Shown here piece by piece: positions 1-64,000 of a stretch of DNA of 64,000 nucleotides. Within the stretch, counting starts at the first letter, position 1, and each line of letters opens with the position of its first letter. Source of the stretch: Planococcus sp. PAMC 21323 (lineage in GTDB: Bacteria; Bacillota; Bacilli; Bacillales_A; Planococcaceae). The notes under the pieces are model-generated. The model did not search any database, was not told the DNA's origin, and saw only the letters and a program-made list of their open reading frames with translations. A program made the position numbers and the translations under genes. Where the stretch lies: assembly GCF_000785555.1 (NCBI RefSeq), contig NZ_CP009129.1:1550001-1614000 (forward strand). The letters run 5' to 3'.

Positions 1-166
1 CGAAGCTCATACATTAAATATACTTAGAATTTTAAAAAATAGCTAGATAATTCTGGAAATAAAACCATTCGTAAAAGTACACTTTTACAGACAAAAATGT
101 TTGAAACAGCTGTTTTAGAAAGTAAATTTTGTCGCACCACAATTTTTGCTGCAAACATCAAAGCGT

Positions 167-206
167 AAAAACACCCGCTCACTTTTGTTAAGTAAGCGGG
201 TGTTTA
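167..206 (-). terminator. Intrinsic terminator after the SDR gene
   Basis: A GC-rich stem (ACACCCGCTCACTT pairing with AAGTAAGCGGGTGT) closes on a short loop and, read on the minus strand, is followed by a T tract. It lies 42 bases past the stop of the minus-strand dehydrogenase gene. Confidence 0.8.
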
Positions 207-247
207 AGATAGTACATAATAAATTTAGCTGTCAATCTAGCTGTGAC

Positions 248-967
248 TTAAAAAGGATTTGTTGCCCACTGACTTGAAGTCGGAATAAATATGCGTGGGT
301 GAAGCTTTAACTGCGCTACCATGTATTCAGCTAAATCTTCAGGCTGCATAAATTTCTCTTTTTCTTGATCGGTTTCCCCTTCTTTAAATGTTAAATCAGT
401 TACTACACGGCTTGGGGTTAACGCAAATACGCGAATATTATGCTTTCGAACTTCTTGTGATAGCGATTCTGTCATTCCTAAAATACCGAATTTAGAAGCG
501 CTATAAGCACTTGATCCAGCGGTTCCTCGCAAACCTGAGCTGGAGGAAATATTGATGATATCTCCCCCGTTTTTTTCAATCAGTTGCGGCAATACTGTAC
601 GGGTAACATAGTACATGCCCATTAAATTAACATCTATCATCCGTTTCCACTCTTCTGGCTCTAACTCTAAAAAAGGTCCATATTTACCGATTCCCGCATT
701 ATTAATCAATATATCGGCGCTGCCGATTTCACTTGTCAATTTCTCAATGGCTTTTTCTACTTGAGCAAGATCCGAAACATCTGCCACAGCATAAGCGACA
801 CGACCGCGCAATGACTTAATTTCTGTAGCTAGTTTAATTAAATCAGCTTCGGTTCGTGCGATTAATCCGACATTGACTCCCTCGTTGACCAAAGCTAAAG
901 CTGTCGCGCGTCCAATCCCTTTACCCGCTCCTGTAATAAATGCTGTTTTCTCTGTTAATAACTGCAT
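248..967 (-). CDS. SDR-family oxidoreductase (FabG-like)
   Basis: A 239-residue short-chain dehydrogenase/reductase. Visible family marks are the Rossmann nucleotide-binding TGAGKGIG motif near residue 12, NNAG near residue 88, the catalytic serine in an INISSSSG stretch, and the YSASK catalytic Tyr/Lys motif near residue 155. It is closest in style to 3-ketoacyl-ACP reductase-like proteins of Bacillales, cytosolic and NAD(P)(H)-dependent. The substrate cannot be read from the sequence and it does not sit in a fatty-acid operon, so a housekeeping FabG role is not assumed. The ATG is preceded by AGAGGTGG. It appears monocistronic. Confidence 0.88.
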
Positions 968-1125
968 ATTCTATTTCCACCTCTCGCTTAATTTTCCAAA
1001 TTTATAGTTGCTTTGCTTATATAGATTCATCTTTAGGATTCTTTTATAATATTTTATTTACCCATAAAAGGTGACGGCATAAACGAGAAGTTACATAAGT
1101 TTTTTAGTAAATCACATTTTTCTTT

Positions 1126-1271
1126 ATCTCTGTAAATACAATGAATATACTTATTCATTTCTCGATTTCATTCATTCATAAATATTCACTCAGCGATTTC
1201 CCTTCGTCAAGCTCCTTGAATAATATTCATTTTTCGAAGGAACAGTGAAACTCCATTGTATTTACATAGAG
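1126..1271. repeat. Inverted repeat pair enclosing ~110 bp
   Basis: CTCTGTAAATACAATG at about 1127-1142 is matched in inverted orientation by CATTGTATTTACATAGAG at about 1253-1270, with one extra or mismatched base. Between them is a second, smaller stem, CCTTCG (1201-1206) with CGAAGG (1235-1240). No flanking target duplication was seen. It could be a small non-autonomous element or a structured RNA. Confidence 0.4.
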
Positions 1272-1559
1272 GTCAACCTATTTTGAAAACCAATCTTTTT
1301 TTACCGAAATAACTAACGCTCTTTCTCCAATTAAAAGACTTTGCCCTGTATCGACTAAAGTTTAGGTTTCTACCTTTATTACATAAGTTCCTCTTGCCCT
1401 AACTACCCCAAATTAAACTTTGCAGCCAAATATACGGGTTAGATAATTGGGTCGGTTGTTTTTCAATCATGATTTGCACTCTTTTATGCGCAATGAATCT
1501 ATTCATCGAGGAGTGATAAGCAAGTACTTTAGTATATAAAAGCTTTTTATATCCATCCA

Positions 1560-1800
1560 TTAAAGTTGCAAATTTTTATTTAAATTCAACTTTTGGGAGT
1601 AAGTATCTTTATCTAATAAGTATGGACCTAAACATTTAACAACAGGAAATTGACTTCGCAAGTGTACGACCAGTTCAATAAGATTTTTACATTTAAACGA
1701 TACCTTTCATCTGGATCGTTTCCAATATGCACCTGTATAGTCTGTTCCGCAATAAATCCTAAGAAAGTAGATGGTTTTGCAATTTTCAAAAATATTACGT
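1560..1800 (-). pseudogene. Decayed protein-coding remnant, unrecognised
   Basis: Read on the minus strand, one frame gives a protein-like stretch including FIAEQTIQVHIGNDPDERY (about 1685-1765). A shift near 1690 moves to another frame that continues with LIELVVHLRSQFPVVKCLG and ends at a TAA at 1560-1562. Both halves look coding-like, but no start, ribosome binding site or continuous frame exists. I do not recognise the family. Interpretation as a frameshifted gene remnant is an inference. Confidence 0.35.
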
Positions 1801-1852
1801 ACTGTTAAGTAATCTTGAACTATACATTTATAAGTTAGGAGGAACGGTTAAA

Positions 1853-2698
1853 GTGAATATGCCTGAAAATATTTGGACCGAAAAGCACGTTAAGTCTACA
1901 CTCCCGATAAGAGATGCAAAAAGTCATAAAAGAAGCTACGGAACAGCTTTGTTAATAGCCGGTACTAAGGATATGCCTGGTGCAGCATTACTTGCAGGAC
2001 TTGGTGCAATGCGGAGCGGTGTGGGTAAGCTCGTTATTGCGACTGATGCTATAGCGATTGCAATGATTGTCTCTCGATTACCTGAAGCAACATTCTTACC
2101 AAACGGTTTAAAGAAAATCGTTAATCGACAAACTCTAATAGATACGTACCGCGCAGCAGCGATTGGTCCAGGTACTGAGCCGAATAGATTAACAGAACAA
2201 GCCATTCATGTTCTATTAGAAAGTAATATGCCCGTCGTGTTAGATGCAGGTGCATTAAGCAACCGTGTTTATCCTTCTCGGCAATCACCGACTATATTGA
2301 CTCCTCACCTAGCTGAGTTTTCACGGATAACAGGGGCTAACGTGCTTGATATACAACATTATCGCTCGTATTATACTACAAAATGGGCAATGAAATTAGG
2401 CGTAACGATTGTGTTAAAAGGTCCACACACCGTTATATCTTTTCCTAACGGTGAAACATGGATAAATCCTACGGGTAATAGTGCACTTGCTAAAGGCGGC
2501 ACAGGAGATACGCTGACAGGTATGATTCTTGGCATGTTGTGTTGTCATTCAAACTGGCAACAAGCAGTATTAAATGCTGTATACCTCCACGGAGCTTGTG
2601 CAGATGAATGGATTAAAACACGCTCTGCTCACACGATGCTAGCGCATGAAGTGAGCGACTTGTTACCAGAAGTTTGGGCGAAATTCGAAAATCGTTAA
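1853..2698 (+). CDS. nnrD: ADP-dependent NAD(P)H-hydrate dehydratase
   Basis: A 281-residue protein of the YjeF C-terminal/YxkO ribokinase-like family, close to the usual bacillar length. It repairs hydrated NADH and NADPH (NADHX/NADPHX) by ADP-dependent dehydration. Supporting motifs: the N-terminal GTALLIAGTKDMPGAALL segment, ALGAMRSGVGKL-type helix, LDAGALS, LTPHLAEF, VVLKGPHTVI and the C-terminal nucleotide-binding TGNSALAKGGTGDTLTGMI. It starts with GTG at 1853, ten bases after a GGAGG. The epimerase partner NnrE is not fused here and is not in the window. A terminator follows directly. Confidence 0.93.
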   Translation: MNMPENIWTEKHVKSTLPIRDAKSHKRSYGTALLIAGTKDMPGAALLAGLGAMRSGVGKLVIATDAIAIAMIVSRLPEATFLPNGLKKIVNRQTLIDTYRAAAIGPGTEPNRLTEQAIHVLLESNMPVVLDAGALSNRVYPSRQSPTILTPHLAEFSRITGANVLDIQHYRSYYTTKWAMKLGVTIVLKGPHTVISFPNGETWINPTGNSALAKGGTGDTLTGMILGMLCCHSNWQQAVLNAVYLHGACADEWIKTRSAHTMLAHEVSDLLPEVWAKFENR

Positions 2699-2750
2699 AA
2701 AACTGCCGCTCGGTTAGTGATCGTTACTAACTGGGGCGACAGTTTTATAT
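2699..2750 (+). terminator. Intrinsic terminator after nnrD
   Basis: AACTGCCGC and GCGACAGTT form the base of a hairpin whose upper stem is GTTAGT/ACTAAC, followed by TTTTATAT. It immediately follows the nnrD stop. Confidence 0.65.
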
Positions 2751-2766
2751 ACTGTTTAGTGAGCCC

Positions 2767-3231
2767 TTAAAAAGCATGCTCTTGTTTAATTTTCTGAAGT
2801 AAAGCCGTACAACCTTCAGTGACTAGCTTATACGTTTCGTTAAAATCATCTGTGAAATAAGGATCAGGAACGTCCTTTGAATGATGAGTTACGTCTAAAA
2901 AACGAAAAATTTTTGGATGATCTGGCTGTTCTAGCATCGAGCGAATATCTGCTATATTGTTTTCGTCCATCGCAACAATATAGTCAAATCGCTCAAAATC
3001 TTTATGCTGGATTTGTCTCCCTTTTAATCCTTTAACTGAAATATTATGGTCTTTTAAAATTTTTAATGTTCCCGGATGCGGATCATTTCCAATATGCCAA
3101 CTTCCAGTGCCCGTAGATTCTACTTGTATTTTTGAAGATAAATCATCTTTAGTAACTAGCTCTTTAAAAACAGCTTCGGCCATTGGCGAACGACATATAT
3201 TTCCCAAACAAACAAATAATACGCGGATCAT
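2767..3231 (-). CDS. Low-molecular-weight protein-tyrosine phosphatase
   Basis: A 154-residue LMW-PTP resembling Bacillus YfkJ. The P-loop CLGNICRSP (CX5R) begins at residue 8, and the general-acid loop DPYF with its aspartate is near residue 122. Such enzymes dephosphorylate tyrosine or arginine phosphates in cytosolic proteins. The third P-loop position, which separates arginine from tyrosine specificity in some members, is asparagine-isoleucine here, so the target residue is left open. The ATG follows AAGGGGG. Monocistronic. Confidence 0.92.
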   Translation of the reverse strand: MIRVLFVCLGNICRSPMAEAVFKELVTKDDLSSKIQVESTGTGSWHIGNDPHPGTLKILKDHNISVKGLKGRQIQHKDFERFDYIVAMDENNIADIRSMLEQPDHPKIFRFLDVTHHSKDVPDPYFTDDFNETYKLVTEGCTALLQKIKQEHAF

Positions 3232-3323
3232 TCGGATTCCCCCTTATTTGGCGAGTTGTATTTTCAGTCATTATAACATCACAAACAAAAGTCGTGGAGG
3301 CAATCAATAATATTCAAACACAA

Positions 3324-3361
3324 AAAACAGCTCGTCCCTTTAAGGAGGAAAGCTGTTTTAC
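3324..3361 (-). terminator. Terminator of the small membrane protein gene
   Basis: AAAACAGCT and AGCTGTTTT flank a loop; on the minus strand the stem is followed by TTTTTTGTG. It lies just past the stop at 3370. Confidence 0.55.
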
Positions 3362-3369
3362 ACCGACAG

Positions 3370-3579
3370 TCAAATTTTAAAATGTCTTTTGCCGGTAGAT
3401 TTATTGCGTACTAATTTTCCTTTGTAAATGACCCACAGCACATATAGGATACCAACAATACTTAACGAAAATAAGGTGACTTGAGAGAAAGTCAAACTTT
3501 GCTGCATCAATTTTTCTGTATAGCGGATGCAGTTTAACGTAAGAAGCAATATCGGCAACCATAACCAATTATTAGAAAT
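3370..3579 (-). CDS. Small two-helix membrane protein, likely ATT start
   Basis: A hydrophobic microprotein of 69 residues if started at ATT (3577-3579). The mature-looking sequence begins SNNWLWLPILLLTLN and has two likely membrane helices (about residues 5-17 and 32-48) with a basic C-terminus ending TGKRHFKI. A good ribosome binding site, GGGAGG at 3588-3593, sits eight bases before the ATT. The alternatives are an in-frame TTG at 3558 without a nearby ribosome binding site, or an internal ATG giving about 45 residues. No family recognised. Confidence 0.55.
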   Translation of the reverse strand: MSNNWLWLPILLLTLNCIRYTEKLMQQSLTFSQVTLFSLSIVGILYVLWVIYKGKLVRNKSTGKRHFKI

Positions 3580-3817
3580 TGACGCTTCCTCCCTTTTAAG
3601 AGTGACCGGCTTTATCTCTGAAAGCTTCTAATCAACTCGACTCTTTATTTTAGCAAAAAAATAGGATAAATAAATAGTTTTTTATTTTTTTATTTTCAGA
3701 ATGGACTTATTGTTTAAATTTCATATAAAAGCTAGTGGTAACGTGCTCTACACTACCGGCTAACTTTTTTCGTTGTATTTCATACAGCCTTGTAACAAAA
3801 AGAAAGGACTGATTTTA

Positions 3818-4810
3818 TTGGAGACTTTATACTTAATCGCGGGCATTTTTGTACTTATCGTATGCATTATCGATTTTACATGGACTACATTATGGATTGA
3901 TGGCGGAGCGGGACCGGTTACTGATCGTCTATCTTCATCTGTCTGGAGATTCATGAGAAAGATTGGAGGTAATCACTCCAAGTTATTAAGCTTAGCTGGA
4001 CCGCTCGTATTAAGTACCACATTACTCATGTGGATTGTTTTATTGTGGATAGGCTGGACCTTTACTTTTGCTGGCTTAGAGCAATCCATTTCGCCTTCTC
4101 ACGGAACAGATCCGATTTCTTGGTTTGACCGCTTTTACTTTGCAGGCTATTTAATATTCACATTAGGAAATGGTGATTTTAGTCCGATGGAAGGAACTGC
4201 TCAAATTCTTTCGATTGTCGCAACTGCCACGGGTATGTTGTTTATTACTTTTGGTGTAACTTACTTAATCTCGATTTTAAGTGCCGTGACAATGAAACGG
4301 TCTTTAGCTGTTAGCGTTCACGGTCTTGGTGAGTCTGCTGAAGAAATTGCTAGAAGTTCGTGGAATGGTGAAGATTTTCATGATTTGAATCTGTTGCTAG
4401 CTAGCTTTTCTGAAAACTTAAGTTCACTCGCTGCTCAACATGCTGCCTATCCTGTTTTACATTATTACCATGCGATCAGCAATACAACCGCAATGCCAAC
4501 AGCCATCGCGGTGTTAGATGAAAGTTTAAGTATCATTAAGCTAGCGGTTCCAGAAAAGCATCACCCAAACCAACTTATTTTGAAAGAAATGCGTTCTAGT
4601 ATCGATCAATATTTAGAAACGCTTGAACAATCGTTTTTCAAACCATCTGAACAAGTCCCTCCTCTTCCGGATTTTATTTCACTCCATGAAGAAGGGATTC
4701 CTTTAATACTAGAAAAAGAATATACATCAGCTTACAAAAAAATTGAAACTCGCCGAAGAAAATTACTCGGTGGTCTCGAGGCAGATGGTCGCCCTTGGCC
4801 GTCAAATTAA
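3818..4810 (+). CDS. Two-TM ion channel family protein (potassium channel-like)
   Basis: A 330-residue membrane protein. It opens with a hydrophobic helix, has a second helix around residues 60-85, then a pore-loop-like segment with LGNGDFSP where potassium channels carry TVGYGD, followed by a third helix near residues 125-150. The rest is a soluble, mostly helical cytosolic tail of about 170 residues. The pore glycine-x-glycine-aspartate frame is kept but tyrosine is replaced by asparagine, so potassium selectivity is uncertain. I choose the TTG at 3818 because GAAAGGA precedes it; an upstream ATG-frame codon at 3773 has no such site. Confidence 0.8.
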   Translation: METLYLIAGIFVLIVCIIDFTWTTLWIDGGAGPVTDRLSSSVWRFMRKIGGNHSKLLSLAGPLVLSTTLLMWIVLLWIGWTFTFAGLEQSISPSHGTDPISWFDRFYFAGYLIFTLGNGDFSPMEGTAQILSIVATATGMLFITFGVTYLISILSAVTMKRSLAVSVHGLGESAEEIARSSWNGEDFHDLNLLLASFSENLSSLAAQHAAYPVLHYYHAISNTTAMPTAIAVLDESLSIIKLAVPEKHHPNQLILKEMRSSIDQYLETLEQSFFKPSEQVPPLPDFISLHEEGIPLILEKEYTSAYKKIETRRRKLLGGLEADGRPWPSN

Positions 4811-4816
4811 TAAAAT

Positions 4817-4853
4817 CAAAAGCGGTCGCAGCTTTCTTCTGCGACCGCTTTCG
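4817..4853 (+). terminator. Intrinsic terminator after the channel gene
   Basis: AAAGCGGTCGCAG and CTGCGACCGCTTT form a perfect 13-bp stem around CTTTCTT. Confidence 0.8.
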
Positions 4854-4945
4854 ATTTCCTGCATATCTTTTGTTATAAAGGTGTCTTACTTGGTATAATT
4901 ATAGACAAAAAACAGAAAATTCTTTCACCTGAAAGGGGCACTTTT

Positions 4946-5881
4946 TTGATCCATTCAATTTCACTCGACTCGACTCATTTTCATTCGTCTTTTAATCGTG
5001 ACTACCAACCGATTTTGACCATTAATTCAGGAGATACAATTCAATTAAAAACAATCGACATTGAATGGGGGTACTCAGCAACTTCTGGCGAAGAACAAAC
5101 ATTATATACTTCCAGAGAAAATGAAGAAAAACTTATTCATCCAATTATTGGTCCCATTGCAATTGAAGGCGCTAAACCTGGAATGGTATTAGAAGTTCGA
5201 ATCAATAAGCTAGTTCCTGGTTGGTATGGTCGCAACTGGGCAGGTGGATTACCAGCTTGGCAAAACGATGCTCTTGGCATTACAACAAGTGCTCGTCTAC
5301 AATTGGATTGGCTATTAGATGCCGCTCGATTGACTGGGAGTTGTAAGGTTGGGGATCAAGAGTTCCGGGTTGACTTATCTCCTTTTCTTGGACTTATGGC
5401 CGTCGCACCGGGTGAAGCTGGTACTTATTCCACCAAACCGCCTAGCTATTTTGGTGGAAACATCGACTGCAAAGAGCTAGTAGCCGGAAGTAGTTTGTAT
5501 TTACCGATTTCGGTGGAAGGTGCCAATTTTTCATTAGGTGATGGTCATGCTCTACAAGGTGATGGTGAAAGTTCGGGTACTGCCATCGAATGCCCAATGG
5601 ACTTAGTAGATATTACATTGATTTTGCACGAAGATATGCATTTATCCATGCCACGTGCGAATACTCCAGCCGGATGGATTACTTTTGGATTTAACGAGGA
5701 TCTCGACAGTGCTGCGGCTGTCGCTTTAGCTGAAATGGTATCGTTTATGGAGAAGTTCTACGGCGTCACACGTACAGAAGCTGCTGCCCTATCGAGTGTG
5801 GCGGTTGATCTTCACGTTACACAAGTCGTCAATGACGTTAAAGGAATACATGCCATCTTGCCTCATGGCGTACTACGCTAA
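4946..5881 (+). CDS. Acetamidase/formamidase family protein
   Basis: A 311-residue FmdA/AmdA-family hydrolase, which releases ammonia from short amides such as formamide or acetamide. The characteristic LGDGHALQGDGE segment lies near residue 205, with PSYFGGN near 170 and a conserved MAVAPGEAGTYST-like region before it. The TTG at 4946 follows GAAAGGGG by seven bases. A cytosolic enzyme. Nothing around it fixes the natural amide, and the family also contains members of unknown substrate. Confidence 0.88.
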   Translation: MIHSISLDSTHFHSSFNRDYQPILTINSGDTIQLKTIDIEWGYSATSGEEQTLYTSRENEEKLIHPIIGPIAIEGAKPGMVLEVRINKLVPGWYGRNWAGGLPAWQNDALGITTSARLQLDWLLDAARLTGSCKVGDQEFRVDLSPFLGLMAVAPGEAGTYSTKPPSYFGGNIDCKELVAGSSLYLPISVEGANFSLGDGHALQGDGESSGTAIECPMDLVDITLILHEDMHLSMPRANTPAGWITFGFNEDLDSAAAVALAEMVSFMEKFYGVTRTEAAALSSVAVDLHVTQVVNDVKGIHAILPHGVLR

Positions 5882-5940
5882 TGAACCTTTCTGAAAATTT
5901 TATATGAGGCCTCTCGTAAATAGAGAAAGAGGTGATGACA

Positions 5941-7611
5941 ATGCACAAGAAAAAATCTACTATCGCTTTGTGGTTCTTGTTAATCTTTACATTGTTTCCC
6001 GTACAGGCATTAGCTGTTGAGTATTCGATTTCTAATGTAACGATTGATGCCCAAGTAAACGCCGACGGCACCGTTGATGTTACCGAAAACCATACGTATG
6101 CGTTTGAAGGTGAATTTAATGGCATTACGCGCGAAATCATTCCAAAAGACGGTACCTCAATTCAACAGCTGAGCGCTACAGAAAACAACCAGAGATTAAA
6201 GGTCGAGCGACAAGGAGATTTATACAAGATCTTCCGTAAAGGTGAAGACAAAACCATTACAATCGAAATACATTATGAGATTGTAAATGCGGTTGAAAAA
6301 TTTGAAGATGGTGCACAATTTTATTGGGCATTTTTTGATGACCGCAATGACAGTGATTACAAACAATTAACGATTACTGTCCGCCCACCCGCTTCTGCAA
6401 AAAACGTAGATTTTATCGGTTACAATCAAGCTTACAAAACAGCTAGCTTACAAAATGGCGGAACAGTGCGCTTTGACATGGGAACAGTTCCCGCGGGGTC
6501 TAATGGCGATATCCGTATTGTTTTTGATAGCGAGTTGTTTCCAGGTATAGCTCAACAAGACGGAACTATCCGCTCAGAAATAACAGGTGAAAAAGAACGA
6601 TTAGAAACAGATGCAATCGCTTTTTCGGCAAAACAACACAATAGTCGGATTACTGGAAACTTTTTCGTTGCAGCTGCTAGTGCGTTTTTGATAGCACTTT
6701 TTGGCTGGTCGTGGAAGCAAGCACGTCAAACAAAGCTCCAGGCAAAACCTAATACGGCTAAGTTTTATGTACCAAAACAAAAAATGAGTATTCCGGCAAC
6801 GTTGTTCTTCACCACCTCTTCTATTTTAACGCCAGCTGTCACAGCAGCCGCTTTAATGGAACTGGTACGCAAAAAGAACATTGAGCAACTTTCTGAAGAC
6901 ACTTTTAAATTATTAAATCGTCGCACTGACTATGTACATGAAGAAAAGTTATTGGAATTGCTGTTTGATAAAACCGGTGATGGTGAAATTTTTGAAACAA
7001 AAGATCTTGAAAATTACACGAAAAATGAGTTAAATCACTCTTCTTATAACGATTCAATCTCTGCTTGGCGACAAAATGTTGCCGAAGAAGTCAGCCAGCA
7101 TAATTTACACGACAAGCAAGTCTTTCTTCGAAGTGCTACTGGATTTATCGGCATAGCGCTATTTGCCGCTTCAATTTATTTCGGGTTATACGCGCTTTTC
7201 CCGTTAATGATTATCTCGATTATTAACGGTATTTTCTTTATCGCTTTTTGTTTTTACTCACCGATAACTTACGAAGGCCACGTAATCCGGGAAGAATGGA
7301 AACAGTTGCAAAAAGCAATGGAAAACTTAGAACAATCGCAATGGGATTTGTTGACGCAAGATGAAAAAATGCGAGCTTTTAGCTATCTTCTGGGAACAGA
7401 AGAAAAATCAGCAAACATAAAAACGCAGAGCTTTACAAATGCCTATAGCGATACGGCTTTTGCAAACTTTGGCTTGTTTTACAACCCTGTTCTGCTGACC
7501 GGGCTATTTCTTGCTGCGAATGCTCATACTACTGCATCAGCTAGTGGCGTGGACGCTATTACTGGTGGCGGTGGTATTGCTGGCGGTGGCGGCGGCTCTG
7601 GAGCATTTTAA
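5941..7611 (+). CDS. DUF2207 domain-containing membrane protein
   Basis: A 556-residue protein with an N-terminal signal peptide (hydrophobic core IALWFLLIFTLFPVQALA), an extracytoplasmic beta-rich DUF2207 domain (about residues 25-225), a membrane helix near 235-255, a cytosolic segment, a hairpin of two helices near 395-440 and a glycine-rich tail ending GGGGSGAF. This layout is typical of DUF2207 proteins, whose function is unknown. AAAGAGGTG lies before the ATG at 5941; in-frame GTG/ATG codons at 5932 and 5935 overlap that site and are less likely starts. A terminator follows. Confidence 0.87.
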   Translation: MHKKKSTIALWFLLIFTLFPVQALAVEYSISNVTIDAQVNADGTVDVTENHTYAFEGEFNGITREIIPKDGTSIQQLSATENNQRLKVERQGDLYKIFRKGEDKTITIEIHYEIVNAVEKFEDGAQFYWAFFDDRNDSDYKQLTITVRPPASAKNVDFIGYNQAYKTASLQNGGTVRFDMGTVPAGSNGDIRIVFDSELFPGIAQQDGTIRSEITGEKERLETDAIAFSAKQHNSRITGNFFVAAASAFLIALFGWSWKQARQTKLQAKPNTAKFYVPKQKMSIPATLFFTTSSILTPAVTAAALMELVRKKNIEQLSEDTFKLLNRRTDYVHEEKLLELLFDKTGDGEIFETKDLENYTKNELNHSSYNDSISAWRQNVAEEVSQHNLHDKQVFLRSATGFIGIALFAASIYFGLYALFPLMIISIINGIFFIAFCFYSPITYEGHVIREEWKQLQKAMENLEQSQWDLLTQDEKMRAFSYLLGTEEKSANIKTQSFTNAYSDTAFANFGLFYNPVLLTGLFLAANAHTTASASGVDAITGGGGIAGGGGGSGAF

Positions 7612-7621
7612 TCGTTACACG

Positions 7622-7655
7622 CAACGGCTGAGGATTTTCTTAGCCGTTTTTGTTT
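7622..7655 (+). terminator. Intrinsic terminator after the DUF2207 gene
   Basis: AACGGCT(GAGG) pairs with (TCTT)AGCCGTT and is followed by TTTGTTTTG. Confidence 0.75.
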
Positions 7656-7719
7656 TGTTTGAGAGTTCTTAGGGAACTAAAAATCAAAAGACAATTTTAA
7701 TAACTGGAGGAATTTTACT

Positions 7720-8454
7720 ATGTTGACAAAAAACTCGGCTTTATTAACAAAAGACGATTTTACATTACGGACAGACTTGCCTGAATGGCTGTTAGCTGAA
7801 TACAAAACCTTTCATGAAATCGTAACTGATAAAACCTTTCCTTGTTATTTTGGAATGAATGGCGAGTTAAAAGGTGAATTGCGATATGCTTATATTACTC
7901 AAGATGATTGGAGCAATTTACCAGCGGCTGTTGAGTCGTTCTTAACTATGTTTAACGACCCAAAACATAAACGTCATGGTTTATTTGTTTTTGTAGAACC
8001 GTTTGAAAAAGAAGTTGCACTCGACGCCTACCGAAAACAGTTTTGGGATATCCTACAATTTTTGCATGATGAAGATGATTCAGAATGGCCAGTAGACGCA
8101 CCGCGTGACCCAGATCATTATTTATGGGATTTTACCTTTAAAGGCGAACCAATCTTTGTCTTTGGCAATACCCCTGCTTATAAACAGCGCAAAACGCGTG
8201 ACCTTGGAAACGCCATGGTTCTAGGTTTTCAGCCTCGTCGTATTTTTGAAGGGTTGAAAGGCACTGAAAAAGGAGGCGTTATGTCACGTGAAAAAGTCCG
8301 TCAGCGAGTAGAAGCGTGGGATCACTTACCGACTCACCCCGATATAAGCCATTTTGGTGACCCTGATCACAACGAATGGAAACAGTTTTTTATTGGAGAC
8401 GATAGCGAACCAATCAAAGGAAAATGTCCTTTTACCCATAAAGAGATGAAATAA
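7720..8454 (+). CDS. YqcI/YcgG family protein
   Basis: A 244-residue protein of the YqcI/YcgG family, recognisable by FPCYFG near residue 40, the DPDHYLWDFTFKGEP-like centre and a C-terminal CPFTHK motif. The family has no settled biochemical function. It is preceded by GGAGG eight bases before ATG and stands alone between terminators. Assignment to family is good; role unknown. Confidence 0.85.
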   Translation: MLTKNSALLTKDDFTLRTDLPEWLLAEYKTFHEIVTDKTFPCYFGMNGELKGELRYAYITQDDWSNLPAAVESFLTMFNDPKHKRHGLFVFVEPFEKEVALDAYRKQFWDILQFLHDEDDSEWPVDAPRDPDHYLWDFTFKGEPIFVFGNTPAYKQRKTRDLGNAMVLGFQPRRIFEGLKGTEKGGVMSREKVRQRVEAWDHLPTHPDISHFGDPDHNEWKQFFIGDDSEPIKGKCPFTHKEMK

Positions 8455-8471
8455 TATTTTACCTTAAACAC

Positions 8472-8509
8472 AAAAGAGCCTTACCGGTATTAACGGTAAG
8501 GCTCTTTTG
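8472..8509. terminator. Bidirectional terminator
   Basis: AAAAGAGCCTTACCG and CGGTAAGGCTCTTTT form a perfect 15-bp stem. The convergent genes on both sides can use it, since T runs occur on both strands. Confidence 0.85.
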
Positions 8510-8531
8510 CTAAGAATAGACACTCTCATAC

Positions 8532-9530
8532 TTACAAAGCACGCACTGTAGCTCTCTCAAATAGCTCGACATCTCGATTTACATGAAATGATTCCTGCTG
8601 ATTGTAAATAACCAAATCAAATAATCGCTTGATAGCCTCTTGACCTAAATTTGCCAAACTATCAGATGTCCCAACTGACGTCAAAGCAAGCGCTGAATGT
8701 TGTGCCATTTCTGAATTCCCAATCCCAACGATGCTGATGTCATCCGGGATTTGATAACCTGCTTCCTTGTAAAAATCCATAAATTGTAAAGCTATTTCAT
8801 CTGTAGCCGCTACAATTGCGGTGGGTTTTTTCTTCAAGGCTTGCAGGTTTTCAAATGCTTCAAATAAAGAAAACTTATCTAAGTTTGTTACCACTAATCT
8901 TTTTTTGCGGATTTTATAATTAGCTTCTTGTAAGGCTTGTACAAATCCAATAAAGCGATCTTTCGTAGATGGGCTGCTTAACGTACCACCTATCCAAGCA
9001 ATTTCTAAATGACTAGCATTAATTAAGTGCGTAGTAGCCAAATAACCCGCTTCGATATCGTTCAGTCCAATAGAATGTTGGCTTGTTATACCACTTGAAT
9101 TTAATGCAACAAACGGAATAGTTGAATCAATTAATTTCTCATGGGCTACTTTATCAAGTAAAGTAGAAATTATAATGATGCCATCTGGTTTGCTTGACAG
9201 CACAGTTTCATAAGTTTCAAGTTCACGAGATCTAGTAATAAAATGAATCGTTACTTGATAGCCTTGTTCTTGCGCAGTGCGAGTAATTGCAGGAATCGCA
9301 TTTACATATATCGCATCATCTATTGCACTCACAATTAAGGTAATCGTTTTTGTTTTTACCATAGGAACCGCTATTTGTTCGAATGCCTCTGCTGAATAAC
9401 CTAATTCATTCACAGCATTCATAACTCTTTCGTAAGTTGCTCTTTTAACCTGGTCAGGTTTATTCAAAACACGTGAAACTGTAGTTTGTGAGACTCCTGC
9501 ATATTTCGCTACATCTGTAGTAGAAACCAT
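8532..9530 (-). CDS. LacI-family transcriptional regulator
   Basis: A 332-residue LacI/GalR-type repressor. The N-terminal helix-turn-helix TTDVAKYAGVSQTTVSRVLN is followed by the hinge region and a periplasmic-binding-protein-like sugar domain (about residues 60-330). The ligand is unknown. GTAGG lies nine bases before the chosen ATG at 9530; a TTG at 9539 is the alternative start. It is divergent from the arylamine N-acetyltransferase gene, so the shared 150-bp gap probably holds its operator. No sugar transport or catabolic gene is next to it, which is unusual for this family. Confidence 0.9.
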   Translation of the reverse strand: MVSTTDVAKYAGVSQTTVSRVLNKPDQVKRATYERVMNAVNELGYSAEAFEQIAVPMVKTKTITLIVSAIDDAIYVNAIPAITRTAQEQGYQVTIHFITRSRELETYETVLSSKPDGIIIISTLLDKVAHEKLIDSTIPFVALNSSGITSQHSIGLNDIEAGYLATTHLINASHLEIAWIGGTLSSPSTKDRFIGFVQALQEANYKIRKKRLVVTNLDKFSLFEAFENLQALKKKPTAIVAATDEIALQFMDFYKEAGYQIPDDISIVGIGNSEMAQHSALALTSVGTSDSLANLGQEAIKRLFDLVIYNQQESFHVNRDVELFERATVRAL

Positions 9531-9583
9531 TCTTACCAACCTACTTTCTTATTAATTTTTGTTACTACATATATTTGAGTAAA

Positions 9584-9698
9584 GTTATTCATTCGTCAAC
9601 TATATCACAGCCATTCATTTCATGCACAATAAATATTCATAAAATAAATGAGTATGGTTATATTCATTTTGAAGGAGTTTTTTTATTCATGAATAAAA
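9584..9698. promoter_or_regulatory. Divergent control region with repeated TATTCAT motifs
   Basis: TATTCAT occurs at 9586, 9634, 9661 and 9684, with CATTCAT at 9612. The last copy is part of a perfect 18-bp palindrome, TTTTATTCATGAATAAAA (9681-9698), which covers the start codon of the acetyltransferase gene. These may be operators for the adjacent LacI-type regulator or another factor; this is inference. Confidence 0.4.
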
Positions 9699-10444
9699 AT
9701 AAGTACTTAAGTCGATTTTACACGAAACTGAACGTAGATATTAACATTGATACACTCGCTGAACTACAATCTCTTCATATGCAACATATTCCTTTTGAAA
9801 ATTTGGATGTTATTCGCCGGACACCGATTTACTTGAATTTAGAAAGTATATATAAAAAAGTCGTTAATCGCCACCGTGGTGGATATTGTTATGAATTAAA
9901 TGGTTTATTTCATTGGCTTTTGACCGAGCTTGGTTATAATGCAAAATTAGTAGCAGCTACCGTTCAGAAACCCGATGGTACATGGGCAAAAGCTGATACG
10001 CATGCTGCAATTATTGTAGACCTTAACGAGACATATTTAGTGGACGTGGGGTTTGGTGACTCAACTCTGTATCCAGTTTCACTAAGTGAGAGACCACATA
10101 CAGATCATAGTGGGACATATCATATTGAATCTCGTGGAGACGGGTTTTATGATCTACTGCGTAACATTGATGACAATGAAAGAACGTTATATCGATTTTC
10201 TACTACAGAAAAACAACTTATCGATTTTCACGAAGGCTGTGTTTATAATCAAGTGTCGAAAAGCTCTACTTTTACACACGATGACTTAGTAACAATTGCC
10301 ACTCCAAGAGGAAGAATTACGTTGTCTGGTACTCAATTCATTCAATCCGATAGAGATAAGAAATTAAAGAAGGATTTAACTGCTGAGGAAAAGCAACTTG
10401 TCCTCAAAACAGCATTTGGTATTTATCCAGAATCGTTAAATTAG
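9689..10444 (+). CDS. Arylamine N-acetyltransferase
   Basis: A 251-residue NAT family enzyme that transfers acetyl from acetyl-CoA to arylamines through a Cys-His-Asp triad. The cysteine is in RGGYCYELN (about residue 68), the histidine in DTHAAIIV (about 108) and the aspartate in VDVGFGD (about 123). The ATG at 9689 is preceded by GAAGGAG; the open frame extends further upstream to 9575 but that part has no ribosome binding site. Cytosolic. Divergent from the LacI-type regulator, and closed by a terminator. Confidence 0.92.
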   Translation: MNKNKYLSRFYTKLNVDINIDTLAELQSLHMQHIPFENLDVIRRTPIYLNLESIYKKVVNRHRGGYCYELNGLFHWLLTELGYNAKLVAATVQKPDGTWAKADTHAAIIVDLNETYLVDVGFGDSTLYPVSLSERPHTDHSGTYHIESRGDGFYDLLRNIDDNERTLYRFSTTEKQLIDFHEGCVYNQVSKSSTFTHDDLVTIATPRGRITLSGTQFIQSDRDKKLKKDLTAEEKQLVLKTAFGIYPESLN

Positions 10445-10463
10445 TATATATTATTTTAGATTA

Positions 10464-10496
10464 AAAAAATCCACGCTTCTAAAGCGTGGATTTTTT
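10464..10496. terminator. Bidirectional terminator
   Basis: AAAAATCCACGCTT and AAGCGTGGATTTTT form a perfect stem around CTA, shared by the convergent acetyltransferase and lipoprotein genes. Confidence 0.85.
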
Positions 10497-10500
10497 AGGG

Positions 10501-11448
10501 TTATTTGAACACTTCTGGATAAACTGTTTTAGCGACTAGTTCAACGGCTTCCCCAATTCTTGGTCCAGGACGTGAGGTAATATCTGAATCTAGGTAAAAG
10601 ACTTGATCGTTTTTGATCGCATCAATATCCCCCCAACCTTCTCGTGCTTTTATTTCTTCAATTGGATCTTCTGTATAAGATACGGTCGTAGTAATGGTTT
10701 TCGGGTTGCGCTTGATTACTTCCTCTTCCGAAATTTTTGGCCATCCTTCAAGGTCACCAAAAAGATTTTCCACATTCGCGTGATTCAAAATTTCTTGTTG
10801 GAAGGTTTTTTGACCTGTTGTGTAAAGTTCTGGAGAAGGACTAATTTCGAAATACAATTGTTTTTTCTCGTCAACTGCTTCTACTTTATTTTGCACTTCT
10901 TCAATTTGTTGCTGAATCGAGCGATTTAACTCTTCCCCTTTGTCCTCTAGACCCATAACGGTAGAGATTTGTTCAATATCACCATACACATCTTCAAAAG
11001 ATTGAGCAGATTCGATAACAAAGACAGCTATTCCTGCAGTTTCTAATTCTTCGTATCCAGTAGGTGCACCTGTCGAGTACCCAATTACCACATCCGGTTC
11101 TAATTCAATAATACGTTCCGCATTAAAGACAACAGAGTCCGAAACGCGCTCAACTTCAGCCGCTTCTGCTGGATAATTATCGTAATCAGTCGCTCCAATT
11201 ACTTTTTCGCCTGCTCCGATTTCATATAAAATTTCGGTATTACTTGGGATTAAAGATACAACTGTTTCTGGTACTGTTTCGAACGTTAATTCATTGTCTA
11301 AATCATCGATAACAGTATAACTTGTTTGTTTTTCAACTTCGGTTGCCGAATCTGTTTCTACTTCTTCCGTTACATCAGATTGACAAGCTCCTAGCGTTAA
11401 AGCAATTGTTCCAATCGTTAAATACTTGAATAATGAAATTTTCATCAT
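10501..11448 (-). CDS. Cobalamin-type ABC transporter binding lipoprotein (BtuF-like)
   Basis: A 315-residue substrate-binding lipoprotein of the helical-backbone class used for cobalamin and ferric siderophores. It has a lipobox, TLGACQSD, with the lipidated cysteine near residue 22. After it come ETVVSLIPSNTEILYEIG and an ERIIELEPDVVIGYS block, which is typical of BtuF. Its ATG overlaps the stop of the upstream adenosyltransferase-like gene by 4 bases (ATGA), and the whole unit sits behind a cobalamin riboswitch, so cobalamin or cobinamide is the best-supported ligand. The partner permease and ATPase are not in the window. Confidence 0.88.
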   Translation of the reverse strand: MMKISLFKYLTIGTIALTLGACQSDVTEEVETDSATEVEKQTSYTVIDDLDNELTFETVPETVVSLIPSNTEILYEIGAGEKVIGATDYDNYPAEAAEVERVSDSVVFNAERIIELEPDVVIGYSTGAPTGYEELETAGIAVFVIESAQSFEDVYGDIEQISTVMGLEDKGEELNRSIQQQIEEVQNKVEAVDEKKQLYFEISPSPELYTTGQKTFQQEILNHANVENLFGDLEGWPKISEEEVIKRNPKTITTTVSYTEDPIEEIKAREGWGDIDAIKNDQVFYLDSDITSRPGPRIGEAVELVAKTVYPEVFK

Positions 11449-11990
11449 TTATTGGCCACTTCTTTCTTTTTAGGTCTTGTTGGATAAGATTTACTAACAA
11501 AAGGTATTTCTTCAATACCTTGATATTGATTAATATATACGGCCATTGTAAAAAGGACATTAGCTAAAAGGTGAGTATAATTGAACAAAATTTCCGGTAC
11601 ATCTCGTTCTAAACTCACTATGTGTAACGCACGTACTGACTTTTTGGCTTCACTTCGACAAACATGCAACACACACGCGGCATGAGTACCTTGAGGTAAA
11701 ACAAAATTGCCGATTTTATCTTTTGTGCAGTTTACATAATAATCATACATATTACTTAGTTGGTTTAAATCATCTTCTTGGATGGCTATTTTGCCACGTA
11801 CAGAGCCATTTAAATGATAGACTTTCGGTTGAAGTATTTGTAAATCTCGCTGTACTACAGTTATGTCTTTAGTTAAGGATAGTGCTTCTCCAATACGTGT
11901 GGTCAAGGAATCCGTTCTAATTTCAAAATCTACTGTAGACGCGGCTTCACGCATAAATGGATAGCAAAGATACCTCATGTCTTTTTTCAT
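11445..11990 (-). CDS. Divergent cobalamin adenosyltransferase-like protein
   Basis: A 181-residue protein that looks like the helical part of PduO-type ATP:cob(I)alamin adenosyltransferases: RIGEALSLT, the VLPQGTHAACVLHVCR segment (family: FILPGGT...LHVARTVCRRAER) and the following EAKKSVRAL helix. The usual N-terminal TKxGDxGxT ATP-binding strand is not recognisable; the protein begins YLCYPFMREAASTVDFEI instead. It could be an active divergent enzyme or a cobalamin-binding or handling paralogue. It is the first gene after the cobalamin riboswitch and is coupled to the BtuF-like gene. The ATG follows GAGGTG. Confidence 0.72.
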   Translation of the reverse strand: MKKDMRYLCYPFMREAASTVDFEIRTDSLTTRIGEALSLTKDITVVQRDLQILQPKVYHLNGSVRGKIAIQEDDLNQLSNMYDYYVNCTKDKIGNFVLPQGTHAACVLHVCRSEAKKSVRALHIVSLERDVPEILFNYTHLLANVLFTMAVYINQYQGIEEIPFVSKSYPTRPKKKEVANK

Positions 11991-12041
11991 CTCTTCACCT
12001 CACTTTTGTTTGGTGAAAATCGCTGCATTGAACGCTCTCGA

Positions 12042-12079
12042 AAACAACAAAAAGCCGCCCTCAAAAGAGGACGGCGGCA
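12042..12079 (-). terminator. Riboswitch-controlled terminator
   Basis: GCCGCC(CTC) and (GAG)GACGGCGGC form a strong hairpin; on the minus strand it is followed by TTTTTGTTGTTTTC. It lies between the cobalamin aptamer and the first gene, where a transcription-attenuating expression platform is expected. Confidence 0.8.
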
Positions 12080-12170
12080 TAGCTATTTAAAGACATATTT
12101 TATCAGTCAAAAATAGAAACGTTGCCGTATGATCCTCTTATCTTCCGAAGAGTAAAAATACGTTCAAAAA

Positions 12171-12345
12171 AAGGTAGGTCTCCTGGCTTGTGCGTTGTTT
12201 TACTTTAAGAACCTTCCCATTTAGTTAACCTAAACAGTGGCATTTTCTTATTTCATACGCACTTACAGTTGCGGAAACAGCCTCGGAATTTAACCGAGTT
12301 CCCTGTTATGCTGACGAAGCAGCACCTTTTTTCTGCATGATTATT
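12171..12345 (-). ncRNA. Cobalamin riboswitch aptamer
   Basis: On the minus strand the region carries the B12 box AGCCAGGAGACCTACCT (12171-12188) and the conserved ATGCCACTG element (about 12237-12246), with the expected paired arms and the GGTGCT...CAGGGAA 5' part. These match the AdoCbl riboswitch consensus. A terminator 90 bases downstream and then the adenosyltransferase-like and BtuF-like genes make it a negative switch: cobalamin binding should favour termination. Confidence 0.95.
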
Positions 12346-12399
12346 CACTTGCTTTCAGTGTATCATATTTCATAAGACAAAAGACATACAGGAAATCAT

Positions 12400-13353
12400 T
12401 TATTCCTGATCTATCAACAATTTTATCTTCCTCGGTTCTGCAAAAACAATTCGTTTATGCCACCTGAAATAGGTAGCGTGTTCGGGAGATACCGATATTT
12501 TCATCCCTTTTCTTAAGCGGTAGATTGGAAACTGATCTTCTGGAATCTTCTTAGAGATATGAAGTCGTCCTCCACCGGTAAAAGCAATATGTCCGGCAGA
12601 ATACAATGCGCTATGGTTGGCGCAAAGCACTACCCCATTATAGGGGTCTAGTCGTTCGACATCAGAGCTGTCTTTCCATGGTTTAGCATGCGTTGCTCGC
12701 AATACATCACTAATTGCTATTCCACAAAGCGGACACTCTCCATTCCAAAGTGGCAATAAACTTTCTCTGAATTGCTGTTTGCCTCTACGCATCTTTGTTT
12801 TAATTTCAAGTTCGGCTTCCGCGATTAAGCTGAGTAACGGATTGTACTCAGTTTTTTTAATCACTTCCATCGATAATTCCAATTGTTCTACTTCTACCGT
12901 AAAAATGTTTAACGAACTAATCAATTCTAAAAACTTTATTGCCAATTCTTCGTTACATGGATATAAATAACCCGAGTTTCCACCAGCATCTTCTTGGAAC
13001 GCTGAATATTTTACCGGCAATAAAGGTTCGATTTCTTTAAAGAACGCTTTAATCGGTAATGGATTTTCTAATTCTCGGTAAACCGTGTAAGCTATGAACG
13101 CCTCTTCATAGCCTCTAGATTGATCTTCGAGTTTTTTTAGTTTAGCCCCTTTTATACAATCCTCACGTACGCGACTAATGGCAACGACAAATCCTTTAAC
13201 ATAATGAAAGACAAGATCGCCTTTTTTCACTTCTTGCATTCGATTCCATGAATGTGGAACCATCCCGGACTTATCTACCTGAGGTGTCCAAAGCACACCG
13301 GCATTCTGTTCAGCATGATAAGTCTCTCCTTGCATAACGATAAAACTATTCAT
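12400..13353 (-). CDS. Fusion of EVE/PUA-like domain with HNH endonuclease
   Basis: A 317-residue two-part protein. The C-terminal half has an HNH_2-type nuclease: CPLCG (about 210), THAKPW with the catalytic histidine (about 224), NGVVLCANH (about 242) and SAGHIAF. The N-terminal ~140 residues (VLWTPQVDKSG, VKKGDLVFHYVKGFVVAIS) resemble the EVE/PUA-like fold that reads modified bases. Such fusions are known as modification-dependent (type IV) restriction enzymes, so a defence role is plausible. The N-terminal fold is assigned from pattern only. No methyltransferase is adjacent. The ATG follows AGGAGG. Confidence 0.75.
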   Translation of the reverse strand: MNSFIVMQGETYHAEQNAGVLWTPQVDKSGMVPHSWNRMQEVKKGDLVFHYVKGFVVAISRVREDCIKGAKLKKLEDQSRGYEEAFIAYTVYRELENPLPIKAFFKEIEPLLPVKYSAFQEDAGGNSGYLYPCNEELAIKFLELISSLNIFTVEVEQLELSMEVIKKTEYNPLLSLIAEAELEIKTKMRRGKQQFRESLLPLWNGECPLCGIAISDVLRATHAKPWKDSSDVERLDPYNGVVLCANHSALYSAGHIAFTGGGRLHISKKIPEDQFPIYRLRKGMKISVSPEHATYFRWHKRIVFAEPRKIKLLIDQE

Positions 13354-13484
13354 AACTGCCTCCTAATAATGGTCATACTTTATTTACTTTATATGTAGTA
13401 AAATCTATTATGCTATAGTAGTTTACACTTTCTATTTTAACCTAAATATTAAACTTATGCTTTCTCAAATCTTTAGTCAAAAAA

Positions 13485-13512
13485 AACAACCACTTGAATC
13501 AGTGGCTGTTTT
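13485..13512 (-). terminator. Terminator of the GGDEF gene
   Basis: AACAACCACT and AGTGGCTGTT form a stem overlapping the stop region; a T run follows on the minus strand. Confidence 0.6.
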
Positions 13513-14627
13513 TATGCTTCGATCGCTTCTATTTGCGTTACTTCATCAAAAATCGTAACTTGATTTCTACCGCTCCGCTTGGATTGGAACAACGCCTTAT
13601 CTGCTTCACCAATAAGTTGGTCTAAGGTTTTATCCGCTGAGCTTAAGCTAACTCCCAAGGAAACCGTCAAATTCCCTTTTGGTTGTAATTGTTGTCCATC
13701 AAATGGATATTTTTCGATAGCTGAGCGAACTTTATCTGCTATTTCTAAGGTTATGTCCTCACCAAATGGCTGAGTAATACATAGTATAAATTCCTCTCCA
13801 CCATAACGTGCTACATAGTCATTTGGACGAATATTGTCTTTCATCAATTGACCAATTGAGCGTAAGACAGTATCCCCTTTTTGATGACCATGTGTATCGT
13901 TATAGGTTTTAAAAGAGTCAACATCTAACATAATAATAGCCAGTGGAACATCTTTAGAAATCAACTTTTGAATTTCTGCTCTGAAAAAACGCATATTGGG
14001 CAGCTGTGTCAGTGGATCTTGATTAGAGTTAATCTCCAGTTCTTTTCGTAACAAGATATGATGAATTTCGCCATTTGACATTAAGCCCATTACGAGTACA
14101 GCTATAGCAGCGAATGCAGACATTAACAATATAATAGATAGCGGTGCCGGCGTAGAAACAAACATAAAGATAGATTTCACTACCTCAAAGACTAAGAGAC
14201 CTATCATCATTCGTTTAATATCAAGTACTGCAAAAAACTTGTTCGTTTTTAGCTTGTTGCGAAATAAACTTCCCACTAAGACTGGTAAAACAATTGACTG
14301 CAAAATTCCGATTATCACTGTTGGACCACCAAGAGATAGGCGATAAATAGATGGGAAAATTGCAGATAATATCCCTAGTTTCCAGCCGCCTACATAAGAA
14401 ATAAAATAAAGTGCTACTTCTCGCAAATCAAGCCTCATACCCATATAAAAATAAGGTTTGTACATAACTGAAAATGTCAAAAAGCTAGTAAATGCAACAA
14501 TTAATAACATCAGTCGCTTTGATTCAGTCAATTCAGGGAATAATAATTCCTTTGTTTTTAATGCTAAATACAATAATGCAATAATTAATGCCATATTCTC
14601 GAGAAAGAAAAAAAGCATCGTCCCCAT
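13512..14627 (-). CDS. Membrane diguanylate cyclase (5TM-LYT plus GGDEF)
   Basis: A 371-residue protein. Residues 1-190 hold five to six membrane helices of the LytS/YhcK-type 5TMR_LYT sensor (YFMGMRLDLREV, GGWKLGILSAIFPS). Residues 200-360 form a GGDEF domain with an intact GGEEF active-site signature, DVDSFKTYNDTHGHQKGD metal-binding motif and ADKALFQSKRSGRNQV. It should make cyclic di-GMP from GTP in response to an unknown membrane or small-molecule cue. The RxxD inhibitory site is not obvious. The ATG follows AGGAG. Monocistronic. Confidence 0.92.
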   Translation of the reverse strand: MGTMLFFFLENMALIIALLYLALKTKELLFPELTESKRLMLLIVAFTSFLTFSVMYKPYFYMGMRLDLREVALYFISYVGGWKLGILSAIFPSIYRLSLGGPTVIIGILQSIVLPVLVGSLFRNKLKTNKFFAVLDIKRMMIGLLVFEVVKSIFMFVSTPAPLSIILLMSAFAAIAVLVMGLMSNGEIHHILLRKELEINSNQDPLTQLPNMRFFRAEIQKLISKDVPLAIIMLDVDSFKTYNDTHGHQKGDTVLRSIGQLMKDNIRPNDYVARYGGEEFILCITQPFGEDITLEIADKVRSAIEKYPFDGQQLQPKGNLTVSLGVSLSSADKTLDQLIGEADKALFQSKRSGRNQVTIFDEVTQIEAIEA

Positions 14628-14726
14628 TCAAACAACTCCTAAAAATCTATACTAATAACATTTTACAATTTATATGTCAAAAAATATAGATAAAACACAA
14701 TATTATACAAGAATCTACTTAAAAAA

Positions 14727-14768
14727 ACCTCTTTGGCCATCACTTTCGTGAATAGCTAGAGAGGGTTA
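14727..14768 (-). terminator. Weak terminator after the GNAT gene
   Basis: AACCTCTTT and AGAGAGGGTT can pair imperfectly around a long loop, followed on the minus strand by TTTTTTT. Confidence 0.4.
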
Positions 14769-15272
14769 TTGGATTGAGGCATGTTTCAATAGTTTAGCCA
14801 TGTATAATTCGTTAGCATATTCTCCGTCCATGCAAATTGAATCACGTTTGACTCCTTCTACGATAAAGCCCATTTTTTTATACAAAGCAATAGCTGCTGT
14901 ATTTTTCTCTAGTACGGTCAATTCAATGCGATGAAGCATTTTGTCAATCGCCCAGGTCTCCACTGCCCGCAATAACTGAGTTCCCGTTCCTTTGGCCCTA
15001 CAGTGCTGATGAACGCCTATCACGAGGTAAACCGAATGCTGTTTTCGTTTTACCGTATCTCCTATAGCGAATAAATAACCTATTAAGTCAGTTTGTTCTT
15101 CCGCTACAAATACGACTGTCTCTTCGCTTGAACTAGTGAGGCGTTTTTCAAGTTGTTCACTTGTCGTTTGTCGTTCGCCTGGTTCATATAACATATGCTT
15201 CGACTCTTCTACATGTTTCATTAGAACGATCAGTCGCTCCGCATCCGTTGGAATTGCTTTTCTAATAATCAT
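14766..15272 (-). CDS. GNAT-family N-acetyltransferase
   Basis: A 168-residue GNAT fold protein. The acetyl-CoA-binding motif RAKGTGTQLLRAVETWA is near residue 97 and the closing ALYKKMGFIVEG near 138 is typical of RimI/YhhY-like members. Acceptor unknown. The start is set at ATG 15272 by AAGGAG; the frame runs open further upstream into the MFS gene. It begins 17 bases after the MFS stop, so the two form an operon. Confidence 0.87.
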   Translation of the reverse strand: MIIRKAIPTDAERLIVLMKHVEESKHMLYEPGERQTTSEQLEKRLTSSSEETVVFVAEEQTDLIGYLFAIGDTVKRKQHSVYLVIGVHQHCRAKGTGTQLLRAVETWAIDKMLHRIELTVLEKNTAAIALYKKMGFIVEGVKRDSICMDGEYANELYMAKLLKHASIQ

Positions 15273-15288
15273 GACTTTTCTCCTTACA

Positions 15289-16539
15289 TTATGATATGGC
15301 TTCTGTTCTGACTTGCTCTTTTTTAGATTTTCTAACAAACAAACCTGTATAAACAAGTAATGTACCAATCATCAACAATACGCCCATATAGACAGACATC
15401 ATGGTTGGAATAAGAAATGCACCAATAATAATAGTTAATCGTGCTAACATATCTGCACCGCTAAATGAAATATTAGAAAAAGCGGAATACGAACCTCTTT
15501 TATCTTCTGGAATCATGTTAGCGATTTCTGCATTACGAACAGGTGAATAAACCAATTCACCAATTGTTCCAATAAAATTAAACAGTATTAATAAATACCA
15601 ACTATTCGCTGAAGTGATTGTGACATAGCCTATGCTGTATAGAAAAAGACCTGCTAACAATACGTGCCGCTTAGCATAACGATCTGTGTATTTGTTTACT
15701 ATAAATGTCAAAAAAACGACGAGCAACATGTTTTGGATATTCAACAAACTTAACATGCGAACACCCGCAACTGCAAAATCACCTATCATAAATGTCTCAA
15801 AGCTTTCAGCCAGTCGAACACCTATATAACTATTCAACGAGAATTCTGCTGAGAAAATAAACATAGAACCAATCACTACTTTAACAAAAGGACGATCTTG
15901 AAATGCAACTTTGTAGTTTTGCATTAAATCGATCACTACGTTTTGGTGTCGTTTTTTCAAGGTTTGAACTTGTTCAACTTTTAGCCAAATGTGATAAGCA
16001 ATTGGCAAGCAAGCAGAAGTCACAGTTAACATGATAAATAATTCGATTTGATGATTTAAATACAATAATCCTCCGAGTGCAGCACCAATCGCCATTGATA
16101 AGTTAACAAGCCAGTAATCAACTGCATAAATTGCTTTGCGATTTTCTGGTGTCGTTGAATCGATAATGATTGCATGCATCGCTGGACGCCCTATGCTACT
16201 TGTAACAATAAATAAGACATATGCCAGTGCAAACAAGCCAATCCATCTATCTGTCGGAAACAGACTCACTGCCATTAGTAAAAACATAATTGCACTCAGT
16301 GAAGATGTCATCACTAACACTATTTTTCTAGGAAAGCGATCTGAAATATACCCCCCGATCATATTAACAAAAAAGCCAATAAATACAGTAATGATCAAAA
16401 ATGATCCTGCCCACACTTTACTCATTTCCTGTGCAAAGAAAAGAGCCATGAATGGCATAACAGCTGATGCGACTGCCCGATTAAAAAATGAAGTGATCAA
16501 ACGAACTTTAATATTTTGTGGATAGTCTTTCCATTTCAT
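15289..16539 (-). CDS. MFS transporter
   Basis: A 416-residue major facilitator protein with about 12 membrane helices. The loop 2-3 motif GGYISDRFPRK (MFS motif A) lies near residue 62. It begins after AAAGGGGG and is divergent from an SgrR-like regulator, an arrangement reminiscent of the enterobacterial SgrR/SetA sugar-efflux pair; a role as an exporter of sugar phosphates or related solutes is inferred from this context. Co-transcribed with the GNAT gene. Confidence 0.87.
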   Translation of the reverse strand: MKWKDYPQNIKVRLITSFFNRAVASAVMPFMALFFAQEMSKVWAGSFLIITVFIGFFVNMIGGYISDRFPRKIVLVMTSSLSAIMFLLMAVSLFPTDRWIGLFALAYVLFIVTSSIGRPAMHAIIIDSTTPENRKAIYAVDYWLVNLSMAIGAALGGLLYLNHQIELFIMLTVTSACLPIAYHIWLKVEQVQTLKKRHQNVVIDLMQNYKVAFQDRPFVKVVIGSMFIFSAEFSLNSYIGVRLAESFETFMIGDFAVAGVRMLSLLNIQNMLLVVFLTFIVNKYTDRYAKRHVLLAGLFLYSIGYVTITSANSWYLLILFNFIGTIGELVYSPVRNAEIANMIPEDKRGSYSAFSNISFSGADMLARLTIIIGAFLIPTMMSVYMGVLLMIGTLLVYTGLFVRKSKKEQVRTEAIS

Positions 16540-16636
16540 CTTGTCAGCCCCCTTTGTCTTATGTATATTAAACTAGACAATAAAAACTAAAAATAGACAA
16601 TTTTTAAAAATATGTCCACTTTTAGGAGGAGGTATT
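16540..16636. promoter_or_regulatory. Divergent promoter region with two TAGACAAT repeats
   Basis: TAGACAAT occurs at 16574-16581 and 16594-16601, exactly 20 bp apart, about two DNA turns, within the 97-bp gap between the MFS gene and the SgrR-like gene. The repeat and spacing suggest a binding site, perhaps for the SgrR-like protein itself. Confidence 0.45.
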
Positions 16637-18298
16637 ATGGAACGTACTCTTTTAGCCTTGTGGCATGCTGTCCCTTCTGGAAATATTAAACAAGCCCAAT
16701 TAGCTGATCAACTCGGACTAAGTAGCAAACAAACAGCACGCCTTCTTCGGAAATGGGCAGAAGAAGGATGGTTCACCTTTACTGCTGGACGTGGAAGAGG
16801 TAACTCTTCTTATATTCAATGGCATATGCATGTGGAAGAACTTTATGAACAACAAATGGTTCAATTAATTAAAGAGAAATCTATAGAAACTGCTAGTAAG
16901 TATTTATTATTTGACTGGTCTCCGGTAGTTAAGCAGCGTCTATTACATCTACTTCGCTCTAATTTTGGTTATGTTCAAAATAGAGTAGATCAAATCGATA
17001 AACTTATCATTCCAAGAAAATATCCTATATTAACACTTCATCCGTTATACGCTTCAGATATTCATAGCGCTAATATGGTCGCAAATGTATATAGCCGTCT
17101 CGTAACTGTAGACGAAAGTGGTTCTGTAACGCCAGAACTTGCGCATAGTTGGGATTTAACTAAAAATCATGTTCGCTTGTATTTGAGAAAGGAAATTTTT
17201 TTTCACGATGGTTCTTATTTAACAGCAATAGATGTCGCTAACTGTTTAGATCGATTACGAAACGACTCTTCTTATGCCGATCTATGGAAACCCATTGAGT
17301 CAATTTCAACCAGTGGCCCCCATATAATTGATATTTCTTTTCCAAATGGTTGCAGCTATTGTTTACAAATGCTTGGCATGATCAATGCCAGCATATATAA
17401 AGAAACATCTCAACAAACAATTGGTTCAGGCAGCTTTTATGTGTCAGAAAACAATGAACAAAAAACGACTTTACACGCATTTAGTAATTATTTTCAACAA
17501 CGTCCTTTGATTGATGTGGTTGAATTTATACAGGTATCAGGCGACTTCGATGTTGCTTATCGTTCTTCTTGTGAGTTGACAGAAGAGACTTTTCAAGTTG
17601 AAAGTGATTCAGGATTTGGTGTCGTGATTATTAATGCGTTTAAAAATTCACCCATTAGAAACAAAGAAATTCGTGACTATATTCACTACGCGATTGCGAA
17701 ACACCGTCATAAGATAGGCCAGTTCCATACCCGTGCGATAGCCAATCATAAAAGTTGCTTGATTGGACAGGAGCAACATCCATTTGTGTTACCTCCTTCT
17801 AACCGTCCAAACTTTGAACATCCTTTAATCATCAAAGCTGCAAACTATACAGACGGCGCAACGCGTTGGCTGAAAGAATCACTAGAAAGTGAAGGAATTC
17901 CTATTGAGATACAATGGATGTCTTTCAAAGAAAAGTTAACAGACGTAAACGCTGATCAAAAAGCTGATCTTTTTGTGCATGGTGAGGTATTCGAGATGAA
18001 TCAAAATTTTTCATTTTTTTACTTTCTTGCCAATGGAAATTCGCCTTTAGCTACCATCATGAAGTCTCAGCCACTATTCAATAATTACTTAGAGCAATAC
18101 GCCACTACTCCTTTTGAAGACTGGACAGCATTAAACCTAAAGGTTGAACAAGACTTAATCGCTTCATCCATTATGCTACCCCTTTATTATGAAAAGCGTC
18201 ACATTCCATTTTCTATTGATGTGATGGATCTTACTCTTAGTCATTTTGGCTTCGTGGATTTCTCTAAATTATGGGTTCGTCCATTTAGTCAAACTTAA
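16637..18298 (+). CDS. SgrR-like regulator with solute-binding domain
   Basis: A 553-residue protein with an N-terminal winged helix of SgrR_N type (QLADQLGLSSKQTARLLRKW, about residues 20-45), a spacer ending near residue 120, and a C-terminal extracytoplasmic solute-binding-like domain of the oligopeptide (SBP_bac_5) family starting around LTLHPLYASDIHSANM. There is no signal peptide, so the binding domain acts inside the cell as a ligand sensor. It is divergent from an MFS gene that it probably controls. The ATG follows AGGAGG. Confidence 0.86.
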   Translation: MERTLLALWHAVPSGNIKQAQLADQLGLSSKQTARLLRKWAEEGWFTFTAGRGRGNSSYIQWHMHVEELYEQQMVQLIKEKSIETASKYLLFDWSPVVKQRLLHLLRSNFGYVQNRVDQIDKLIIPRKYPILTLHPLYASDIHSANMVANVYSRLVTVDESGSVTPELAHSWDLTKNHVRLYLRKEIFFHDGSYLTAIDVANCLDRLRNDSSYADLWKPIESISTSGPHIIDISFPNGCSYCLQMLGMINASIYKETSQQTIGSGSFYVSENNEQKTTLHAFSNYFQQRPLIDVVEFIQVSGDFDVAYRSSCELTEETFQVESDSGFGVVIINAFKNSPIRNKEIRDYIHYAIAKHRHKIGQFHTRAIANHKSCLIGQEQHPFVLPPSNRPNFEHPLIIKAANYTDGATRWLKESLESEGIPIEIQWMSFKEKLTDVNADQKADLFVHGEVFEMNQNFSFFYFLANGNSPLATIMKSQPLFNNYLEQYATTPFEDWTALNLKVEQDLIASSIMLPLYYEKRHIPFSIDVMDLTLSHFGFVDFSKLWVRPFSQT

Positions 18299-18302
18299 TA
18301 AA

Positions 18303-18343
18303 AAAACAAGGCCATTACGCATATTGCGTAATGGCCTTGTTTT
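18303..18343. terminator. Terminator between the SgrR-like and small membrane genes
   Basis: ACAAGGCCATTACGCA and TGCGTAATGGCCTTGT form a perfect 16-bp stem; T runs follow on both strands. Confidence 0.9.
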
Positions 18344-18610
18344 TTAAAGTACGTTTAAATTGATTGTTAAAATAAGATACAGACTTAAGCTAAGAAAGTT
18401 GAACAGCACAAGGTTCAATTTTAAATCACCTTTAATACCGATTAGCGCTGAAACTAAACCGACAACACTTAATAAGCTTGGCAATTGTGGATGAACATTT
18501 AACAAAAATTCAAGGGGTCCTTGGAACCAATGAATAGCCGCTAAAGTTAACGGGAGCAAAGTCAGAAGACAAATACTTGCTGAAATGCACGAGAAGCATT
18601 TCTCATTCAT
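18344..18610 (-). CDS. Small membrane protein, unrecognised
   Basis: An 88-residue hydrophobic protein with about three predicted helices (residues 8-28, 42-58, 62-85). A cysteine-rich start, MNEKCFSCISASICLL, is notable. AAAGGTGG precedes the ATG. A short in-frame peptide of 25 codons lies immediately upstream on the same strand (about 18622-18699) but has no clear ribosome binding site. No family recognised. Confidence 0.6.
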   Translation of the reverse strand: MNEKCFSCISASICLLTLLPLTLAAIHWFQGPLEFLLNVHPQLPSLLSVVGLVSALIGIKGDLKLNLVLFNFLSLSLYLILTINLNVL

Positions 18611-18963
18611 AAGAACACCACCTTTACCTGTTCATTCTTATTGCCATGGCATCGACAGTTGAAAATCTCTTAGCTTTTGAAACAGCAAATTCTAAATCCA
18701 TTTTTAATGAAATATTGTTTCTATATTCAAAAAATAAAAAATCTATAGTTTTATGTACAATATGAATAAAGTCTTTAAACCTATATAACTTCCTTTTTAA
18801 ACGGAGTTTTAGTAAACTCCTATCACTATTAGACTACATTCATTTCTACACTTTGTAAACATAAATTTACTAATTTAATATTTTTAACGTAAATTTAAAG
18901 GAAATCTACACTTTTATTCGTAAATATGAAAGTTGATTCATAAAAAAGAACCCTCAAAGGGCT
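18611..18963. other. 353-bp intergenic region
   Basis: AT-rich. The only coding-like signal is a minus-strand frame ending in AVSKAKRFSTVDAMAIRMNR just before the ribosome binding site of the small membrane gene; it lacks a convincing start and may be a remnant. Nothing else identified. Confidence 0.5.
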
Positions 18964-18966
18964 CTA
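18944..18966 (-). terminator. Terminator of the P1-peptidase gene
   Basis: GAGCCC(TTT)GAGGGTTC hairpin followed on the minus strand by TTTTTT; it overlaps the stop region. Confidence 0.65.
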
Positions 18967-20025
18967 TAGTGTTAAATCAAATTTTTCTAGCAAATCTTTT
19001 AAGGCTGGTCTACTATTCCCATCTCGACCCACGACAGCTTCAGCTGTTATTAACGAATTTAAAACTGCTTCTTCCGTAGCTTCTCCAACGGCTCTAAATG
19101 CCTCATCTATATCTTGTTCGTGTATGGTTTTAATTGCTAAAGATTTTTCCGGTTTGTAGTGTGGAATTTTATTGGCAGTTGAGAAACCGATTACAATTTC
19201 CCCACTTCCATTAGTGATGATGGAACCTGTTCGTGAAAGTCCAGTGACAGATCGTTTCAATATGCGATTGAGTTGACGCTCTGAAACAGGTAAATCGGTA
19301 GCTACAATGATCATGATTGAGCCTTTATCTTGTTCTTCGAGTGATTGCAAGATTTGTTTTTTTAATTCTTTCCCAATCACTTTTCCCTGAATAGTTAAAT
19401 CACTTAGCATGCCAAAGTTTGATAGCACTAATACACCTATAGTATAGCTTGCATCGGTTAATTCTACTATACGTGAAGCCGACCCTATTCCGCCTTTAAG
19501 TGAATAACATAGCATGCCTCTACCCGCACCAATAGCTCCTTCTTCAAATTCTTCACTAGTTGTATCAAGTGCACGTCGTACATGTTCTTCTTTAACAAAG
19601 CGGCCTCGTACATCATTTAAAATCATGTCATTGCATTCTCCAACAACCGGATTAACGGTACCAGTTGTACTTCCAATATCCTCATTGTTTTCAAGCATAT
19701 AATCAATAATGGCATTAGCAGCTGTTCCGACATTTAACGTATTTGTTAACACGATGGGTGTTTCGAGAACACCCAGTTCAGCCAATTGAATGGTACCCAT
19801 TGTTTTACCAAAACCGTTTATAACATGACTCGAAGCAATTAATTTTTCATGAAATACATCACTTTGATGAGGCTTTATTGCAGTGACACCTGTTTGCATA
19901 TTGCCTTCACTTAACGTCACGTGCCCTACTGTTACACCTGTTACATCTGTTATGGCATTTCTCTTCCCTGTCTTCAATGTACCAATTTTTACACCGTAAT
20001 CTCGAATTCGCTTCTGATTTTTCAA
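18964..20025 (-). CDS. P1-family (DmpA/L-aminopeptidase) peptidase
   Basis: A 353-residue Ntn-hydrolase-type aminopeptidase of family S58. Motifs are RIRDYGVKIGTLKTGKRNAI at the start, VTGVTVGHVTL, the GAIGAGRGM loop and KGGIGSASR, where the Gly-Ser bond is the expected autocleavage site and the serine the nucleophile. Substrates of this family are small peptides, D-amino-acid amides or beta-peptides. I start it at TTG 20025, eight bases after CGAGGAG; an ATG at 20079 would add 18 residues atypical of the family. Monocistronic. Confidence 0.88.
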   Translation of the reverse strand: MKNQKRIRDYGVKIGTLKTGKRNAITDVTGVTVGHVTLSEGNMQTGVTAIKPHQSDVFHEKLIASSHVINGFGKTMGTIQLAELGVLETPIVLTNTLNVGTAANAIIDYMLENNEDIGSTTGTVNPVVGECNDMILNDVRGRFVKEEHVRRALDTTSEEFEEGAIGAGRGMLCYSLKGGIGSASRIVELTDASYTIGVLVLSNFGMLSDLTIQGKVIGKELKKQILQSLEEQDKGSIMIIVATDLPVSERQLNRILKRSVTGLSRTGSIITNGSGEIVIGFSTANKIPHYKPEKSLAIKTIHEQDIDEAFRAVGEATEEAVLNSLITAEAVVGRDGNSRPALKDLLEKFDLTL

Positions 20026-20144
20026 ATCCCCACTCCTCGATCTCTTTTTTATACAAACAATCTCTTCATTATCATACAACTAGCAATGCGTTAGATATAG
20101 CGTTTTTTGCATATACTGTCTATTTTCCTGTTAGTTAAATCTTC

Positions 20145-20738
20145 ATGGTAAAATCAAGTAAGATAACAAATATGGAGGCTATGCTTATCGTAAGTTTATA
20201 TTTCGGAATCGAAATCTTTTTTTTGCTATTGATCAATATAGCAGTTGGCGCTATCGGATTTATTCCAAGTGTTTTAATAACTGCTGTTAATATACAATCA
20301 TTCGGTCTTTACGGTGGTGCGATTTTAACATTTTCTGGTGAAATAATTGGCGCTTTACTCGGTTTTTATCTTTATCGTTTTGGGTTTTCCAAGATTAAGC
20401 CCAATTGGAAACGTCACCGTATCTGGCAGAAACTTCAAAAACAATCTACAAGACAAGTGTTCAGCATGGTCATTATACTCCGCCTTCTTCCATTCATGCC
20501 TTCTGGACTTGTTACAGCTGGAGCAGCGTTAACCCCAATCAGCGGAAAGTTGTTTTGGCTTGCTAGTACGATTGGCAAAATTCCGGCTGTACTTTTAGAA
20601 TTAGCCGCTGTTTATGGTGTTACGCAACTAGCTCCTAAAAGCGTACAATCTGTTTTATTTTGTAGCGTGCTAATAGTTTCACTAGTTCTATGGAGAAAAT
20701 CAATAAAGCAGAAAAAAACTCTTCAATCATTTGATTGA
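20145..20738 (+). CDS. VTT/TVP38 family membrane protein
   Basis: A 197-residue integral membrane protein with the VTT (SNARE-associated, DedA-related) signature: GLYGGAILTFSGEIIGALLGFYLYRFG near residues 52-78 and FSMVIILRLLPFMPSGLVTAGAAL near residues 105-128. Family members are linked to lipid scrambling or cell-envelope homeostasis. Start uncertain; ATG codons also occur at codons 10 and 13, and no good ribosome binding site marks any of them. Confidence 0.82.
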   Translation: MVKSSKITNMEAMLIVSLYFGIEIFFLLLINIAVGAIGFIPSVLITAVNIQSFGLYGGAILTFSGEIIGALLGFYLYRFGFSKIKPNWKRHRIWQKLQKQSTRQVFSMVIILRLLPFMPSGLVTAGAALTPISGKLFWLASTIGKIPAVLLELAAVYGVTQLAPKSVQSVLFCSVLIVSLVLWRKSIKQKKTLQSFD

Positions 20739-20745
20739 AGAGTTT
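20717..20745. terminator. Bidirectional terminator at the VTT/guaC junction
   Basis: AAACTCTTCAATCA and TGATTGAAGAGTTT make a perfect 14-bp stem overlapping the VTT stop codon; T runs on both strands. Confidence 0.85.
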
Positions 20746-20752
20746 TTGTTTA

Positions 20753-21736
20753 TTAATATACTTTATCACCATTAAAAATTGAGTTTTTAACAATCACATA
20801 GTCTACATTTCGGATCGCTAGCAATTGATCTCCACCCGCATATGAAATAGCAGATTGAAGATCTTGTTCCATTTCGACAAGCGTATCTTTTAGTGACCCT
20901 TTGTACTCTACATACATTTTTTTGCCTTCAACGTTTTTCTTTTCACCTTTTTGGAACTCTGAAGCCGATCCAAAATACTCTTTTAATAACTTGCCATCTT
21001 GTTCAATCGTTTGGCCAGGAGATTCTTCGTGACCGGCAAATAATGAACCAATCATAACCATCGAAGCTCCAAAACGTACGGACTTTGCGATATCACCATG
21101 CGTACGAATACCGCCGTCTGCAATAATCGGCTTGCTTGCAGCTTTTGCACACCAACGAAGTGCTGCCAATTGCCAGCCTCCAGTACCAAATCCTGTTTTA
21201 ATTTTTGTAATACAAACTTTCCCTGGTCCAATACCTACTTTTGTCGCGTCCGCTCCAGCATGTTCAAGCTCACGTACAGCTTCAGGCGTACCTACATTTC
21301 CTGCAATTAAAAAGCTATCGGGAACTAATTTCTTAATATGTTGAATCATATTGATTACAGCATTTGAATGCCCGTGAGCCACATCAATTGTAATATATTC
21401 AGGCGTAATCTTTTCATCTGCTAACTGTTGAATAAACTCGTATTCTTCTGCTTTCACACCAACGCTAATCGATGCATATAGTCCACGTTGTTGCATATCC
21501 TTCGTGAAAGCAATTCTTTTTCCCGGTTCAAATCGGTGCATAATATAAAAGTAATTATTTTTTGCTAAATAGCCCGCAAGCTTTTCATCTACTATTGTCT
21601 GCATATTAGCAGGAACAACTGGCAATTTAAAAGTACGACCACCAAATTCAATTGATGTATCACATTCTGAACGGCTATTTACTACTGCCTTTGCAGGAAC
21701 TAGTTGAATATCTTCGTAATCAAATACATTTTCCAT
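20753..21736 (-). CDS. guaC: GMP reductase
   Basis: A 327-residue IMPDH/GMPR-family TIM barrel of the GuaC type found in Firmicutes. It converts GMP to IMP with NADPH, releasing ammonia, and so links guanine to adenine nucleotide pools. Visible: [12 protein letters not shown] at the start, [19 protein letters not shown], the active-site loop [15 protein letters not shown] with the catalytic cysteine near residue 175, and the phosphate-binding [10 protein letters not shown] / [12 protein letters not shown] region. No CBS domains, which argues against IMP dehydrogenase. ATG at 21736 follows AGGGG; an in-frame GTG lies 9 bases upstream. Confidence 0.93.
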
Positions 21737-21749
21737 TAATAACACCCCT

Positions 21750-21791
21750 ATAACCGAATAATATAATTAAATAGCACCTGAACGTTCGCCC
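21750..21791. promoter_or_regulatory. Candidate PurR PurBox pair upstream of guaC
   Basis: ATAACCGAATAAT (21750-21762, plus strand) differs from the PurBox consensus AWWWCCGAACWWT at one position. A weaker box reads toward it on the minus strand at 21779-21791 with the GCGAACGTT core. The 16-bp gap and inverted arrangement match known Bacillus PurBox pairs. Confidence 0.5.
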
Positions 21792-21855
21792 ATATGATAA
21801 TGTACTTGATTTTAGGAATGATGTCAAAGACTTAAGTTAATATAAGTTTTTTCAT

Positions 21856-23364
21856 CTAAAACTCATTTGGGAAGTCGTTTTTAAGTTTTTCTATTAATTG
21901 GTTTGCCACATACGGATTATAAAGCAACTCTTCTTCTACTAATCGTTTGTATCCTACTAGTTTATTTTCGGAATTAATTTGTTGGTAAACGGATATTAAA
22001 TCTTCTTCATAAAAATAAAAATCACTTTTTTCTGCTCTTTTTGCTGCTTCGAGTGACAGCTGTGGATCAATAAAAAGGTATATTTCCGCTAGTAACAATA
22101 AATCTTCTGCTTGAAATTCCTCTTGACCTTGATCAATCTTTTGACTTAATAACGCTGCTGCAGCTTCGTATTTTTCTTGAGCAAGCATGATATCGACTTG
22201 TAACCAAATGGCTGCATCTATGTCGTAAATGTCTCCAGATTCCTGTATGTTTTCAGCTACTAATTTAGCCTCTTCGTAATTTTTTGACTCTAATTGCTGA
22301 TAGCCAAGATCAAACATAGCTGCTACTTGTTGTTGATCTGTCAACATTTTCTCAAGAAAAATTTGCTCGTATTCCTCTATGTCCATTCCAATGAGCTTTT
22401 CTAACTTTTTGTAAAATCCACCTATCGACTGAGACTCCAGTAAATCAGGAATTATCGCTTCTCCATAGGCATCAACAATAGACTCTACTGCTAAAAAACT
22501 TTGAGCATATGGATCGTATGAGTCTGTTGCAGCGTTGTCATAATCATCTTGACTATCAAGGTCGTGAAAAGCAATGGTCTCCACATTTTCTAAGTCATAC
22601 CACATGCTCGATTCCCCGGCGAAATAATCAGCAATTCCTTCTTCGAACCATGAAGGAATTCTTGTAATTGACAATACATACTGATCAGAAAAAAGATGAC
22701 TTTGGTAATGAGAATATTCGTGCACAAGGATTAGCTCCCAATTTTCATCTGTTGGAACTAAGTGAATTCTTTTGTTGCTTAAATCGTAATACCCAGCAAC
22801 TTCTTCCGAACCGTATCCTGATTCGAGTGATCTATAATCTTCGTGAAACTCAATCGTTAATCCGCCCTCATCATTTGTACCGAAAGTCGAATTAAACTTT
22901 TCTCGCTCTAATTGCAGCAATTCATCCATTTTATCAATCTCATTTTTGTTATTTTCAGCATAAAAATAAGTAATTCCGTTTTTCTCAGTTTTCAAAAGAG
23001 CCGCTTGAGAAGGTACATCAAATATTCGTGAAGCAAACACTCTAATTTTCTTTTCGGAACTTTGACTTTCATCTCCCGTTGTATAAACTGCAAATGAATT
23101 AATTAGGGCAATAGATGTTACCATAATGCCAAGCAAGATAGAAAATGTCATTAAGCCAGCCGCTCCTAAAACAGTATTGAGTTTTAGGAGTTCCACTTTA
23201 CCCTTTACCACACCAATAATGCTGGCGATAAAAAGAGCTGTACAAATGATAAGAAATACTCCTGAAATTAACAGCCCTCCAAGCAACCCTTGGTTAAATA
23301 CGAGAAAGAACGCCAGCCACGAACAGACAATTAGTAAAATAAATTGTTTAATCAAGATTCCCAT
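21856..23364 (-). CDS. Membrane-anchored MA-family metallopeptidase
   Basis: A 502-residue protein with two to three N-terminal membrane helices (residues 1-90), then an extracytoplasmic gluzincin domain with zinc motif HEYSH near residue 215 and the downstream glutamate in WFEEGIADYF, and a C-terminal region of helical TPR-like repeats (residues 330-490). It is probably a surface-exposed protease of peptidase MA type; substrate unknown. ATG at 23364 follows TTGGAGG; an in-frame TTG 12 bases upstream overlaps that site. Confidence 0.82.
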   Translation of the reverse strand: MGILIKQFILLIVCSWLAFFLVFNQGLLGGLLISGVFLIICTALFIASIIGVVKGKVELLKLNTVLGAAGLMTFSILLGIMVTSIALINSFAVYTTGDESQSSEKKIRVFASRIFDVPSQAALLKTEKNGITYFYAENNKNEIDKMDELLQLEREKFNSTFGTNDEGGLTIEFHEDYRSLESGYGSEEVAGYYDLSNKRIHLVPTDENWELILVHEYSHYQSHLFSDQYVLSITRIPSWFEEGIADYFAGESSMWYDLENVETIAFHDLDSQDDYDNAATDSYDPYAQSFLAVESIVDAYGEAIIPDLLESQSIGGFYKKLEKLIGMDIEEYEQIFLEKMLTDQQQVAAMFDLGYQQLESKNYEEAKLVAENIQESGDIYDIDAAIWLQVDIMLAQEKYEAAAALLSQKIDQGQEEFQAEDLLLLAEIYLFIDPQLSLEAAKRAEKSDFYFYEEDLISVYQQINSENKLVGYKRLVEEELLYNPYVANQLIEKLKNDFPNEF

Positions 23365-23510
23365 TGCTGCCTCCAATAAATTTTCTATAAAAGCATATTA
23401 TGTACACAAGCTTGATAAGCCTTTAAGCTTTTCTATATATTAACAGTTATCAAAATAGATAAATAGTCTTACTTTACTAATTTTAAAACTGTAAATGAAT
23501 GCATAAAAAA

Positions 23511-23533
23511 ACTGACCGCATTTGCGGTCAGTT
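23511..23533 (-). terminator. Terminator of the sigma/anti-sigma operon
   Basis: ACTGACCGCA(TT)TGCGGTCAGT hairpin followed on the minus strand by TTTTTTTATG. Confidence 0.8.
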
Positions 23534-24251
23534 AAATTTCTGAACTTAATACTATTTCACCTTGAGGTGAAGTATTTCCTGTATTAGGTTCAAGTGTAAT
23601 TGCAATGGTATCCCAGTCGTTTGCAGTGGCATCAAGTTGATAATAACTTGCGCCTTCTCCGTTTGGATTAGGTGAAAATGCACCTGCTGGTATCACATTG
23701 CCATCTTTGATCAGCCATACCTGGTAAACTTGACTGGCTTGTAATTCAGTTAACTGGTCTGCTTGAACGACTAAATTCAAAGAGCTTTCTCCTTCGATCA
23801 TTGCTGCTGTCGCAGTTCCTGTAAATGCTTCGTTCGGTTGGAGTTCGATAGATTGAATCGCAGTTTCAGTTCCCGCTTCTTTGTCTGATAGCTGGTAAAA
23901 GGCATAACCATTCCCTAATAATGACATCAACAAGACAGCGGCAATAAGCGGTTTCCAAACACTATCTTTACGTCTATTTTTATGAATTGGTATTGGAGAC
24001 ATAGCTGGTTTTAATGCTTTTGGCTGATCTTTCTGCTCTGCTGTCTCATCGAAAACAGTAGACAGGATGCGTGCTTTCATATCTATTGGCGGTTCTACCG
24101 GATCTACAAGATAAGGGAGCTGACCAGTTGCTTCTGCTATTTCCTGGCATTCCGTACATGTAGTTAAATGATCTTCAAACTGCTGTTTTTCTAGTTCTGT
24201 TAATGTTCCATTTAAATAGTCTACTAAGTAATCACAATCTATATTAGTCAT
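23532..24251 (-). CDS. Anti-sigma factor (zinc-binding, RskA-type)
   Basis: A 239-residue anti-sigma factor. The cytosolic N-terminus has a zinc anti-sigma fold with HLTTCTEC (Hx3Cx2C) near residue 32; one membrane helix lies near 105-122; the outer C-terminal RskA domain contains QVWLIKDGNVIPAGAFSP and a DTIAITLEPNTG segment. It should hold the co-encoded ECF sigma factor at the membrane. Its ATG at 24251 overlaps the sigma stop by 8 bases, giving tight translational coupling and roughly matched amounts. The outer signal is unknown. Confidence 0.88.
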   Translation of the reverse strand: MTNIDCDYLVDYLNGTLTELEKQQFEDHLTTCTECQEIAEATGQLPYLVDPVEPPIDMKARILSTVFDETAEQKDQPKALKPAMSPIPIHKNRRKDSVWKPLIAAVLLMSLLGNGYAFYQLSDKEAGTETAIQSIELQPNEAFTGTATAAMIEGESSLNLVVQADQLTELQASQVYQVWLIKDGNVIPAGAFSPNPNGEGASYYQLDATANDWDTIAITLEPNTGNTSPQGEIVLSSEI

Positions 24252-24810
24252 CGTAAGCCCCCCTTTCCTGCATCCCATGCAGTGATGTTTTTAATTTCTT
24301 TAAAGCTAATCGTATTCGGCTCTTAACTGTCCCCAATGGTATATTGCACATTTCAGCAATTGTTTCATGTGTATGCCCTTTGAAATAAAACAAATCAATC
24401 ATTTTTTGTTGCTCTTTTGATAAGTGCTGAACAGCCAATTGAATTTGTGTTTTTTCTTCCTGCCATTCTGCTTGTTCTGCAACTGGTTGGTCATTGCTAA
24501 CCATTTGACTGGCCTCTTCAATCGGAACAGTAGGTTTTTTTCTTTTTCGTATCAAATCAATGGCGGTATTTTGCGCCATCCTGAAAAGCCATGAAGAAAA
24601 CTTGCCTTTGCTTTCGTTATATACCCCTTTACCACGCCAAATCTTGATAAATACCTCTTGCAACGCCTCTTCAGCCAATCCTCGATCTTCGAGCATTTTA
24701 TAAAGAAAGGAAAAAAGGATTTTTTCATAGCGGTCGTATAACTGTTCAAGTGCATCTTTATCTTGTTCATTGATACGCAAATACAAGCTTGCATCGGTAC
24801 TGTTTTCCAT
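24244..24810 (-). CDS. ECF-type RNA polymerase sigma factor
   Basis: A 188-residue sigma-70 family ECF factor. Region 2 (about residues 20-90) includes EEALQEVFIKIW and FSSWLFRMAQNTAIDLIRKRK; region 4 (about 125-180) has the helix-turn-helix HETIAEMCNIPLGTVKSRIRL. Pairing with an RskA-type anti-sigma makes it SigK/SigL-like in the broad sense. AAAGGAG lies before the ATG. Self-activation from an upstream promoter is likely for the family but no clear motif was fixed. Confidence 0.92.
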   Translation of the reverse strand: MENSTDASLYLRINEQDKDALEQLYDRYEKILFSFLYKMLEDRGLAEEALQEVFIKIWRGKGVYNESKGKFSSWLFRMAQNTAIDLIRKRKKPTVPIEEASQMVSNDQPVAEQAEWQEEKTQIQLAVQHLSKEQQKMIDLFYFKGHTHETIAEMCNIPLGTVKSRIRLALKKLKTSLHGMQERGAYDD

Positions 24811-25037
24811 CCCCTGTCTCCTTTTTTACTTATTTCGTATTACTACCTTACTATACTTCCCGCTACAGGAAAATCTTTTCTTCTTACTATGACGATATGA
24901 GTGGATATAAAGAAACCTCAAGTTCTGATTCTAATACTTTCTTTCTTACTAACACTACGTATAAAACGCCTATTTAGTTCACTATTCTCGAAAAATAAAT
25001 CTGCTCTTCACTACTTCCACACTTTATTTCTATTCTA

Positions 25038-25631
25038 TTATTTAAAATTTCGGCATTCGATAGTTAAGAAAAGTCCCCCGTGATAGGAGGTCACTCTTTC
25101 TATTACTAGACCTGAACGCTTTACGAGTTCAAGCGTATCCCGGTCTAGATGACAACCATCACAAAGTTTTTTCCAAACCGGTGTTAAAACTTCTTGTGCT
25201 TTTCCTATAGCTTCCCGGTCTACCTTAACGTGCTCGAACAATAATACTCTCGCCCCCGATTTACTAGTTCGCTGAATTTCCTCAAGAGCTTTTATCGGGT
25301 AAGGAATTGTACAAAAAACCAAGGTAGCAATTACAGTCTCGAAACGATTATCTTCAAACGGAAGTTCTTCTGCTATAGCTTTGTATGTAAAAATTGGCAC
25401 TTGCGCATTTTTAATTCGCTTTTCGGCATGTTTACTCATTTCTGGATTCGGTTCAATCGCATCTACTCTTTTAACGTCACGGTAATAACGAAAGTTCGCT
25501 CCTGTGCCAAAACCAATCTCTAAAACATGCCCTTGCGCTTTTCGAACAAGGTTTGCCCGTATTTTTTCAAATCGTGTCTTCTCAAACGGTTTCATCGCTA
25601 TATCATACAGTGCAGGAAATACTTTAGACAT
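25038..25631 (-). CDS. Class I SAM-dependent methyltransferase
   Basis: A 197-residue methyltransferase of the UbiE/METTL7-like group. Motif I is LEIGFGTGANFRYY (about residue 36), followed by acidic DAIEPNPEMSKHAEKR and LPFEDNRFETVIATLVFCTI. The C-terminal WKKLCDGCHLDRDT is typical of the METTL7-like subset. Acceptor unknown. Monocistronic with a T-rich gap downstream; no neighbour suggests a pathway. Confidence 0.85.
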   Translation of the reverse strand: MSKVFPALYDIAMKPFEKTRFEKIRANLVRKAQGHVLEIGFGTGANFRYYRDVKRVDAIEPNPEMSKHAEKRIKNAQVPIFTYKAIAEELPFEDNRFETVIATLVFCTIPYPIKALEEIQRTSKSGARVLLFEHVKVDREAIGKAQEVLTPVWKKLCDGCHLDRDTLELVKRSGLVIERVTSYHGGLFLTIECRNFK

Positions 25632-25713
25632 ACTTTTACCTCCTAGTTTGTATAAAATTTTTAATCATGTCATTCCTATTACTATTACCTGCTACACAAA
25701 ATTTTTCCCAAAA

Positions 25714-25746
25714 AACCGGCAACCTCAAAACTGAAGTTGCCGGTTT
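25714..25746 (-). terminator. Terminator of the aldehyde dehydrogenase operon
   Basis: ACCGGCAACCTC pairs with GAAGTTGCCGGT; on the minus strand the stem is followed by TTTTTTGG. Confidence 0.8.
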
Positions 25747-25755
25747 AATATCGTC

Positions 25756-27228
25756 TTATTTTTTTGTGTCGTTAACAAATGGACCATATTCGCTCTGTCC
25801 ATGTTGAACAGATAACCATTTCAAAGTCGTAAATTCTTCTAATACCCATTCTCCATTAAAGCGACCTAAACCAGAATCTTTTTCGCCACCAAATGGCATA
25901 TGCGCCTCATCATTTACTGGTTGATCGTTAACGTGAATCATACCTGTATGAATTTGATGCGCTATATTAGTGCCGCGCTCAATATTCGTTGAATGTACAG
26001 CGCCACTTAAGCCAAATGGGTAAGCATTTGCCATTTCAATTACTTCTTCATCGTTATCAAATGGAATTAATATTGCGACAGGTCCAAAAATTTCGTTTTC
26101 AGCAAGAGGCATATCGTTTGTTACACCTGTTAACACAGTAGGTTCTAAAACGTTCCCATCAGCCTTGCCTCCAAGACGTATTCTTGCACCTTGTTCGACA
26201 CTTGCATCGATGTCTTTAAGGATTCGATCTACTTGATCACGGTTGATCAATGGACCGACTTGCGTACCTTCTTCAGTAGGATTGCCAAACTTTAGTTTTC
26301 CAGCGCGAGTAATAAATTGTTCTGCGAATTCTTCGTACAATTTACGATGTACAAATATACGATTGATAGACATACAAATTTGACCTTGGTGGTAGAATTT
26401 ACCGAACAACGCAGAATCTACAGCCTGATCGACATTCGCATCATCCAAAACGATAAAGTTATTATTGCCACCCAGCTCTAACGCAGTTTTCTTTAATGCA
26501 CCACCAGCTAGCTCTCCGATATGTTTCCCAACAGGGGTTGAACCTGTAAAAGAAATTAAACGAGGAATCGGGTGTGTAACAATGTCGTCTCCAATTTCAG
26601 AGCCACGACCCACTACTACGTTTAATAAACCTTTAGGCAATCCTGCTGCTTCAAAAATACTGGCGAATAACAATCCACCTGTCACAGGTGTGTCGGTTGC
26701 CGGTTTAATAACAACTGCATTCCCAGTTGCGATCGCAGGTGCAATCGAACGAATCGCCAAATGAAAAGGAAAGTTCCACGGACTAATGATCCCGATAACA
26801 CCAATCGAATTGCGATACACACGATTTTCTTTACCAGCTTGTCGTGAAGGAAGAATTTTGCCTTCCATTCGGAAAGGGAAAGTAGTTGCTTCTTTTAGAA
26901 TGTTAACCGACACTCCAAATTCAGCTGTTGCTTTAAACACCGTACTCCCTGCTTCTTTTACAAGCCAGTCGATAATAAACTCTTTGTTTTCTAGCATGAC
27001 TTGCAATACATTTTCCATAACTTCCTGTTTCTTTTGAGGCAATTCTTTAGACCATGCCACTTGGGCTTTTGCAGCAGCTTTATAAGCTTTATCTAAATCA
27101 GTTTTATCAGCAGCTTGAGTGGTGACTAGTTCTTCACCCGAAAATGGATTTGTGTTTTTCATCTGACTGTCGCTAGACCCTAAAATCCATTCACCATCTA
27201 TAAATATCTTCGAATAATCGGTTTTCAT
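25756..27228 (-). CDS. NAD(P)-dependent aldehyde dehydrogenase
   Basis: A 490-residue aldehyde dehydrogenase superfamily member. Seen are ISPWNFPFHLAIRSIAPA (about 150), the cofactor-binding FTGSTPVGKHIGE (about 230), catalytic glutamate in ALELGGNNNFIV (about 253), catalytic cysteine in HQGQICMSINR (about 287) and EIFGPVAILIPF (about 385). It resembles benzaldehyde/vanillin-type dehydrogenases such as YfmT, but substrate is not fixed. It lies 24 bases after an SDR gene and both are divergent from a TetR regulator, which suggests an inducible aldehyde-detoxifying or catabolic operon. Confidence 0.9.
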   Translation of the reverse strand: MKTDYSKIFIDGEWILGSSDSQMKNTNPFSGEELVTTQAADKTDLDKAYKAAAKAQVAWSKELPQKKQEVMENVLQVMLENKEFIIDWLVKEAGSTVFKATAEFGVSVNILKEATTFPFRMEGKILPSRQAGKENRVYRNSIGVIGIISPWNFPFHLAIRSIAPAIATGNAVVIKPATDTPVTGGLLFASIFEAAGLPKGLLNVVVGRGSEIGDDIVTHPIPRLISFTGSTPVGKHIGELAGGALKKTALELGGNNNFIVLDDANVDQAVDSALFGKFYHQGQICMSINRIFVHRKLYEEFAEQFITRAGKLKFGNPTEEGTQVGPLINRDQVDRILKDIDASVEQGARIRLGGKADGNVLEPTVLTGVTNDMPLAENEIFGPVAILIPFDNDEEVIEMANAYPFGLSGAVHSTNIERGTNIAHQIHTGMIHVNDQPVNDEAHMPFGGEKDSGLGRFNGEWVLEEFTTLKWLSVQHGQSEYGPFVNDTKK

Positions 27229-27251
27229 CTTATCGACTCCATTCTTTTATT

Positions 27252-27983
27252 TTACGGCTGTTGTCTAGGACGAATTAATATTTCATTAACGTCTACATGC
27301 GTTGGTTGTTCGACAGCATAAGCGATAGCGTTTGCTATGTCTTGCGCTTTCAGCATCTTCATCTGTGGACCTTCACTAAATGCAGTTAAAATATCTTCAT
27401 CCGTAATTGTACTTGCAAGCTCAGTCTCAACTGCTCCTGGTGAAACGATTGTTACACGAATCTCATGTGAAGGATTAATTTCTTGACGCAAACCTTCTGA
27501 GATAGCCCGGACTGCAAATTTGGTTCCGCTATAAACAGCACTTCCTTTTGTTACTCCGTGACCTGCTACAGAAGAAACATTTAATATATGACCATGTTTT
27601 TGTCTTTCCATAACCGGTAAAGCTGCAGCGATTCCGTACAATACACCCTTAATATTAACGTCTACCATACGATCCCACTCATCGACTTTTAATTTATTCA
27701 TCATCGATAACGGCATTAGTCCAGCATTGTTTACTAAAACATCAATTGTGCCTGTTTTCTTTAATCCAGCTTCAACTAATGAATTCATATCTTCTCGGGA
27801 TGTGACATCAGTTACTTTATACTCTGCTGACCCTCCAGCAGTTTCGATTTCTTTTTTTAGTTCCACTAAACGTTCTTCACGTCTTGCAGCTAGCATTACA
27901 TGGTAACCTCTTGCTGCTAACTCTTTAGCAGTTGCTTGGCCGATCCCGCTACTAGCTCCAGTAATAATTGCTGTTTTTGTCAT
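27252..27983 (-). CDS. SDR-family oxidoreductase
   Basis: A 243-residue classical short-chain dehydrogenase: TGASSGIGQA near residue 9, NNAG near 84, ILNVSSVAGHG with the catalytic serine near 135, YSGTK near 150 and SPGAVETEL near 180. NADP preference is suggested by ARREERL after the second strand. ATG at 27983 follows GGAGTG; the frame remains open upstream. First gene of the operon with the aldehyde dehydrogenase and divergent from the TetR regulator, so alcohol-to-aldehyde-to-acid conversion is a reasonable inference. Confidence 0.88.
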   Translation of the reverse strand: MTKTAIITGASSGIGQATAKELAARGYHVMLAARREERLVELKKEIETAGGSAEYKVTDVTSREDMNSLVEAGLKKTGTIDVLVNNAGLMPLSMMNKLKVDEWDRMVDVNIKGVLYGIAAALPVMERQKHGHILNVSSVAGHGVTKGSAVYSGTKFAVRAISEGLRQEINPSHEIRVTIVSPGAVETELASTITDEDILTAFSEGPQMKMLKAQDIANAIAYAVEQPTHVDVNEILIRPRQQP

Positions 27984-28137
27984 GCAAGATTCACTCCATT
28001 TCATCTATTAAATAGAAGGTATTTGATACATCTTAATTGTTTACCCATAGAAAGCATCAATTTAAACAAATCAGTGAATTTATACATCTTTACTTGTTTT
28101 TCTTGTGTTATAATTTTCACAAGATGGGGGTGTTTAT

Positions 28138-28827
28138 ATGCGGAAAATTTCACCTGAAGAACGACAAATTATGCGCCGCTCTTACGCTGAGAAAATTATG
28201 GAAACTGTTCGTACCGAAGGTTTTATCTCATTGACTATTCAAGATCTGGCACATTTAATGGGCATTAGTCGGGCATCTTTATATAATTTTTTCGCATCTA
28301 AAGAAGACCTAATCCAAGAAGTAATTGAAATTTATATAGATTATTTAACACGATCTAATCAATTTATAAACAATCCTCGATACCCGTATATTCGTCGTCT
28401 CCCTGCCGTCTTTGAACAAGCCGTTTTTTCCACAGTATATGCATCTGAAATTTATTTAAATGAATTAAAGTCAGAATGCCCAGAATACTACAAGCGTCAA
28501 ATACAAGTGGCTGATGAACGACTATTAATACTTCATAGATTTTATAAGAATGGAATTAGCGATGGTGACTTTAATCCACTAAATCCCTCACTAGTTATCC
28601 AACAAGATGAGGCTGCTTTGCATAAAATTTTAAATTCATCGTTTTTATTCGACAATGATTTATCGCTTGAAGATTGCATGTATAGTTATTACGAAATGAT
28701 GAAACACCGGAGTTTCTCACATAATACGTTAAAACCTGGAAAAGATCCGCATATTGAAAAAGCTGTGCGAGTTATTATTAATCAACTAGGTAAAAACACG
28801 AATATTGCTTCGCGTACACTTAATTGA
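28138..28827 (+). CDS. TetR/AcrR-family transcriptional regulator
   Basis: A 229-residue regulator. The N-terminal helix-turn-helix is SLTIQDLAHLMGISRASLYN followed by FFASKEDLIQEVIE, a clear TetR signature at residues 30-60; the C-terminal ligand domain is not assignable. It is divergent from the SDR/aldehyde dehydrogenase operon across a 154-bp gap and is the natural candidate to repress it. ATG follows GATGGGGG. Confidence 0.9.
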   Translation: MRKISPEERQIMRRSYAEKIMETVRTEGFISLTIQDLAHLMGISRASLYNFFASKEDLIQEVIEIYIDYLTRSNQFINNPRYPYIRRLPAVFEQAVFSTVYASEIYLNELKSECPEYYKRQIQVADERLLILHRFYKNGISDGDFNPLNPSLVIQQDEAALHKILNSSFLFDNDLSLEDCMYSYYEMMKHRSFSHNTLKPGKDPHIEKAVRVIINQLGKNTNIASRTLN

Positions 28828-29006
28828 AGAGTTTTATACCTTTTTAACTTATAGCAACGTTTTCATTAAATTTAAGTATTATAGTTTGGATTATTTAGCA
28901 TATGGGAATAGAATTAAAAAGTTAAAACTACTATAAAATAATTGTTCAATAATTCTGACAAAAATATTATAATGTAGTATAACTACTTAAAAAGGAGATG
29001 GCCAAT

Positions 29007-29204
29007 ATGAATCTAGATTCAATTAGAGGCTCGAGCATGATTGTGAAAATGGCGCGTGCATTAATGGAGGACGGTTGGTTGTTTACTCCAAATGAATTCG
29101 ACGTCATTATTAAAGCGGAACATAAAGAAACAGGCGAAGCCATCTCTTTCAACTCAATTGGCAATTTAAAAAGATGGATGTACGAAAAAGCATTAAGTTA
29201 TTAA
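29007..29204 (+). CDS. Small protein of unknown function, 65 aa
   Basis: A soluble 65-residue protein with helix-turn-helix-sized predicted helices, WLFTPNEFDVIIKAEHKETG in the middle and NSIGNLKRWMYEKALSY at the end. The start is ATG 29007, ten bases after AAAGGAG; the upstream in-frame ATG at 28998 overlaps the ribosome binding site. A possible promoter, CTGACA (28956-28961), 16 bp, TATAAC (28978-28983), lies just upstream, and a terminator follows, so it is a complete single-gene unit. Family not recognised. Confidence 0.7.
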   Translation: MNLDSIRGSSMIVKMARALMEDGWLFTPNEFDVIIKAEHKETGEAISFNSIGNLKRWMYEKALSY

Positions 29205-29217
29205 GTTGTTTCTCATA

Positions 29218-29253
29218 AAAAACCTCGTTGCCTAATTGGCAGCGAGGTTTTTA
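29218..29253. terminator. Terminator after the 65-aa protein gene
   Basis: AAAACCTCGTTGCC and GGCAGCGAGGTTTT form a strong stem around TAATT; T runs on both strands, so it may also serve the minus-strand microprotein gene. Confidence 0.85.
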
Positions 29254-29259
29254 ACTCTT

Positions 29260-29376
29260 TTATAAAATTTTAGATTTCTTGCATAACTCTGCGTTAATGC
29301 CTTGTTTTTTTAGATTTTCAACAATTTGACTAGCTGATTGGATTTTTTGGATTGTACAACATAAGGTTCCACTCAT
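29260..29376 (-). CDS. Cysteine-containing 38-aa microprotein
   Basis: A short gene with a strong ribosome binding site, GGAGG (29386-29390), nine bases before ATG. The product is 38 residues, starts MSGTLCCTIQKIQSAS and ends NAELCKKSKIL, with a vicinal cysteine pair and a third cysteine near the C-terminus. It stops just before the shared terminator at 29218-29253. The three cysteines could bind metal or form a redox site, but that is speculation. No family recognised. Confidence 0.6.
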   Translation of the reverse strand: MSGTLCCTIQKIQSASQIVENLKKQGINAELCKKSKIL

Positions 29377-29763
29377 CTTCATCATCCTCCAAAATCTTTT
29401 ATAGCTTCAGTATACAAAGTAAATGTGAACAAACTATTACCAAATAAAATAAAGAAAAAGAAATTTAGAATAAATTGATACAAGATCACATCTCTGAAAA
29501 AAACAGCTTAAGCGTTTCAAAATTTCGCAAGATCATAACGTTACACGAATATCATACCGGTTATTTAACACATAAATTTAAGTTTCAGCGATTTGCATTT
29601 ATAAAACTTTAATTAGCTTACTTTTTAGGAAGTTACACTATATTAAGTATCTTGTAACTAAAATAATAGCATATTTTTATTATAATATGTAATTATTATT
29701 TGAATAATCAATTTATTTTTAGATAATAAATTTAGATTGTATGTCTTCATTGCTAAAAGAGCT
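29377..29763. other. 387-bp AT-rich intergenic region
   Basis: Strongly AT-rich, with no open frame that has a ribosome binding site and no RNA I recognise. It contains the promoter region of the 38-residue microprotein at its left end and the tail of the DUF1648 transcript at its right end. Confidence 0.5.
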
Positions 29764-30255
29764 TTATGCTCTCAACATTCGTACAATGAAGAAAACAATC
29801 GTACCCATCATTACAATTAACAATACAGGGTCAAAAGCTACCCCCAATCCTTCTGAAGTTCCATTAGCAACATGCACGCTTTGTACTATTAAAAAGCTAA
29901 ACAATAAGACAACCTCATTTTTCAACACATTTACCATCATTCTTCCATTTTTATACTGTTGCTCTTTATTTTCCTCAGTAAGATTCATATAATTATAGAG
30001 ATGTGGATATTTTTCAAGTATTGACATGCCTATCCATATGATTGTTCCTATCAATGGCAAAAGAAATAGTTCTGCTTTAAAGCCTAAGCGATCGACTTTC
30101 CCCATCTCGTTATAATGAATTGGTACTTTTTCAGGCATTGTATTCCACTGGATAAATAAAAATAAGACTGTAAAAATAAAAGTCAATAATGTGATCACAT
30201 CCAGAAACCTTTCTGAAAATGTGCATGTATTGTTAGTTTCCGTTTTTTTATTCAC
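29764..30255 (-). CDS. DUF1648 domain-containing membrane protein
   Basis: A 163-residue membrane protein with helices near 18-38, 68-85, 112-128 and 140-160. The DUF1648 signature WNTMPEKVPIHYNEMGKVDR lies at about 42-61. Related proteins include SdpI-like immunity proteins, but the C-terminal SdpI part is not present here. GTG start after GAGGAGG. Monocistronic, with no toxin-like neighbour seen. Confidence 0.8.
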   Translation of the reverse strand: MNKKTETNNTCTFSERFLDVITLLTFIFTVLFLFIQWNTMPEKVPIHYNEMGKVDRLGFKAELFLLPLIGTIIWIGMSILEKYPHLYNYMNLTEENKEQQYKNGRMMVNVLKNEVVLLFSFLIVQSVHVANGTSEGLGVAFDPVLLIVMMGTIVFFIVRMLRA

Positions 30256-30392
30256 TAGTATGTTCCTCCTCTAAAATTTCTATTTGCAAAAGATGAATGG
30301 ATTAGAAAACACGTAATTTCCACACTCATCCATGTCAGTAAGATATTTTACATTTTTTGAACTTCCACCCTCTTCTTCCATTTGATTTGTAC

Positions 30393-30443
30393 TATAATAA
30401 GATGGAAGTAAAGGTGTTCGCAACACCTAAAGGAGGTTCTTCC
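30393..30443 (+). promoter_or_regulatory. 5'-end hairpin spanning the ribosome binding site
   Basis: A TATAAT -10 box (30393-30398) would place the transcript start near 30404. The leader then folds as GGAAG (30404-30408) with CTTCC (30439-30443), enclosing the perfect hairpin AGGTGTT(CGC)AACACCT (30412-30428) and the AGGAGG of the GIY-YIG gene. It may stabilise the message or tune translation. Confidence 0.4.
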
Positions 30444-30444
30444 A

Positions 30445-31131
30445 ATGTTCAATAAAATTCTCAGTAAATTTATCATATCCTCAAAGGTACATTCCACTAA
30501 ATCTTCAGTTGAAAAAGTAGATAAAGAAACAATCTTTATATTCGAGCCAAACCTTCAAGAATTAAATCAAATTATACAACTTCCTACACTTACTGGAAAA
30601 GCACCTGGATATGTTTATTTTGTGCAGGAATACATGACCGGTTCCTTTAAAATCGGCAAAACTAAACACATCGATAGACGAATGAATGTTTTTAACGTCA
30701 AACTTCCATTTGAAAACAAATTAATTTTCCTTATAAAAGCTGCTGACCATCATCAAACAGAAATCGCTTTTCATGAATATTTTTCAGGAAAACGACTTGA
30801 GGGAGAATGGTTTAACTTAACTAGAGATGATGTTTCTTGGATAAAAAATGGGCGATATACAGATAAAATCCAAAAAACCATAAGTCCACCTATAGAAGTA
30901 ACAAAACAACTAACTGCTAACAAAGCAAAGTCAGAAGATAAACCGTTAACATTAAAGCAAATAGAATTTGCTAAAACTTTGTTTGTTAAACTTGAGCAAG
31001 AATACGAACTTAATGTTGCTTATGTAAACTGGACGCAAAAAGACTTGAGTCGCTTAAGTGGCTATTTCCGATTCAAAAACAAGAGTGCGTTAAATAATTT
31101 GGTTGAAAGTGGTGTATTATGTAAGAAATAA
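30445..31131 (+). CDS. GIY-YIG nuclease-fold protein (T5orf172/MUG113-like)
   Basis: A 228-residue protein. A GIY-YIG-type domain of the T5orf172/MUG113 subgroup occupies about residues 50-135: GYVYFVQEYMTGSFKIGKT, then DRRMNVFNVKLPF and TEIAFHEYFSGKRLEGEWFNL. The C-terminal part (LTLKQIEFAKTLFVKLEQEY) is helical and not assigned. Such domains occur in phage and mobile-element proteins and in some nucleases; activity here is not shown. ATG follows AAAGGAGG. A single-gene unit. Confidence 0.78.
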   Translation: MFNKILSKFIISSKVHSTKSSVEKVDKETIFIFEPNLQELNQIIQLPTLTGKAPGYVYFVQEYMTGSFKIGKTKHIDRRMNVFNVKLPFENKLIFLIKAADHHQTEIAFHEYFSGKRLEGEWFNLTRDDVSWIKNGRYTDKIQKTISPPIEVTKQLTANKAKSEDKPLTLKQIEFAKTLFVKLEQEYELNVAYVNWTQKDLSRLSGYFRFKNKSALNNLVESGVLCKK

Positions 31132-31293
31132 AATTCAAGATGTAGTTTATCAGCTTTTTTACAAATCTGAATGTACGCATGATTCACTTTTACTACTACC
31201 ATCGTAGAGTAAGAAGCTTTTTTTCGTTATACTGATTTATAGATATCATAAATTCGATTTTAGTCTGTACAGATCGTTTTAAGGAGCTGCTTT

Positions 31294-32526
31294 ATGGAAG
31301 ATAGATCTCATAAAAACCCTTTTAAAAAACCATTTTCTGATTTAAAAGAACTCGTTGACAGCATTCAAGAGCATTTAGAACGTCCTGCTACAATTGAAGA
31401 TACGAATCACCGTTTGACTGCTTATAGTTCTCATGGAACAGACGCCGATCCTGCTAGAATAGGCACCATCATATCACAACGGGTACCTGAAAATGTAATT
31501 AATCGGCTATGGAAAAAAGGCATTATTCCAAAATTAATACAATCAGAAGCCGCCGTGCGTATTCCACATATTGAAGATATCGGTCTTCGTGATCGTGTGG
31601 CAATAGCTATCCGAAGAAACAAAGAAATTTTAGGTTATATATGGGTAATTGAGGGATCCAAGAAATTAACTGATTTTCAACTAGAGCTTTTAAAAGAAGC
31701 CGCTATTGTAGCCACACCGCTAATGGCTAAGCTCCAACAAAATAGAAAGCGAAAAGAAGAAAATTATCAAGATTTTCTATGGCAACTCTTGACAGATCAA
31801 TTTAAAAACCGCGAAGAAATTCATGAACAAATTAATGAACTTCAACTTAAAATTCCACCTGTTTTTAACGTTCTTGTGTTTTATTTTGAACAAGATATTT
31901 CTCAAGAAATGGAAGAACAAATTTCTTATTTAATTACGACAAGCCAGAAAATCACCAATCATTTTCTCGTAGTGATGGATAATGAATTGATTTTAATCGC
32001 CTCACCTCACCCATCGCAATCAGATGATACGGCTTTTGATGGATTTATTTCCTATTTTACTTCTGAAATCGACAACCGCTTTTCAATATTAGGGGTTAGA
32101 GGAAGTTCAGGTACAGAGTATCGCGATATTAGCAAAGCTAAAAAGAGTTACCAAGAAGCACAAAAAGTATTAGAGCTCAAAAAGAATTTTTCGGAAGAAC
32201 TAATAAATGTATTTCACTACGGTAAGTTAGGCGCATTTTTATTTCTAGATCTTTTCCAACAAGCAATGCCTAATGAACACCCGGCGATCAGCAAAATAGA
32301 AGCTTATGACAAACTGCACAATTCTAATTTTCTAATGACGCTTGAAGTTTTTATTCAACAAGATAGCAATATGAATGCTGCAGCAAAGAAGTTATTCGTT
32401 CATACCAATACTTTGCATTATAGAATAAAACGTATTGCTGAAATTGGCAATGTTGATTTGACCAATACTCATGAAAAAATAGGGATTTACCTAAGTTTGA
32501 AAGCACGTAAACTAAACAATAAATAG
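31294..32526 (+). CDS. PucR-family activator of alanine dehydrogenase (AdeR-like)
   Basis: A 410-residue PucR/CdaR-type regulator. A central GGDEF-like/GAF-type sensing region precedes the C-terminal HTH_30 domain with NMNAAAKKLFVHTNTLHYRI (about residues 360-380) and LSLKARKL at the end. In Bacillus subtilis AdeR sits directly upstream of ald and activates it in response to alanine; the same order here, 120 bases apart, supports that role. AAGGAG precedes the ATG. Confidence 0.87.
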   Translation: MEDRSHKNPFKKPFSDLKELVDSIQEHLERPATIEDTNHRLTAYSSHGTDADPARIGTIISQRVPENVINRLWKKGIIPKLIQSEAAVRIPHIEDIGLRDRVAIAIRRNKEILGYIWVIEGSKKLTDFQLELLKEAAIVATPLMAKLQQNRKRKEENYQDFLWQLLTDQFKNREEIHEQINELQLKIPPVFNVLVFYFEQDISQEMEEQISYLITTSQKITNHFLVVMDNELILIASPHPSQSDDTAFDGFISYFTSEIDNRFSILGVRGSSGTEYRDISKAKKSYQEAQKVLELKKNFSEELINVFHYGKLGAFLFLDLFQQAMPNEHPAISKIEAYDKLHNSNFLMTLEVFIQQDSNMNAAAKKLFVHTNTLHYRIKRIAEIGNVDLTNTHEKIGIYLSLKARKLNNK

Positions 32527-32646
32527 CCTTTTGTGAAATTTCACAAAAGGAATGCCTTATATTTTTTATTCTACCCAATGTACTAGAGTAGGCTTTCCGT
32601 TATACTTATGGATATCTTCACCATTCGGATTAAGGGGGAAACATCA

Positions 32647-33777
32647 ATGATTATTGGAATTCCAAAAGAAGTTAAAAATAACGAGAACCGTGTGGCTATT
32701 ACGCCAGCCGGTGTAGATGCTTTAGTTAGAGCAGGTCATCAAGTTATCATTGAAACAGAGGCTGGACTAGGATCTAGTTTTACAGACGCTGATTATATAA
32801 CTACAGGTGCTAAAATTGTCGAAACAGCTGCTGAAGCATGGGCTGCTGAAATGGTTATGAAAGTAAAAGAACCTATTTCTTCTGAATATCAATATTTCCG
32901 CCAAGATTTATTATTGTTCACGTACTTGCACCTTGCAGCTGAACCTGCATTGACACAAGCACTTGTTGATAATAAAGTAACGGCAATTGCGTATGAAACG
33001 GTTTCAGTTAATCGTACACTTCCATTACTAACACCTATGAGTGAAGTAGCTGGTAGAATGGCTTCACAAGTTGGGGCTCAGTTTCTTGAGAAAATTTATG
33101 GCGGTAAAGGTGTTCTTTTATCAGGTGTACCTGGTGTGCAGCGTGGAAAAGTTACAATTATTGGTGGTGGAGTTGCAGGAACCAACGCAGCGAAAATGGC
33201 TATCGGTCTTGGCGCACAAGTTACAATTATCGACTTGAGCCCGGAACGTCTTCGCCAACTAGATGATATTTTCGGGAATGATGTTACGACTTTGATTTCC
33301 AACCCTTTTAATATTGCTGAGGCTATTAAAGAATCTGATTTAGTTATCGGTGCAGTGCTAATTCCTGGTGCAAAAGCTCCTAAACTAGTAACGGAAGACA
33401 TGGTTAAAGCAATGAGCCCTGGCTCTGTCATTGTTGATATTGCCATCGATCAAGGTGGGATATTTGAAACGACCGATCGTATAACGACTCATGACAATCC
33501 GACTTACGTTAAACACGAAGTGGTTCATTACGCTGTCGCAAACATGCCTGGAGCTGTTCCGCGTACATCAACAATTGCGTTAACAAACGTTACTGTAGGT
33601 TATGCACTTCAAATGGCTAATAAAGGTGTTCATAAAGCAGTTGCAGAAAACCCAGCTTTAATGCTTGGTGTAAACACTGCTAATGGTTATGTAACTTATG
33701 AAGCTGTCGCGAAAGATCTTGGCTTTACATTTATCACTGCTGACGAAGCTCTTTCACAGTCAACCACATCAATTTAA
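32647..33777 (+). CDS. ald: Alanine dehydrogenase
   Basis: A 376-residue NAD-dependent L-alanine dehydrogenase, interconverting alanine and pyruvate plus ammonia. Typical features: [20 protein letters not shown] at the N-terminus with the pyruvate-binding arginine, KVKEP near residue 72, YLHLA near 93, the Rossmann motif [15 protein letters not shown] near 170 and [20 protein letters not shown] near 290. ATG at 32647 follows AAGGGGG; upstream open frame is not used. A terminator follows. Preceded by its probable activator. Confidence 0.96.
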
Positions 33778-33788
33778 TACAACTCTAG

Positions 33789-33826
33789 ACAGTCCGGCTC
33801 TTAAATGCAGCTGGGCTGTTTTTTTA
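33789..33826 (+). terminator. Intrinsic terminator after ald
   Basis: ACAGTCCGGCT and AGCTGGGCTGT pair imperfectly around CTTAAATGC, followed by TTTTTTT. Confidence 0.7.
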
Positions 33827-34111
33827 TTGCTGGATAATACCTTATTGCTGTACACCTAATTTAGCATGATCTATATTAAGAAAAGGTGATGACATTGAAA
33901 GTAAAAGTTTATGAAAACAACGAATATTTTGTATCTGGTATGACCTTAAAAGACTTAGCTGCAACCGAATATAATAATATGGCATTGCACGCTTGTGAAA
34001 ATACGGAGGCAGTTTTATCAAATCGAAAAAAATTAGCGGAATATCTAAACGTTTCACTTGATGACTTTGTTTGCACACAACAAACACATAGTGCTAACTT
34101 TAGACGTGTTA

Positions 34112-34119
34112 CAAAACAC
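34112..34119 (+). repeat. Target site duplication, left copy
   Basis: CAAAACAC directly before the left inverted repeat of the insertion sequence, repeated at 35461-35468 beyond the right end. Eight bases is the usual duplication for IS256-family elements. Confidence 0.93.
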
Positions 34120-35460
34120 GAGAGCGTCAAGAATTATGTGTAAATAAGTAAATCCTTTTCTTGTATGTATATCCATTAAGATTGCTTGAACATCTCAGCC
34201 AGCTCTGCACGGGCTTGATCGAATCCGATATGGCAACGGGTGGAGAATTTCTGGTTATAGATTTCAAATTGGGAAACCAAGAAGCGATCTAAGGAATCTT
34301 CGTTCGGAAATTGCTCCTTGCGTTTGCTGTATTTCTTTACGTTCTTGTTGAACGATTCGATCAGGTTCGTCGAATAGATGCTTCGCCAAATGGATTTTGG
34401 GAAACTGTAGAAGGTGAAAATATAGGGATTCGCTTCCAACGATTTCGTCACTTTGGGATAGGCCGTTTTCCATTTATCGACAAAGACTTTCAACGCTTTT
34501 TCACCCAGTTCCCGGTTCTCTGCCCGATAGACCGATTTGAAATCATCAAGAATTTCCTTGCGATTGGTGACGCGAACTTTGTGTCGGATACCACGCGACA
34601 GGTGGACGCAGCACGCCTGATATTGAGCATCGGGAAAGACCGAAAAGATGCGATCAGTGATGCCTTTCAAGCCGTCGGAGATAAACAAAAGCACCTCTTC
34701 GACACCGCGCTCTTTCAAGTCCAACAGGACTTCTTCCCAAACGAATGCGGATTCCGTAGGGGCCACTGTATAGGCCAACACTTCTTTTGAGCCGTCCTCT
34801 CGGATGCCAACAGTAATATAGACAGCTTCCTTCGAGACCGTGTCGCGCTTGAGAGAAATGTAAGTTGCATCGAGATAGACGCAAGCATAGCGCTGATCTA
34901 ATGGACGAGATTTAAACGCTTCGACCTGTTCGCTCATCACTTTCGTCATATTAGAAATGGTTTGTGGCGTGTAATGATGACCGTACATCTTCTCGATCAA
35001 ATCCGATATTTCGGACATCGTCACGCCTTTTTGGAACATATGAATAACGAAGGCTTCCAGCGTATCGTTTGAGCGCTTGTACGGAGCGACCGTCTGTTGG
35101 TTGAATTCGCCGTTCCGGTCCCGTGGCATCGAAAGCTCCAAATCCCCATACTCCGTATGGAGTGTCCGCGTGTAGACACCGTTGCGTGAGTTGCCGGAAT
35201 TGAAACCGATGCGGTCGTATTTTTCGTAATCCAGGAAAGCTGTAAGTTCTGTTTGGAGGAGCGTATTGACCGCCGTCTCCAGGTGCTTACGGAAAACTTC
35301 GGAGATGTCTTCTTTTTTTACTAGAGCTTGCATAATATCTGTTGTAAACTGAGTCATAGGGAAGGCCTCTTTTCTGTGAATTGGTTGTGGTGACTTAATT
35401 CTACAAGAAAAGGTCTTCCTTTTTCTATTTATTCATTTACACAAGATATTTTACGCTCTC
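34120..35460 (-). mobile_element. IS256-family insertion sequence, 1341 bp
   Basis: The ends are inverted repeats: GAGAGCGTCAAGAATTATGT at the left and, inverted, GAGAGCGTAAAATATCTTGT at the right, continuing with similar GTGTAAAT(A/G)A sequence. It holds one intact Mutator-type transposase gene and is flanked by CAAAACAC duplications. Its base composition is visibly richer in G and C than its neighbours, and its ends are intact, so it is a recent, probably mobile insertion. Confidence 0.95.
34176..35357 (-). CDS. IS256-family (Mutator-type) transposase
   Basis: A 393-residue DDE transposase. The catalytic aspartates are in YACVYLDATYISLK (about 168) and LLFISDGLKGI (about 233), and the glutamate in STNLIESFNKNVKKYSKRK (about 345). 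The helix with CCVHLSRGIRHKVR is typical of the family. Full-length and without frame damage. Its higher GC usage differs from the surrounding chromosome. It sits within its own inverted repeats and interrupts the laccase-domain gene in antisense orientation. Confidence 0.97.
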   Translation of the reverse strand: MTQFTTDIMQALVKKEDISEVFRKHLETAVNTLLQTELTAFLDYEKYDRIGFNSGNSRNGVYTRTLHTEYGDLELSMPRDRNGEFNQQTVAPYKRSNDTLEAFVIHMFQKGVTMSEISDLIEKMYGHHYTPQTISNMTKVMSEQVEAFKSRPLDQRYACVYLDATYISLKRDTVSKEAVYITVGIREDGSKEVLAYTVAPTESAFVWEEVLLDLKERGVEEVLLFISDGLKGITDRIFSVFPDAQYQACCVHLSRGIRHKVRVTNRKEILDDFKSVYRAENRELGEKALKVFVDKWKTAYPKVTKSLEANPYIFTFYSFPKSIWRSIYSTNLIESFNKNVKKYSKRKEQFPNEDSLDRFLVSQFEIYNQKFSTRCHIGFDQARAELAEMFKQS

Positions 35461-35468
35461 CAAAACAC
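35461..35468 (+). repeat. Target site duplication, right copy
   Basis: CAAAACAC after the right inverted repeat; identical to 34112-34119. Confidence 0.93.
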
Positions 35469-36119
35469 GATAAAGGAAATGGCGCTTATACAATAGACAA
35501 TGCTTTCTTAGACACAGATGGTTTATACACTTTCGATGCTGGAGTTATGTTGTGTAGCTTTGCGGCCGATTGTGTACCTGTCATTATTCGCGATAAAAAA
35601 ACGGGCTTGGTTGGTGTCATTCACTCTGGATGGCAAGGCACTGTTAAAGAAATTACATCGAAATTTCTTCATCAGATAATCGCCGTTGAGTACTGTAATC
35701 CAGCTGACTTAGAAATTCAAATTGCCGCTTCTATTAGTCAACAGCAATTTGAAGTAGATTCCGATGTTTACCTAAAGTTTGAATCTTTAGGGTATGCTAG
35801 CGAATTTATGTATTTTAATCCATCTACGAATAAATACCATATCGACAATCAAGCAACTGTAAAGAGACAATGTGAACTTTCAGGAATTCCTTCTAGTCAG
35901 ATTCAAGTTGACTCTACATGTACATTTTTAAATTCTGAAGGATTTTCGTATCGTCAAGACCGAAAATGTGGCAGGCATTTAATATTCGCAATGAATAAAA
36001 AAATGTAATAGATTTTTTCTTTTTCTTTAGTTAACTGACAGCAGCAAATTTTTGACTTAATTATTGTAAAATCGACTCTTCGTATTCATTTTTGGATAAT
36101 TTAAAATCATAAAAACACA

Positions 36120-36149
36120 AAAGAAGAATCCCATATCAATAGGATTCTC
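36120..36149 (-). terminator. Terminator of the moa/mob/moe operon
   Basis: AGAATCC and GGATTCT form a short stem; on the minus strand it is followed by TCTTTTGTG. Confidence 0.55.
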
Positions 36150-36160
36150 CTTTTGTTGTT

Positions 36161-37177
36161 TTAACCACCAATATACGACATGCCAATTTTGTTGCGATTT
36201 TTTGCGGTTAATTCGGTTCGTTCATCTGAGTAACGGTCGTCTCTGCGCTCCCAAACGGCGGAAATTTTTTCAAGTAATTCTTCATCGTTTAAGCCACTTC
36301 GTATTAGTTCGCGAATATCGAAATGCCCTGTTGCGAATAGACATGTATAAAATTTGCCGTCTGATGACAAACGTGCACGTGTACAAGAAGAACAGAAAGA
36401 TTCGGATACTGACGTTATAAATCCTACTTGTCCTTCTCCTTCTCTAAATCGATAACGTTTGGCTACTTCCCCGTAATAATCTTTATCTACTGGCTCTAAT
36501 TGATACACCGTTTGCAATTTTTCAAGAATTTGTTTTTTGGATACTACTTTTTTAAAACTCCAGCCGTTATCATTTCCAACATCCATAAATTCGATGAAAC
36601 GTAATGTTATTCCACGTTCTTTAAAATAAGCTGTCATTGGCAAAATTTCGTGTTCATTAACGTCTTTTTGCACGACCATATTGATTTTAATTTCAAAACC
36701 AACTTGTTGGGCAAAATCAATTTGTTTTAAAATATGTGAAGGATCGATTCCTCTACCATTTAACTTCCCGAACAATTCTGGATCTAAAGCATCTAAGCTA
36801 ATATTCAAACGTCGAAGTCCCGCATCAAATAATGCTTGCGCTTGATTTCCAAGCAGCAACCCATTTGTTGTTAAGCCGATGTCTTCTACCCCCTCAACTG
36901 AAAGGATTTTTTTAACTAACTCAGGCAAGCCTCTACGCATTAATGGCTCCCCACCGGTTAAGCGAATTTTTTTGACGCCCATCGCCACAAACACTTTTGT
37001 TAAGCGATGTATTTCTTCAAATGACAATAACTCCTGCTTTGGAAGAAATGCGTAATCATCCCCGAATACTTCTTTAGGCATACAGTATGAGCAGCGGAAA
37101 TTACAGCGATCGGTGACCGAGATTCGCAAATCCCGTATCGGACGTTGAAAAAAGTCCTGTACTGGGTTTATCGTCAT
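36161..37177 (-). CDS. moaA: GTP 3',8-cyclase (molybdenum cofactor step 1)
   Basis: A 338-residue radical SAM enzyme that, with MoaC, turns GTP into cyclic pyranopterin monophosphate. The SAM cluster motif [10 protein letters not shown] is near residue 26, [13 protein letters not shown] near 75, and the second cluster motif [20 protein letters not shown] near 260; the usual terminal GG is present in SYIGG. AAGGAG precedes the ATG. Last gene of a six-gene operon; moaC is not in the window. Confidence 0.96.
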
Positions 37178-37193
37178 GGTGCCATCTCCTTTT

Positions 37194-37757
37194 TTAAACT
37201 TGCGGATAGTTTAAATTACGAAAAACAAGCGGATTTTCATGAATTGTTGATGTCTCAATCCATTGAGTTGTCACCTTATCCATGAATTTCATAACTCGTA
37301 ATTGTCCGTTTTCTAGTTCTGTTTGGAGCTGTTCTTTTATCCGACTATCCCAAACGCTCAGCAACGGGATTTTTTCAGTGTCGTTTATTACAGCAGTTAT
37401 ATCGGCAGTTGTACTTGCTAAAGTGACAAGTTTACCAATTTCTTTAGATCCTATAAAGGGCATATCACACGGCAAGACCACGTATTTTTCTGCAGGTATC
37501 GTAGTCATACCTGACAAAATCCCAGCAAGTGGACCTTGTCCTGAAATCCAGTCAAGATCTGTGATCACTTTGTATTTAGCTGGGAAACACGGTATCAATT
37601 CTGCTCTTGAAACAATAACAACACGGTCGCATACTTCTATTAAAGCTCTATATGCGCGTTCGTAGAAAAATGTCTCTTCCATAACTGCAAAAGCCTTTGG
37701 TGAACCGAATCGACGAGATAAACCACCTGCAAGTAGTATTCCTACAGTCGAAGTCAA
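37194..37757 (-). CDS. mobA: Molybdenum cofactor guanylyltransferase
   Basis: A 187-residue nucleotidyltransferase-fold protein that adds GMP to Mo-molybdopterin. The N-terminal signature is [19 protein letters not shown], with [17 protein letters not shown] and [10 protein letters not shown] behind it. It starts with TTG whose T-T-G-A overlaps the moaD stop, immediately after GTGGAGG, so translation is probably coupled to moaD. Needed for bis-MGD enzymes such as the formate dehydrogenase encoded nearby. Confidence 0.93.
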
Positions 37758-37987
37758 CCTCCACTTACCGGTGGGATAAATGCAACAATATCACCTGACT
37801 CTAGAACATCTGTCGGTAAAGCATATTCTTCATTAATCGCAATACGTGCTGCACCTGATAAAAAATCCGGGTATTTTTCAGTCGCCCATTGCCATAATTC
37901 ATCAACCGTTTTACCTGACATATCGACTTGTTCTTCTGAGATGCCTGTCTGTTCTTTTAGTCCTGCAAAATAGCGTAAGCTGATCAT
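37754..37987 (-). CDS. moaD: Molybdopterin synthase small subunit
   Basis: A 77-residue ubiquitin-like sulfur carrier, starting MISLRYFAGLKEQTG and ending in [10 protein letters not shown], whose C-terminal diglycine is thiocarboxylated. The ATG at 37987 follows AAAGGGG and overlaps the moaE stop by 4 bases (ATGA). The frame is open further upstream, but that part overlaps moaE. Confidence 0.95.
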   Translation of the reverse strand: MISLRYFAGLKEQTGISEEQVDMSGKTVDELWQWATEKYPDFLSGAARIAINEEYALPTDVLESGDIVAFIPPVSGG

Positions 37988-38424
37988 AATGATCCCCTTT
38001 CCGGTTTTTTCTTCTGGTCGCCAATCCATTCTTCTCCGTCTTCCCAAATTTCCTTTTTCCAAATGGGCACAATTTCTTTAATTCGCTCTATGGCATACTC
38101 ATTTGCTTCATATGCAGATTTTCGATGCGGCGATGATACAGCAATAACTACTGCAATATCACTAATTTGTAGTTCACCAATACGGTGGGCAATAGCAACT
38201 TTCGTACCTTCCCAACGCTGTTCTATTTCCTCGCCTATTTGTGCTAATTTTTTCTCAGCCATAGGTATATACGCTTCATACGATAAATACATTGTCCGCA
38301 CACCTTTTGTCCATTCACGAACATGTCCTGTAAACAAAGTTACCGCACCTGCTTCTGGTCTCAATACAAAATCTGCATATAGTTGCGGGTCAATCGCAGT
38401 TGTTACGATTTCATAAGCCTTCAT
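37984..38424 (-). CDS. moaE: Molybdopterin synthase catalytic subunit
   Basis: A 146-residue MoaE. Conserved stretches are GAVTLFTGHVREWT, the KVAIAHRIGELQISDIAVVIAV region with HRIG, SPHRKSAYEANEYAIERIKE and PIWKKEIWEDGEEWIG with the catalytic lysine. It forms the heterotetramer with MoaD. ATG at 38424 overlaps the mobB stop by 14 bases; an in-frame GTG is 12 bases further upstream. Confidence 0.95.
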   Translation of the reverse strand: MKAYEIVTTAIDPQLYADFVLRPEAGAVTLFTGHVREWTKGVRTMYLSYEAYIPMAEKKLAQIGEEIEQRWEGTKVAIAHRIGELQISDIAVVIAVSSPHRKSAYEANEYAIERIKEIVPIWKKEIWEDGEEWIGDQKKKPERGSL

Positions 38425-38923
38425 GATTGTCACCATCCATCCAGTTAATAAACCAATCCCCTATTTGCTTACTGTCATTCTGCAGATTCACATAGGCTTT
38501 GTCCAGTTCTAATGCTTCTGGTGAAACAACTAATTCGATATGTTTAAGCTTTTGTAACGTGACCCAATCCTCTTCAGAATGGAGTAATACAATTTTTGCA
38601 TAATGAGATTCTTTAAAACCTTCCACTAAAACCAAATCCGGATTGCTAACTGCAGAAAGTAAGATTAAATCGTCCAATGTCGCATTTTGTTTTTGCTGGT
38701 GCATTTGTATTACTCCACCACCATATGCAATTGAACAATCTGCACCTTCTTCAAATTGTCGCATGCTATCAGTTTTAGCATCAGGCATATGCAGTGCCCC
38801 TCCATGACCATGATGCTTGATTGTGGAAACTTTTTTCCCTCTACTTTTTGCAAGTTTTAGTAATTGCAAAATTAATGTCGTTTTACCGCTATTTTTATAG
38901 CCTACTATTTGCAGTACTTTCAC
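38411..38923 (-). CDS. mobB: Molybdopterin-guanine dinucleotide biosynthesis adaptor
   Basis: A 170-residue P-loop protein: VLQIVGYKNSGKTTL (Walker A) at the start, STIKHHGHGG near residue 38 and DLVLVEGFKESHYAKI near 107. MobB binds GTP and assists MobA. I choose the GTG at 38923, which overlaps the moeA stop by 4 bases (GTGA) with AGGTGG just before; another GTG lies 9 bases upstream. Confidence 0.92.
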   Translation of the reverse strand: MKVLQIVGYKNSGKTTLILQLLKLAKSRGKKVSTIKHHGHGGALHMPDAKTDSMRQFEEGADCSIAYGGGVIQMHQQKQNATLDDLILLSAVSNPDLVLVEGFKESHYAKIVLLHSEEDWVTLQKLKHIELVVSPEALELDKAYVNLQNDSKQIGDWFINWMDGDNHEGL

Positions 38924-40164
38924 ACTTTCCACCTATCGGAACCTTCTTCTGAACCAAGCAGCAAGACATCTACAGCATCTCCTGTTTGATAGCCTCGCGA
39001 GCCGCCTGGCAATACAATTAATGCATTGCCTCGAGCTATTGAGGACACAGCATTAGATTTGTTAAACCCGGCAGGTGATGCTGTCTGTCCATCATAAATC
39101 GCCCGAACAAATCGAGTAAATGGATTGGCTTTCGTAAAGTCTTCTCCTAATACTGCAGTCGTGTGTGGCATATATATTTTTTGCGCCCCCATCATTTTTA
39201 AAAGTGCTGGACGTGTAAATAATTCGAATCCTGTAAAACAAGCAGATGGATTGCCGGATAAACCAAACAGTAGCCGATTATTTATCAATGCAATTGTCGT
39301 TACACTGCCCGGACGCATGGCGACTTTATTGAATAACACTTGTGCTCCAAGCTTTTCGTAGATAGCTGGAAGAAAATCAAAATCACCGACGGAAACACCG
39401 CCCGTTGTAATAAGACAATCATTTTCCTCAGCTGCTTTTTTTACAATCCGATAGCTTTCTTCCAAATTATCGACTGACATTCCATACATTTTACAACCCA
39501 AACCCATTCGCTTTAACTGAGCGACGATCATAGGTCCGTTGCTATTTCGTATTTTTCCTGGCACTAAATCATCTTCTACCGCTAACAATTCTGTACCAGT
39601 TGATAGAATGCCCACTATTGGTTGTTTTGCTACCCTTACTTTTGAATAACCAAAAGTCGCGAGTAATGCGATCGTTCCAGGGTTGATAAAACTTCCACTG
39701 TCAATTACCACTTCTTCTTTCCGCAGATCTTCACCTTGCAAAGATACGTTTTCGAGAGGCATGAAAGATTTTCGAATGGTTATGCCATCATCAATTTCTT
39801 TCGTTTGTTCGAACATAACTATTGCATCTGCTCCCTCTGGAAGTTGCGCTCCTGTCATAATACGGATGGCCTCAAATGCTTGCAATTTTTTTGACGATAC
39901 TTCCCCTGCACCAATATGATCTATGACTTTAAAGGCGATTCGAGTATCACCCGTTGCACCTCTGGAATCTATCGAACGAATCGCATATCCATCATAAGGA
40001 GAACGATCAAAAGGTGGCACATCACTCGACGCAACGATTGGTTCTGCTAAAATACAGCCATAACTTTCTTCTAAATCTACTGTTTCAATACCAATTGGAA
40101 AAGCGTTTTCTACTACTTTTTTTACCGCTTCTACAACAGCTAGCGGAATCCGTTTTTCGACCAT
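38920..40164 (-). CDS. moeA: Molybdopterin molybdotransferase
   Basis: A 414-residue MoeA that inserts molybdate into adenylated molybdopterin. Seen: PFDRSPYDGYAIRS near residue 52, IGAGEVSSKKL, IMTGAQLPEGADAIVMFEQT near 105, STGTELL near 192, TTGGVSVGDFDFLP near 255 and GLSGNPSACFTGFELF near 305. First gene of the operon, with AAGGAG before the ATG and a 200-bp leader that shows no recognised molybdenum-cofactor riboswitch. Confidence 0.96.
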   Translation of the reverse strand: MVEKRIPLAVVEAVKKVVENAFPIGIETVDLEESYGCILAEPIVASSDVPPFDRSPYDGYAIRSIDSRGATGDTRIAFKVIDHIGAGEVSSKKLQAFEAIRIMTGAQLPEGADAIVMFEQTKEIDDGITIRKSFMPLENVSLQGEDLRKEEVVIDSGSFINPGTIALLATFGYSKVRVAKQPIVGILSTGTELLAVEDDLVPGKIRNSNGPMIVAQLKRMGLGCKMYGMSVDNLEESYRIVKKAAEENDCLITTGGVSVGDFDFLPAIYEKLGAQVLFNKVAMRPGSVTTIALINNRLLFGLSGNPSACFTGFELFTRPALLKMMGAQKIYMPHTTAVLGEDFTKANPFTRFVRAIYDGQTASPAGFNKSNAVSSIARGNALIVLPGGSRGYQTGDAVDVLLLGSEEGSDRWKV

Positions 40165-40307
40165 TCAACCCCAGCTCCTTTAAGAATTAAAGTCCTTAGC
40201 ATCTATTTTACAGCTTATGTATTTTTAAATTTTAGAAAGTTTCTTATCGTACTAAACTTATACAAAGTGCTTGAGCCTGTCAAACTAGCGTTTTTGTTTA
40301 AAAGAAA

Positions 40308-40339
40308 AAAACCTTGAAAACTAATGCCTTCAAGGTTTT
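40308..40339 (-). terminator. Terminator of the OFA transporter gene
   Basis: AAACCTTGAA and TTCAAGGTTT pair around AACTAATGCC; on the minus strand TTTTTTCTTTT follows. Confidence 0.75.
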
Positions 40340-40368
40340 AAATCTACTCATTCATTGGATATTTTGCC

Positions 40369-41652
40369 TTAGTCGCTAACGACTTCAGCATTGTTTGATA
40401 CTGCCATTTCTGCATTTTTAGTTCGAAGTCTGCGAATATCAAGTCGAATAATTAGTGATATTACAAGTGCTACTACAAACAGACCTGCAAAGAAAATAAG
40501 ACTGCTCTCGTAACTACCCGTTTTATCCTTCATGTAAGCTGCAAACAATGGTCCTGCAAGACCAGCTGCAGCCCATGCCGTTAAAATATAGCCGTGAATT
40601 GCTCCCAGCTGTTTTGTGCCGAAAATGTCAGCAATATAAGCTGGAATCGAAGCAAATCCACCGCCGTAGCAAGTGTAAATGATCGCTAGCATGATTTGGA
40701 AAAAGATTGCATTTGTTGTAAAAGGCAACATTGCAAACAACGCAATTTGGATAACAAAAAATGCTGTATAAGTGTTTGGACGTCCGATGTAATCGGAAAT
40801 TGTCGCCCAACCAAGTCGACCAAGACCATTAAAAATCCCTAAAACACCAACTAATGCTGCTGCTTGAACGGTTGTCATGCCAATGCTGTCAATTGCCATT
40901 GGTTTCGCAGCTGATAATATCGCAATTCCGCATGTGACATTAATAAATAACATAAACCATAAATAGTAAAATCGTTTTGTTTTGATAGCTTCATTTGCAG
41001 TCAACTGAGACAAATCTATTTTTCGTTCGACTTTGCCGCTGCTAACTTTTTCTTCAAAGCCAGCCGGTGACCATCCTTCTTGCGGTTTTTCAAGATATAG
41101 AGACGATAGCACCATAATAATTAAATACGCAGCACCTAATGTATAAAAAGTTTGTTCGACTCCTACAGTCGTAATAAGCTTTTCCATAATTGGGCTACTA
41201 ATCGCAGCTGCAAACCCAAAGCCCATAATCGCCAGACCTGTTGCTAGGCCACGACGGTCAGGAAACCATTTTACTAAAGTTGAAACCGGAGCGATATAAC
41301 CGATTCCAAGTCCGATTCCTCCGAGCGCTCCGTAAAACACGTAGAGTAAGGGTAAAGAGGAAGCGCTTACTGCAAATCCTGATCCGATAATTCCAGTACC
41401 AAAAAACATGGCTGCGACAAGTCCTGCTTTTCGCGGACCGTACTTTTCAACAAAACTACCAAAAAAGGCAGCAGATAATCCTAGAAACAGGATGGCAATA
41501 CTAAAAGTCAATTGCACTTGACTCGTTGTCCAACCAAATTGCTCGATTAGGGGGTTTGTAAAATTGCTCCATGCATAAACAGATCCGATTGATATATGAA
41601 TCCCCACTGCAGATAATGCAATCAGCCATCTGTTTTTTGGTTTCTTTTTCAT
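40369..41652 (-). CDS. OFA-type MFS transporter (oxalate/formate antiporter family)
   Basis: A 427-residue MFS protein with about 12 helices. IHISIGSVYAWSNFTNPLI at the N-terminus and GLGIGYIAPVSTLVKWFPDRRGLATG near residue 120 are typical of the oxalate:formate antiporter (OFA) subfamily. Its place between the molybdenum cofactor operon and fdhD suggests transport of formate or a related small carboxylate, although many OFA members have other substrates. ATG follows AGGAGG; monocistronic. Confidence 0.88.
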   Translation of the reverse strand: MKKKPKNRWLIALSAVGIHISIGSVYAWSNFTNPLIEQFGWTTSQVQLTFSIAILFLGLSAAFFGSFVEKYGPRKAGLVAAMFFGTGIIGSGFAVSASSLPLLYVFYGALGGIGLGIGYIAPVSTLVKWFPDRRGLATGLAIMGFGFAAAISSPIMEKLITTVGVEQTFYTLGAAYLIIMVLSSLYLEKPQEGWSPAGFEEKVSSGKVERKIDLSQLTANEAIKTKRFYYLWFMLFINVTCGIAILSAAKPMAIDSIGMTTVQAAALVGVLGIFNGLGRLGWATISDYIGRPNTYTAFFVIQIALFAMLPFTTNAIFFQIMLAIIYTCYGGGFASIPAYIADIFGTKQLGAIHGYILTAWAAAGLAGPLFAAYMKDKTGSYESSLIFFAGLFVVALVISLIIRLDIRRLRTKNAEMAVSNNAEVVSD

Positions 41653-41881
41653 TTTCTCTGACCTCCTGATGAAATTGTAAATAACTATATAAAATGATTT
41701 CTCTTAAAGACAAATCATCAGTTTTCATTAGCTGTGAGGTTAACTTCCCGAGAAAAAAAGCTGTAAAAATACAGCTAAACTTTTAGTAATACATGTGAAT
41801 AATTTTTGAATAATAAGACGATTAGAATCATAGCACCCTTCTTTTTATTTGTCACCAGATTTTTTTCGAAGTTTTTATCGG

Positions 41882-42673
41882 CTATTCACCAACAATTCTT
41901 TCGGGATGAGTATAAAGGTTAAAAGAACTCCCACGAATAAAACCGATTGCCGTGATTCCTAAGTCTTCAGCTAAAGTTAATGCCAGCTCTGTTGGCGCAG
42001 ATTTGGAAAGAACAATTTCACAACCGATTTTTGCCACTTTCATTAAAATTTCAGAAGATATCCGACCGCTAAAAACAATTACTTTATCGCGAACGTCAAT
42101 ATCATTCATTAAGCAATAGCCATATATTTTATCTAATGCATTATGTCTACCAATATCCATACGTGAAACAATTATACCGTTTGCATCACAAAGAGCCGCA
42201 TTATGCACACCACCTGTTTGTTTGAACATTTCTGCTGACTCACCCATATCTTTCATCAGTTGAAAACAATTTTCTGGCGTTAATGTCACTCGAACTTCTG
42301 TCATTTTCTTCGCAATCATTGCATCATGTGCAAAAACAAATCCTTGACGACTCATGCCACAGCAGGAACTAATAAAACGCTTGTTTTGTAGTTGTTCAAA
42401 AAAGGGATATACTTTTTTGGCTGTGATAAGCACGGTGCCTGTTTTTTCATCTACACGAATATCTTGGATGTCTTTGAAGTTTGGAATGATTCGCTCAGAA
42501 ACTAGAAATCCAATTGCCATCTCCTCCATTTTGTCTGGAGAACACACGATTGTGATAAATTCTTTGCCGTTAATTTTGATAGTGGCTGGTTGCTCAACAA
42601 CAATGCGATCTTCTTTTTCAATGAAAGCACCTTTTTCAAAACGAATGATTTTACGTACTTTGTCTTGTTTCAT
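41882..42673 (-). CDS. fdhD: Formate dehydrogenase accessory sulfurtransferase
   Basis: A 263-residue FdhD. It passes sulfur to the molybdenum cofactor of formate dehydrogenase. The conserved cysteine segment FISSCCGMSRQGF is near residue 98, followed by TGGVHNAALCD, DIGRHNALDKIYG and FSGRISSEILMKVAKIG. Its ATG follows TAGGAGAG and lies inside the end of the DUF2294 gene (31-base overlap counted from 42651), so both are co-transcribed, divergent from fdhA. Confidence 0.95.
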   Translation of the reverse strand: MKQDKVRKIIRFEKGAFIEKEDRIVVEQPATIKINGKEFITIVCSPDKMEEMAIGFLVSERIIPNFKDIQDIRVDEKTGTVLITAKKVYPFFEQLQNKRFISSCCGMSRQGFVFAHDAMIAKKMTEVRVTLTPENCFQLMKDMGESAEMFKQTGGVHNAALCDANGIIVSRMDIGRHNALDKIYGYCLMNDIDVRDKVIVFSGRISSEILMKVAKIGCEIVLSKSAPTELALTLAEDLGITAIGFIRGSSFNLYTHPERIVGE

Positions 42674-43043
42674 CCATGCTCTCTCCTATCTGTCCTGATT
42701 GATCAATTGGTCTATCGAAAAGAAAAACGGATACAGCGATATCATCCTCTATTTTGATGTCTGAAAACAGGTGGACAAACTTTGCATTGACTAACTTCTC
42801 CATACCTTCTGGTGCAGCTGTTGCATATACACTTTGAATCATACGCGTACGTGCAGTAATAACCATTTCTTTTCCTGCTGGAGTTTTGGCGATAAATTGT
42901 TCAGATGGACTAAGGTTACCGTACAAAGTTGAAATCGCCATATCATTAATAAACACCGTGTGGATTCGCTCTGGACCTTTGCCAAAAAGGCTTTTACGTA
43001 ATTTCCGAATGATGTCGTTAAATTCATGTATTTGTCTAGACAC
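42651..43043 (-). CDS. DUF2294 family protein
   Basis: A 130-residue protein of the DUF2294 (YbcI-like) family: a helical start, LFGKGPERIHTVFINDMAI near residue 20, and ITARTRMIQSVYATAAPEGM near residue 63. Function unknown; the family is often found with formate dehydrogenase or CO2/bicarbonate genes. GTG at 43043 has GGGGAG nine bases ahead; an ATG six bases upstream is too close to that site. First gene of the fdhD operon. Confidence 0.82.
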   Translation of the reverse strand: MSRQIHEFNDIIRKLRKSLFGKGPERIHTVFINDMAISTLYGNLSPSEQFIAKTPAGKEMVITARTRMIQSVYATAAPEGMEKLVNAKFVHLFSDIKIEDDIAVSVFLFDRPIDQSGQIGESMDETRQST

Positions 43044-43096
43044 AAACATCTACTCCCCGTCGATAAGTTTTATTTATTGACTTGTTCATATTTTAG

Positions 43097-43125
43097 TTGT
43101 ATATGACATTTTTACTGTTTATAAT
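43097..43125 (+). promoter_or_regulatory. Probable sigma-A promoter for the formate dehydrogenase operon
   Basis: TTGTAT (43097-43102), a 17-bp spacer, then TATAAT (43120-43125). It would start a leader of about 170 bases before the fdhA start codon. Confidence 0.55.
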
Positions 43126-43158
43126 AATAGCATATGTTGGTACTGTCGTAAGTTATTG

Positions 43159-43172
43159 CGATAGCGCTTTCA
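43159..43172 (+). promoter_or_regulatory. cre-like site in the fdhA leader
   Basis: CGATAGCGCTTTCA matches the catabolite-responsive element consensus TGWAANCGNTNWCA at all but two positions and lies about 30 bases after the predicted transcript start, a position where CcpA blocks elongation. Confidence 0.35.
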
Positions 43173-43227
43173 CTTTAACTGTATAAGCTTGGATTGGTCA
43201 TTTAGCAAGTCCTGTTAAAACACTATT

Positions 43228-43280
43228 CCACTATGAAAACAAAACACTTACCAAGTGTGTTTTTCATAGTGGATTTTTTT
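43228..43280 (+). terminator. Terminator-like hairpin in the fdhA leader (possible attenuator)
   Basis: CCACTATGAAAA at 43228 pairs with TTTTCATAGTGG ending at 43272, extended by ACACTT/AAGTGTGT in the upper stem, and is followed by ATTTTTTTAT. It lies between the promoter and the fdhA ribosome binding site, where a plain terminator would shut the operon off. Confidence 0.6.
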
Positions 43281-43302
43281 ATATCAAAAAGGAGGTTTTT
43301 GC

Positions 43303-46230
43303 ATGTCGATAAAAATTAACGGCTCCCTTACTGAGTTTGAACAAGGCAAAACCATTTTACAAGTTTTGAACGAACAGAAAATTCTTCATCCTCAAATCTG
43401 TTATATGCCTGAACTAGATCCAATTGAAACTTGTGACACGTGCATCGTAGAAGTTGATGGCAAACTTGTCCGCTCTTGTTCAACTACAGCCGTTGCGGGC
43501 ATGGATGTTCAACTTGCTTCACCTCGAGCAAAAGAAGCTCAAACTGAAGCGATGGACCGTATTCTTGAAAACCATCTGCTCTATTGTACCGTTTGTGACA
43601 ATAACAACGGAAACTGTAAAGTTCACAACACGGTAGACTTGATGGAAATTGAACATCAAAAATATCCTTTTGAACCAAAATGTACTGTGGATGAAGTTGA
43701 TTTAACAAATCCCTTTTATCGTTATGATCCAAACCAATGTATCGCGTGCGGTCAATGTGTTGAAGTTTGTCAAAACTTACAAGTGAACGAAACCTTAACG
43801 ATGGATTGGGCGCGTGATCGGCCGATTGTTCTTTGGGACGGCGGAGCAAAAATCAATGATTCTTCATGTGTTAGCTGTGGTCAATGTGTAACTGCTTGTC
43901 CATGTAATGCGTTAATGGAAACTTCTATGCTCGGTGAAGCTGGATTTATGACCGCAATTCCTGAAAAAATTCTGACACCGATGATTGATTTAGTAAAAGA
44001 TGTTGAACCAGGCTATAGCGGTATTTTGGCCATTTCGGATGCTGAAGCGAAAATGCGCGAAACGCGGACCGAAAAAACCAAAACGGTTTGCACTTTTTGT
44101 GGTGTTGGTTGTTCGTTCGAAGTGTGGACAAAAGATCGCAAAATTTTAAAAATCCAACCAGTTTCAGATGCACCTGCTAATCAGATCTCTACTTGCGTAA
44201 AAGGTAAGTTCGGTTGGGATTTTGTCAATAGCGAAGAACGCATCACTACCCCTTTGATTCGTAAAGATGGTGAATTTGTCGAAGCTAGCTGGGATGAAGC
44301 ACTGGATTTAGTTGCTTCTAAATTCAAAGCGATTAAAGAACAAAACGGCAAAGATTCCATTGGTGTCATTTCTTCTTCTAAAATTACGAACGAAGACAAT
44401 TATGTTATACAAAAGTTAAGTCGCCAAGTATTTGAAACCAATAACGTCGACAACTGTTCACGTTACTGCCAATCCCCTGCAACTGACGGATTGTTCCGCA
44501 CGGTTGGAATGGGCGGAGATGCTGGTACGATTAAAGATATCGGTAGCGCTGGACTCGTAATCATAGTTGGGGCTAACCCTGCTGAAGGTCACCCGGTTTT
44601 AGCAACTCGCGTTAAACGTGCTCATAAATTACATGGACAAAAGTTAATCGTTGCGGACATGCGTAAAAACGAAATGGCTGAACGCTCTGATATTTTCATT
44701 ACACCTAAACAAGGTACTGACCAAGTCTGGTTAATGGCTGTAACTAAATACATGATCGATCAAGGTTGGCACGATCAACAATTTGTAGAGGAAAACGTCA
44801 ATTATTTCGACGAGTTTAAAGAAGTATTAGCTCAGTACACATTAGAATATGCTGAAAAACGGAGTGGTGTTTCTAAAGAAACGATTATCCGTACAGCAGA
44901 AATGATTCGTGATGCTGATGGGACGTGTATTCTTTGGGGCATGGGTGTTACACAAAATACAGGCGGTTCTGATACGTCTGCTGCGATATCCAACTTATTG
45001 TTAGCGACCGGCAATTATCGCCGTCCTGGTGCTGGGGCTTACCCGCTTCGTGGTCATAACAACGTTCAAGGTGCATGCGATATGGGCTCATTACCAGGTT
45101 GGTTACCAGGCTATCAGCACATCACTGATGAAAATGCTCGCGAAAAGTTCGAACAAGCTTATGGTGTGAAAATCGATGACAAGCCAGGAATGGATAATAT
45201 CCAAATGCTACAAGCTGTAGACGAAGGCATTATGAAAGCCATGTATGTGGTTGGTGAAGATATGGCTTTAGTAGACTCTAATGCGAATCATGTTGATGAA
45301 GTTTTATCGAAACTCGACTTTTTCGTCGTACAAGACATCTTCTTTTCACGCACTGCTCAATATGCAGACGTTATTTTACCAGCAGCACCGTCACTTGAAA
45401 AAGATGGCACGTTTACTAATACAGAACGCCGTGTTCAACGTTTGTATAAAGCCTTACCAGAATTGGGTCAATCAAAAGCTGATTGGTGGATCGTTCAAGA
45501 AATAGCCAATCGTCTTGGTGCCGGTTGGAATTATAGTCACCCAAGTGAAATTTTTGCTGAAATGGCAAGCCTGTCACCCCTATTTGCAAAAGCAGATTAC
45601 ACAAATATGGAAGGTTGGGATAGTTTCTTATGGGGTAGCTTAGAAGGCGAAAGTACACCACTACTATATGTAGACGGCTTTAACTTCCCTGATAAAAAAG
45701 CACGTTTTGCTTTATCTGACTGGGTTGAGCCGGTAGTATTCCCACAAGAATATGATTTGCACATTAATAATGGTCGTTTATTGGAGCATTTCCATGAAGG
45801 CAATATGACCGATAAATCAAAAGGAATTCTTTCGAAATTGCCAGAGACTTTCGTCGAAGTATCACCAAAACTTGCGAAAGAACGAGGACTTGAAGACGGC
45901 TCGACAGTACGTCTCGTCTCACCTTATGGCGCATTAAAATTACCGGTCATTGTAACAGATCGGGTTAAAGACAATGAGCTTTTCTTACCGATGAACTCAA
46001 CGAAAAAAGAAACAGCCATCAATTTCTTAACGGGGCCAGCTGTTGACCAACGGACAAATACACCTGCCTATAAGCAGACGAAAGTTCGCATGGAAGTATT
46101 AAAAGATCATGTAAAACGTCCGCTACCAAAATCAAATCCGCGTGATAAAAAACGTACGCCACAATCAGGCATTGAAGTCGAACGAAAATGGGCACGTGAT
46201 GGCTATGTGCATTTGACAGATCAACGATAG
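43303..46230 (+). CDS. fdhA: Formate dehydrogenase large subunit, Mo-bisMGD
   Basis: A 975-residue protein like Bacillus YrhE/YjgC. In order: a [2Fe-2S] domain (CYMPELDPIETCDTC near residue 33), a His/Cys cluster (LLYCTVCDNNNGNCKVH), two [4Fe-4S] motifs (CIACGQCVEVC, CVSCGQCVTACPC), then the molybdenum-binding catalytic part with CTFCGVGCSFE near 263, NCSRYCQSP near 384, whose cysteine would ligate molybdenum, and a C-terminal dinucleotide-binding domain. It oxidises formate to CO2, cytosolic. The catalytic position is Cys, not selenocysteine. ATG follows AAAAGGAGG. Confidence 0.95.
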   Translation: MSIKINGSLTEFEQGKTILQVLNEQKILHPQICYMPELDPIETCDTCIVEVDGKLVRSCSTTAVAGMDVQLASPRAKEAQTEAMDRILENHLLYCTVCDNNNGNCKVHNTVDLMEIEHQKYPFEPKCTVDEVDLTNPFYRYDPNQCIACGQCVEVCQNLQVNETLTMDWARDRPIVLWDGGAKINDSSCVSCGQCVTACPCNALMETSMLGEAGFMTAIPEKILTPMIDLVKDVEPGYSGILAISDAEAKMRETRTEKTKTVCTFCGVGCSFEVWTKDRKILKIQPVSDAPANQISTCVKGKFGWDFVNSEERITTPLIRKDGEFVEASWDEALDLVASKFKAIKEQNGKDSIGVISSSKITNEDNYVIQKLSRQVFETNNVDNCSRYCQSPATDGLFRTVGMGGDAGTIKDIGSAGLVIIVGANPAEGHPVLATRVKRAHKLHGQKLIVADMRKNEMAERSDIFITPKQGTDQVWLMAVTKYMIDQGWHDQQFVEENVNYFDEFKEVLAQYTLEYAEKRSGVSKETIIRTAEMIRDADGTCILWGMGVTQNTGGSDTSAAISNLLLATGNYRRPGAGAYPLRGHNNVQGACDMGSLPGWLPGYQHITDENAREKFEQAYGVKIDDKPGMDNIQMLQAVDEGIMKAMYVVGEDMALVDSNANHVDEVLSKLDFFVVQDIFFSRTAQYADVILPAAPSLEKDGTFTNTERRVQRLYKALPELGQSKADWWIVQEIANRLGAGWNYSHPSEIFAEMASLSPLFAKADYTNMEGWDSFLWGSLEGESTPLLYVDGFNFPDKKARFALSDWVEPVVFPQEYDLHINNGRLLEHFHEGNMTDKSKGILSKLPETFVEVSPKLAKERGLEDGSTVRLVSPYGALKLPVIVTDRVKDNELFLPMNSTKKETAINFLTGPAVDQRTNTPAYKQTKVRMEVLKDHVKRPLPKSNPRDKKRTPQSGIEVERKWARDGYVHLTDQR

Positions 46231-46244
46231 AAAGGTGATGTCCT

Positions 46245-46724
46245 ATGGCAAGTCCAATAACACAGATTAAGAAAAAAGAATGGACCGCTGAAGAAATCCG
46301 TCAGCAAAAGCTTTATGAATTGGAAACTTTGATCGCTGAACAAAACGAGGCACTTAATAAATTATTAGCTATTACAGGTGATTTAGATGACGCTGGTGTT
46401 TTAGACGCTGTGCTCGCGATGGTCAAAGCAAAAGAAGGCATCACTGAAGTCGTAATGGGGCAAGCTACTCGTGAACCTGTTACCAACCTCATTAATAATA
46501 TGATGAGTGCTGCTGGTGCATTGACTGCTATTAATCCTGCATCTACTGAAAGATTGACTTCTAGTATGGTTATAGGATTAAAAGAAGCAGAAGCGCAAAA
46601 TCATAACGGCAAAAAACTTGGTTTATTCCAAATGATTGGCGCAATTAGAGATCCCGACGTCAACCGCGCAATTAAGTTTGGGTTCAATTTCTTAAAAGGC
46701 ATGGGAAAAGGATTAAATAAATAA
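46245..46724 (+). CDS. DUF1641 protein, formate dehydrogenase partner
   Basis: A 159-residue DUF1641 protein resembling YrhD. It starts 14 bases after fdhA with its own GAAAGGTG site. The sequence is amphipathic-helical with DDAGVLDAVLAMVKAKEGI near residue 48 and GLFQMIGAIRDPDVNRAIKFG near 125, the family signature. Proteins of this family accompany cytosolic formate dehydrogenases; a subunit or assembly role is inferred from that association. A terminator follows. Confidence 0.9.
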   Translation: MASPITQIKKKEWTAEEIRQQKLYELETLIAEQNEALNKLLAITGDLDDAGVLDAVLAMVKAKEGITEVVMGQATREPVTNLINNMMSAAGALTAINPASTERLTSSMVIGLKEAEAQNHNGKKLGLFQMIGAIRDPDVNRAIKFGFNFLKGMGKGLNK

Positions 46725-46737
46725 ATAGCTTTTCATA

Positions 46738-46768
46738 AACAGTTGCGGCTTGGCCGCAGCTGTTTTTT
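46738..46768 (+). terminator. Terminator of the formate dehydrogenase operon
   Basis: AACAGTTGCGGC and GCCGCAGCTGTT form the stem, followed by TTTTATTG. Confidence 0.85.
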
Positions 46769-47358
46769 ATTGTGTGAAAGTAAATTTGAGTTTTTCGCGG
46801 TGGATGTTTCCATCAAATATGCAGATGCGTCCCAAATGAATATTTTTGAAAGTAGATTTCTAGAGGTTTAAAAGCATTCTACTTATATAGAAGGAACTTA
46901 AATAAATATATCACTCACTTCTTCTTAAAATGGTCGATTTTGAGTTAAAAATCCCCCCTTTTTTGATTTTGCAAATAAATTTGCGCATTCCGCAAACAAT
47001 GAGTTTTAACCCGCAAATAAATCAAGCTATGCTGCAAACAAACTTTTGAATTCTGCAAACAAACTACGCTTTCCCGCAAACAAACTCAATTTCATTCAAA
47101 AAATAGCTCAACACCCTATTATTTAGTCTCATTAAACTAAAATTTCTCGTTGATTCATAACCAGTCACTAACCACATACTACTCCATTAATTAAAATCTA
47201 GACTTTATCGCTCAATAACTGCTCTTATCATATTATATTCTCTTTTATCCATTTTTCATGACAAGCACACCACTCTGTTATATATTAATTAACAAGAAAA
47301 CAAACTGTATTAATACAGTTTTTCAAGTAAATTTTTTAATCAGAAAGGGATGGATGAC
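46769..47358. other. 590-bp intergenic region before isocitrate lyase
   Basis: No gene found. It holds the 21-bp-phased repeat array (46971-47096), an AT-rich stretch and, at the right end, the isocitrate lyase promoter region and ribosome binding site. No T-box or other riboswitch recognised. Confidence 0.6.
46971..47096 (+). repeat. Six-copy array of GCAAAYAAA motifs at exact 21-bp spacing
   Basis: The motif GCAAA(C/T)AA(A/T)(C/T/G) begins at 46971, 46992, 47013, 47034, 47055 and 47076, always 21 bases apart, about two helical turns. It is usually preceded by C or T and followed by about 11 non-conserved bases. Copies are GCAAATAAAT, GCAAACAATG, GCAAATAAAT and three of GCAAACAAAC. It lies between the fdh terminator and the isocitrate lyase promoter. 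The face-phased geometry resembles a protein-binding iteron array. Confidence 0.85.
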
Positions 47359-48651
47359 ATGGTCGCAAGCAAACTTCAACAAATTGAGGAATTGAATACT
47401 AGTTGGGAAAATGACAGTCGCTGGAACGGCATTGAACGTATGTATACAGCAGAAGAGGTTGTAAAACTTCGCGGTTCTGTACGAATCGAGCATACTTTAG
47501 CAAGAAAAGGCGCAGAGCGTTTATTCCGCTCGATTCATGAAGAGGATTTTGTGAATGCGTTAGGTGCTCTGACAGGTAACCAAGCTGTTCAACAAGTAAA
47601 AGCTGGATTAAAAGCCATTTACTTGAGCGGCTGGCAAGTAGCTGCAGATGCCAACTCTGCAGGTCAAATGTATCCTGACCAAAGCTTATACCCTGTCAAT
47701 TCAGTCCCTGATGTTGTTAAGAAAATTAACCAAGCGCTTCAACGTGCTGATCAAATTGATGGTGTTGAAGGAACTGAAGGTTTTGATTGGTTTGCACCAA
47801 TTGTTGCAGATGCTGAAGCTGGATTTGGCGGCCCATTGAACGTCTATGAATTGATGAAAGCTATGATTGAAGCTGGCGCTGCTGGCGTTCACTTTGAAGA
47901 TCAATTAGCATCTGAAAAGAAATGCGGACATTTAGGTGGCAAAGTATTGTTGCCAACTCAAAATGCTGTAAGAAATCTAGTTTCTGCTCGATTAGCAGCA
48001 GATGTACTTGGCGTACCCACTTTAATCATCGCTCGGACAGATGCTGATGCAGCTGACTTAATCACTAGCGACATTGATCCGCGTGACCATAAATTTATTA
48101 CTGGTGAACGCACACCTGAAGGCTTTTACCGGACAAATCCTGGTATCGACCAAGCCATTGCGCGCGGTTTAGCTTACGCGCCTTATGCAGATCTTGTCTG
48201 GTGTGAAACGTCTCATCCAAACTTGGAAGAAGCACAACAGTTTGCAGATGCAATTCATGCAGAATTTCCTGGCAAATTGCTCGCTTATAATTGTTCACCG
48301 TCATTTAACTGGAAAGCGAAGCTTGATGAAGAAACGATTGCAAAATTCCAAGTTGAACTTGGAAAAATGGGCTATAAATTCCAATTCGTTACGCTGGCTG
48401 GTTTCCATACATTAAATCACAGCATGTTCGAACTGGCTCACGACTACAAAGATCACGGCATGGCCGCTTACTCGAAACTGCAACAAGCTGAGTTCGCTAA
48501 TGAATCAAAAGGCTATACAGCGACACGTCATCAGCGTGAAGTCGGTACGAGTTACTTTGACGAAATCTCTCAAATTGTTTCTGGTGGGACAAGTTCAACA
48601 ACTGCTATGAAAGGTTCAACAGAAACCGCTCAATTTACCACAACGAACTAA
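47359..48651 (+). CDS. aceA: Isocitrate lyase
   Basis: A 430-residue isocitrate lyase, first enzyme of the glyoxylate bypass, cleaving isocitrate to succinate and glyoxylate. The active-site KKCGH loop is near residue 190, with [10 protein letters not shown] near 92, [12 protein letters not shown] and ADAEAG in the barrel, [13 protein letters not shown] near 285 and [13 protein letters not shown] near 313. ATG at 47359 is nine bases from AAAGGG; an in-frame ATG at 47350 touches that site. Malate synthase is not adjacent. Confidence 0.96.
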
Positions 48652-48727
48652 TCGACACTGATATGACTAGCTTCTATTCCACGCCACGGCATTCAAAACT
48701 AAAACTAACTTACTGGAGGAGATCCTT

Positions 48728-48856
48728 ATGAAAACGACAAAAACGTTTGAGAAACGCTCAATGAAAGAATGCCGCGAGTGCGGATGCGAAATAAAAGAGC
48801 AACAGCAGTCAATCATTTACGAATGCGAACGCTGCATGTGCAATCAAGACGAATAA
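48728..48856 (+). CDS. YhfH-like zinc-ribbon microprotein, 42 aa
   Basis: A 42-residue protein with ATG at 48728, six bases after GGAGGAG. It has two CxxC-type pairs, KECRECGCEIKEQ and YECERCMCNQ, typical of a small zinc ribbon and similar to YhfH family proteins of Bacillales. It follows isocitrate lyase by 77 bases and is closed by a terminator, so it may be co-transcribed. Function unknown; metal binding is inferred from the cysteine spacing. Confidence 0.75.
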   Translation: MKTTKTFEKRSMKECRECGCEIKEQQQSIIYECERCMCNQDE

Positions 48857-48860
48857 AGCA

Positions 48861-48900
48861 AAAACACAAGCCACTCAAAATTGAGTGGCTTGTGTTTTTT
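48861..48900. terminator. Bidirectional terminator
   Basis: AACACAAGCCACTCAA and TTGAGTGGCTTGTGTT form a 16-bp stem with T runs on both strands, shared by the convergent microprotein and lipoprotein genes. Confidence 0.9.
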
Positions 48901-48911
48901 TCTTATGGGTT

Positions 48912-49448
48912 TTAATCTAACAGTGCATTGCCTGGATTTTCTTCTATCGTCTTGAAAATTCTTGAGAATAATTCTTTAATATTTTCCTCATTCACTTCAT
49001 CATTATACAAGTCAAATGTCCAAGTTTTTCGAACATTTTCCGTCGTTTCTAGAAAACCTGTTGCGTAATAATTATGATAGGGAATTTCCCTTGCCTCTTC
49101 ATATGCTAAATTTGAATCGATAAATGGGTATTCACCCTTATTCGATTCAATGAAAAAGAATGGGATATGCGACTCTAAATAAGTAGATGAATATTGACTT
49201 TCGGCAGCTTGTGAAAGCTTTTCTATTGTTATAAAAACTGCATCGTATTTTTTTAATTCGTCTGTCGTGAATTTGCCAAATGAAATTTCTTCAAAATCGA
49301 TTTGTTTTTCGTTAACTTCTGGTGATGTACCTAGCACTGCAACTGTTAAACTTCTTCCTTTATAAGGCTCGAATTCAGGAGTTGTACAAGCACCTAACAT
49401 GAGCAATATCAAAAATAATAGAAGTGTAAACTTTTTGGCTATCTTCAT
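48912..49448 (-). CDS. Lipoprotein of unknown function
   Basis: A 178-residue protein with a lipoprotein signal peptide, LLLFLILLMLGACTT, the cysteine near residue 21. The mature part starts with RSLTVAVLGTSPEV, an alternating hydrophobic strand then AVFITIEKLSQ, which resembles a Rossmann or solute-binding-like fold but is not assigned. ATG at 49448 follows GAGGAAGG; a GTG 15 bases upstream overlaps the methyltransferase stop. Last gene of a three-gene operon. Confidence 0.65.
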   Translation of the reverse strand: MKIAKKFTLLLFLILLMLGACTTPEFEPYKGRSLTVAVLGTSPEVNEKQIDFEEISFGKFTTDELKKYDAVFITIEKLSQAAESQYSSTYLESHIPFFFIESNKGEYPFIDSNLAYEEAREIPYHNYYATGFLETTENVRKTWTFDLYNDEVNEENIKELFSRIFKTIEENPGNALLD

Positions 49449-49459
49449 TAACACCTTCC

Positions 49460-50170
49460 TCACTTGTTTTTCTTCGCTTTTAAAATCAGGAAATTCGGAC
49501 TCTTCATTAACTTTGTGTATTGTTCAGGTGCTAGATTTTTAAACAGCTCTGTTGGTTTTGGTTCAATTACTTGTTCGATTGAAAAATGAATTAGTAGTGA
49601 ATCAAAAACTTCGCTTAAAGATCTGCGGAAAAAAGGCACACGATAAGTCTGTCCTTCTTTATTCCACGAGTCCACAATCAGTTCCGTGTTAAAATAATCG
49701 ACGTCTTCGAGTAACTGAAGGTCTGTTAGCGGATGATGAATTGACAAATGTAAACTACCTCCATATTTTAATACTCGGGAGAGTTCTTTTAATGTCCCCT
49801 CCCACTCTTTTATGTAATGTAGAGTTAATGAACTAACGATAAGATCAAAACTGTCGTCTTGAAAAGGCAAGTTATCTTCTAAATCTAGACAAATCACATG
49901 AGCTTTATCTCCTAATAAATACTGCGTTTGAATGACCATTTCTGGACTAATATCAACCGCTGTTACTTGCGCACCTCTTTGCACGAATTGCTCAGAATAC
50001 CACCCTGCAGAACAGCCTGCATCGAGAATATGTAAACCGGCTAACTCTTTTGGTACTAGGTCCATCATTGCCGGTCTTTCGTATTGTGTATTGTATAAAT
50101 TATTCGTATCCTCCATTTTTTTATAGATGCCTGCCAGTTCATTAAACACATCAACTATTTGTTTTTTCAT
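49460..50170 (-). CDS. Class I SAM-dependent methyltransferase
   Basis: A 236-residue methyltransferase. Motif I ILDAGCSAGWYSEQF is near residue 48, with TAVDISPEM, LEDNLPFQDDSFDLIVSSLTLHYI and the LSRVLKYGGSLHLSIHHPL region. Acceptor unknown. Its ATG follows ATAGGGGAG and overlaps the GNAT stop by 4 bases, so it is coupled to the GNAT gene. Confidence 0.87.
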   Translation of the reverse strand: MKKQIVDVFNELAGIYKKMEDTNNLYNTQYERPAMMDLVPKELAGLHILDAGCSAGWYSEQFVQRGAQVTAVDISPEMVIQTQYLLGDKAHVICLDLEDNLPFQDDSFDLIVSSLTLHYIKEWEGTLKELSRVLKYGGSLHLSIHHPLTDLQLLEDVDYFNTELIVDSWNKEGQTYRVPFFRRSLSEVFDSLLIHFSIEQVIEPKPTELFKNLAPEQYTKLMKSPNFLILKAKKNK

Positions 50171-50721
50171 ACTTTCTCCCCTATCATAGGCCGATCTATT
50201 TTATACAATACGTGTCGCTCAAGTGGGCTGTTCTTTTTTAGCTTAGCGTGATCAAACTCTCCAACTTTGTTCATGCCAATTCTTTTCATCACTGCTTCAG
50301 AAGGCTTATTGATAGATGCTGTAAAAGAATACACATGTTTCATGTTTAATGTATCAAACGCATATGCAAGACAAGCCTTTGCCCCTTCTGTTGCATAGCC
50401 TTTTTTCCAAAATCGCTTGTCTAAACGCCAGCCTATTTCAGCTGAACCTTTCCCCTCAATATCTATCGTAATTTCAAGGAAGCCAATAAAACCAATAAAC
50501 GCCTCGTCTTCTTTTCGTTCTACTGCCCACATCGAATACCCATTATCATCCATATGCTTTTCGAAGCGATCAATAAGTTGAGCCGATTGGTTTTCGGTCA
50601 TTGTTTCAGGAAAGTAACGCATTACTTCCTTGTCACTAGACATAACCGCAAATTTTTCCCTGTCCATTTGTTGCCAGCGTCTAAACCCTAGTCTCTTTGA
50701 TACAAAAAGATAGTGTGTCAA
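50167..50721 (-). CDS. GNAT-family N-acetyltransferase (RimJ/RimL-like)
   Basis: A 184-residue GNAT of the RimJ/RimL group: LGFRRWQQMDREKFAVMS at the start, FIGFIGFLEI, SAEIGWRLDKRFWKKGYATEGA with the acetyl-CoA-binding loop (about residues 92-112) and SEAVMKRIGMNKVGEFDH. The TTG start is placed 4-6 bases after GGGAGGG. First gene of the operon with the methyltransferase and lipoprotein. Confidence 0.85.
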   Translation of the reverse strand: MTHYLFVSKRLGFRRWQQMDREKFAVMSSDKEVMRYFPETMTENQSAQLIDRFEKHMDDNGYSMWAVERKEDEAFIGFIGFLEITIDIEGKGSAEIGWRLDKRFWKKGYATEGAKACLAYAFDTLNMKHVYSFTASINKPSEAVMKRIGMNKVGEFDHAKLKKNSPLERHVLYKIDRPMIGEKV

Positions 50722-51050
50722 TGTCCCTCCCCCTTTTTTTGATTAACTAGTGTGATCAATATCCCTCTTATTATATTACCAAATTTCGGCATTTTTCAAA
50801 ACTGTACACGTAATTGTCACTTTTAAAGACATTAGTTAATAAATAAAACGATTAATCATTAAATATCGAAAATAATGATTGCAATATGCATTATTTTTTT
50901 GCATTATTATAGATAGGGATAATTATTAATGCAAAAAAATTTTGCGTCTACATCTTTATTCTACATCTTTATTCTACATATGTTGAAGTTTACTAATTCT
51001 TCAACAGTTTGTTCCGTTATAAAATACAGAGAAGATTGGGGCAATAAAAA
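50722..51050. other. 329-bp intergenic region upstream of proline dehydrogenase
   Basis: Contains a large AT-rich inverted repeat (ATTTTTTTGCATTA at 50893-50906 against TAATGCAAAAAAAT ending at 50940) and a 13-bp tandem repeat (TCTACATCTTTAT at 50947-50972 plus a partial third copy). Both lie between the divergent GNAT and proline dehydrogenase genes and may be regulatory. No gene found. Confidence 0.55.
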
Positions 51051-52025
51051 ATGATCGTAAAAAACTTCTTTATCCACCTTTCAGAAAACCAACTTTTAAA
51101 TAAAGCTGCTCAAAACTACGGTTTCAAGCTTGGAGCTCACAGCGTTGTTGCGGGAACTAATATTGAAGAAGCGATTGACAGCATTAAAGAATTAAATGCT
51201 CATGGTATTAGCTGCACGATTGATAATCTTGGTGAATTTGTTCACGATAAAGCTGAAGCATTAGAAGCAAAAAATCAGATTTTGGGTGTTGTTGATGCAA
51301 TTCATCAGCATAAGGTTGATGCTCATATCTCGTTAAAGCCTTCACAATTAGGTCTTGATATCGATTATGATTTCTGTTTTGAAAATATTAAAGAAATTGT
51401 TGATAAAGCATTTAAGTATGATATTTTTATCAATATCGATATGGAAAACTATGACCGTCTACAACCTTCATTTGACTTGATGGAAGAATTATCTAAAGAC
51501 TATGACAACATTGGTACAGTAATACAATCATACTTTTTAAGAGCTCAAGAAGACATTAAAAAATATAGCAATTACCGTTTACGAATCGTAAAAGGTGCAT
51601 ACAAAGAGCCTGAAGAAGTTGCTTACCAAACAAAAGAAGAAATCGATGCGAATTATATCGAATTAATTGAGTACCATTTGTTGCATGGTAAGTTTACTTC
51701 GATTGCAACACACGATCACAACGTGATTAATCATGTAAAGCAATTTGTCGTTGATCATAACATTCCAAATGACAAATTTGAATTCCAAATGCTTTATGGA
51801 TTCCGTAAAGAAATGCAACTTGAACTTGCAGCACAAGGTTATAATTTCTGTACGTATATTCCTTTTGGAACAGATTGGTATGGTTATTTCATGCGTAGAC
51901 TGGCAGAACGTCCACAAAACTTAAACTTAGTTGTTAAACAAATATTTACGAAAAAAACAAATACAGCATTAGGTGTAGTTGCAGGTGCATTTTTACTCGG
52001 TCGTTTAACAAGCAAAAAGTCATAA
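51051..52025 (+). CDS. Proline dehydrogenase
   Basis: A 324-residue FAD-dependent proline dehydrogenase with a TIM-barrel fold, oxidising proline to pyrroline-5-carboxylate. Landmarks: GTNIEEAIDSIKELNAHG near residue 36, SLKPSQLGLDI near 96, NIDMENY, VIQSYFLRAQEDI, the flavin-contacting RIVKGAYKEPEEVAY near 178 and YGYFMRRLAERPQN near 280. It resembles B. subtilis PutB/FadM. The ATG at 51051 follows a weak GGGGC site. A C-terminal hydrophobic segment, TALGVVAGAFLLG, suggests membrane contact. The pyrroline dehydrogenase is not adjacent. Confidence 0.92.
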   Translation: MIVKNFFIHLSENQLLNKAAQNYGFKLGAHSVVAGTNIEEAIDSIKELNAHGISCTIDNLGEFVHDKAEALEAKNQILGVVDAIHQHKVDAHISLKPSQLGLDIDYDFCFENIKEIVDKAFKYDIFINIDMENYDRLQPSFDLMEELSKDYDNIGTVIQSYFLRAQEDIKKYSNYRLRIVKGAYKEPEEVAYQTKEEIDANYIELIEYHLLHGKFTSIATHDHNVINHVKQFVVDHNIPNDKFEFQMLYGFRKEMQLELAAQGYNFCTYIPFGTDWYGYFMRRLAERPQNLNLVVKQIFTKKTNTALGVVAGAFLLGRLTSKKS

Positions 52026-52109
52026 AGATCTTCTAGGTGAGCCTATAATATAGTAGCGTACTTACTCTAAACAAGTACGTTACTTTTCTCATTAGAAAGG
52101 AGCAGCTAA

Positions 52110-52415
52110 ATGTCTTATATATTGCAAGTAGATTTTCCGATGGGTGGTCCTTTTGGAGATGAAATGGCAACAGCTTTTAACGAGCTAGCCTAAAGCATTA
52201 ACAAAGAAGAAGGCTTTATATGGAAGGTTTGGACAGAAAACACGACCACTAAAGAAGCTGGTGGCATTTATTTATTTGAAACTGCAGAAACTGCAGAAAA
52301 ATATTTGCATATGCACTCAGTAAGATTAGCCGAGTTTGGAATTACAAATGTGAATGGCAAAATCTTTGCAGTCAATTCCACTTTGACAGCTATTAATCAT
52401 GGTCCTATAACGTAA
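52110..52415 (+). pseudogene. YdhR-family monooxygenase gene with in-frame stop
   Basis: ATG at 52110 follows AAAGGAG. Codons 1-27 read into FNELA, then TAA at 52191-52193, then SINKEEGFIWKVWTEN, TKEAGGIYLFETAE and a normal TAA at 52413-52415. The combined 102 codons match the 101-residue YdhR dimeric alpha-beta-barrel monooxygenase family, where LAESIN is expected, so a single GAA-to-TAA change explains the stop. The rest of the frame is intact, so the mutation is recent or is a sequencing error. Confidence 0.88.
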
Positions 52416-52456
52416 GAAAACCTGCATGCCTTATTAGGTTTGCAGGTTTTCTTACG
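52411..52456. terminator. Bidirectional terminator after the YdhR-like gene
   Basis: CGTAAGAAAACCTGCA and TGCAGGTTTTCTTACG form a perfect 16-bp stem, shared with the convergent phosphoesterase gene. Confidence 0.8.
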
Positions 52457-52464
52457 TTAACGCA

Positions 52465-53268
52465 TTAAATCTCAATAATTTTCATCGCAGTATAAATTTC
52501 TTCTTTAGGCGAGTCGAGTACCCATTCATTTGGATAATGACCAAGCGGATTGCAAATACACTCAATGCCTTTATATTCCTCGTGATAGCGTGAATGCGTA
52601 TGGCCAAAAATCATTTTTTTGACACCATATTTTTCAGCTAAATTGCCAAGCCGCGAACTTCCCATCATGGCATTAAAAAAATCCCACGTAGGTTCATTTT
52701 TAATTTGGATAAAATGCTCAAATGGAACAAAATGATTAACTAAAATAATGTTTTTCCCTTGATGTTCTAGTAACCACTGTTCAAGCCTTGTAATATATTT
52801 TTCAGTGACTTCTTTGTCTTTCTCTGGCCAATGAGCATGAAGTTTATCTGGCCACGTAAAATTACTACACCGACCGATCTCAAATTCCTCTTCAGTAAAT
52901 TCAGGTGAACCCAATGAATAATCGTACCAACCTCCATCCCCAACGACGACCCATTCTTTGTTTAGCTCTATTGGTCCTCTCCCTAAATTGCCTTTAAACT
53001 TAAGCAATTGATCATAAGCTACAGTAGAATCTTCATGGTAAATATCGTGATTTCCGTGAACATATAAAATTTGTATATTCGGTAATTCGTTTTGCAATTG
53101 ATTCAATAAATTTAAGCTTTTCTCAGGACCAGCCGCCATATCTCCGCACATAATATAAATATCCGGAGCATGTTGGATTAAACTGTCCCTTAAAAGCAAT
53201 AGTATATCAGTCTCAGTTTTTTTTCGGTTTAATCCTTCATGAATATCAGATAAAACAGCGATTTTCAC
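52465..53268 (-). CDS. Calcineurin-like metallophosphoesterase
   Basis: A 267-residue binuclear metallophosphoesterase: VLSDIHEG (residue 5), CGDMAAGPE (about 41), VHGNHDIYHED (about 70), VNHFVPFEH (about 175) and FGHTHSRYHEE (about 218) are the metal-binding blocks. Substrate unknown; phosphodiesterase or phosphatase. GTG start eight bases after AGGAGG. Monocistronic. Confidence 0.9.
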   Translation of the reverse strand: MKIAVLSDIHEGLNRKKTETDILLLLRDSLIQHAPDIYIMCGDMAAGPEKSLNLLNQLQNELPNIQILYVHGNHDIYHEDSTVAYDQLLKFKGNLGRGPIELNKEWVVVGDGGWYDYSLGSPEFTEEEFEIGRCSNFTWPDKLHAHWPEKDKEVTEKYITRLEQWLLEHQGKNIILVNHFVPFEHFIQIKNEPTWDFFNAMMGSSRLGNLAEKYGVKKMIFGHTHSRYHEEYKGIECICNPLGHYPNEWVLDSPKEEIYTAMKIIEI

Positions 53269-53401
53269 TGGGCATTCCTCCTATGAGAAGCATACTAGAC
53301 AATGTATTTATAGCTACCGATATTTTATAACGCAATATTCGTTACATATTTATTATAACTGATTTTTCAGTCTTTTAAGAGTAGAAGCTGAAATATTTCA
53401 T

Positions 53402-53440
53402 AAAAAAGAGAAATGTATAATGATTCACATTTCTCTTTTA
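53402..53440 (-). terminator. Terminator of the ABC transporter operon
   Basis: AAAGAGAAATGT and ACATTTCTCTTT form the stem, with T runs on both strands; it lies just after the ATPase stop at 53453. Confidence 0.8.
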
Positions 53441-53452
53441 TCAACGTTTTTA

Positions 53453-54523
53453 TTAAGTTGTGATAAGCGATTCTGTTTGAACGGGTGCGTTTTTCAAGGA
53501 GATACTGACGAGATCTCCTGTCGTAAACCGTGTGGTAAATACTGATTCGTGAATCGTCCAAGTTTCTTCCTCGACCTCGACTGTGTAATGTATTTCATGT
53601 CCTTGGTATTGAACAAAAGTCACAATACCTTGTAGCCCAGCTTGTTCTGGTGGAAGAAGTTGAAACTGTTCAGGACGCACAGGATATATACCACTTTCCT
53701 TAAAACTAGCTGTCACACCAAGATCAGGCCATACATTTTTTGAATCTATCGCTGGAATAAATTGTTTGTTTTGCCACTCGCCTTTAACCAAATTGCATTT
53801 ACCAACAAACGTAGCTACAAATTCAGTTTCAGGGCGTGTATAAAGTACTTCAGGAGGTGCAATTTGTTCAATGCGACCTTGATTCATTACGACAATTTTA
53901 TCAGCAATAGCCAATGCTTCTCCTTGGTCATGCGTTACAAAAACGATCGAAGCTTTTGTTTCTCGGTGCAGTTTTTGAATTTCTTTACGCATCTCCATAC
54001 GCAACTCAACGTCTAGCGCACTTAAAGGCTCGTCCATTAACAGCAAATTGGGTAAAGGTGCGATAGCACGTGCTAAGGCTACACGTTGCTTTTGACCACC
54101 AGACAGCTCTGAGGGATATCTCTCAGCCATAGAGTCTAACCCAACAAGCTTTAACACTTCATTAATACGTTGTTGAAGCTCTTTTTTACCTTCTTTAATT
54201 TTATTGGGATGATAGCTGAGTGGAAATTTTACGTGTTCTGCAACCGTCATATGTGGCCACAGTGCAAACGATTGAAACACCATGCCGATATTGCGTTTTT
54301 CAGGTGGCAATACTCGTTTTTTTGAAGCGAGCATCAGATTATCCATTTCAATTGTTCCATCAGTCGGTCCCATAAATCCGGCTAATAATTTAAGTAAAGT
54401 CGTTTTTCCGCATCCTGAAGGTCCAAGTACTGCGATAAATTCACCTTCACCGATCTCCAAATCAATCGCATGAAGCGCAGTAAAAGAACCGTATTTTTTC
54501 GATACATTATTTACTTTAATCAT
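53453..54523 (-). CDS. ABC transporter ATP-binding protein (iron/phosphonate class)
   Basis: A 356-residue ABC ATPase: GPSGCGKTTLLKLLAGF (Walker A, about 34), Q-loop VFQSFALWPHMTV, LSGGQKQRVALARAI (about 140), LLMDEPLSALD and VTHDQGEAL, then a C-terminal TOBE-like domain. The sequence places it with the FbpC/PotA/PhnT family. Its ATG overlaps the permease stop by 4 bases (ATGA). Energises the importer encoded by the next two genes upstream. Confidence 0.93.
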   Translation of the reverse strand: MIKVNNVSKKYGSFTALHAIDLEIGEGEFIAVLGPSGCGKTTLLKLLAGFMGPTDGTIEMDNLMLASKKRVLPPEKRNIGMVFQSFALWPHMTVAEHVKFPLSYHPNKIKEGKKELQQRINEVLKLVGLDSMAERYPSELSGGQKQRVALARAIAPLPNLLLMDEPLSALDVELRMEMRKEIQKLHRETKASIVFVTHDQGEALAIADKIVVMNQGRIEQIAPPEVLYTRPETEFVATFVGKCNLVKGEWQNKQFIPAIDSKNVWPDLGVTASFKESGIYPVRPEQFQLLPPEQAGLQGIVTFVQYQGHEIHYTVEVEEETWTIHESVFTTRFTTGDLVSISLKNAPVQTESLITT

Positions 54524-56262
54524 TTACTTTTCAACACCTTTCTATCCCAAATTTTACTTAGTAGCATAAACAAACTGCCACCGAACAATATGCCCAGCAC
54601 GAGTATAGTTGAAAAAGCTGTCGAATAAGTTGAGTAACCAGCTTGTTCATAACCAAAAATAACTACTCCAACTGTTTCAGATCCAGACGACCATAATAAA
54701 CTCGATACCGTCAATTCTGTAAGCGCCATTAAAAATACAAGTAACGCGCCACTGATAATTCCAGGAAACAATAAAGGCAATAAAATACGACGCCATTTTA
54801 CCCAACCGGTTGCGCCAGAAGTTCGTGCTGCCTCTTCCATTGAAGGATCAATTTGCAACAACGCCGTATAACTCCCTCTAACTTGCAACACGAGAAAACG
54901 TGTGACATAAGCGATAAATAAGATCCACACTGTTCCGTAGATACCAGGATTCCATCCTGGTATAGGTTCGAGCCACATAAAAATCATACAAAGGGCAAAC
55001 ACAGTTCCCGGCAGTGCATAAGGAATAGTCATAAACAATTCTGCTGTTTTCGTACTCCAGTCTGGATATTTAAAGCGTAAATAAGCGACTGCGGTTCCGA
55101 TTACTAAACAGACGAGCATTGTAAAGATGGCGAGTTGTAAACTATTCGACAAAGCAGATAATGGTTTTGAATCCGTTAAAAATACATATTCATAATTTCG
55201 GAGTGATAAGTTTTCTAATTTGAATGGAACACCATAAGCAGAGATTAGCGATAATGCGCCCATTGTAATGAGCGGCATCAAACTCGTCACTAATAAGAAT
55301 ACCCATAACGAGACTTCAAGAAGCTTTTGTTTACCCGCTGACAAATAAATACGTGGCGATGAATCACTTCTATTTGTTTCATTAACGCGACTGCGGCGTA
55401 GCAAAAACCATTGCAGTAAGGTTCCCATCAACGCTATTAGTCCAAGTATAACGGACAACACAGCAGCACGAGAAAATGCAGTTGGACCGAATCCGACCAC
55501 TTGCTCATAAATATACGTACTCAATACACGAATGTTTGCAGGAGTTCCTAAAAAAGCTGGAATTCCAAAATTATCAAGATTTGATAAAAAGGCAATCAAG
55601 CCTCCACTTGCAATCCCGGGAAGCGCAAGTGGAAGGACCACTTTCCAAAACGTTCGTTTTTTCGACAAGCCACTAGTGGCAGCTGCCTCTTCTAATTCAC
55701 GAGGAATTTTCCGGAAAACGTTTACTGTAAATAAATACACAAGTGGATAATGCGAAATTCCAAGAAGCAGAATAATACCACCGATACTGTATAAATTCGG
55801 TGCTTGCAGATCACCTGGTAACCATGAAAGCATCGCTGTCACTGGACCAGATGCACTGAAAAACTGTGTCCAAGCTAATGTTGTAATATAAGATGGGATT
55901 ACAAATGGCAGAAAAATAAATAGCTGCATTGCACGTTTTCCACTTAATTCGACATATGCGACTATCCAAGAAAACAAGATTCCAAGTACCAATGCAAGTA
56001 ATGTAGAACCTGCAACGACGATCAAGGTGTTTTTCACTGTTTTCCATGTTGCTGGTTCTCTTAGTACTTCTGTGTAATACTGCATGGTTAGTGACCCATC
56101 ATCTACGAAACTCAACCAAACAAGTCGCAGTACCGGTAATAAAAAAAACAAAAAAATTACAAGTAATCCAATTACCTTATACATATTCTTACTTTGAAAA
56201 AAGAGAGAAAAAGAGGTGTCCCTCTTTTTTCTCTCTTCTGCCATTGGCGGTTTTGCTGTCAT
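54520..56262 (-). CDS. ABC transporter permease, fused double domain
   Basis: A 580-residue permease with two binding-protein-dependent transport domains in one chain, about 12 membrane helices. The EAA loops are EEAAATSGLSKKRTFWKVVLP near residue 197 and EEAARTSGATGWVKWRRILLP near 487. Fused double permeases occur in the Fe(III) FbpB group and in the 2-aminoethylphosphonate (PhnU2-like) group, so sequence alone does not set the substrate. ATG follows GAGGAG. Confidence 0.92.
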   Translation of the reverse strand: MTAKPPMAEERKKRDTSFSLFFQSKNMYKVIGLLVIFLFFLLPVLRLVWLSFVDDGSLTMQYYTEVLREPATWKTVKNTLIVVAGSTLLALVLGILFSWIVAYVELSGKRAMQLFIFLPFVIPSYITTLAWTQFFSASGPVTAMLSWLPGDLQAPNLYSIGGIILLLGISHYPLVYLFTVNVFRKIPRELEEAAATSGLSKKRTFWKVVLPLALPGIASGGLIAFLSNLDNFGIPAFLGTPANIRVLSTYIYEQVVGFGPTAFSRAAVLSVILGLIALMGTLLQWFLLRRSRVNETNRSDSSPRIYLSAGKQKLLEVSLWVFLLVTSLMPLITMGALSLISAYGVPFKLENLSLRNYEYVFLTDSKPLSALSNSLQLAIFTMLVCLVIGTAVAYLRFKYPDWSTKTAELFMTIPYALPGTVFALCMIFMWLEPIPGWNPGIYGTVWILFIAYVTRFLVLQVRGSYTALLQIDPSMEEAARTSGATGWVKWRRILLPLLFPGIISGALLVFLMALTELTVSSLLWSSGSETVGVVIFGYEQAGYSTYSTAFSTILVLGILFGGSLFMLLSKIWDRKVLKSK

Positions 56263-56297
56263 ATAACTAACTCCTCACATCGAAATCCAGCTTTTTT

Positions 56298-57326
56298 TTA
56301 CTCTCCAAAAATCTTCCCAAACTTAGCTTTATCATCGTTACGAGTTTCTAACAATTCAGTCGCTTCAGCACTTAAAATTGTCATTTCATCTAATGTTTTT
56401 AGCCCTTCCGGAGCTTCGACACCTTCACGAATCGGCGTATAGCCTTGATCAGAAGCTAATTGTTGGCCTTCTTCCGAGAGGATAAAGTCGACAAATGCTT
56501 TTGATGCGTCTTCATTTTCAGTATTAGCGAGTATCCCAACTGGTTCAGTAATAACTGGAACTCCTTCTTTCGGATAAATCAATTCAACTGGAGATCCTTC
56601 ATTTTTAGCACGAGCTGCTAAAAAATCTACGATCATGCCATAATTTTTTTCGCCAGTTGCCACACTTTCTAAAACTGCCCCGTTGCCTTGTGTGATCATC
56701 ACATCGTTAGCGCTAAGTGCTTCGTAAAATTCCCAACCCAATTCATCTTGACGCGTAATAACACCTAAATTATAGGCAGCAGCACCAGAATATAATGGGC
56801 TTGGCATCACTGACTGTCCTTTCGTCGCAGCATCAGTTAAACTGCTCCAACTATCCGGCATATCGGACACTTCGTTCGTATTGACGATCATTCCGGTTGC
56901 CATAATTTTTGTGCCCGCATAAGTTCCATCGGGGTCGACAAAAGCATCATCCATTGATTCTGCTTCTGGTGATTTATAACTTAGCAATAATTCTTCTGCT
57001 TTAAAATTCTCAAACGTTACAGAATCTGCAACTAATAGTACATCAGCCTGAATATTACCACCTTGATTTTCAGCTTGGATTTTTGATACTACCTCTTCTG
57101 TACCTGAACGGAAAATACTAATCTCAACTTCTGGATTTAGTTTTTTAAACGCATCAACTAATCCTTGCGCATCTGCATCCGGCTGTGATGTGTAGAAATC
57201 CAGTGTACCTGATACTCCTTCTCCTTCTTTCGAAGTATTTGAATAGGAATCACCTTCTCCACCGCCACAAGCAGCAAGTAATGTTGCTAGGCCTAATGAT
57301 GCCGAACCAAAAAAGATTTTCTTCAT
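56298..57326 (-). CDS. ABC substrate-binding lipoprotein (iron or phosphonate class)
   Basis: A 342-residue extracytoplasmic binding lipoprotein with lipobox LATLLAACGGG and a type II fold: GTLDFYTSQPDADAQGLVDA near residue 40, ADVLLVADSVTFEN near 97, MPSPLYSGAAAYNL near 173, MIVDFLAARAKNEGSP near 238. It resembles the iron(III)/2-aminoethylphosphonate binding-protein cluster; the paired iron-ligand tyrosines of FbpA are not evident. PhoP-like boxes upstream favour a phosphorus-containing ligand. First gene of the operon, ATG after AAGGAGG. Confidence 0.9.
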   Translation of the reverse strand: MKKIFFGSASLGLATLLAACGGGEGDSYSNTSKEGEGVSGTLDFYTSQPDADAQGLVDAFKKLNPEVEISIFRSGTEEVVSKIQAENQGGNIQADVLLVADSVTFENFKAEELLLSYKSPEAESMDDAFVDPDGTYAGTKIMATGMIVNTNEVSDMPDSWSSLTDAATKGQSVMPSPLYSGAAAYNLGVITRQDELGWEFYEALSANDVMITQGNGAVLESVATGEKNYGMIVDFLAARAKNEGSPVELIYPKEGVPVITEPVGILANTENEDASKAFVDFILSEEGQQLASDQGYTPIREGVEAPEGLKTLDEMTILSAEATELLETRNDDKAKFGKIFGE

Positions 57327-57389
57327 ATCATTTCCTCCTTATGTTTTGTATCGGCCATTAAAGAGATTGTTATTTAAGGACTCTTTAAA

Positions 57390-57432
57390 AGTATAACGCT
57401 ACTATATGAAGCTATTGTTAAGCTATTATTAA
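57390..57432 (-). promoter_or_regulatory. PhoP box array with -10 element upstream of the ABC operon
   Basis: On the minus strand three hexamers, TTAATA, TTAACA and TTCATA, occur with exact 5-bp spacers (the first two being ATAGC), at 57427-57432, 57416-57421 and 57405-57410. All fit the Bacillus PhoP consensus TT(A/C/T)A(C/T)A with its 11-bp period. TATACT (57390-57395) downstream could be the -10 box. Confidence 0.65.
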
Positions 57433-57610
57433 AAAATATTATTGTAATCCACAAAACTATTCATCTTTTGGAAACTTTACATACTTATTGTCTTATAAAG
57501 TAACTATAAATTGCCTAGCTAGCAAGGTCAAATATAAATTTTTATACTATTTGGTTTTCAAAAATACTTAATGTCGTTTTATTTTAAATATACAATCTGA
57601 AACTATACAA

Positions 57611-57664
57611 AAAGCACTTTAATCCACAACTTCTGATTAAAAAAGCTAGTGGGTTAAAGTGCGT
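57611..57664. terminator. Hairpin downstream of the IDEAL-domain gene
   Basis: GCACTTTAATCCAC and GTGGGTTAAAGTGC pair (one mismatch) around a loop; T-rich sequence follows on both strands. Confidence 0.6.
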
Positions 57665-57702
57665 GATCTTATTATTTTTTTTTAGTAAATGAGTTATTAT
57701 TT

Positions 57703-58026
57703 TTAGTTAATAGCTTGCTTTTTTTCATTTAGTTGAGACGAAAGCTCCTGAAACCACTCTTTATCATCAGTGGCTAGTGCCAAATCAATCAAGAAACTAA
57801 GTTGTGCTACATCTTTATTTGCGGATTCTGGAATACTATCAACTTGATGTATAGACATTGGAATGGTCATGCCAATCATTTCCTCATTGTCACTTTCTAC
57901 AACCGTTACATTGACAGCTTCTTTAAGAATATCTAAGGAATCGATGAACCCAATGATCAATTCGTCATGGCGTGACTTCCCTTTTACCCAATCACTTATT
58001 TTTAAAATCGTTTTATTCGTACCCAT
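57703..58026 (-). CDS. IDEAL domain-like small protein
   Basis: A 107-residue protein. The C-terminal IDLALATDDKEWFQELSSQL (about residues 78-97) fits the short IDEAL motif; the N-terminal part (KISDWVKGKSRHDELIIGFI) resembles the YpiB/YfhJ-like family to some extent. Function unknown. ATG follows AAGTAGGTG. Monocistronic. Confidence 0.65.
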   Translation of the reverse strand: MGTNKTILKISDWVKGKSRHDELIIGFIDSLDILKEAVNVTVVESDNEEMIGMTIPMSIHQVDSIPESANKDVAQLSFLIDLALATDDKEWFQELSSQLNEKKQAIN

Positions 58027-58342
58027 ATCTATACACCTACTTTACATTATTTTTGTTGTTACATACTGAACACTATCGAATGTTCGATTCTTATTACTGT
58101 TTCCCTTATCAAACACTCGCAAACGTCATAAGCCACTAATTAAAAGAAGAAATCGCCTTACCCTTTGTAAAATTCTTCACTAAACTTCTGACTTAAGTTA
58201 ATGTTACGTCTCTACTCTTAGAAACTCAATTTATATGCCTCATATTCGAGATATGTTAAATTCGTATAAAATCAAAAACAACCTCTCTTTCCAGTTAAGG
58301 ATTAGAGAGGTTGTAGCTATGGTGAAATGTTGTATTTTTATA
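58027..58342. other. 316-bp intergenic region
   Basis: Nothing coding-like found. The right end carries the fabH terminator (58276-58314); the left end is the promoter region of the IDEAL-domain gene. Confidence 0.5.
58276..58314 (-). terminator. Terminator of the fabH gene
   Basis: ACAACCTCTCT and AGAGAGGTTGT form an 11-bp stem followed on the minus strand by TTTTTGATTT. Confidence 0.8.
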
Positions 58343-59326
58343 TTATATCGACCATTTGATTAACATTCCAGCGTGCGTTAAGCCTCCGCCAAATCCGTAG
58401 AGAAGCAATGTATCATTCGGCTTAAGCTTACCTTCTTCTAAACCTTTAACCAATGATAACGGAATTGAGGCTGCTGAAGTATTACCATAATACTCGAGAC
58501 TATAAATTGTTTGTCCAAGTGAAAGTCCAGTTCTATTGCAAATCGATTCAATAATTCGAAGGTTAGCACTATGTGGTATAAACCAGTCTACATCCTTTGT
58601 CTCGTATTGAGCCTTTTCTAATAATGCTACCACTCCTTTAGGAACGGTATTCACAGCCCATTTATAAACTTCACGTCCGTTTTGATTGACGAAACCATTT
58701 ACCGCCAATTCATTTCCAAACATTTGTTGGGAAAGATCTGTACAGTAAAGATTATGAGCCAGTTCTCCATTAGTACCCATATGCGACTCAATAAAACTTG
58801 GATTTTCTTCATCAAATTCTACAAGAACAGCTCCCCCGCCGTCCCCAAATAAGATGCATGTTGAACGATCACTATAATCCAAAATTTTAGAAAAGGTTTC
58901 TGCTCCTATGACTAAAATCTTTTTGTTTAATCCTGAAGTAATTAGGCCATTTGCAATATGAAGTCCGTATGCAAATCCAGAGCAAGCTGCATTTAAATCA
59001 ATCGCCCCCGTATTTTTAATGCCAAGTTTTGCTTGAACAAGAGCAGAAACACTCGGCGTTTTAAAATCAGGTGTCATTGTACAGGCGATAATCATATCTA
59101 CATCATCTAATGACATACCAAAGCGCTCTACTAAATTTTCCACAGCTTTCACACTAATATCACTCGTAAATTCAGTAGCAAGAGCCATTCTACGTTCTTT
59201 TATACCAGTCCGTTGGACGATCCATTCATCATTTGTTTCCACTAATTTTTCTAAATCGTGATTTGTCAGCTTCTTTTCAGGTACATATGAACCGATAGCT
59301 GTAATTCGAGCTCTTGAAGTGTTCAG
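58343..59326 (-). CDS. fabH: Beta-ketoacyl-ACP synthase III (FabH), apparent CTG start
   Basis: A 327-residue FabH that condenses acyl-CoA with malonyl-ACP to start fatty acid synthesis. The catalytic triad is visible: cysteine in NAACSGFAYGLH, histidine in WFIPHSANLRI, asparagine in YYGNTSAASIPLS. The true N-terminus (ARITAIGSYVPEKKLTNHD) extends upstream of the first ATG/GTG and reads back only to CTG at 59324-59326, eight bases after AGGAGG and just behind an in-frame TAA. It resembles the second Bacillus FabH (YhfB), a likely branched-chain primer enzyme. Monocistronic. Confidence 0.9.
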   Translation of the reverse strand: MNTSRARITAIGSYVPEKKLTNHDLEKLVETNDEWIVQRTGIKERRMALATEFTSDISVKAVENLVERFGMSLDDVDMIIACTMTPDFKTPSVSALVQAKLGIKNTGAIDLNAACSGFAYGLHIANGLITSGLNKKILVIGAETFSKILDYSDRSTCILFGDGGGAVLVEFDEENPSFIESHMGTNGELAHNLYCTDLSQQMFGNELAVNGFVNQNGREVYKWAVNTVPKGVVALLEKAQYETKDVDWFIPHSANLRIIESICNRTGLSLGQTIYSLEYYGNTSAASIPLSLVKGLEEGKLKPNDTLLLYGFGGGLTHAGMLIKWSI

Positions 59327-59527
59327 TTAAAGCGCCTCCTCTTATTATACTCTCACTATTCTACCACCAACTATTAGCATTAGGTACTAATAAAGCGAGT
59401 TATCGTATTTTTTTTCAAGTTATAAAAATATTACGTCCTATTTAAAAATTCTTTTAATTAACTAAATATACAGACAAAATAGTTTATTTATATTATAATG
59501 AACAAAAAAATACAAGGAGTTGATTGT

Positions 59528-60280
59528 GTGAAGAAACTTTTGAAAATGCTCATTGTTGCTGTTTTGCTCGTTTTTTCTCTTGGGGCTCCATCCGTTTTAG
59601 CTGAAAATAATCAAGGTAAAGAATCTCTCGTCGCATTGGGTGATTCTATAACTTTTGGTTATAATTTGAACCAAAAAAATAATCATCCTGCTAAAGCTGC
59701 ATTTCCCTATCTAATCGGCGATGATGCCAATTTACGTGTACGTAACCTAGGAGTTGCAGGTTGGCAAACGGAGGATCTACTCGCTACATTAAACACCAGC
59801 AAAAAGTATCAGAAAGCTATTCAACATGCTGATTACATTACGCTGACAATCGGCGGAAACGATTTAGTAGAAATTTTAAAAGAAGCTAACGTTGAAAGTG
59901 GAGGAAATCCTCAGCAGTTTCAACAATTAATTCAACAAAAACTGGCTACTAGTCCCGCTTTTGATAATCTTGCTGCTAGCATTCAAAAAATACGTTTTCT
60001 CTCACATGCCCCAATTATTCTGTACAATATTTATAATCCATTCCAAGTAACTGATCCACTGCATTATGTAGTAGCTCCTTACTTACCACAAATCAACGCT
60101 GCTTTCACAGGGATAGCGGCTAACTTTAATGACGTTACCGTAGTTGACGCCTATAGTGCTTTTAATAATCACCAGTCTGAATTTGTCACTCCGCAAGATA
60201 TTCATCCTACAAATGCTGGACAGCAAAAGCTTGCTGAAATCGGCTTGGAAGTTCTTTACTACGAATATATTGCTCACTGA
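59528..60280 (+). CDS. Secreted GDSL/SGNH-family esterase
   Basis: A 250-residue hydrolase with a signal peptide (MLIVAVLLVFSLGAPSVLAEN). Block I is ALGDSITFGYN with the nucleophilic serine near residue 40, block III is TIGGNDLVE near residue 114, and block V is DIHPTNAGQQKL with the Asp-His pair near residue 227. It acts outside or at the cell surface on lipids, esters or acetyl groups. GTG at 59528 is preceded by CAAGGAG; an ATG-frame start at 59498 lies upstream. Monocistronic. Confidence 0.88.
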   Translation: MKKLLKMLIVAVLLVFSLGAPSVLAENNQGKESLVALGDSITFGYNLNQKNNHPAKAAFPYLIGDDANLRVRNLGVAGWQTEDLLATLNTSKKYQKAIQHADYITLTIGGNDLVEILKEANVESGGNPQQFQQLIQQKLATSPAFDNLAASIQKIRFLSHAPIILYNIYNPFQVTDPLHYVVAPYLPQINAAFTGIAANFNDVTVVDAYSAFNNHQSEFVTPQDIHPTNAGQQKLAEIGLEVLYYEYIAH

Positions 60281-60287
60281 AATAAAT

Positions 60288-60324
60288 AAAAGCTGTAGCT
60301 CGTTTTAAAGAGGCTACAGCTTTT
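60288..60324 (+). terminator. Intrinsic terminator after the GDSL esterase gene
   Basis: AAAAGCTGTAGC and GCTACAGCTTTT form a 12-bp stem around a long loop. Confidence 0.75.
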
Positions 60325-60488
60325 AAATGGTTTAAAGTTTTTCCAATTCGAAAGAGTGTATTTACTACCAGCAAAAAGATAGTAATCAGATTCCCGTACA
60401 TTTCTGCGAGAGTTTGTTCAGTATGTATTTCTCAACAATAAAAAGATATACTTATATATGATTGAAATAATGTATGAGGTGATTTGAG

Positions 60489-61223
60489 TTGAGAAGTGGA
60501 AATCCAAGTTTAAAGACCGAAACGTTCGAAAATTTTAAAGGTACTGCGACTGGTCAAAGTATGACCATCCAAGGCACTGTCAACAAAACATTTATCCTTC
60601 TCTTACTGCTGCTCGTGACGTTTGTCTATTCCTGGAATCAATTTGTCACTAGTCCTAGTGGTGTACTGCCCTTACTTCTCGTAGGTGCGATTGGTGGACT
60701 AATTGCAGGATTGATTACGATTTTTGTGCCTAAAGTGTCGCCATTTACAGCGCCCATCTATGCGTTGTTAGAAGGTTTGTTCCTTGGGGCAGTCTCTGCG
60801 CAATACGAAGTTCAGTACGGCGGAATTGTCTTTCAAGCTGTTCTCATTACGATAGGCGTACTACTAAGTTTATTGCTTGTTTATAAGTCAGGTCTGATCA
60901 AAGTTACGCAAAACTTTAGACTCGGTGTTGCGGCAGCTACTGGTGCTATTTTCTTGGTTTATGTGATTTCGTTTATTGGCGGATTTTTTGGCTTTGAAAT
61001 TCCGTTCCTTCACGATTCTTCACCTATAGGCATTGGGATTAGCGTAATTATCGTTATTGTAGCTGCGCTGAATTTGGTTTTGGATTTTGACTTTATTGAA
61101 AATGCTGCTGAAAAGCAAGTTCCAAAATACTTTGAGTGGTATGGTGCTTTCGGTTTGCTTGTCACATTGGTTTGGTTGTATCTTGAAATTCTTCGGTTGT
61201 TATCGAAAATTCGTAGTAGATAA
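60489..61223 (+). CDS. Bax inhibitor-1/YccA family membrane protein
   Basis: A 244-residue protein with about seven helices from residue 32 on, of the Bax inhibitor-1-like YccA/YbhL family. Marks: GLIAGLITIFVPKVSPFTAP near residue 75, LEGLFLGAVSAQYE and the terminal DFDFIENAAEKQVPKYFEWYG. Members are calcium-leak or protease-modulating channels in other bacteria; function here is not established. TTG start at 60489 after GAGGTG. Monocistronic. Confidence 0.87.
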   Translation: MRSGNPSLKTETFENFKGTATGQSMTIQGTVNKTFILLLLLLVTFVYSWNQFVTSPSGVLPLLLVGAIGGLIAGLITIFVPKVSPFTAPIYALLEGLFLGAVSAQYEVQYGGIVFQAVLITIGVLLSLLLVYKSGLIKVTQNFRLGVAAATGAIFLVYVISFIGGFFGFEIPFLHDSSPIGIGISVIIVIVAALNLVLDFDFIENAAEKQVPKYFEWYGAFGLLVTLVWLYLEILRLLSKIRSR

Positions 61224-61225
61224 TC

Positions 61226-61252
61226 AGAAAACGTCCTTCGGGGCGTTTTTTA
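61226..61252. terminator. Short terminator between Bax inhibitor and DUF1835 genes
   Basis: AAAACGTCC and GGGGCGTTTT form a stem with TTC loop; T runs follow on both sides. Confidence 0.7.
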
Positions 61253-62254
61253 TTTGGATAGACTCAACTTTACACTATAATGCCTCATGCTTTTTGGAAT
61301 ACCTTTTATTTCAAATACACCTTCTATAACTAAATTTCTTATACGATACTCCAAGAAACCGTGATCAATTGGATGTGGATAGCGAGAAAGCATTTCTCCA
61401 ATTACTCTAGCTGTTAAAATAAAATCAATCGTTCCGGTCTCATTGTGTATTTCTTGAACAAGATCAATTATTGACGAATCAAAATAATCTTCCTGAACGC
61501 TTTGAATAGTGCCGTTTTCAAAAATCCACAGCTTCTCGGGTTTCTCTGATAGCAATAGCCACTCGTTTTCTAACTCTACCCTTTCTTCTTTTGTTATCAA
61601 CATTTTCGATTTTGTTGAATATAATTCTTTAAATTGATGCGAAGCAACTTCACCCGAATGTCTTATATCAAATTTTGACTGGTCAAAAGCTTCTGTGATA
61701 TTGAGAATATATATATCATTTTTCTTTTCTCGCAAAAGATACAGGAAGTAACGAAGTGCAATCTGTTCGTCGCAATTTGTCGCTGTCCACAAAATGATAG
61801 GTATAGAAGATGGTATTGTGTTAATTTGATCAAGCGTTTTTATAATTCGGCTATTGTACTCCTCCTCGATATAATCTACTTCATAATTAATATGGTCTAA
61901 TAACCACTCAAAACGCTTTTTCCTGCCTTCATCAGTATGTATTTTCCAAAAGGGTCCTATCGCAAAAAAATCTGGAAAACCTATGATTTGGTTTTCATTA
62001 CTTAAACCAATTCGCAATGAACCTGCTGGTGATTCACCGCAAATAAGGTGCACCGCCGTTTTTTCGCTATCAAATTCCCTCTCATTATGTAATTCTTGTT
62101 GCACTTCCTCAGCTAATGATAATAACTCTTGCACTATATTACTTTGTGAATCCTCTTCTTTTTTCAGAAATTCTATTCTATATAATATATTCAATAGTAA
62201 ACTTTTAGCTTCACTGCCACTCAATTTTTCTATTTCTAAATGTAACTCTGACAT
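61250..62254 (-). CDS. DUF1835/DUF3658 domain protein
   Basis: A 334-residue protein. DUF1835 starts near residue 50 with VHLICGESPAGSLRIGL and IGFPDFFAIGPFWKIH; a DUF3658-like segment follows with YFDSSIIDLVQEIHNETG near residue 255. Its helical start has a coiled appearance. Function unknown; proteins of this type are common in Bacillales. ATG at 62254 is nine bases after AAGAGGTG; an in-frame TTG at 62278 overlaps that site. Confidence 0.75.
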   Translation of the reverse strand: MSELHLEIEKLSGSEAKSLLLNILYRIEFLKKEEDSQSNIVQELLSLAEEVQQELHNEREFDSEKTAVHLICGESPAGSLRIGLSNENQIIGFPDFFAIGPFWKIHTDEGRKKRFEWLLDHINYEVDYIEEEYNSRIIKTLDQINTIPSSIPIILWTATNCDEQIALRYFLYLLREKKNDIYILNITEAFDQSKFDIRHSGEVASHQFKELYSTKSKMLITKEERVELENEWLLLSEKPEKLWIFENGTIQSVQEDYFDSSIIDLVQEIHNETGTIDFILTARVIGEMLSRYPHPIDHGFLEYRIRNLVIEGVFEIKGIPKSMRHYSVKLSLSK

Positions 62255-62352
62255 ATTCGCGAACACCTCTTCCTTCAATTTAACAGTTAAATAATCTACT
62301 GTAAATATCCTCTAACTTTCAAATTATGTCTAATATTTTCTACTTAACATAG

Positions 62353-62391
62353 AAAAAGCGCTTCCCTATATGAGTTACAGGTAGCGCTTTT
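62353..62391 (-). terminator. Terminator-like hairpin downstream of the 49-aa gene
   Basis: AAAAAGCGCTTCCCT and AGGTAGCGCTTTT can form a stem with one small bulge; on the minus strand it is followed by TTTTTCTATG. Confidence 0.55.
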
Positions 62392-62419
62392 ATTGATTTA
62401 TTAAATTAGTAACTACTGC

Positions 62420-62569
62420 TTAAGCTCTTTTGGTATTCTTATTATCGATATACATCATAGATTTTTCTGTTTTGTATTGCTTATAACCTTCTATATATTC
62501 TTTATACATCCCCAAATATGTTTTAGCCAGTTGATTCTTTCTTTTACCTGTATTCATTACTTTTGTCAT
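62420..62569 (-). CDS. Basic 49-aa microprotein
   Basis: ATG at 62569 follows AAGGGGGAT by about ten bases. The product of 49 residues starts MTKVMNTGKRKNQLAK, contains EYIEGYKQYKTEKSMM and ends in NTKRA. It is rich in lysine, arginine and tyrosine, with no cysteines. A hairpin follows at 62353-62391, so it is a complete small unit. No family recognised. Confidence 0.55.
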   Translation of the reverse strand: MTKVMNTGKRKNQLAKTYLGMYKEYIEGYKQYKTEKSMMYIDNKNTKRA

Positions 62570-62646
62570 TTAATTTATCCCCCTTAGTATGGTCAATCAT
62601 CTGTTTCTACTACTAAAAAATAGTTTGTAAATAAACGATACGTGAT

Positions 62647-63009
62647 TTAGTTGATAAATTTCTCGCAAGTAGATTTTTTGTGTAAAGGTATCACTTGGAA
62701 AATTTCTTCAGGGCAACTCTTGGATAATTGATACATGTTATAAAATACTTCTTTAGCAATTTCATATCGATGCATACGATTCGGCATAGCTTGTACTTTT
62801 TTAGTAGCTTGATCAAATCGTTGTTCATTTATATCGACCCAAAAGGTTTGAATCCGCGTTTTTTCTTTTCCGTCTTTTTCAATTAAAACTTCTCTTGTTA
62901 AACGAGCAAAGCAAGTGATATACATATTTCCTTCTTCAACATGAACATCCTTAGATTTTAAAAAGTAGTAATTTGCCCTTTGATCGGGCAGACACAAATC
63001 TTGTTCCAT
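62647..63009 (-). CDS. Hypothetical protein, 120 aa
   Basis: A soluble 120-residue protein beginning MEQDLCLPDQRANYYFLKSK with a beta-rich centre (GNMYITCFARLTREVLIEKD) and a helical end (YEIAKEVFYNMYQLSKSCPEE). ATG follows GAGGAG. It lies 35 bases after the stop of the restored upstream reading frame, so the two are probably co-transcribed. No family recognised. Confidence 0.6.
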   Translation of the reverse strand: MEQDLCLPDQRANYYFLKSKDVHVEEGNMYITCFARLTREVLIEKDGKEKTRIQTFWVDINEQRFDQATKKVQAMPNRMHRYEIAKEVFYNMYQLSKSCPEEIFQVIPLHKKSTCEKFIN

Positions 63010-63044
63010 GTTTTCTACTCTCCTCTAGACCATGTGTTTATTTT

Positions 63045-63454
63045 TTATTCAAGTGCGAAAAGTGAATCCGATAGACGTTCGGCAAATAGTTTCGGAGACT
63101 CAAGGGAAGTAATCCGTAAACAATACATTCCTCGTTCCAATGTTAGCTGCTGAGAATAACTGCTTGGAAAAAAGTTTGGGTGTTTGGGTGTTTGATCATT
63201 TCATTGACAAACATTGATAACTCCTCAGGAAGAAGAAAAACTTCAGCTTGATTAAAAGCTTTTTGGTTATCTACGGATAGTTTATAAGTAACTGACAAAT
63301 CTAATGACCAGTTTACAAACAAATCAACACTTTCTTGAGCTTTGACCTTTCGAAGTTTTTGAAAGTGCCAATATCCATCAGCGAATTCCACTTCACCACC
63401 CAAAAGATTTCTGACTTTCTCAGATATTTCTACTTGTAAAATGGTTTCTATCAT
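63045..63454 (-). pseudogene. Hypothetical gene frameshifted by an 8-bp tandem duplication
   Basis: As it stands, ATG at 63454 reads 103 residues and ends in FFQAVILSS. At 63174-63189 the plus strand has GTTTGGGT twice in a row. Removing one copy shifts the frame so that NEMIKHPN continues into FFPSSYSQQLTLERGMYC, then LRITSLESPKLFAERLSDSL, ending at TAA 63045-63047: 133 residues in total. The restored tail looks coding-like. The family is not recognised. The duplication could be an inactivating or reversible mutation. Confidence 0.65.
63174..63189 (+). repeat. 8-bp tandem duplication inside a coding frame
   Basis: GTTTGGGT occurs twice in tandem (63174-63181 and 63182-63189), followed by GTTTGATC. 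A duplicated unit of 8 bp changes the reading frame of the overlapping gene. Confidence 0.85.
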
Positions 63455-64000
63455 TTAATCATTCCTTTACACGCACTAAAAATAACACTGGCACAATGCT
63501 TTTTGTAACCAAAATTTTTCAATTTCATGCAAAACTAACTTGCACAGATTTTTTTCTGATAATTCAACTTCAATATGATAATAGTAATTAAAACTCATTA
63601 TAGTAGCTCTAAAGAACAACTTTATAACTAATAAAAATTTAAATTTAAAATATTTATTTTGTTAACACTACATTTAGACTATATTACACCACAAAATATG
63701 TAAAGCGTTAAATAAAATTCTTTTAATTCTGACTATTAATAAGTTTTTCTTAAATAATATTTATACTGAATATCGTATATAAAATTAATAACTTGTGTTA
63801 CTTTTTGTAATTACAGTATATTAAAAGTAACTTTTGCGCTGCAGAAACCTAATACAATTTCTAAACTCTATAGCATATAGATTACCCTCTGTTCTTAGCG
63901 GTTAGGAGCAATTTCATGGTATATTTAAAATTCATTACTTAGCTATAAACAAATAGAAAGTGCCTAATATTAGGCACTTTCTATTTGTTAAAATATAGAT
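63455..64000. other. 546-bp AT-rich terminal intergenic region
   Basis: No gene or RNA recognised. A 9-bp inverted repeat, GTTACTTTT (63797-63805) with AAAAGTAAC (63823-63831), lies midway, and a strong hairpin closes the window at 63948-63990. Confidence 0.5.
63948..63990. terminator. Strong palindromic terminator at the window edge
   Basis: AACAAATAGAAAGTGCCTAA and TTAGGCACTTTCTATTTGTT form a perfect 20-bp stem. T-rich flanks occur on both strands; it probably ends a gene lying to the right of the window. Confidence 0.7.

Follow-up and report, generated by a model that had tools for sequence, protein, structure and literature searches.

The window analysed here is a stretch of 64,000 nucleotides from Planococcus sp. 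PAMC 21323. Within it, a complete six-unit repeat array of 126 bp (46971..47096, plus strand) lies between a co-directional gene on the fdh side (46245..46724, plus strand, 159 aa) and a 433-aa gene (47350..48651, plus strand) that the original prediction had called isocitrate lyase and that we used as a syntenic anchor (aceA). The array begins 246 bp 3' of the fdh-side gene and ends about 250 bp upstream of aceA. A terminator-like hairpin with a T-run (46737..46765, plus strand) stands 3' of the upstream gene, with the array some 200 bp further on; at other loci, unlike in the window, the array often follows directly after the terminator T-run. The six cores, all on the plus strand, start at 46971, 46992, 47013, 47034, 47055 and 47076, exactly where they had been placed before, and all five steps measure 21 bp. 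Core 1 (46971..46979) and core 3 (47013..47021) read GCAAATAAA, and cores 4 (47034..47042), 5 (47055..47063) and 6 (47076..47084, the last unit) read GCAAACAAA. The previously given core GCAAAYAAA therefore holds for five of the six, the exception being core 2 (46992..47000), which reads GCAAACAAT, a variant at position 9 that ends in T. TTTT occurs just before the first core, and a T-rich stretch in this place is found in most arrays of this genome.

Five exact matches to GCAAAYAAA were found in the array, and the sixth was recovered with one mismatch. The lone 9-bp motif shows no enrichment across the window, where it has 8 matches against a shuffle mean of 4.8 (14 of 100 shuffles as high), so the signal lies in the 21-bp phase. 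The two-unit pattern matched five times in the window compared with a mean of 0.07 over 100 dinucleotide shuffles, none of which reached five, and the longest 21-bp chain comprised six units versus at most two in 60 first-order Markov simulations. At the threshold used, the array was the sole 21-bp periodic stretch in the 64 kb.

Six-unit arrays also occur upstream of aceA in genomes G006 and G009, with related arrays in G011 and G002, and no array was found at this position in G008, G017, G031, G034, G037 and G044. Overall, an array is present upstream of aceA in 5 of the 11 closest species versus 0 of the 19 others read. The flanks of the empty sites align poorly by eye, so no insertion junction could be read from them. 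Two further features were noted in this interval. A sequence at 46883-46897 of the window, TTATATAGAAGGAAC, appears by eye to be kept upstream of aceA in most close species, array-less ones included. In addition, direct repeats at 20-bp steps (GACTTTATC, GCTCTTATC, TCTTTTATC) lie at 47201-47249, upstream of aceA. Similar repeats, GCTTTTATC, stand upstream of aceA in other Planococcus species, in several of them near a LytTR-domain gene, which in G025 is divergent to aceA. Given this neighbouring gene, the 20-bp-step repeats may be an operator of that regulator.

The original prediction had allowed for a family of dispersed repeats, and this is what the genome contains. In its 3.2 Mb, the two-unit pattern has 23 exact matches against 0 for a reversed control, and 69 against 16 when two mismatches are allowed. 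Twelve arrays were present in the seven regions fetched from this genome; 11 consist of exactly six units, and the remaining one, with ten, is made up of two five-unit runs at the rpsD 3' end. Together with the arrays in relatives and the shuffles above, these counts show that the array is neither unique nor expected in AT-rich DNA. Among 94 Planococcus arrays the unit number ranges from 3 to 10 with a mode of six (52/94), and the step measures 21 bp in 414 of 430 cases. In these arrays the unit reads approximately TATYSY-GCAAAYAAM, with some six free bases behind it. Information content is 1.84-1.95 bits at columns 1-5, 7 and 8, and 1.20 at column 6 (C or T). The free spacer of about 11 bp described earlier must be adjusted accordingly: the gap is 12 bp, of which only about six bases are free, the rest being roughly TATYSY. 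Some Planococcus arrays are spelled GCAACTAAA. Two-unit GCAAAYAAM matches occur in 34 of 46 genomes of the genus, and when genomes of known name were scanned the pattern again pointed to Planococcus, former Planomicrobium among them. At rpsD, a locus that was chosen, like aceA, without regard to arrays and that was found in 46/46 genomes, 30 loci were read; an array stands behind the terminator in all 11 closest, and none of these array spellings was present at the rpsD 3' end in the other 19.

A degenerate four-unit pattern, applied more widely, matched 51 of 261 genomes, spread over 8 of the family's 19 genera, some of these matches being doubtful: those in genus g3 are identical units, those in g14 look coding, and in g6 the reversed control matches too because of the g6 spelling. 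At a step of 20-21 bp, spelling varies with lineage, with GCAACAAAC in g6, ACAACTAAA and GCAACCAAA in g5, ACAACTAAA in g11, and GCAAATAAA in g10 and g17. Most g6 arrays have in common a leader, GGACGTGAATATTCTGCTAAATAACAA or a close variant, and g5 carries complete modules of 143-144 bp in tandem. Outside the family, 2 of 359 genomes in a sample of the class matched, one of them with identical units. Periodic sequence was also encountered elsewhere. In five stretches (L079, L083, L084, L100 and L136; Spirochaetaceae MAG) there are numerous arrays at 21 bp, similar to GCAAACAAACTTATTTTGCTA, whose units are almost identical, and a 21-bp array of eight units resembling GCAAACAAA lies in a Subsaxibacter genome (L087, position 4949, reverse strand). 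In Bacillus sp. S/N-304-OC-R1, a long 20-21-bp array (L124:3500-4250) yields a repetitive LFAK.. ORF and sits between genes that by eye resemble fatty-acid oxidation genes.

In ten orthologous array groups the core is 95.3% identical (2996/3144), a figure inflated by the fact that arrays are recognised by their cores, while identity is 58.0% in the free spacer, 65.6% in the second patch and 71.3% in the flanks. Indels in the arrays numbered 18 of other lengths plus 11 exact unit multiples per 7479 bp, and those in the flanks 237 per 12545 bp. That cores and phase have been kept for so long suggests selection of some kind. The phase and the restriction of conservation to the core also lend indirect support to the earlier proposal of a protein-binding array with its cores on one face of the DNA.

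Several other identities for the arrays were considered and rejected. CRISPR loci consist of near-identical longer repeats separated by spacers of similar length; the arrays here have a 9-bp core and a 12-bp gap and, as was originally concluded, are not CRISPR. They are not coding either, again in agreement with that reading, since stop rates are near expectation with no depletion in six frames across 63 arrays. A structured RNA was rejected on the basis that Rfam gave seven matches in 14 loci, of which the four nearest to arrays do not overlap them. The Rfam elements near arrays were a BsrF-like RNA (L042:3295-3407), a purine riboswitch (L042:3644-3746), a T-box leader (L044:6482-6709) and a Bacillaceae-1 RNA (L320:1651-1717), with no overlap in those checked. 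Folding of eight stretches gave z scores of -0.87 to 0.90 in six, -2.05 in L202 and -1.68 in L318. Intrinsic curvature was set aside, as arrays exceed the flank 95th percentile of AA/TT phasing in only 10 of 51 cases. Plasmid and phage collections gave no convincing array match: three of four plasmid queries found nothing and the fourth gave a 4% match to Monoglobus, five phage matches all had E 6, and in four viral contigs the units were read by eye as coding or identical.

A NERD-domain gene beside pheS (1166101-1167000) sits between arrays in this genome. It is 431 kb from the window array, and its link to the array was invisible to the original prediction. In the stretch concerned (L044), arrays at 2824, 4036 and 4252 surround the gene (3102-4001), all in one orientation. 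The same array-NERD-array order in a single orientation is found in two genomes of genus g6 (L347 and L349), where arrays spelled as in g6 enclose a relative of the gene, and in Bacillus sp. MM2020_4 (L120). The NERD gene thus has arrays of its own orientation to either side, an arrangement that recurs in three genera. In g5, a NERD gene stands directly before arrays in L369, and a C-terminal NERD remnant, found with a custom profile and not by Pfam, stands directly before arrays in L353. Most array loci lack a NERD gene in their vicinity, one being adjacent in 4 of 40 sampled array stretches; in L362, a cut NERD-like ORF lies about 3.8 kb from the array, and no NERD gene was found in the sampled stretches of g10, g11, g17, G068, G172 and G190.

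Membership of the NERD family (PF08378) was assigned by Pfam, with E values of 2.2e-17 in Planococcus, 1e-11 in g6 and 4e-19 in Bacillus; the protein of this genome scores 64.0 bits, above the family cut-off of 22.1, and PF08378 was also matched in G004, in g5 and in both paralogues of the G025 sample described below. Across 18 NERD proteins Q90, D92, E105, K107, N108 and four cysteines are invariant. The protein is predicted to combine a PD-(D/E)XK-like domain (D...ExK), a four-cysteine Zn-ribbon-like part and a C-terminal winged helix, the latter predicted from the order of the final elements (helix-strand-helix-helix-strand-strand) in a model with a mean pLDDT of 88.8. The best Foldseek match was the restriction enzyme BstEII (E 4.3e-3, TM ~0.3), a weak hit with none below E 0.001; XPB-Bax1 complexes and Card1/Can2, likewise weak, were among the other best matches. 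Of three proteins, one had a weak partial match in PADLOC and two had one in NCBIfam. Among the literature matches listed, none linked NERD proteins to repeat arrays. In this strain an in-frame stop falls in the N-terminal stretch of the gene (L044:2940-3110), which is open in relatives; the start would be later, and compared with its neighbours the protein may be shorter or failing.

To relate the presence of the gene to that of arrays at one syntenic site, the interval between the M42 peptidase gene and pheS was read in 28 Planococcus genomes. All 18 genomes with NERD at this site carry a phased array beside the gene, and of the 10 without it, six had no array detected and four had an orphan array (Fisher p 5.6e-4). 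These genomes comprised one batch partly chosen for having arrays and another chosen as array-poor. Among the 12 array-poor genomes with both anchors, nine lack NERD (three of them with an orphan array) and three have it, each flanked by an array. Not included in the counts are G038 (peptidase at the edge), G022 (no such stretch), a first, cut stretch of G025, and, for a missing anchor, G007 and single stretches of G013 (two) and G024 (two). Arrays beside NERD are of the GCAAAYAA type in 13 genomes and of the TGATCATAGAA type, at 20-21 bp, in five; in G025 only two copies are present, on the downstream side of NERD. The orphan arrays of G013, G033, G039 and G045 each have their own spelling (TGATCATAGAA, GCAACCAA, ACGCAGAAATAA and GCAAACAA). 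Genome-wide, degenerate four-unit matches occur in 12 of 13 genomes with GCAAAYAA-type NERD versus 2 of 10 without NERD (p 7e-4).

In a tree of 26 NERD proteins each array spelling falls in one group, with support of 98/98 for the GCAAAYAA group and 100/100 for the TGATCATAGAA group. The tree requires five label changes for six spelling labels, and 0 of 200 shuffles were as low. At one syntenic site, then, the spelling of the arrays and the lineage of the NERD protein change in step. Because NERD descent is confounded with that of the host, part of this co-divergence may be due to common ancestry.

We also examined G025, another species, through an evenly spaced 400-kb sample amounting to 10% of its genome. 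No GCAAACAA arrays occur in the G025 genome. Periodicity of 20 or 21 bp marks 13 stretches of the sample, compared with four at the seven other periods tested (17 to 25). The 13 belong to several spellings, and five of them lie in a predicted, possibly spurious ORF. It also contains two further NERD paralogues, each by arrays of its own. The first (L430:15964-16875) has 20-bp arrays on both sides, whose spelling recurs at another place in L430 as well as in L416 and L433. The second (L428:2390-3235) has 21-bp arrays behind the gene, and these recur elsewhere in the same 20-kb stretch. A genome with several NERD paralogues has several array families. Of the sample's 289 predicted genes, 18 lie within 350 bp of an array, and the NERD gene at L430:15964-16875 is the one gene with arrays to both sides. 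The NERD frame at L428:2390-3235 ends early, and by eye another frame seems to carry on with the C-terminal part. Further 20- or 21-bp spellings are present in L416, L420, L428, L430 and L433, for example GCACGCTC..GAAAATAC, GAGTTRCAACTTTT and ACCGACGTTTTT, the last of which has no NERD partner within the sample.

Taken together, the arrays on both sides of the gene, the co-occurrence, the agreement of lineage with spelling and the arrays at paralogues point to a pairing with NERD. We consider it probable, if by no means certain, that the array in the window is one copy of a dispersed repeat family in a functional pair with a NERD-domain protein, and the repeat family and the nuclease-like gene appear to form a novel type of repeat/nuclease pair in bacteria. 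The earlier interpretation of the locus is partly supported by these data. In the mechanism that we propose, the NERD winged helix would read the core, with one core presented per two helical turns, which would place six molecules side by side along the same face of some 126 bp of DNA. Less certainly, nuclease action at or near the arrays might start recombination or repair, which could copy arrays to new places, and those at gene 3' ends, often behind terminators, may be tolerated or kept.

A first alternative is that an unlinked regulator or chromosome-organising protein uses the arrays as operators or anchors, the NERD gene being just one of the places where such arrays occur. Phase and core conservation would suit any cooperative DNA-binding protein, AA/TT steps are phased at 10.5 bp more strongly in arrays (10.55) than in flanks (6.54), and most arrays lie far from NERD genes. 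We nevertheless judge this explanation unlikely, as it does not account for NERD being the only one of the 289 G025 genes with arrays on both sides, for the recurrence of that order in three genera, or for spelling that follows NERD lineage.

The arrays could also be gene-end elements behind terminators, acting as a roadblock, a Rho-loading site or a topological insulator, as has been proposed for some REP/BIME. As the original prediction had asked of position and orientation, arrays do lie at gene 3' ends, often behind terminator-like hairpins. In a context count using ORFs of at least 100 aa, 20 independent loci comprised eight co-directional in the sense of the array, eight convergent, four co-directional in the other sense and none divergent; the upstream gene was on the array strand at 16 of 20 (p 0.012). 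A terminator-like hairpin occurs within 150 bp upstream of 57 of 94 arrays, one of which has no upstream neighbour. Hairpin and array are duplicated jointly at two loci of this genome, one copy lacking the T-run. The array strand has more C than G (0.276 vs 0.148), as it does in five of six other array groups, including g6 (0.261 vs 0.211). Against this reading, the two g17 arrays are reversed (G > C), and promoter avoidance alone could account for the lack of divergent loci. The 3' bias is also weaker in other lineages, with the upstream gene on the same strand in 38 cases and the opposite strand in 25, and with divergent neighbours at 7 of 59 arrays with both neighbours known, a count that omits the 10 of 74 arrays inside long ORFs. 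Nearly invariant 8-bp cores are moreover more than Rho requires. We regard a gene-end role by itself as distinctly improbable.

That the arrays are old neutral tandem duplications fits the tandem copies of complete modules and the variation in unit number from 3 to 10, and is very unlikely given spacers that diverge around cores 95% identical and a phase kept in 414 of 430 steps, a result favoured by the finding of arrays through their cores.

The remaining candidate, a LytTR-domain regulator, has operators (LRS) of the same geometry, 9-bp direct repeats with a usual gap of 12 bp, and one published site, GCAACTTAG-11 bp-GCAACTTGA, partly resembles the array motif (PMC6193735, excerpts). In G006 (L202:2195-3060) and G008 (L209:2193-3055) two arrays enclose a LytTR gene together with its small hydrophobic partner, a LytTR match falls between arrays in G009, and three of four genomes without a LytTR match have hardly any arrays; the pair is not at the corresponding place in this genome. 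We rejected this candidate, whose probability we put at next to nothing, because the upstream repeats of the neighbouring pair itself (GCACCTTAC-12 bp-GCATGTTAC in G006) are unlike the array core, the fourth LytTR-less genome (G045) carries arrays while several genomes with LytTR have none, and the arrays lie at gene 3' ends, whereas LytTR operators are two sites at promoters.

For the pairing of arrays with NERD, known repeat systems offer partial parallels. Plasmid iterons are direct repeats at about two helical turns that are bound by a winged-helix Rep protein, whereas the arrays here are chromosomal, dispersed and at gene ends. In REPtrons the repeats lie around the gene and several classes exist per genome. 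REPtrons combine dispersed, mostly intergenic repeats with a dedicated, usually single-copy gene of nuclease type (PMC8266576, excerpts), and REP repeats occur near gene ends (PMC12306157, excerpts). NERD resembles this in being a nuclease-like gene with its own dispersed repeats (L044, L347, L349, L120, L430). REP sequences, however, are palindromes of 20-50 nt mostly preceded by GTAG, unlike the direct, non-palindromic units here, which have a 20-21-bp phase and often number four to six; and the REPtron enzyme is an HUH/Y1 transposase (TnpA-REP), whereas the gene linked here encodes NERD PF08378 with a Zn ribbon and a predicted winged helix. As the units are not palindromes and the linked enzyme is not of the HUH type, the NERD/array system would work like a REPtron (RAYT/REP), its nearest analogue, without being one, and may be the counterpart of TnpA-REP (RAYT) with its REP repeats. 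The STAR elements of Staphylococcus are likewise interspersed intergenic direct repeats in Bacilli with locus-specific spacers (PMC3532100, excerpts), as are the arrays here. They have a 14-bp GC-rich motif and spacers of at least 40 bp that are often identical or nearly so within a locus, and the excerpts of that account describe neither a 21-bp phase nor a linked nuclease (PMC3532100). The STAR motif T(G/A/T)TGTTG(G/T)GGCCC(C/A) is absent from the 21-column array profile.

Among the open-licence PMC matches listed, none dealt with this array/NERD system. We tentatively propose, at somewhat less than even confidence, an undescribed Gram-positive class of nuclease and repeat in which a NERD winged helix reads a core placed every two turns, paralogues spread or maintain private dispersed arrays, and the specificities co-diversify. 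If true, this would be a second, independently invented REPtron-like system, based on a different nuclease superfamily and with direct phased arrays in place of palindromes. It would provide a DNA substrate for a kind of NERD-domain protein, along with a naturally occurring set of protein/site pairs whose DNA specificity has shifted at a nearly constant geometry. For the Planococcus family, it would explain a large set of unannotated repeats.
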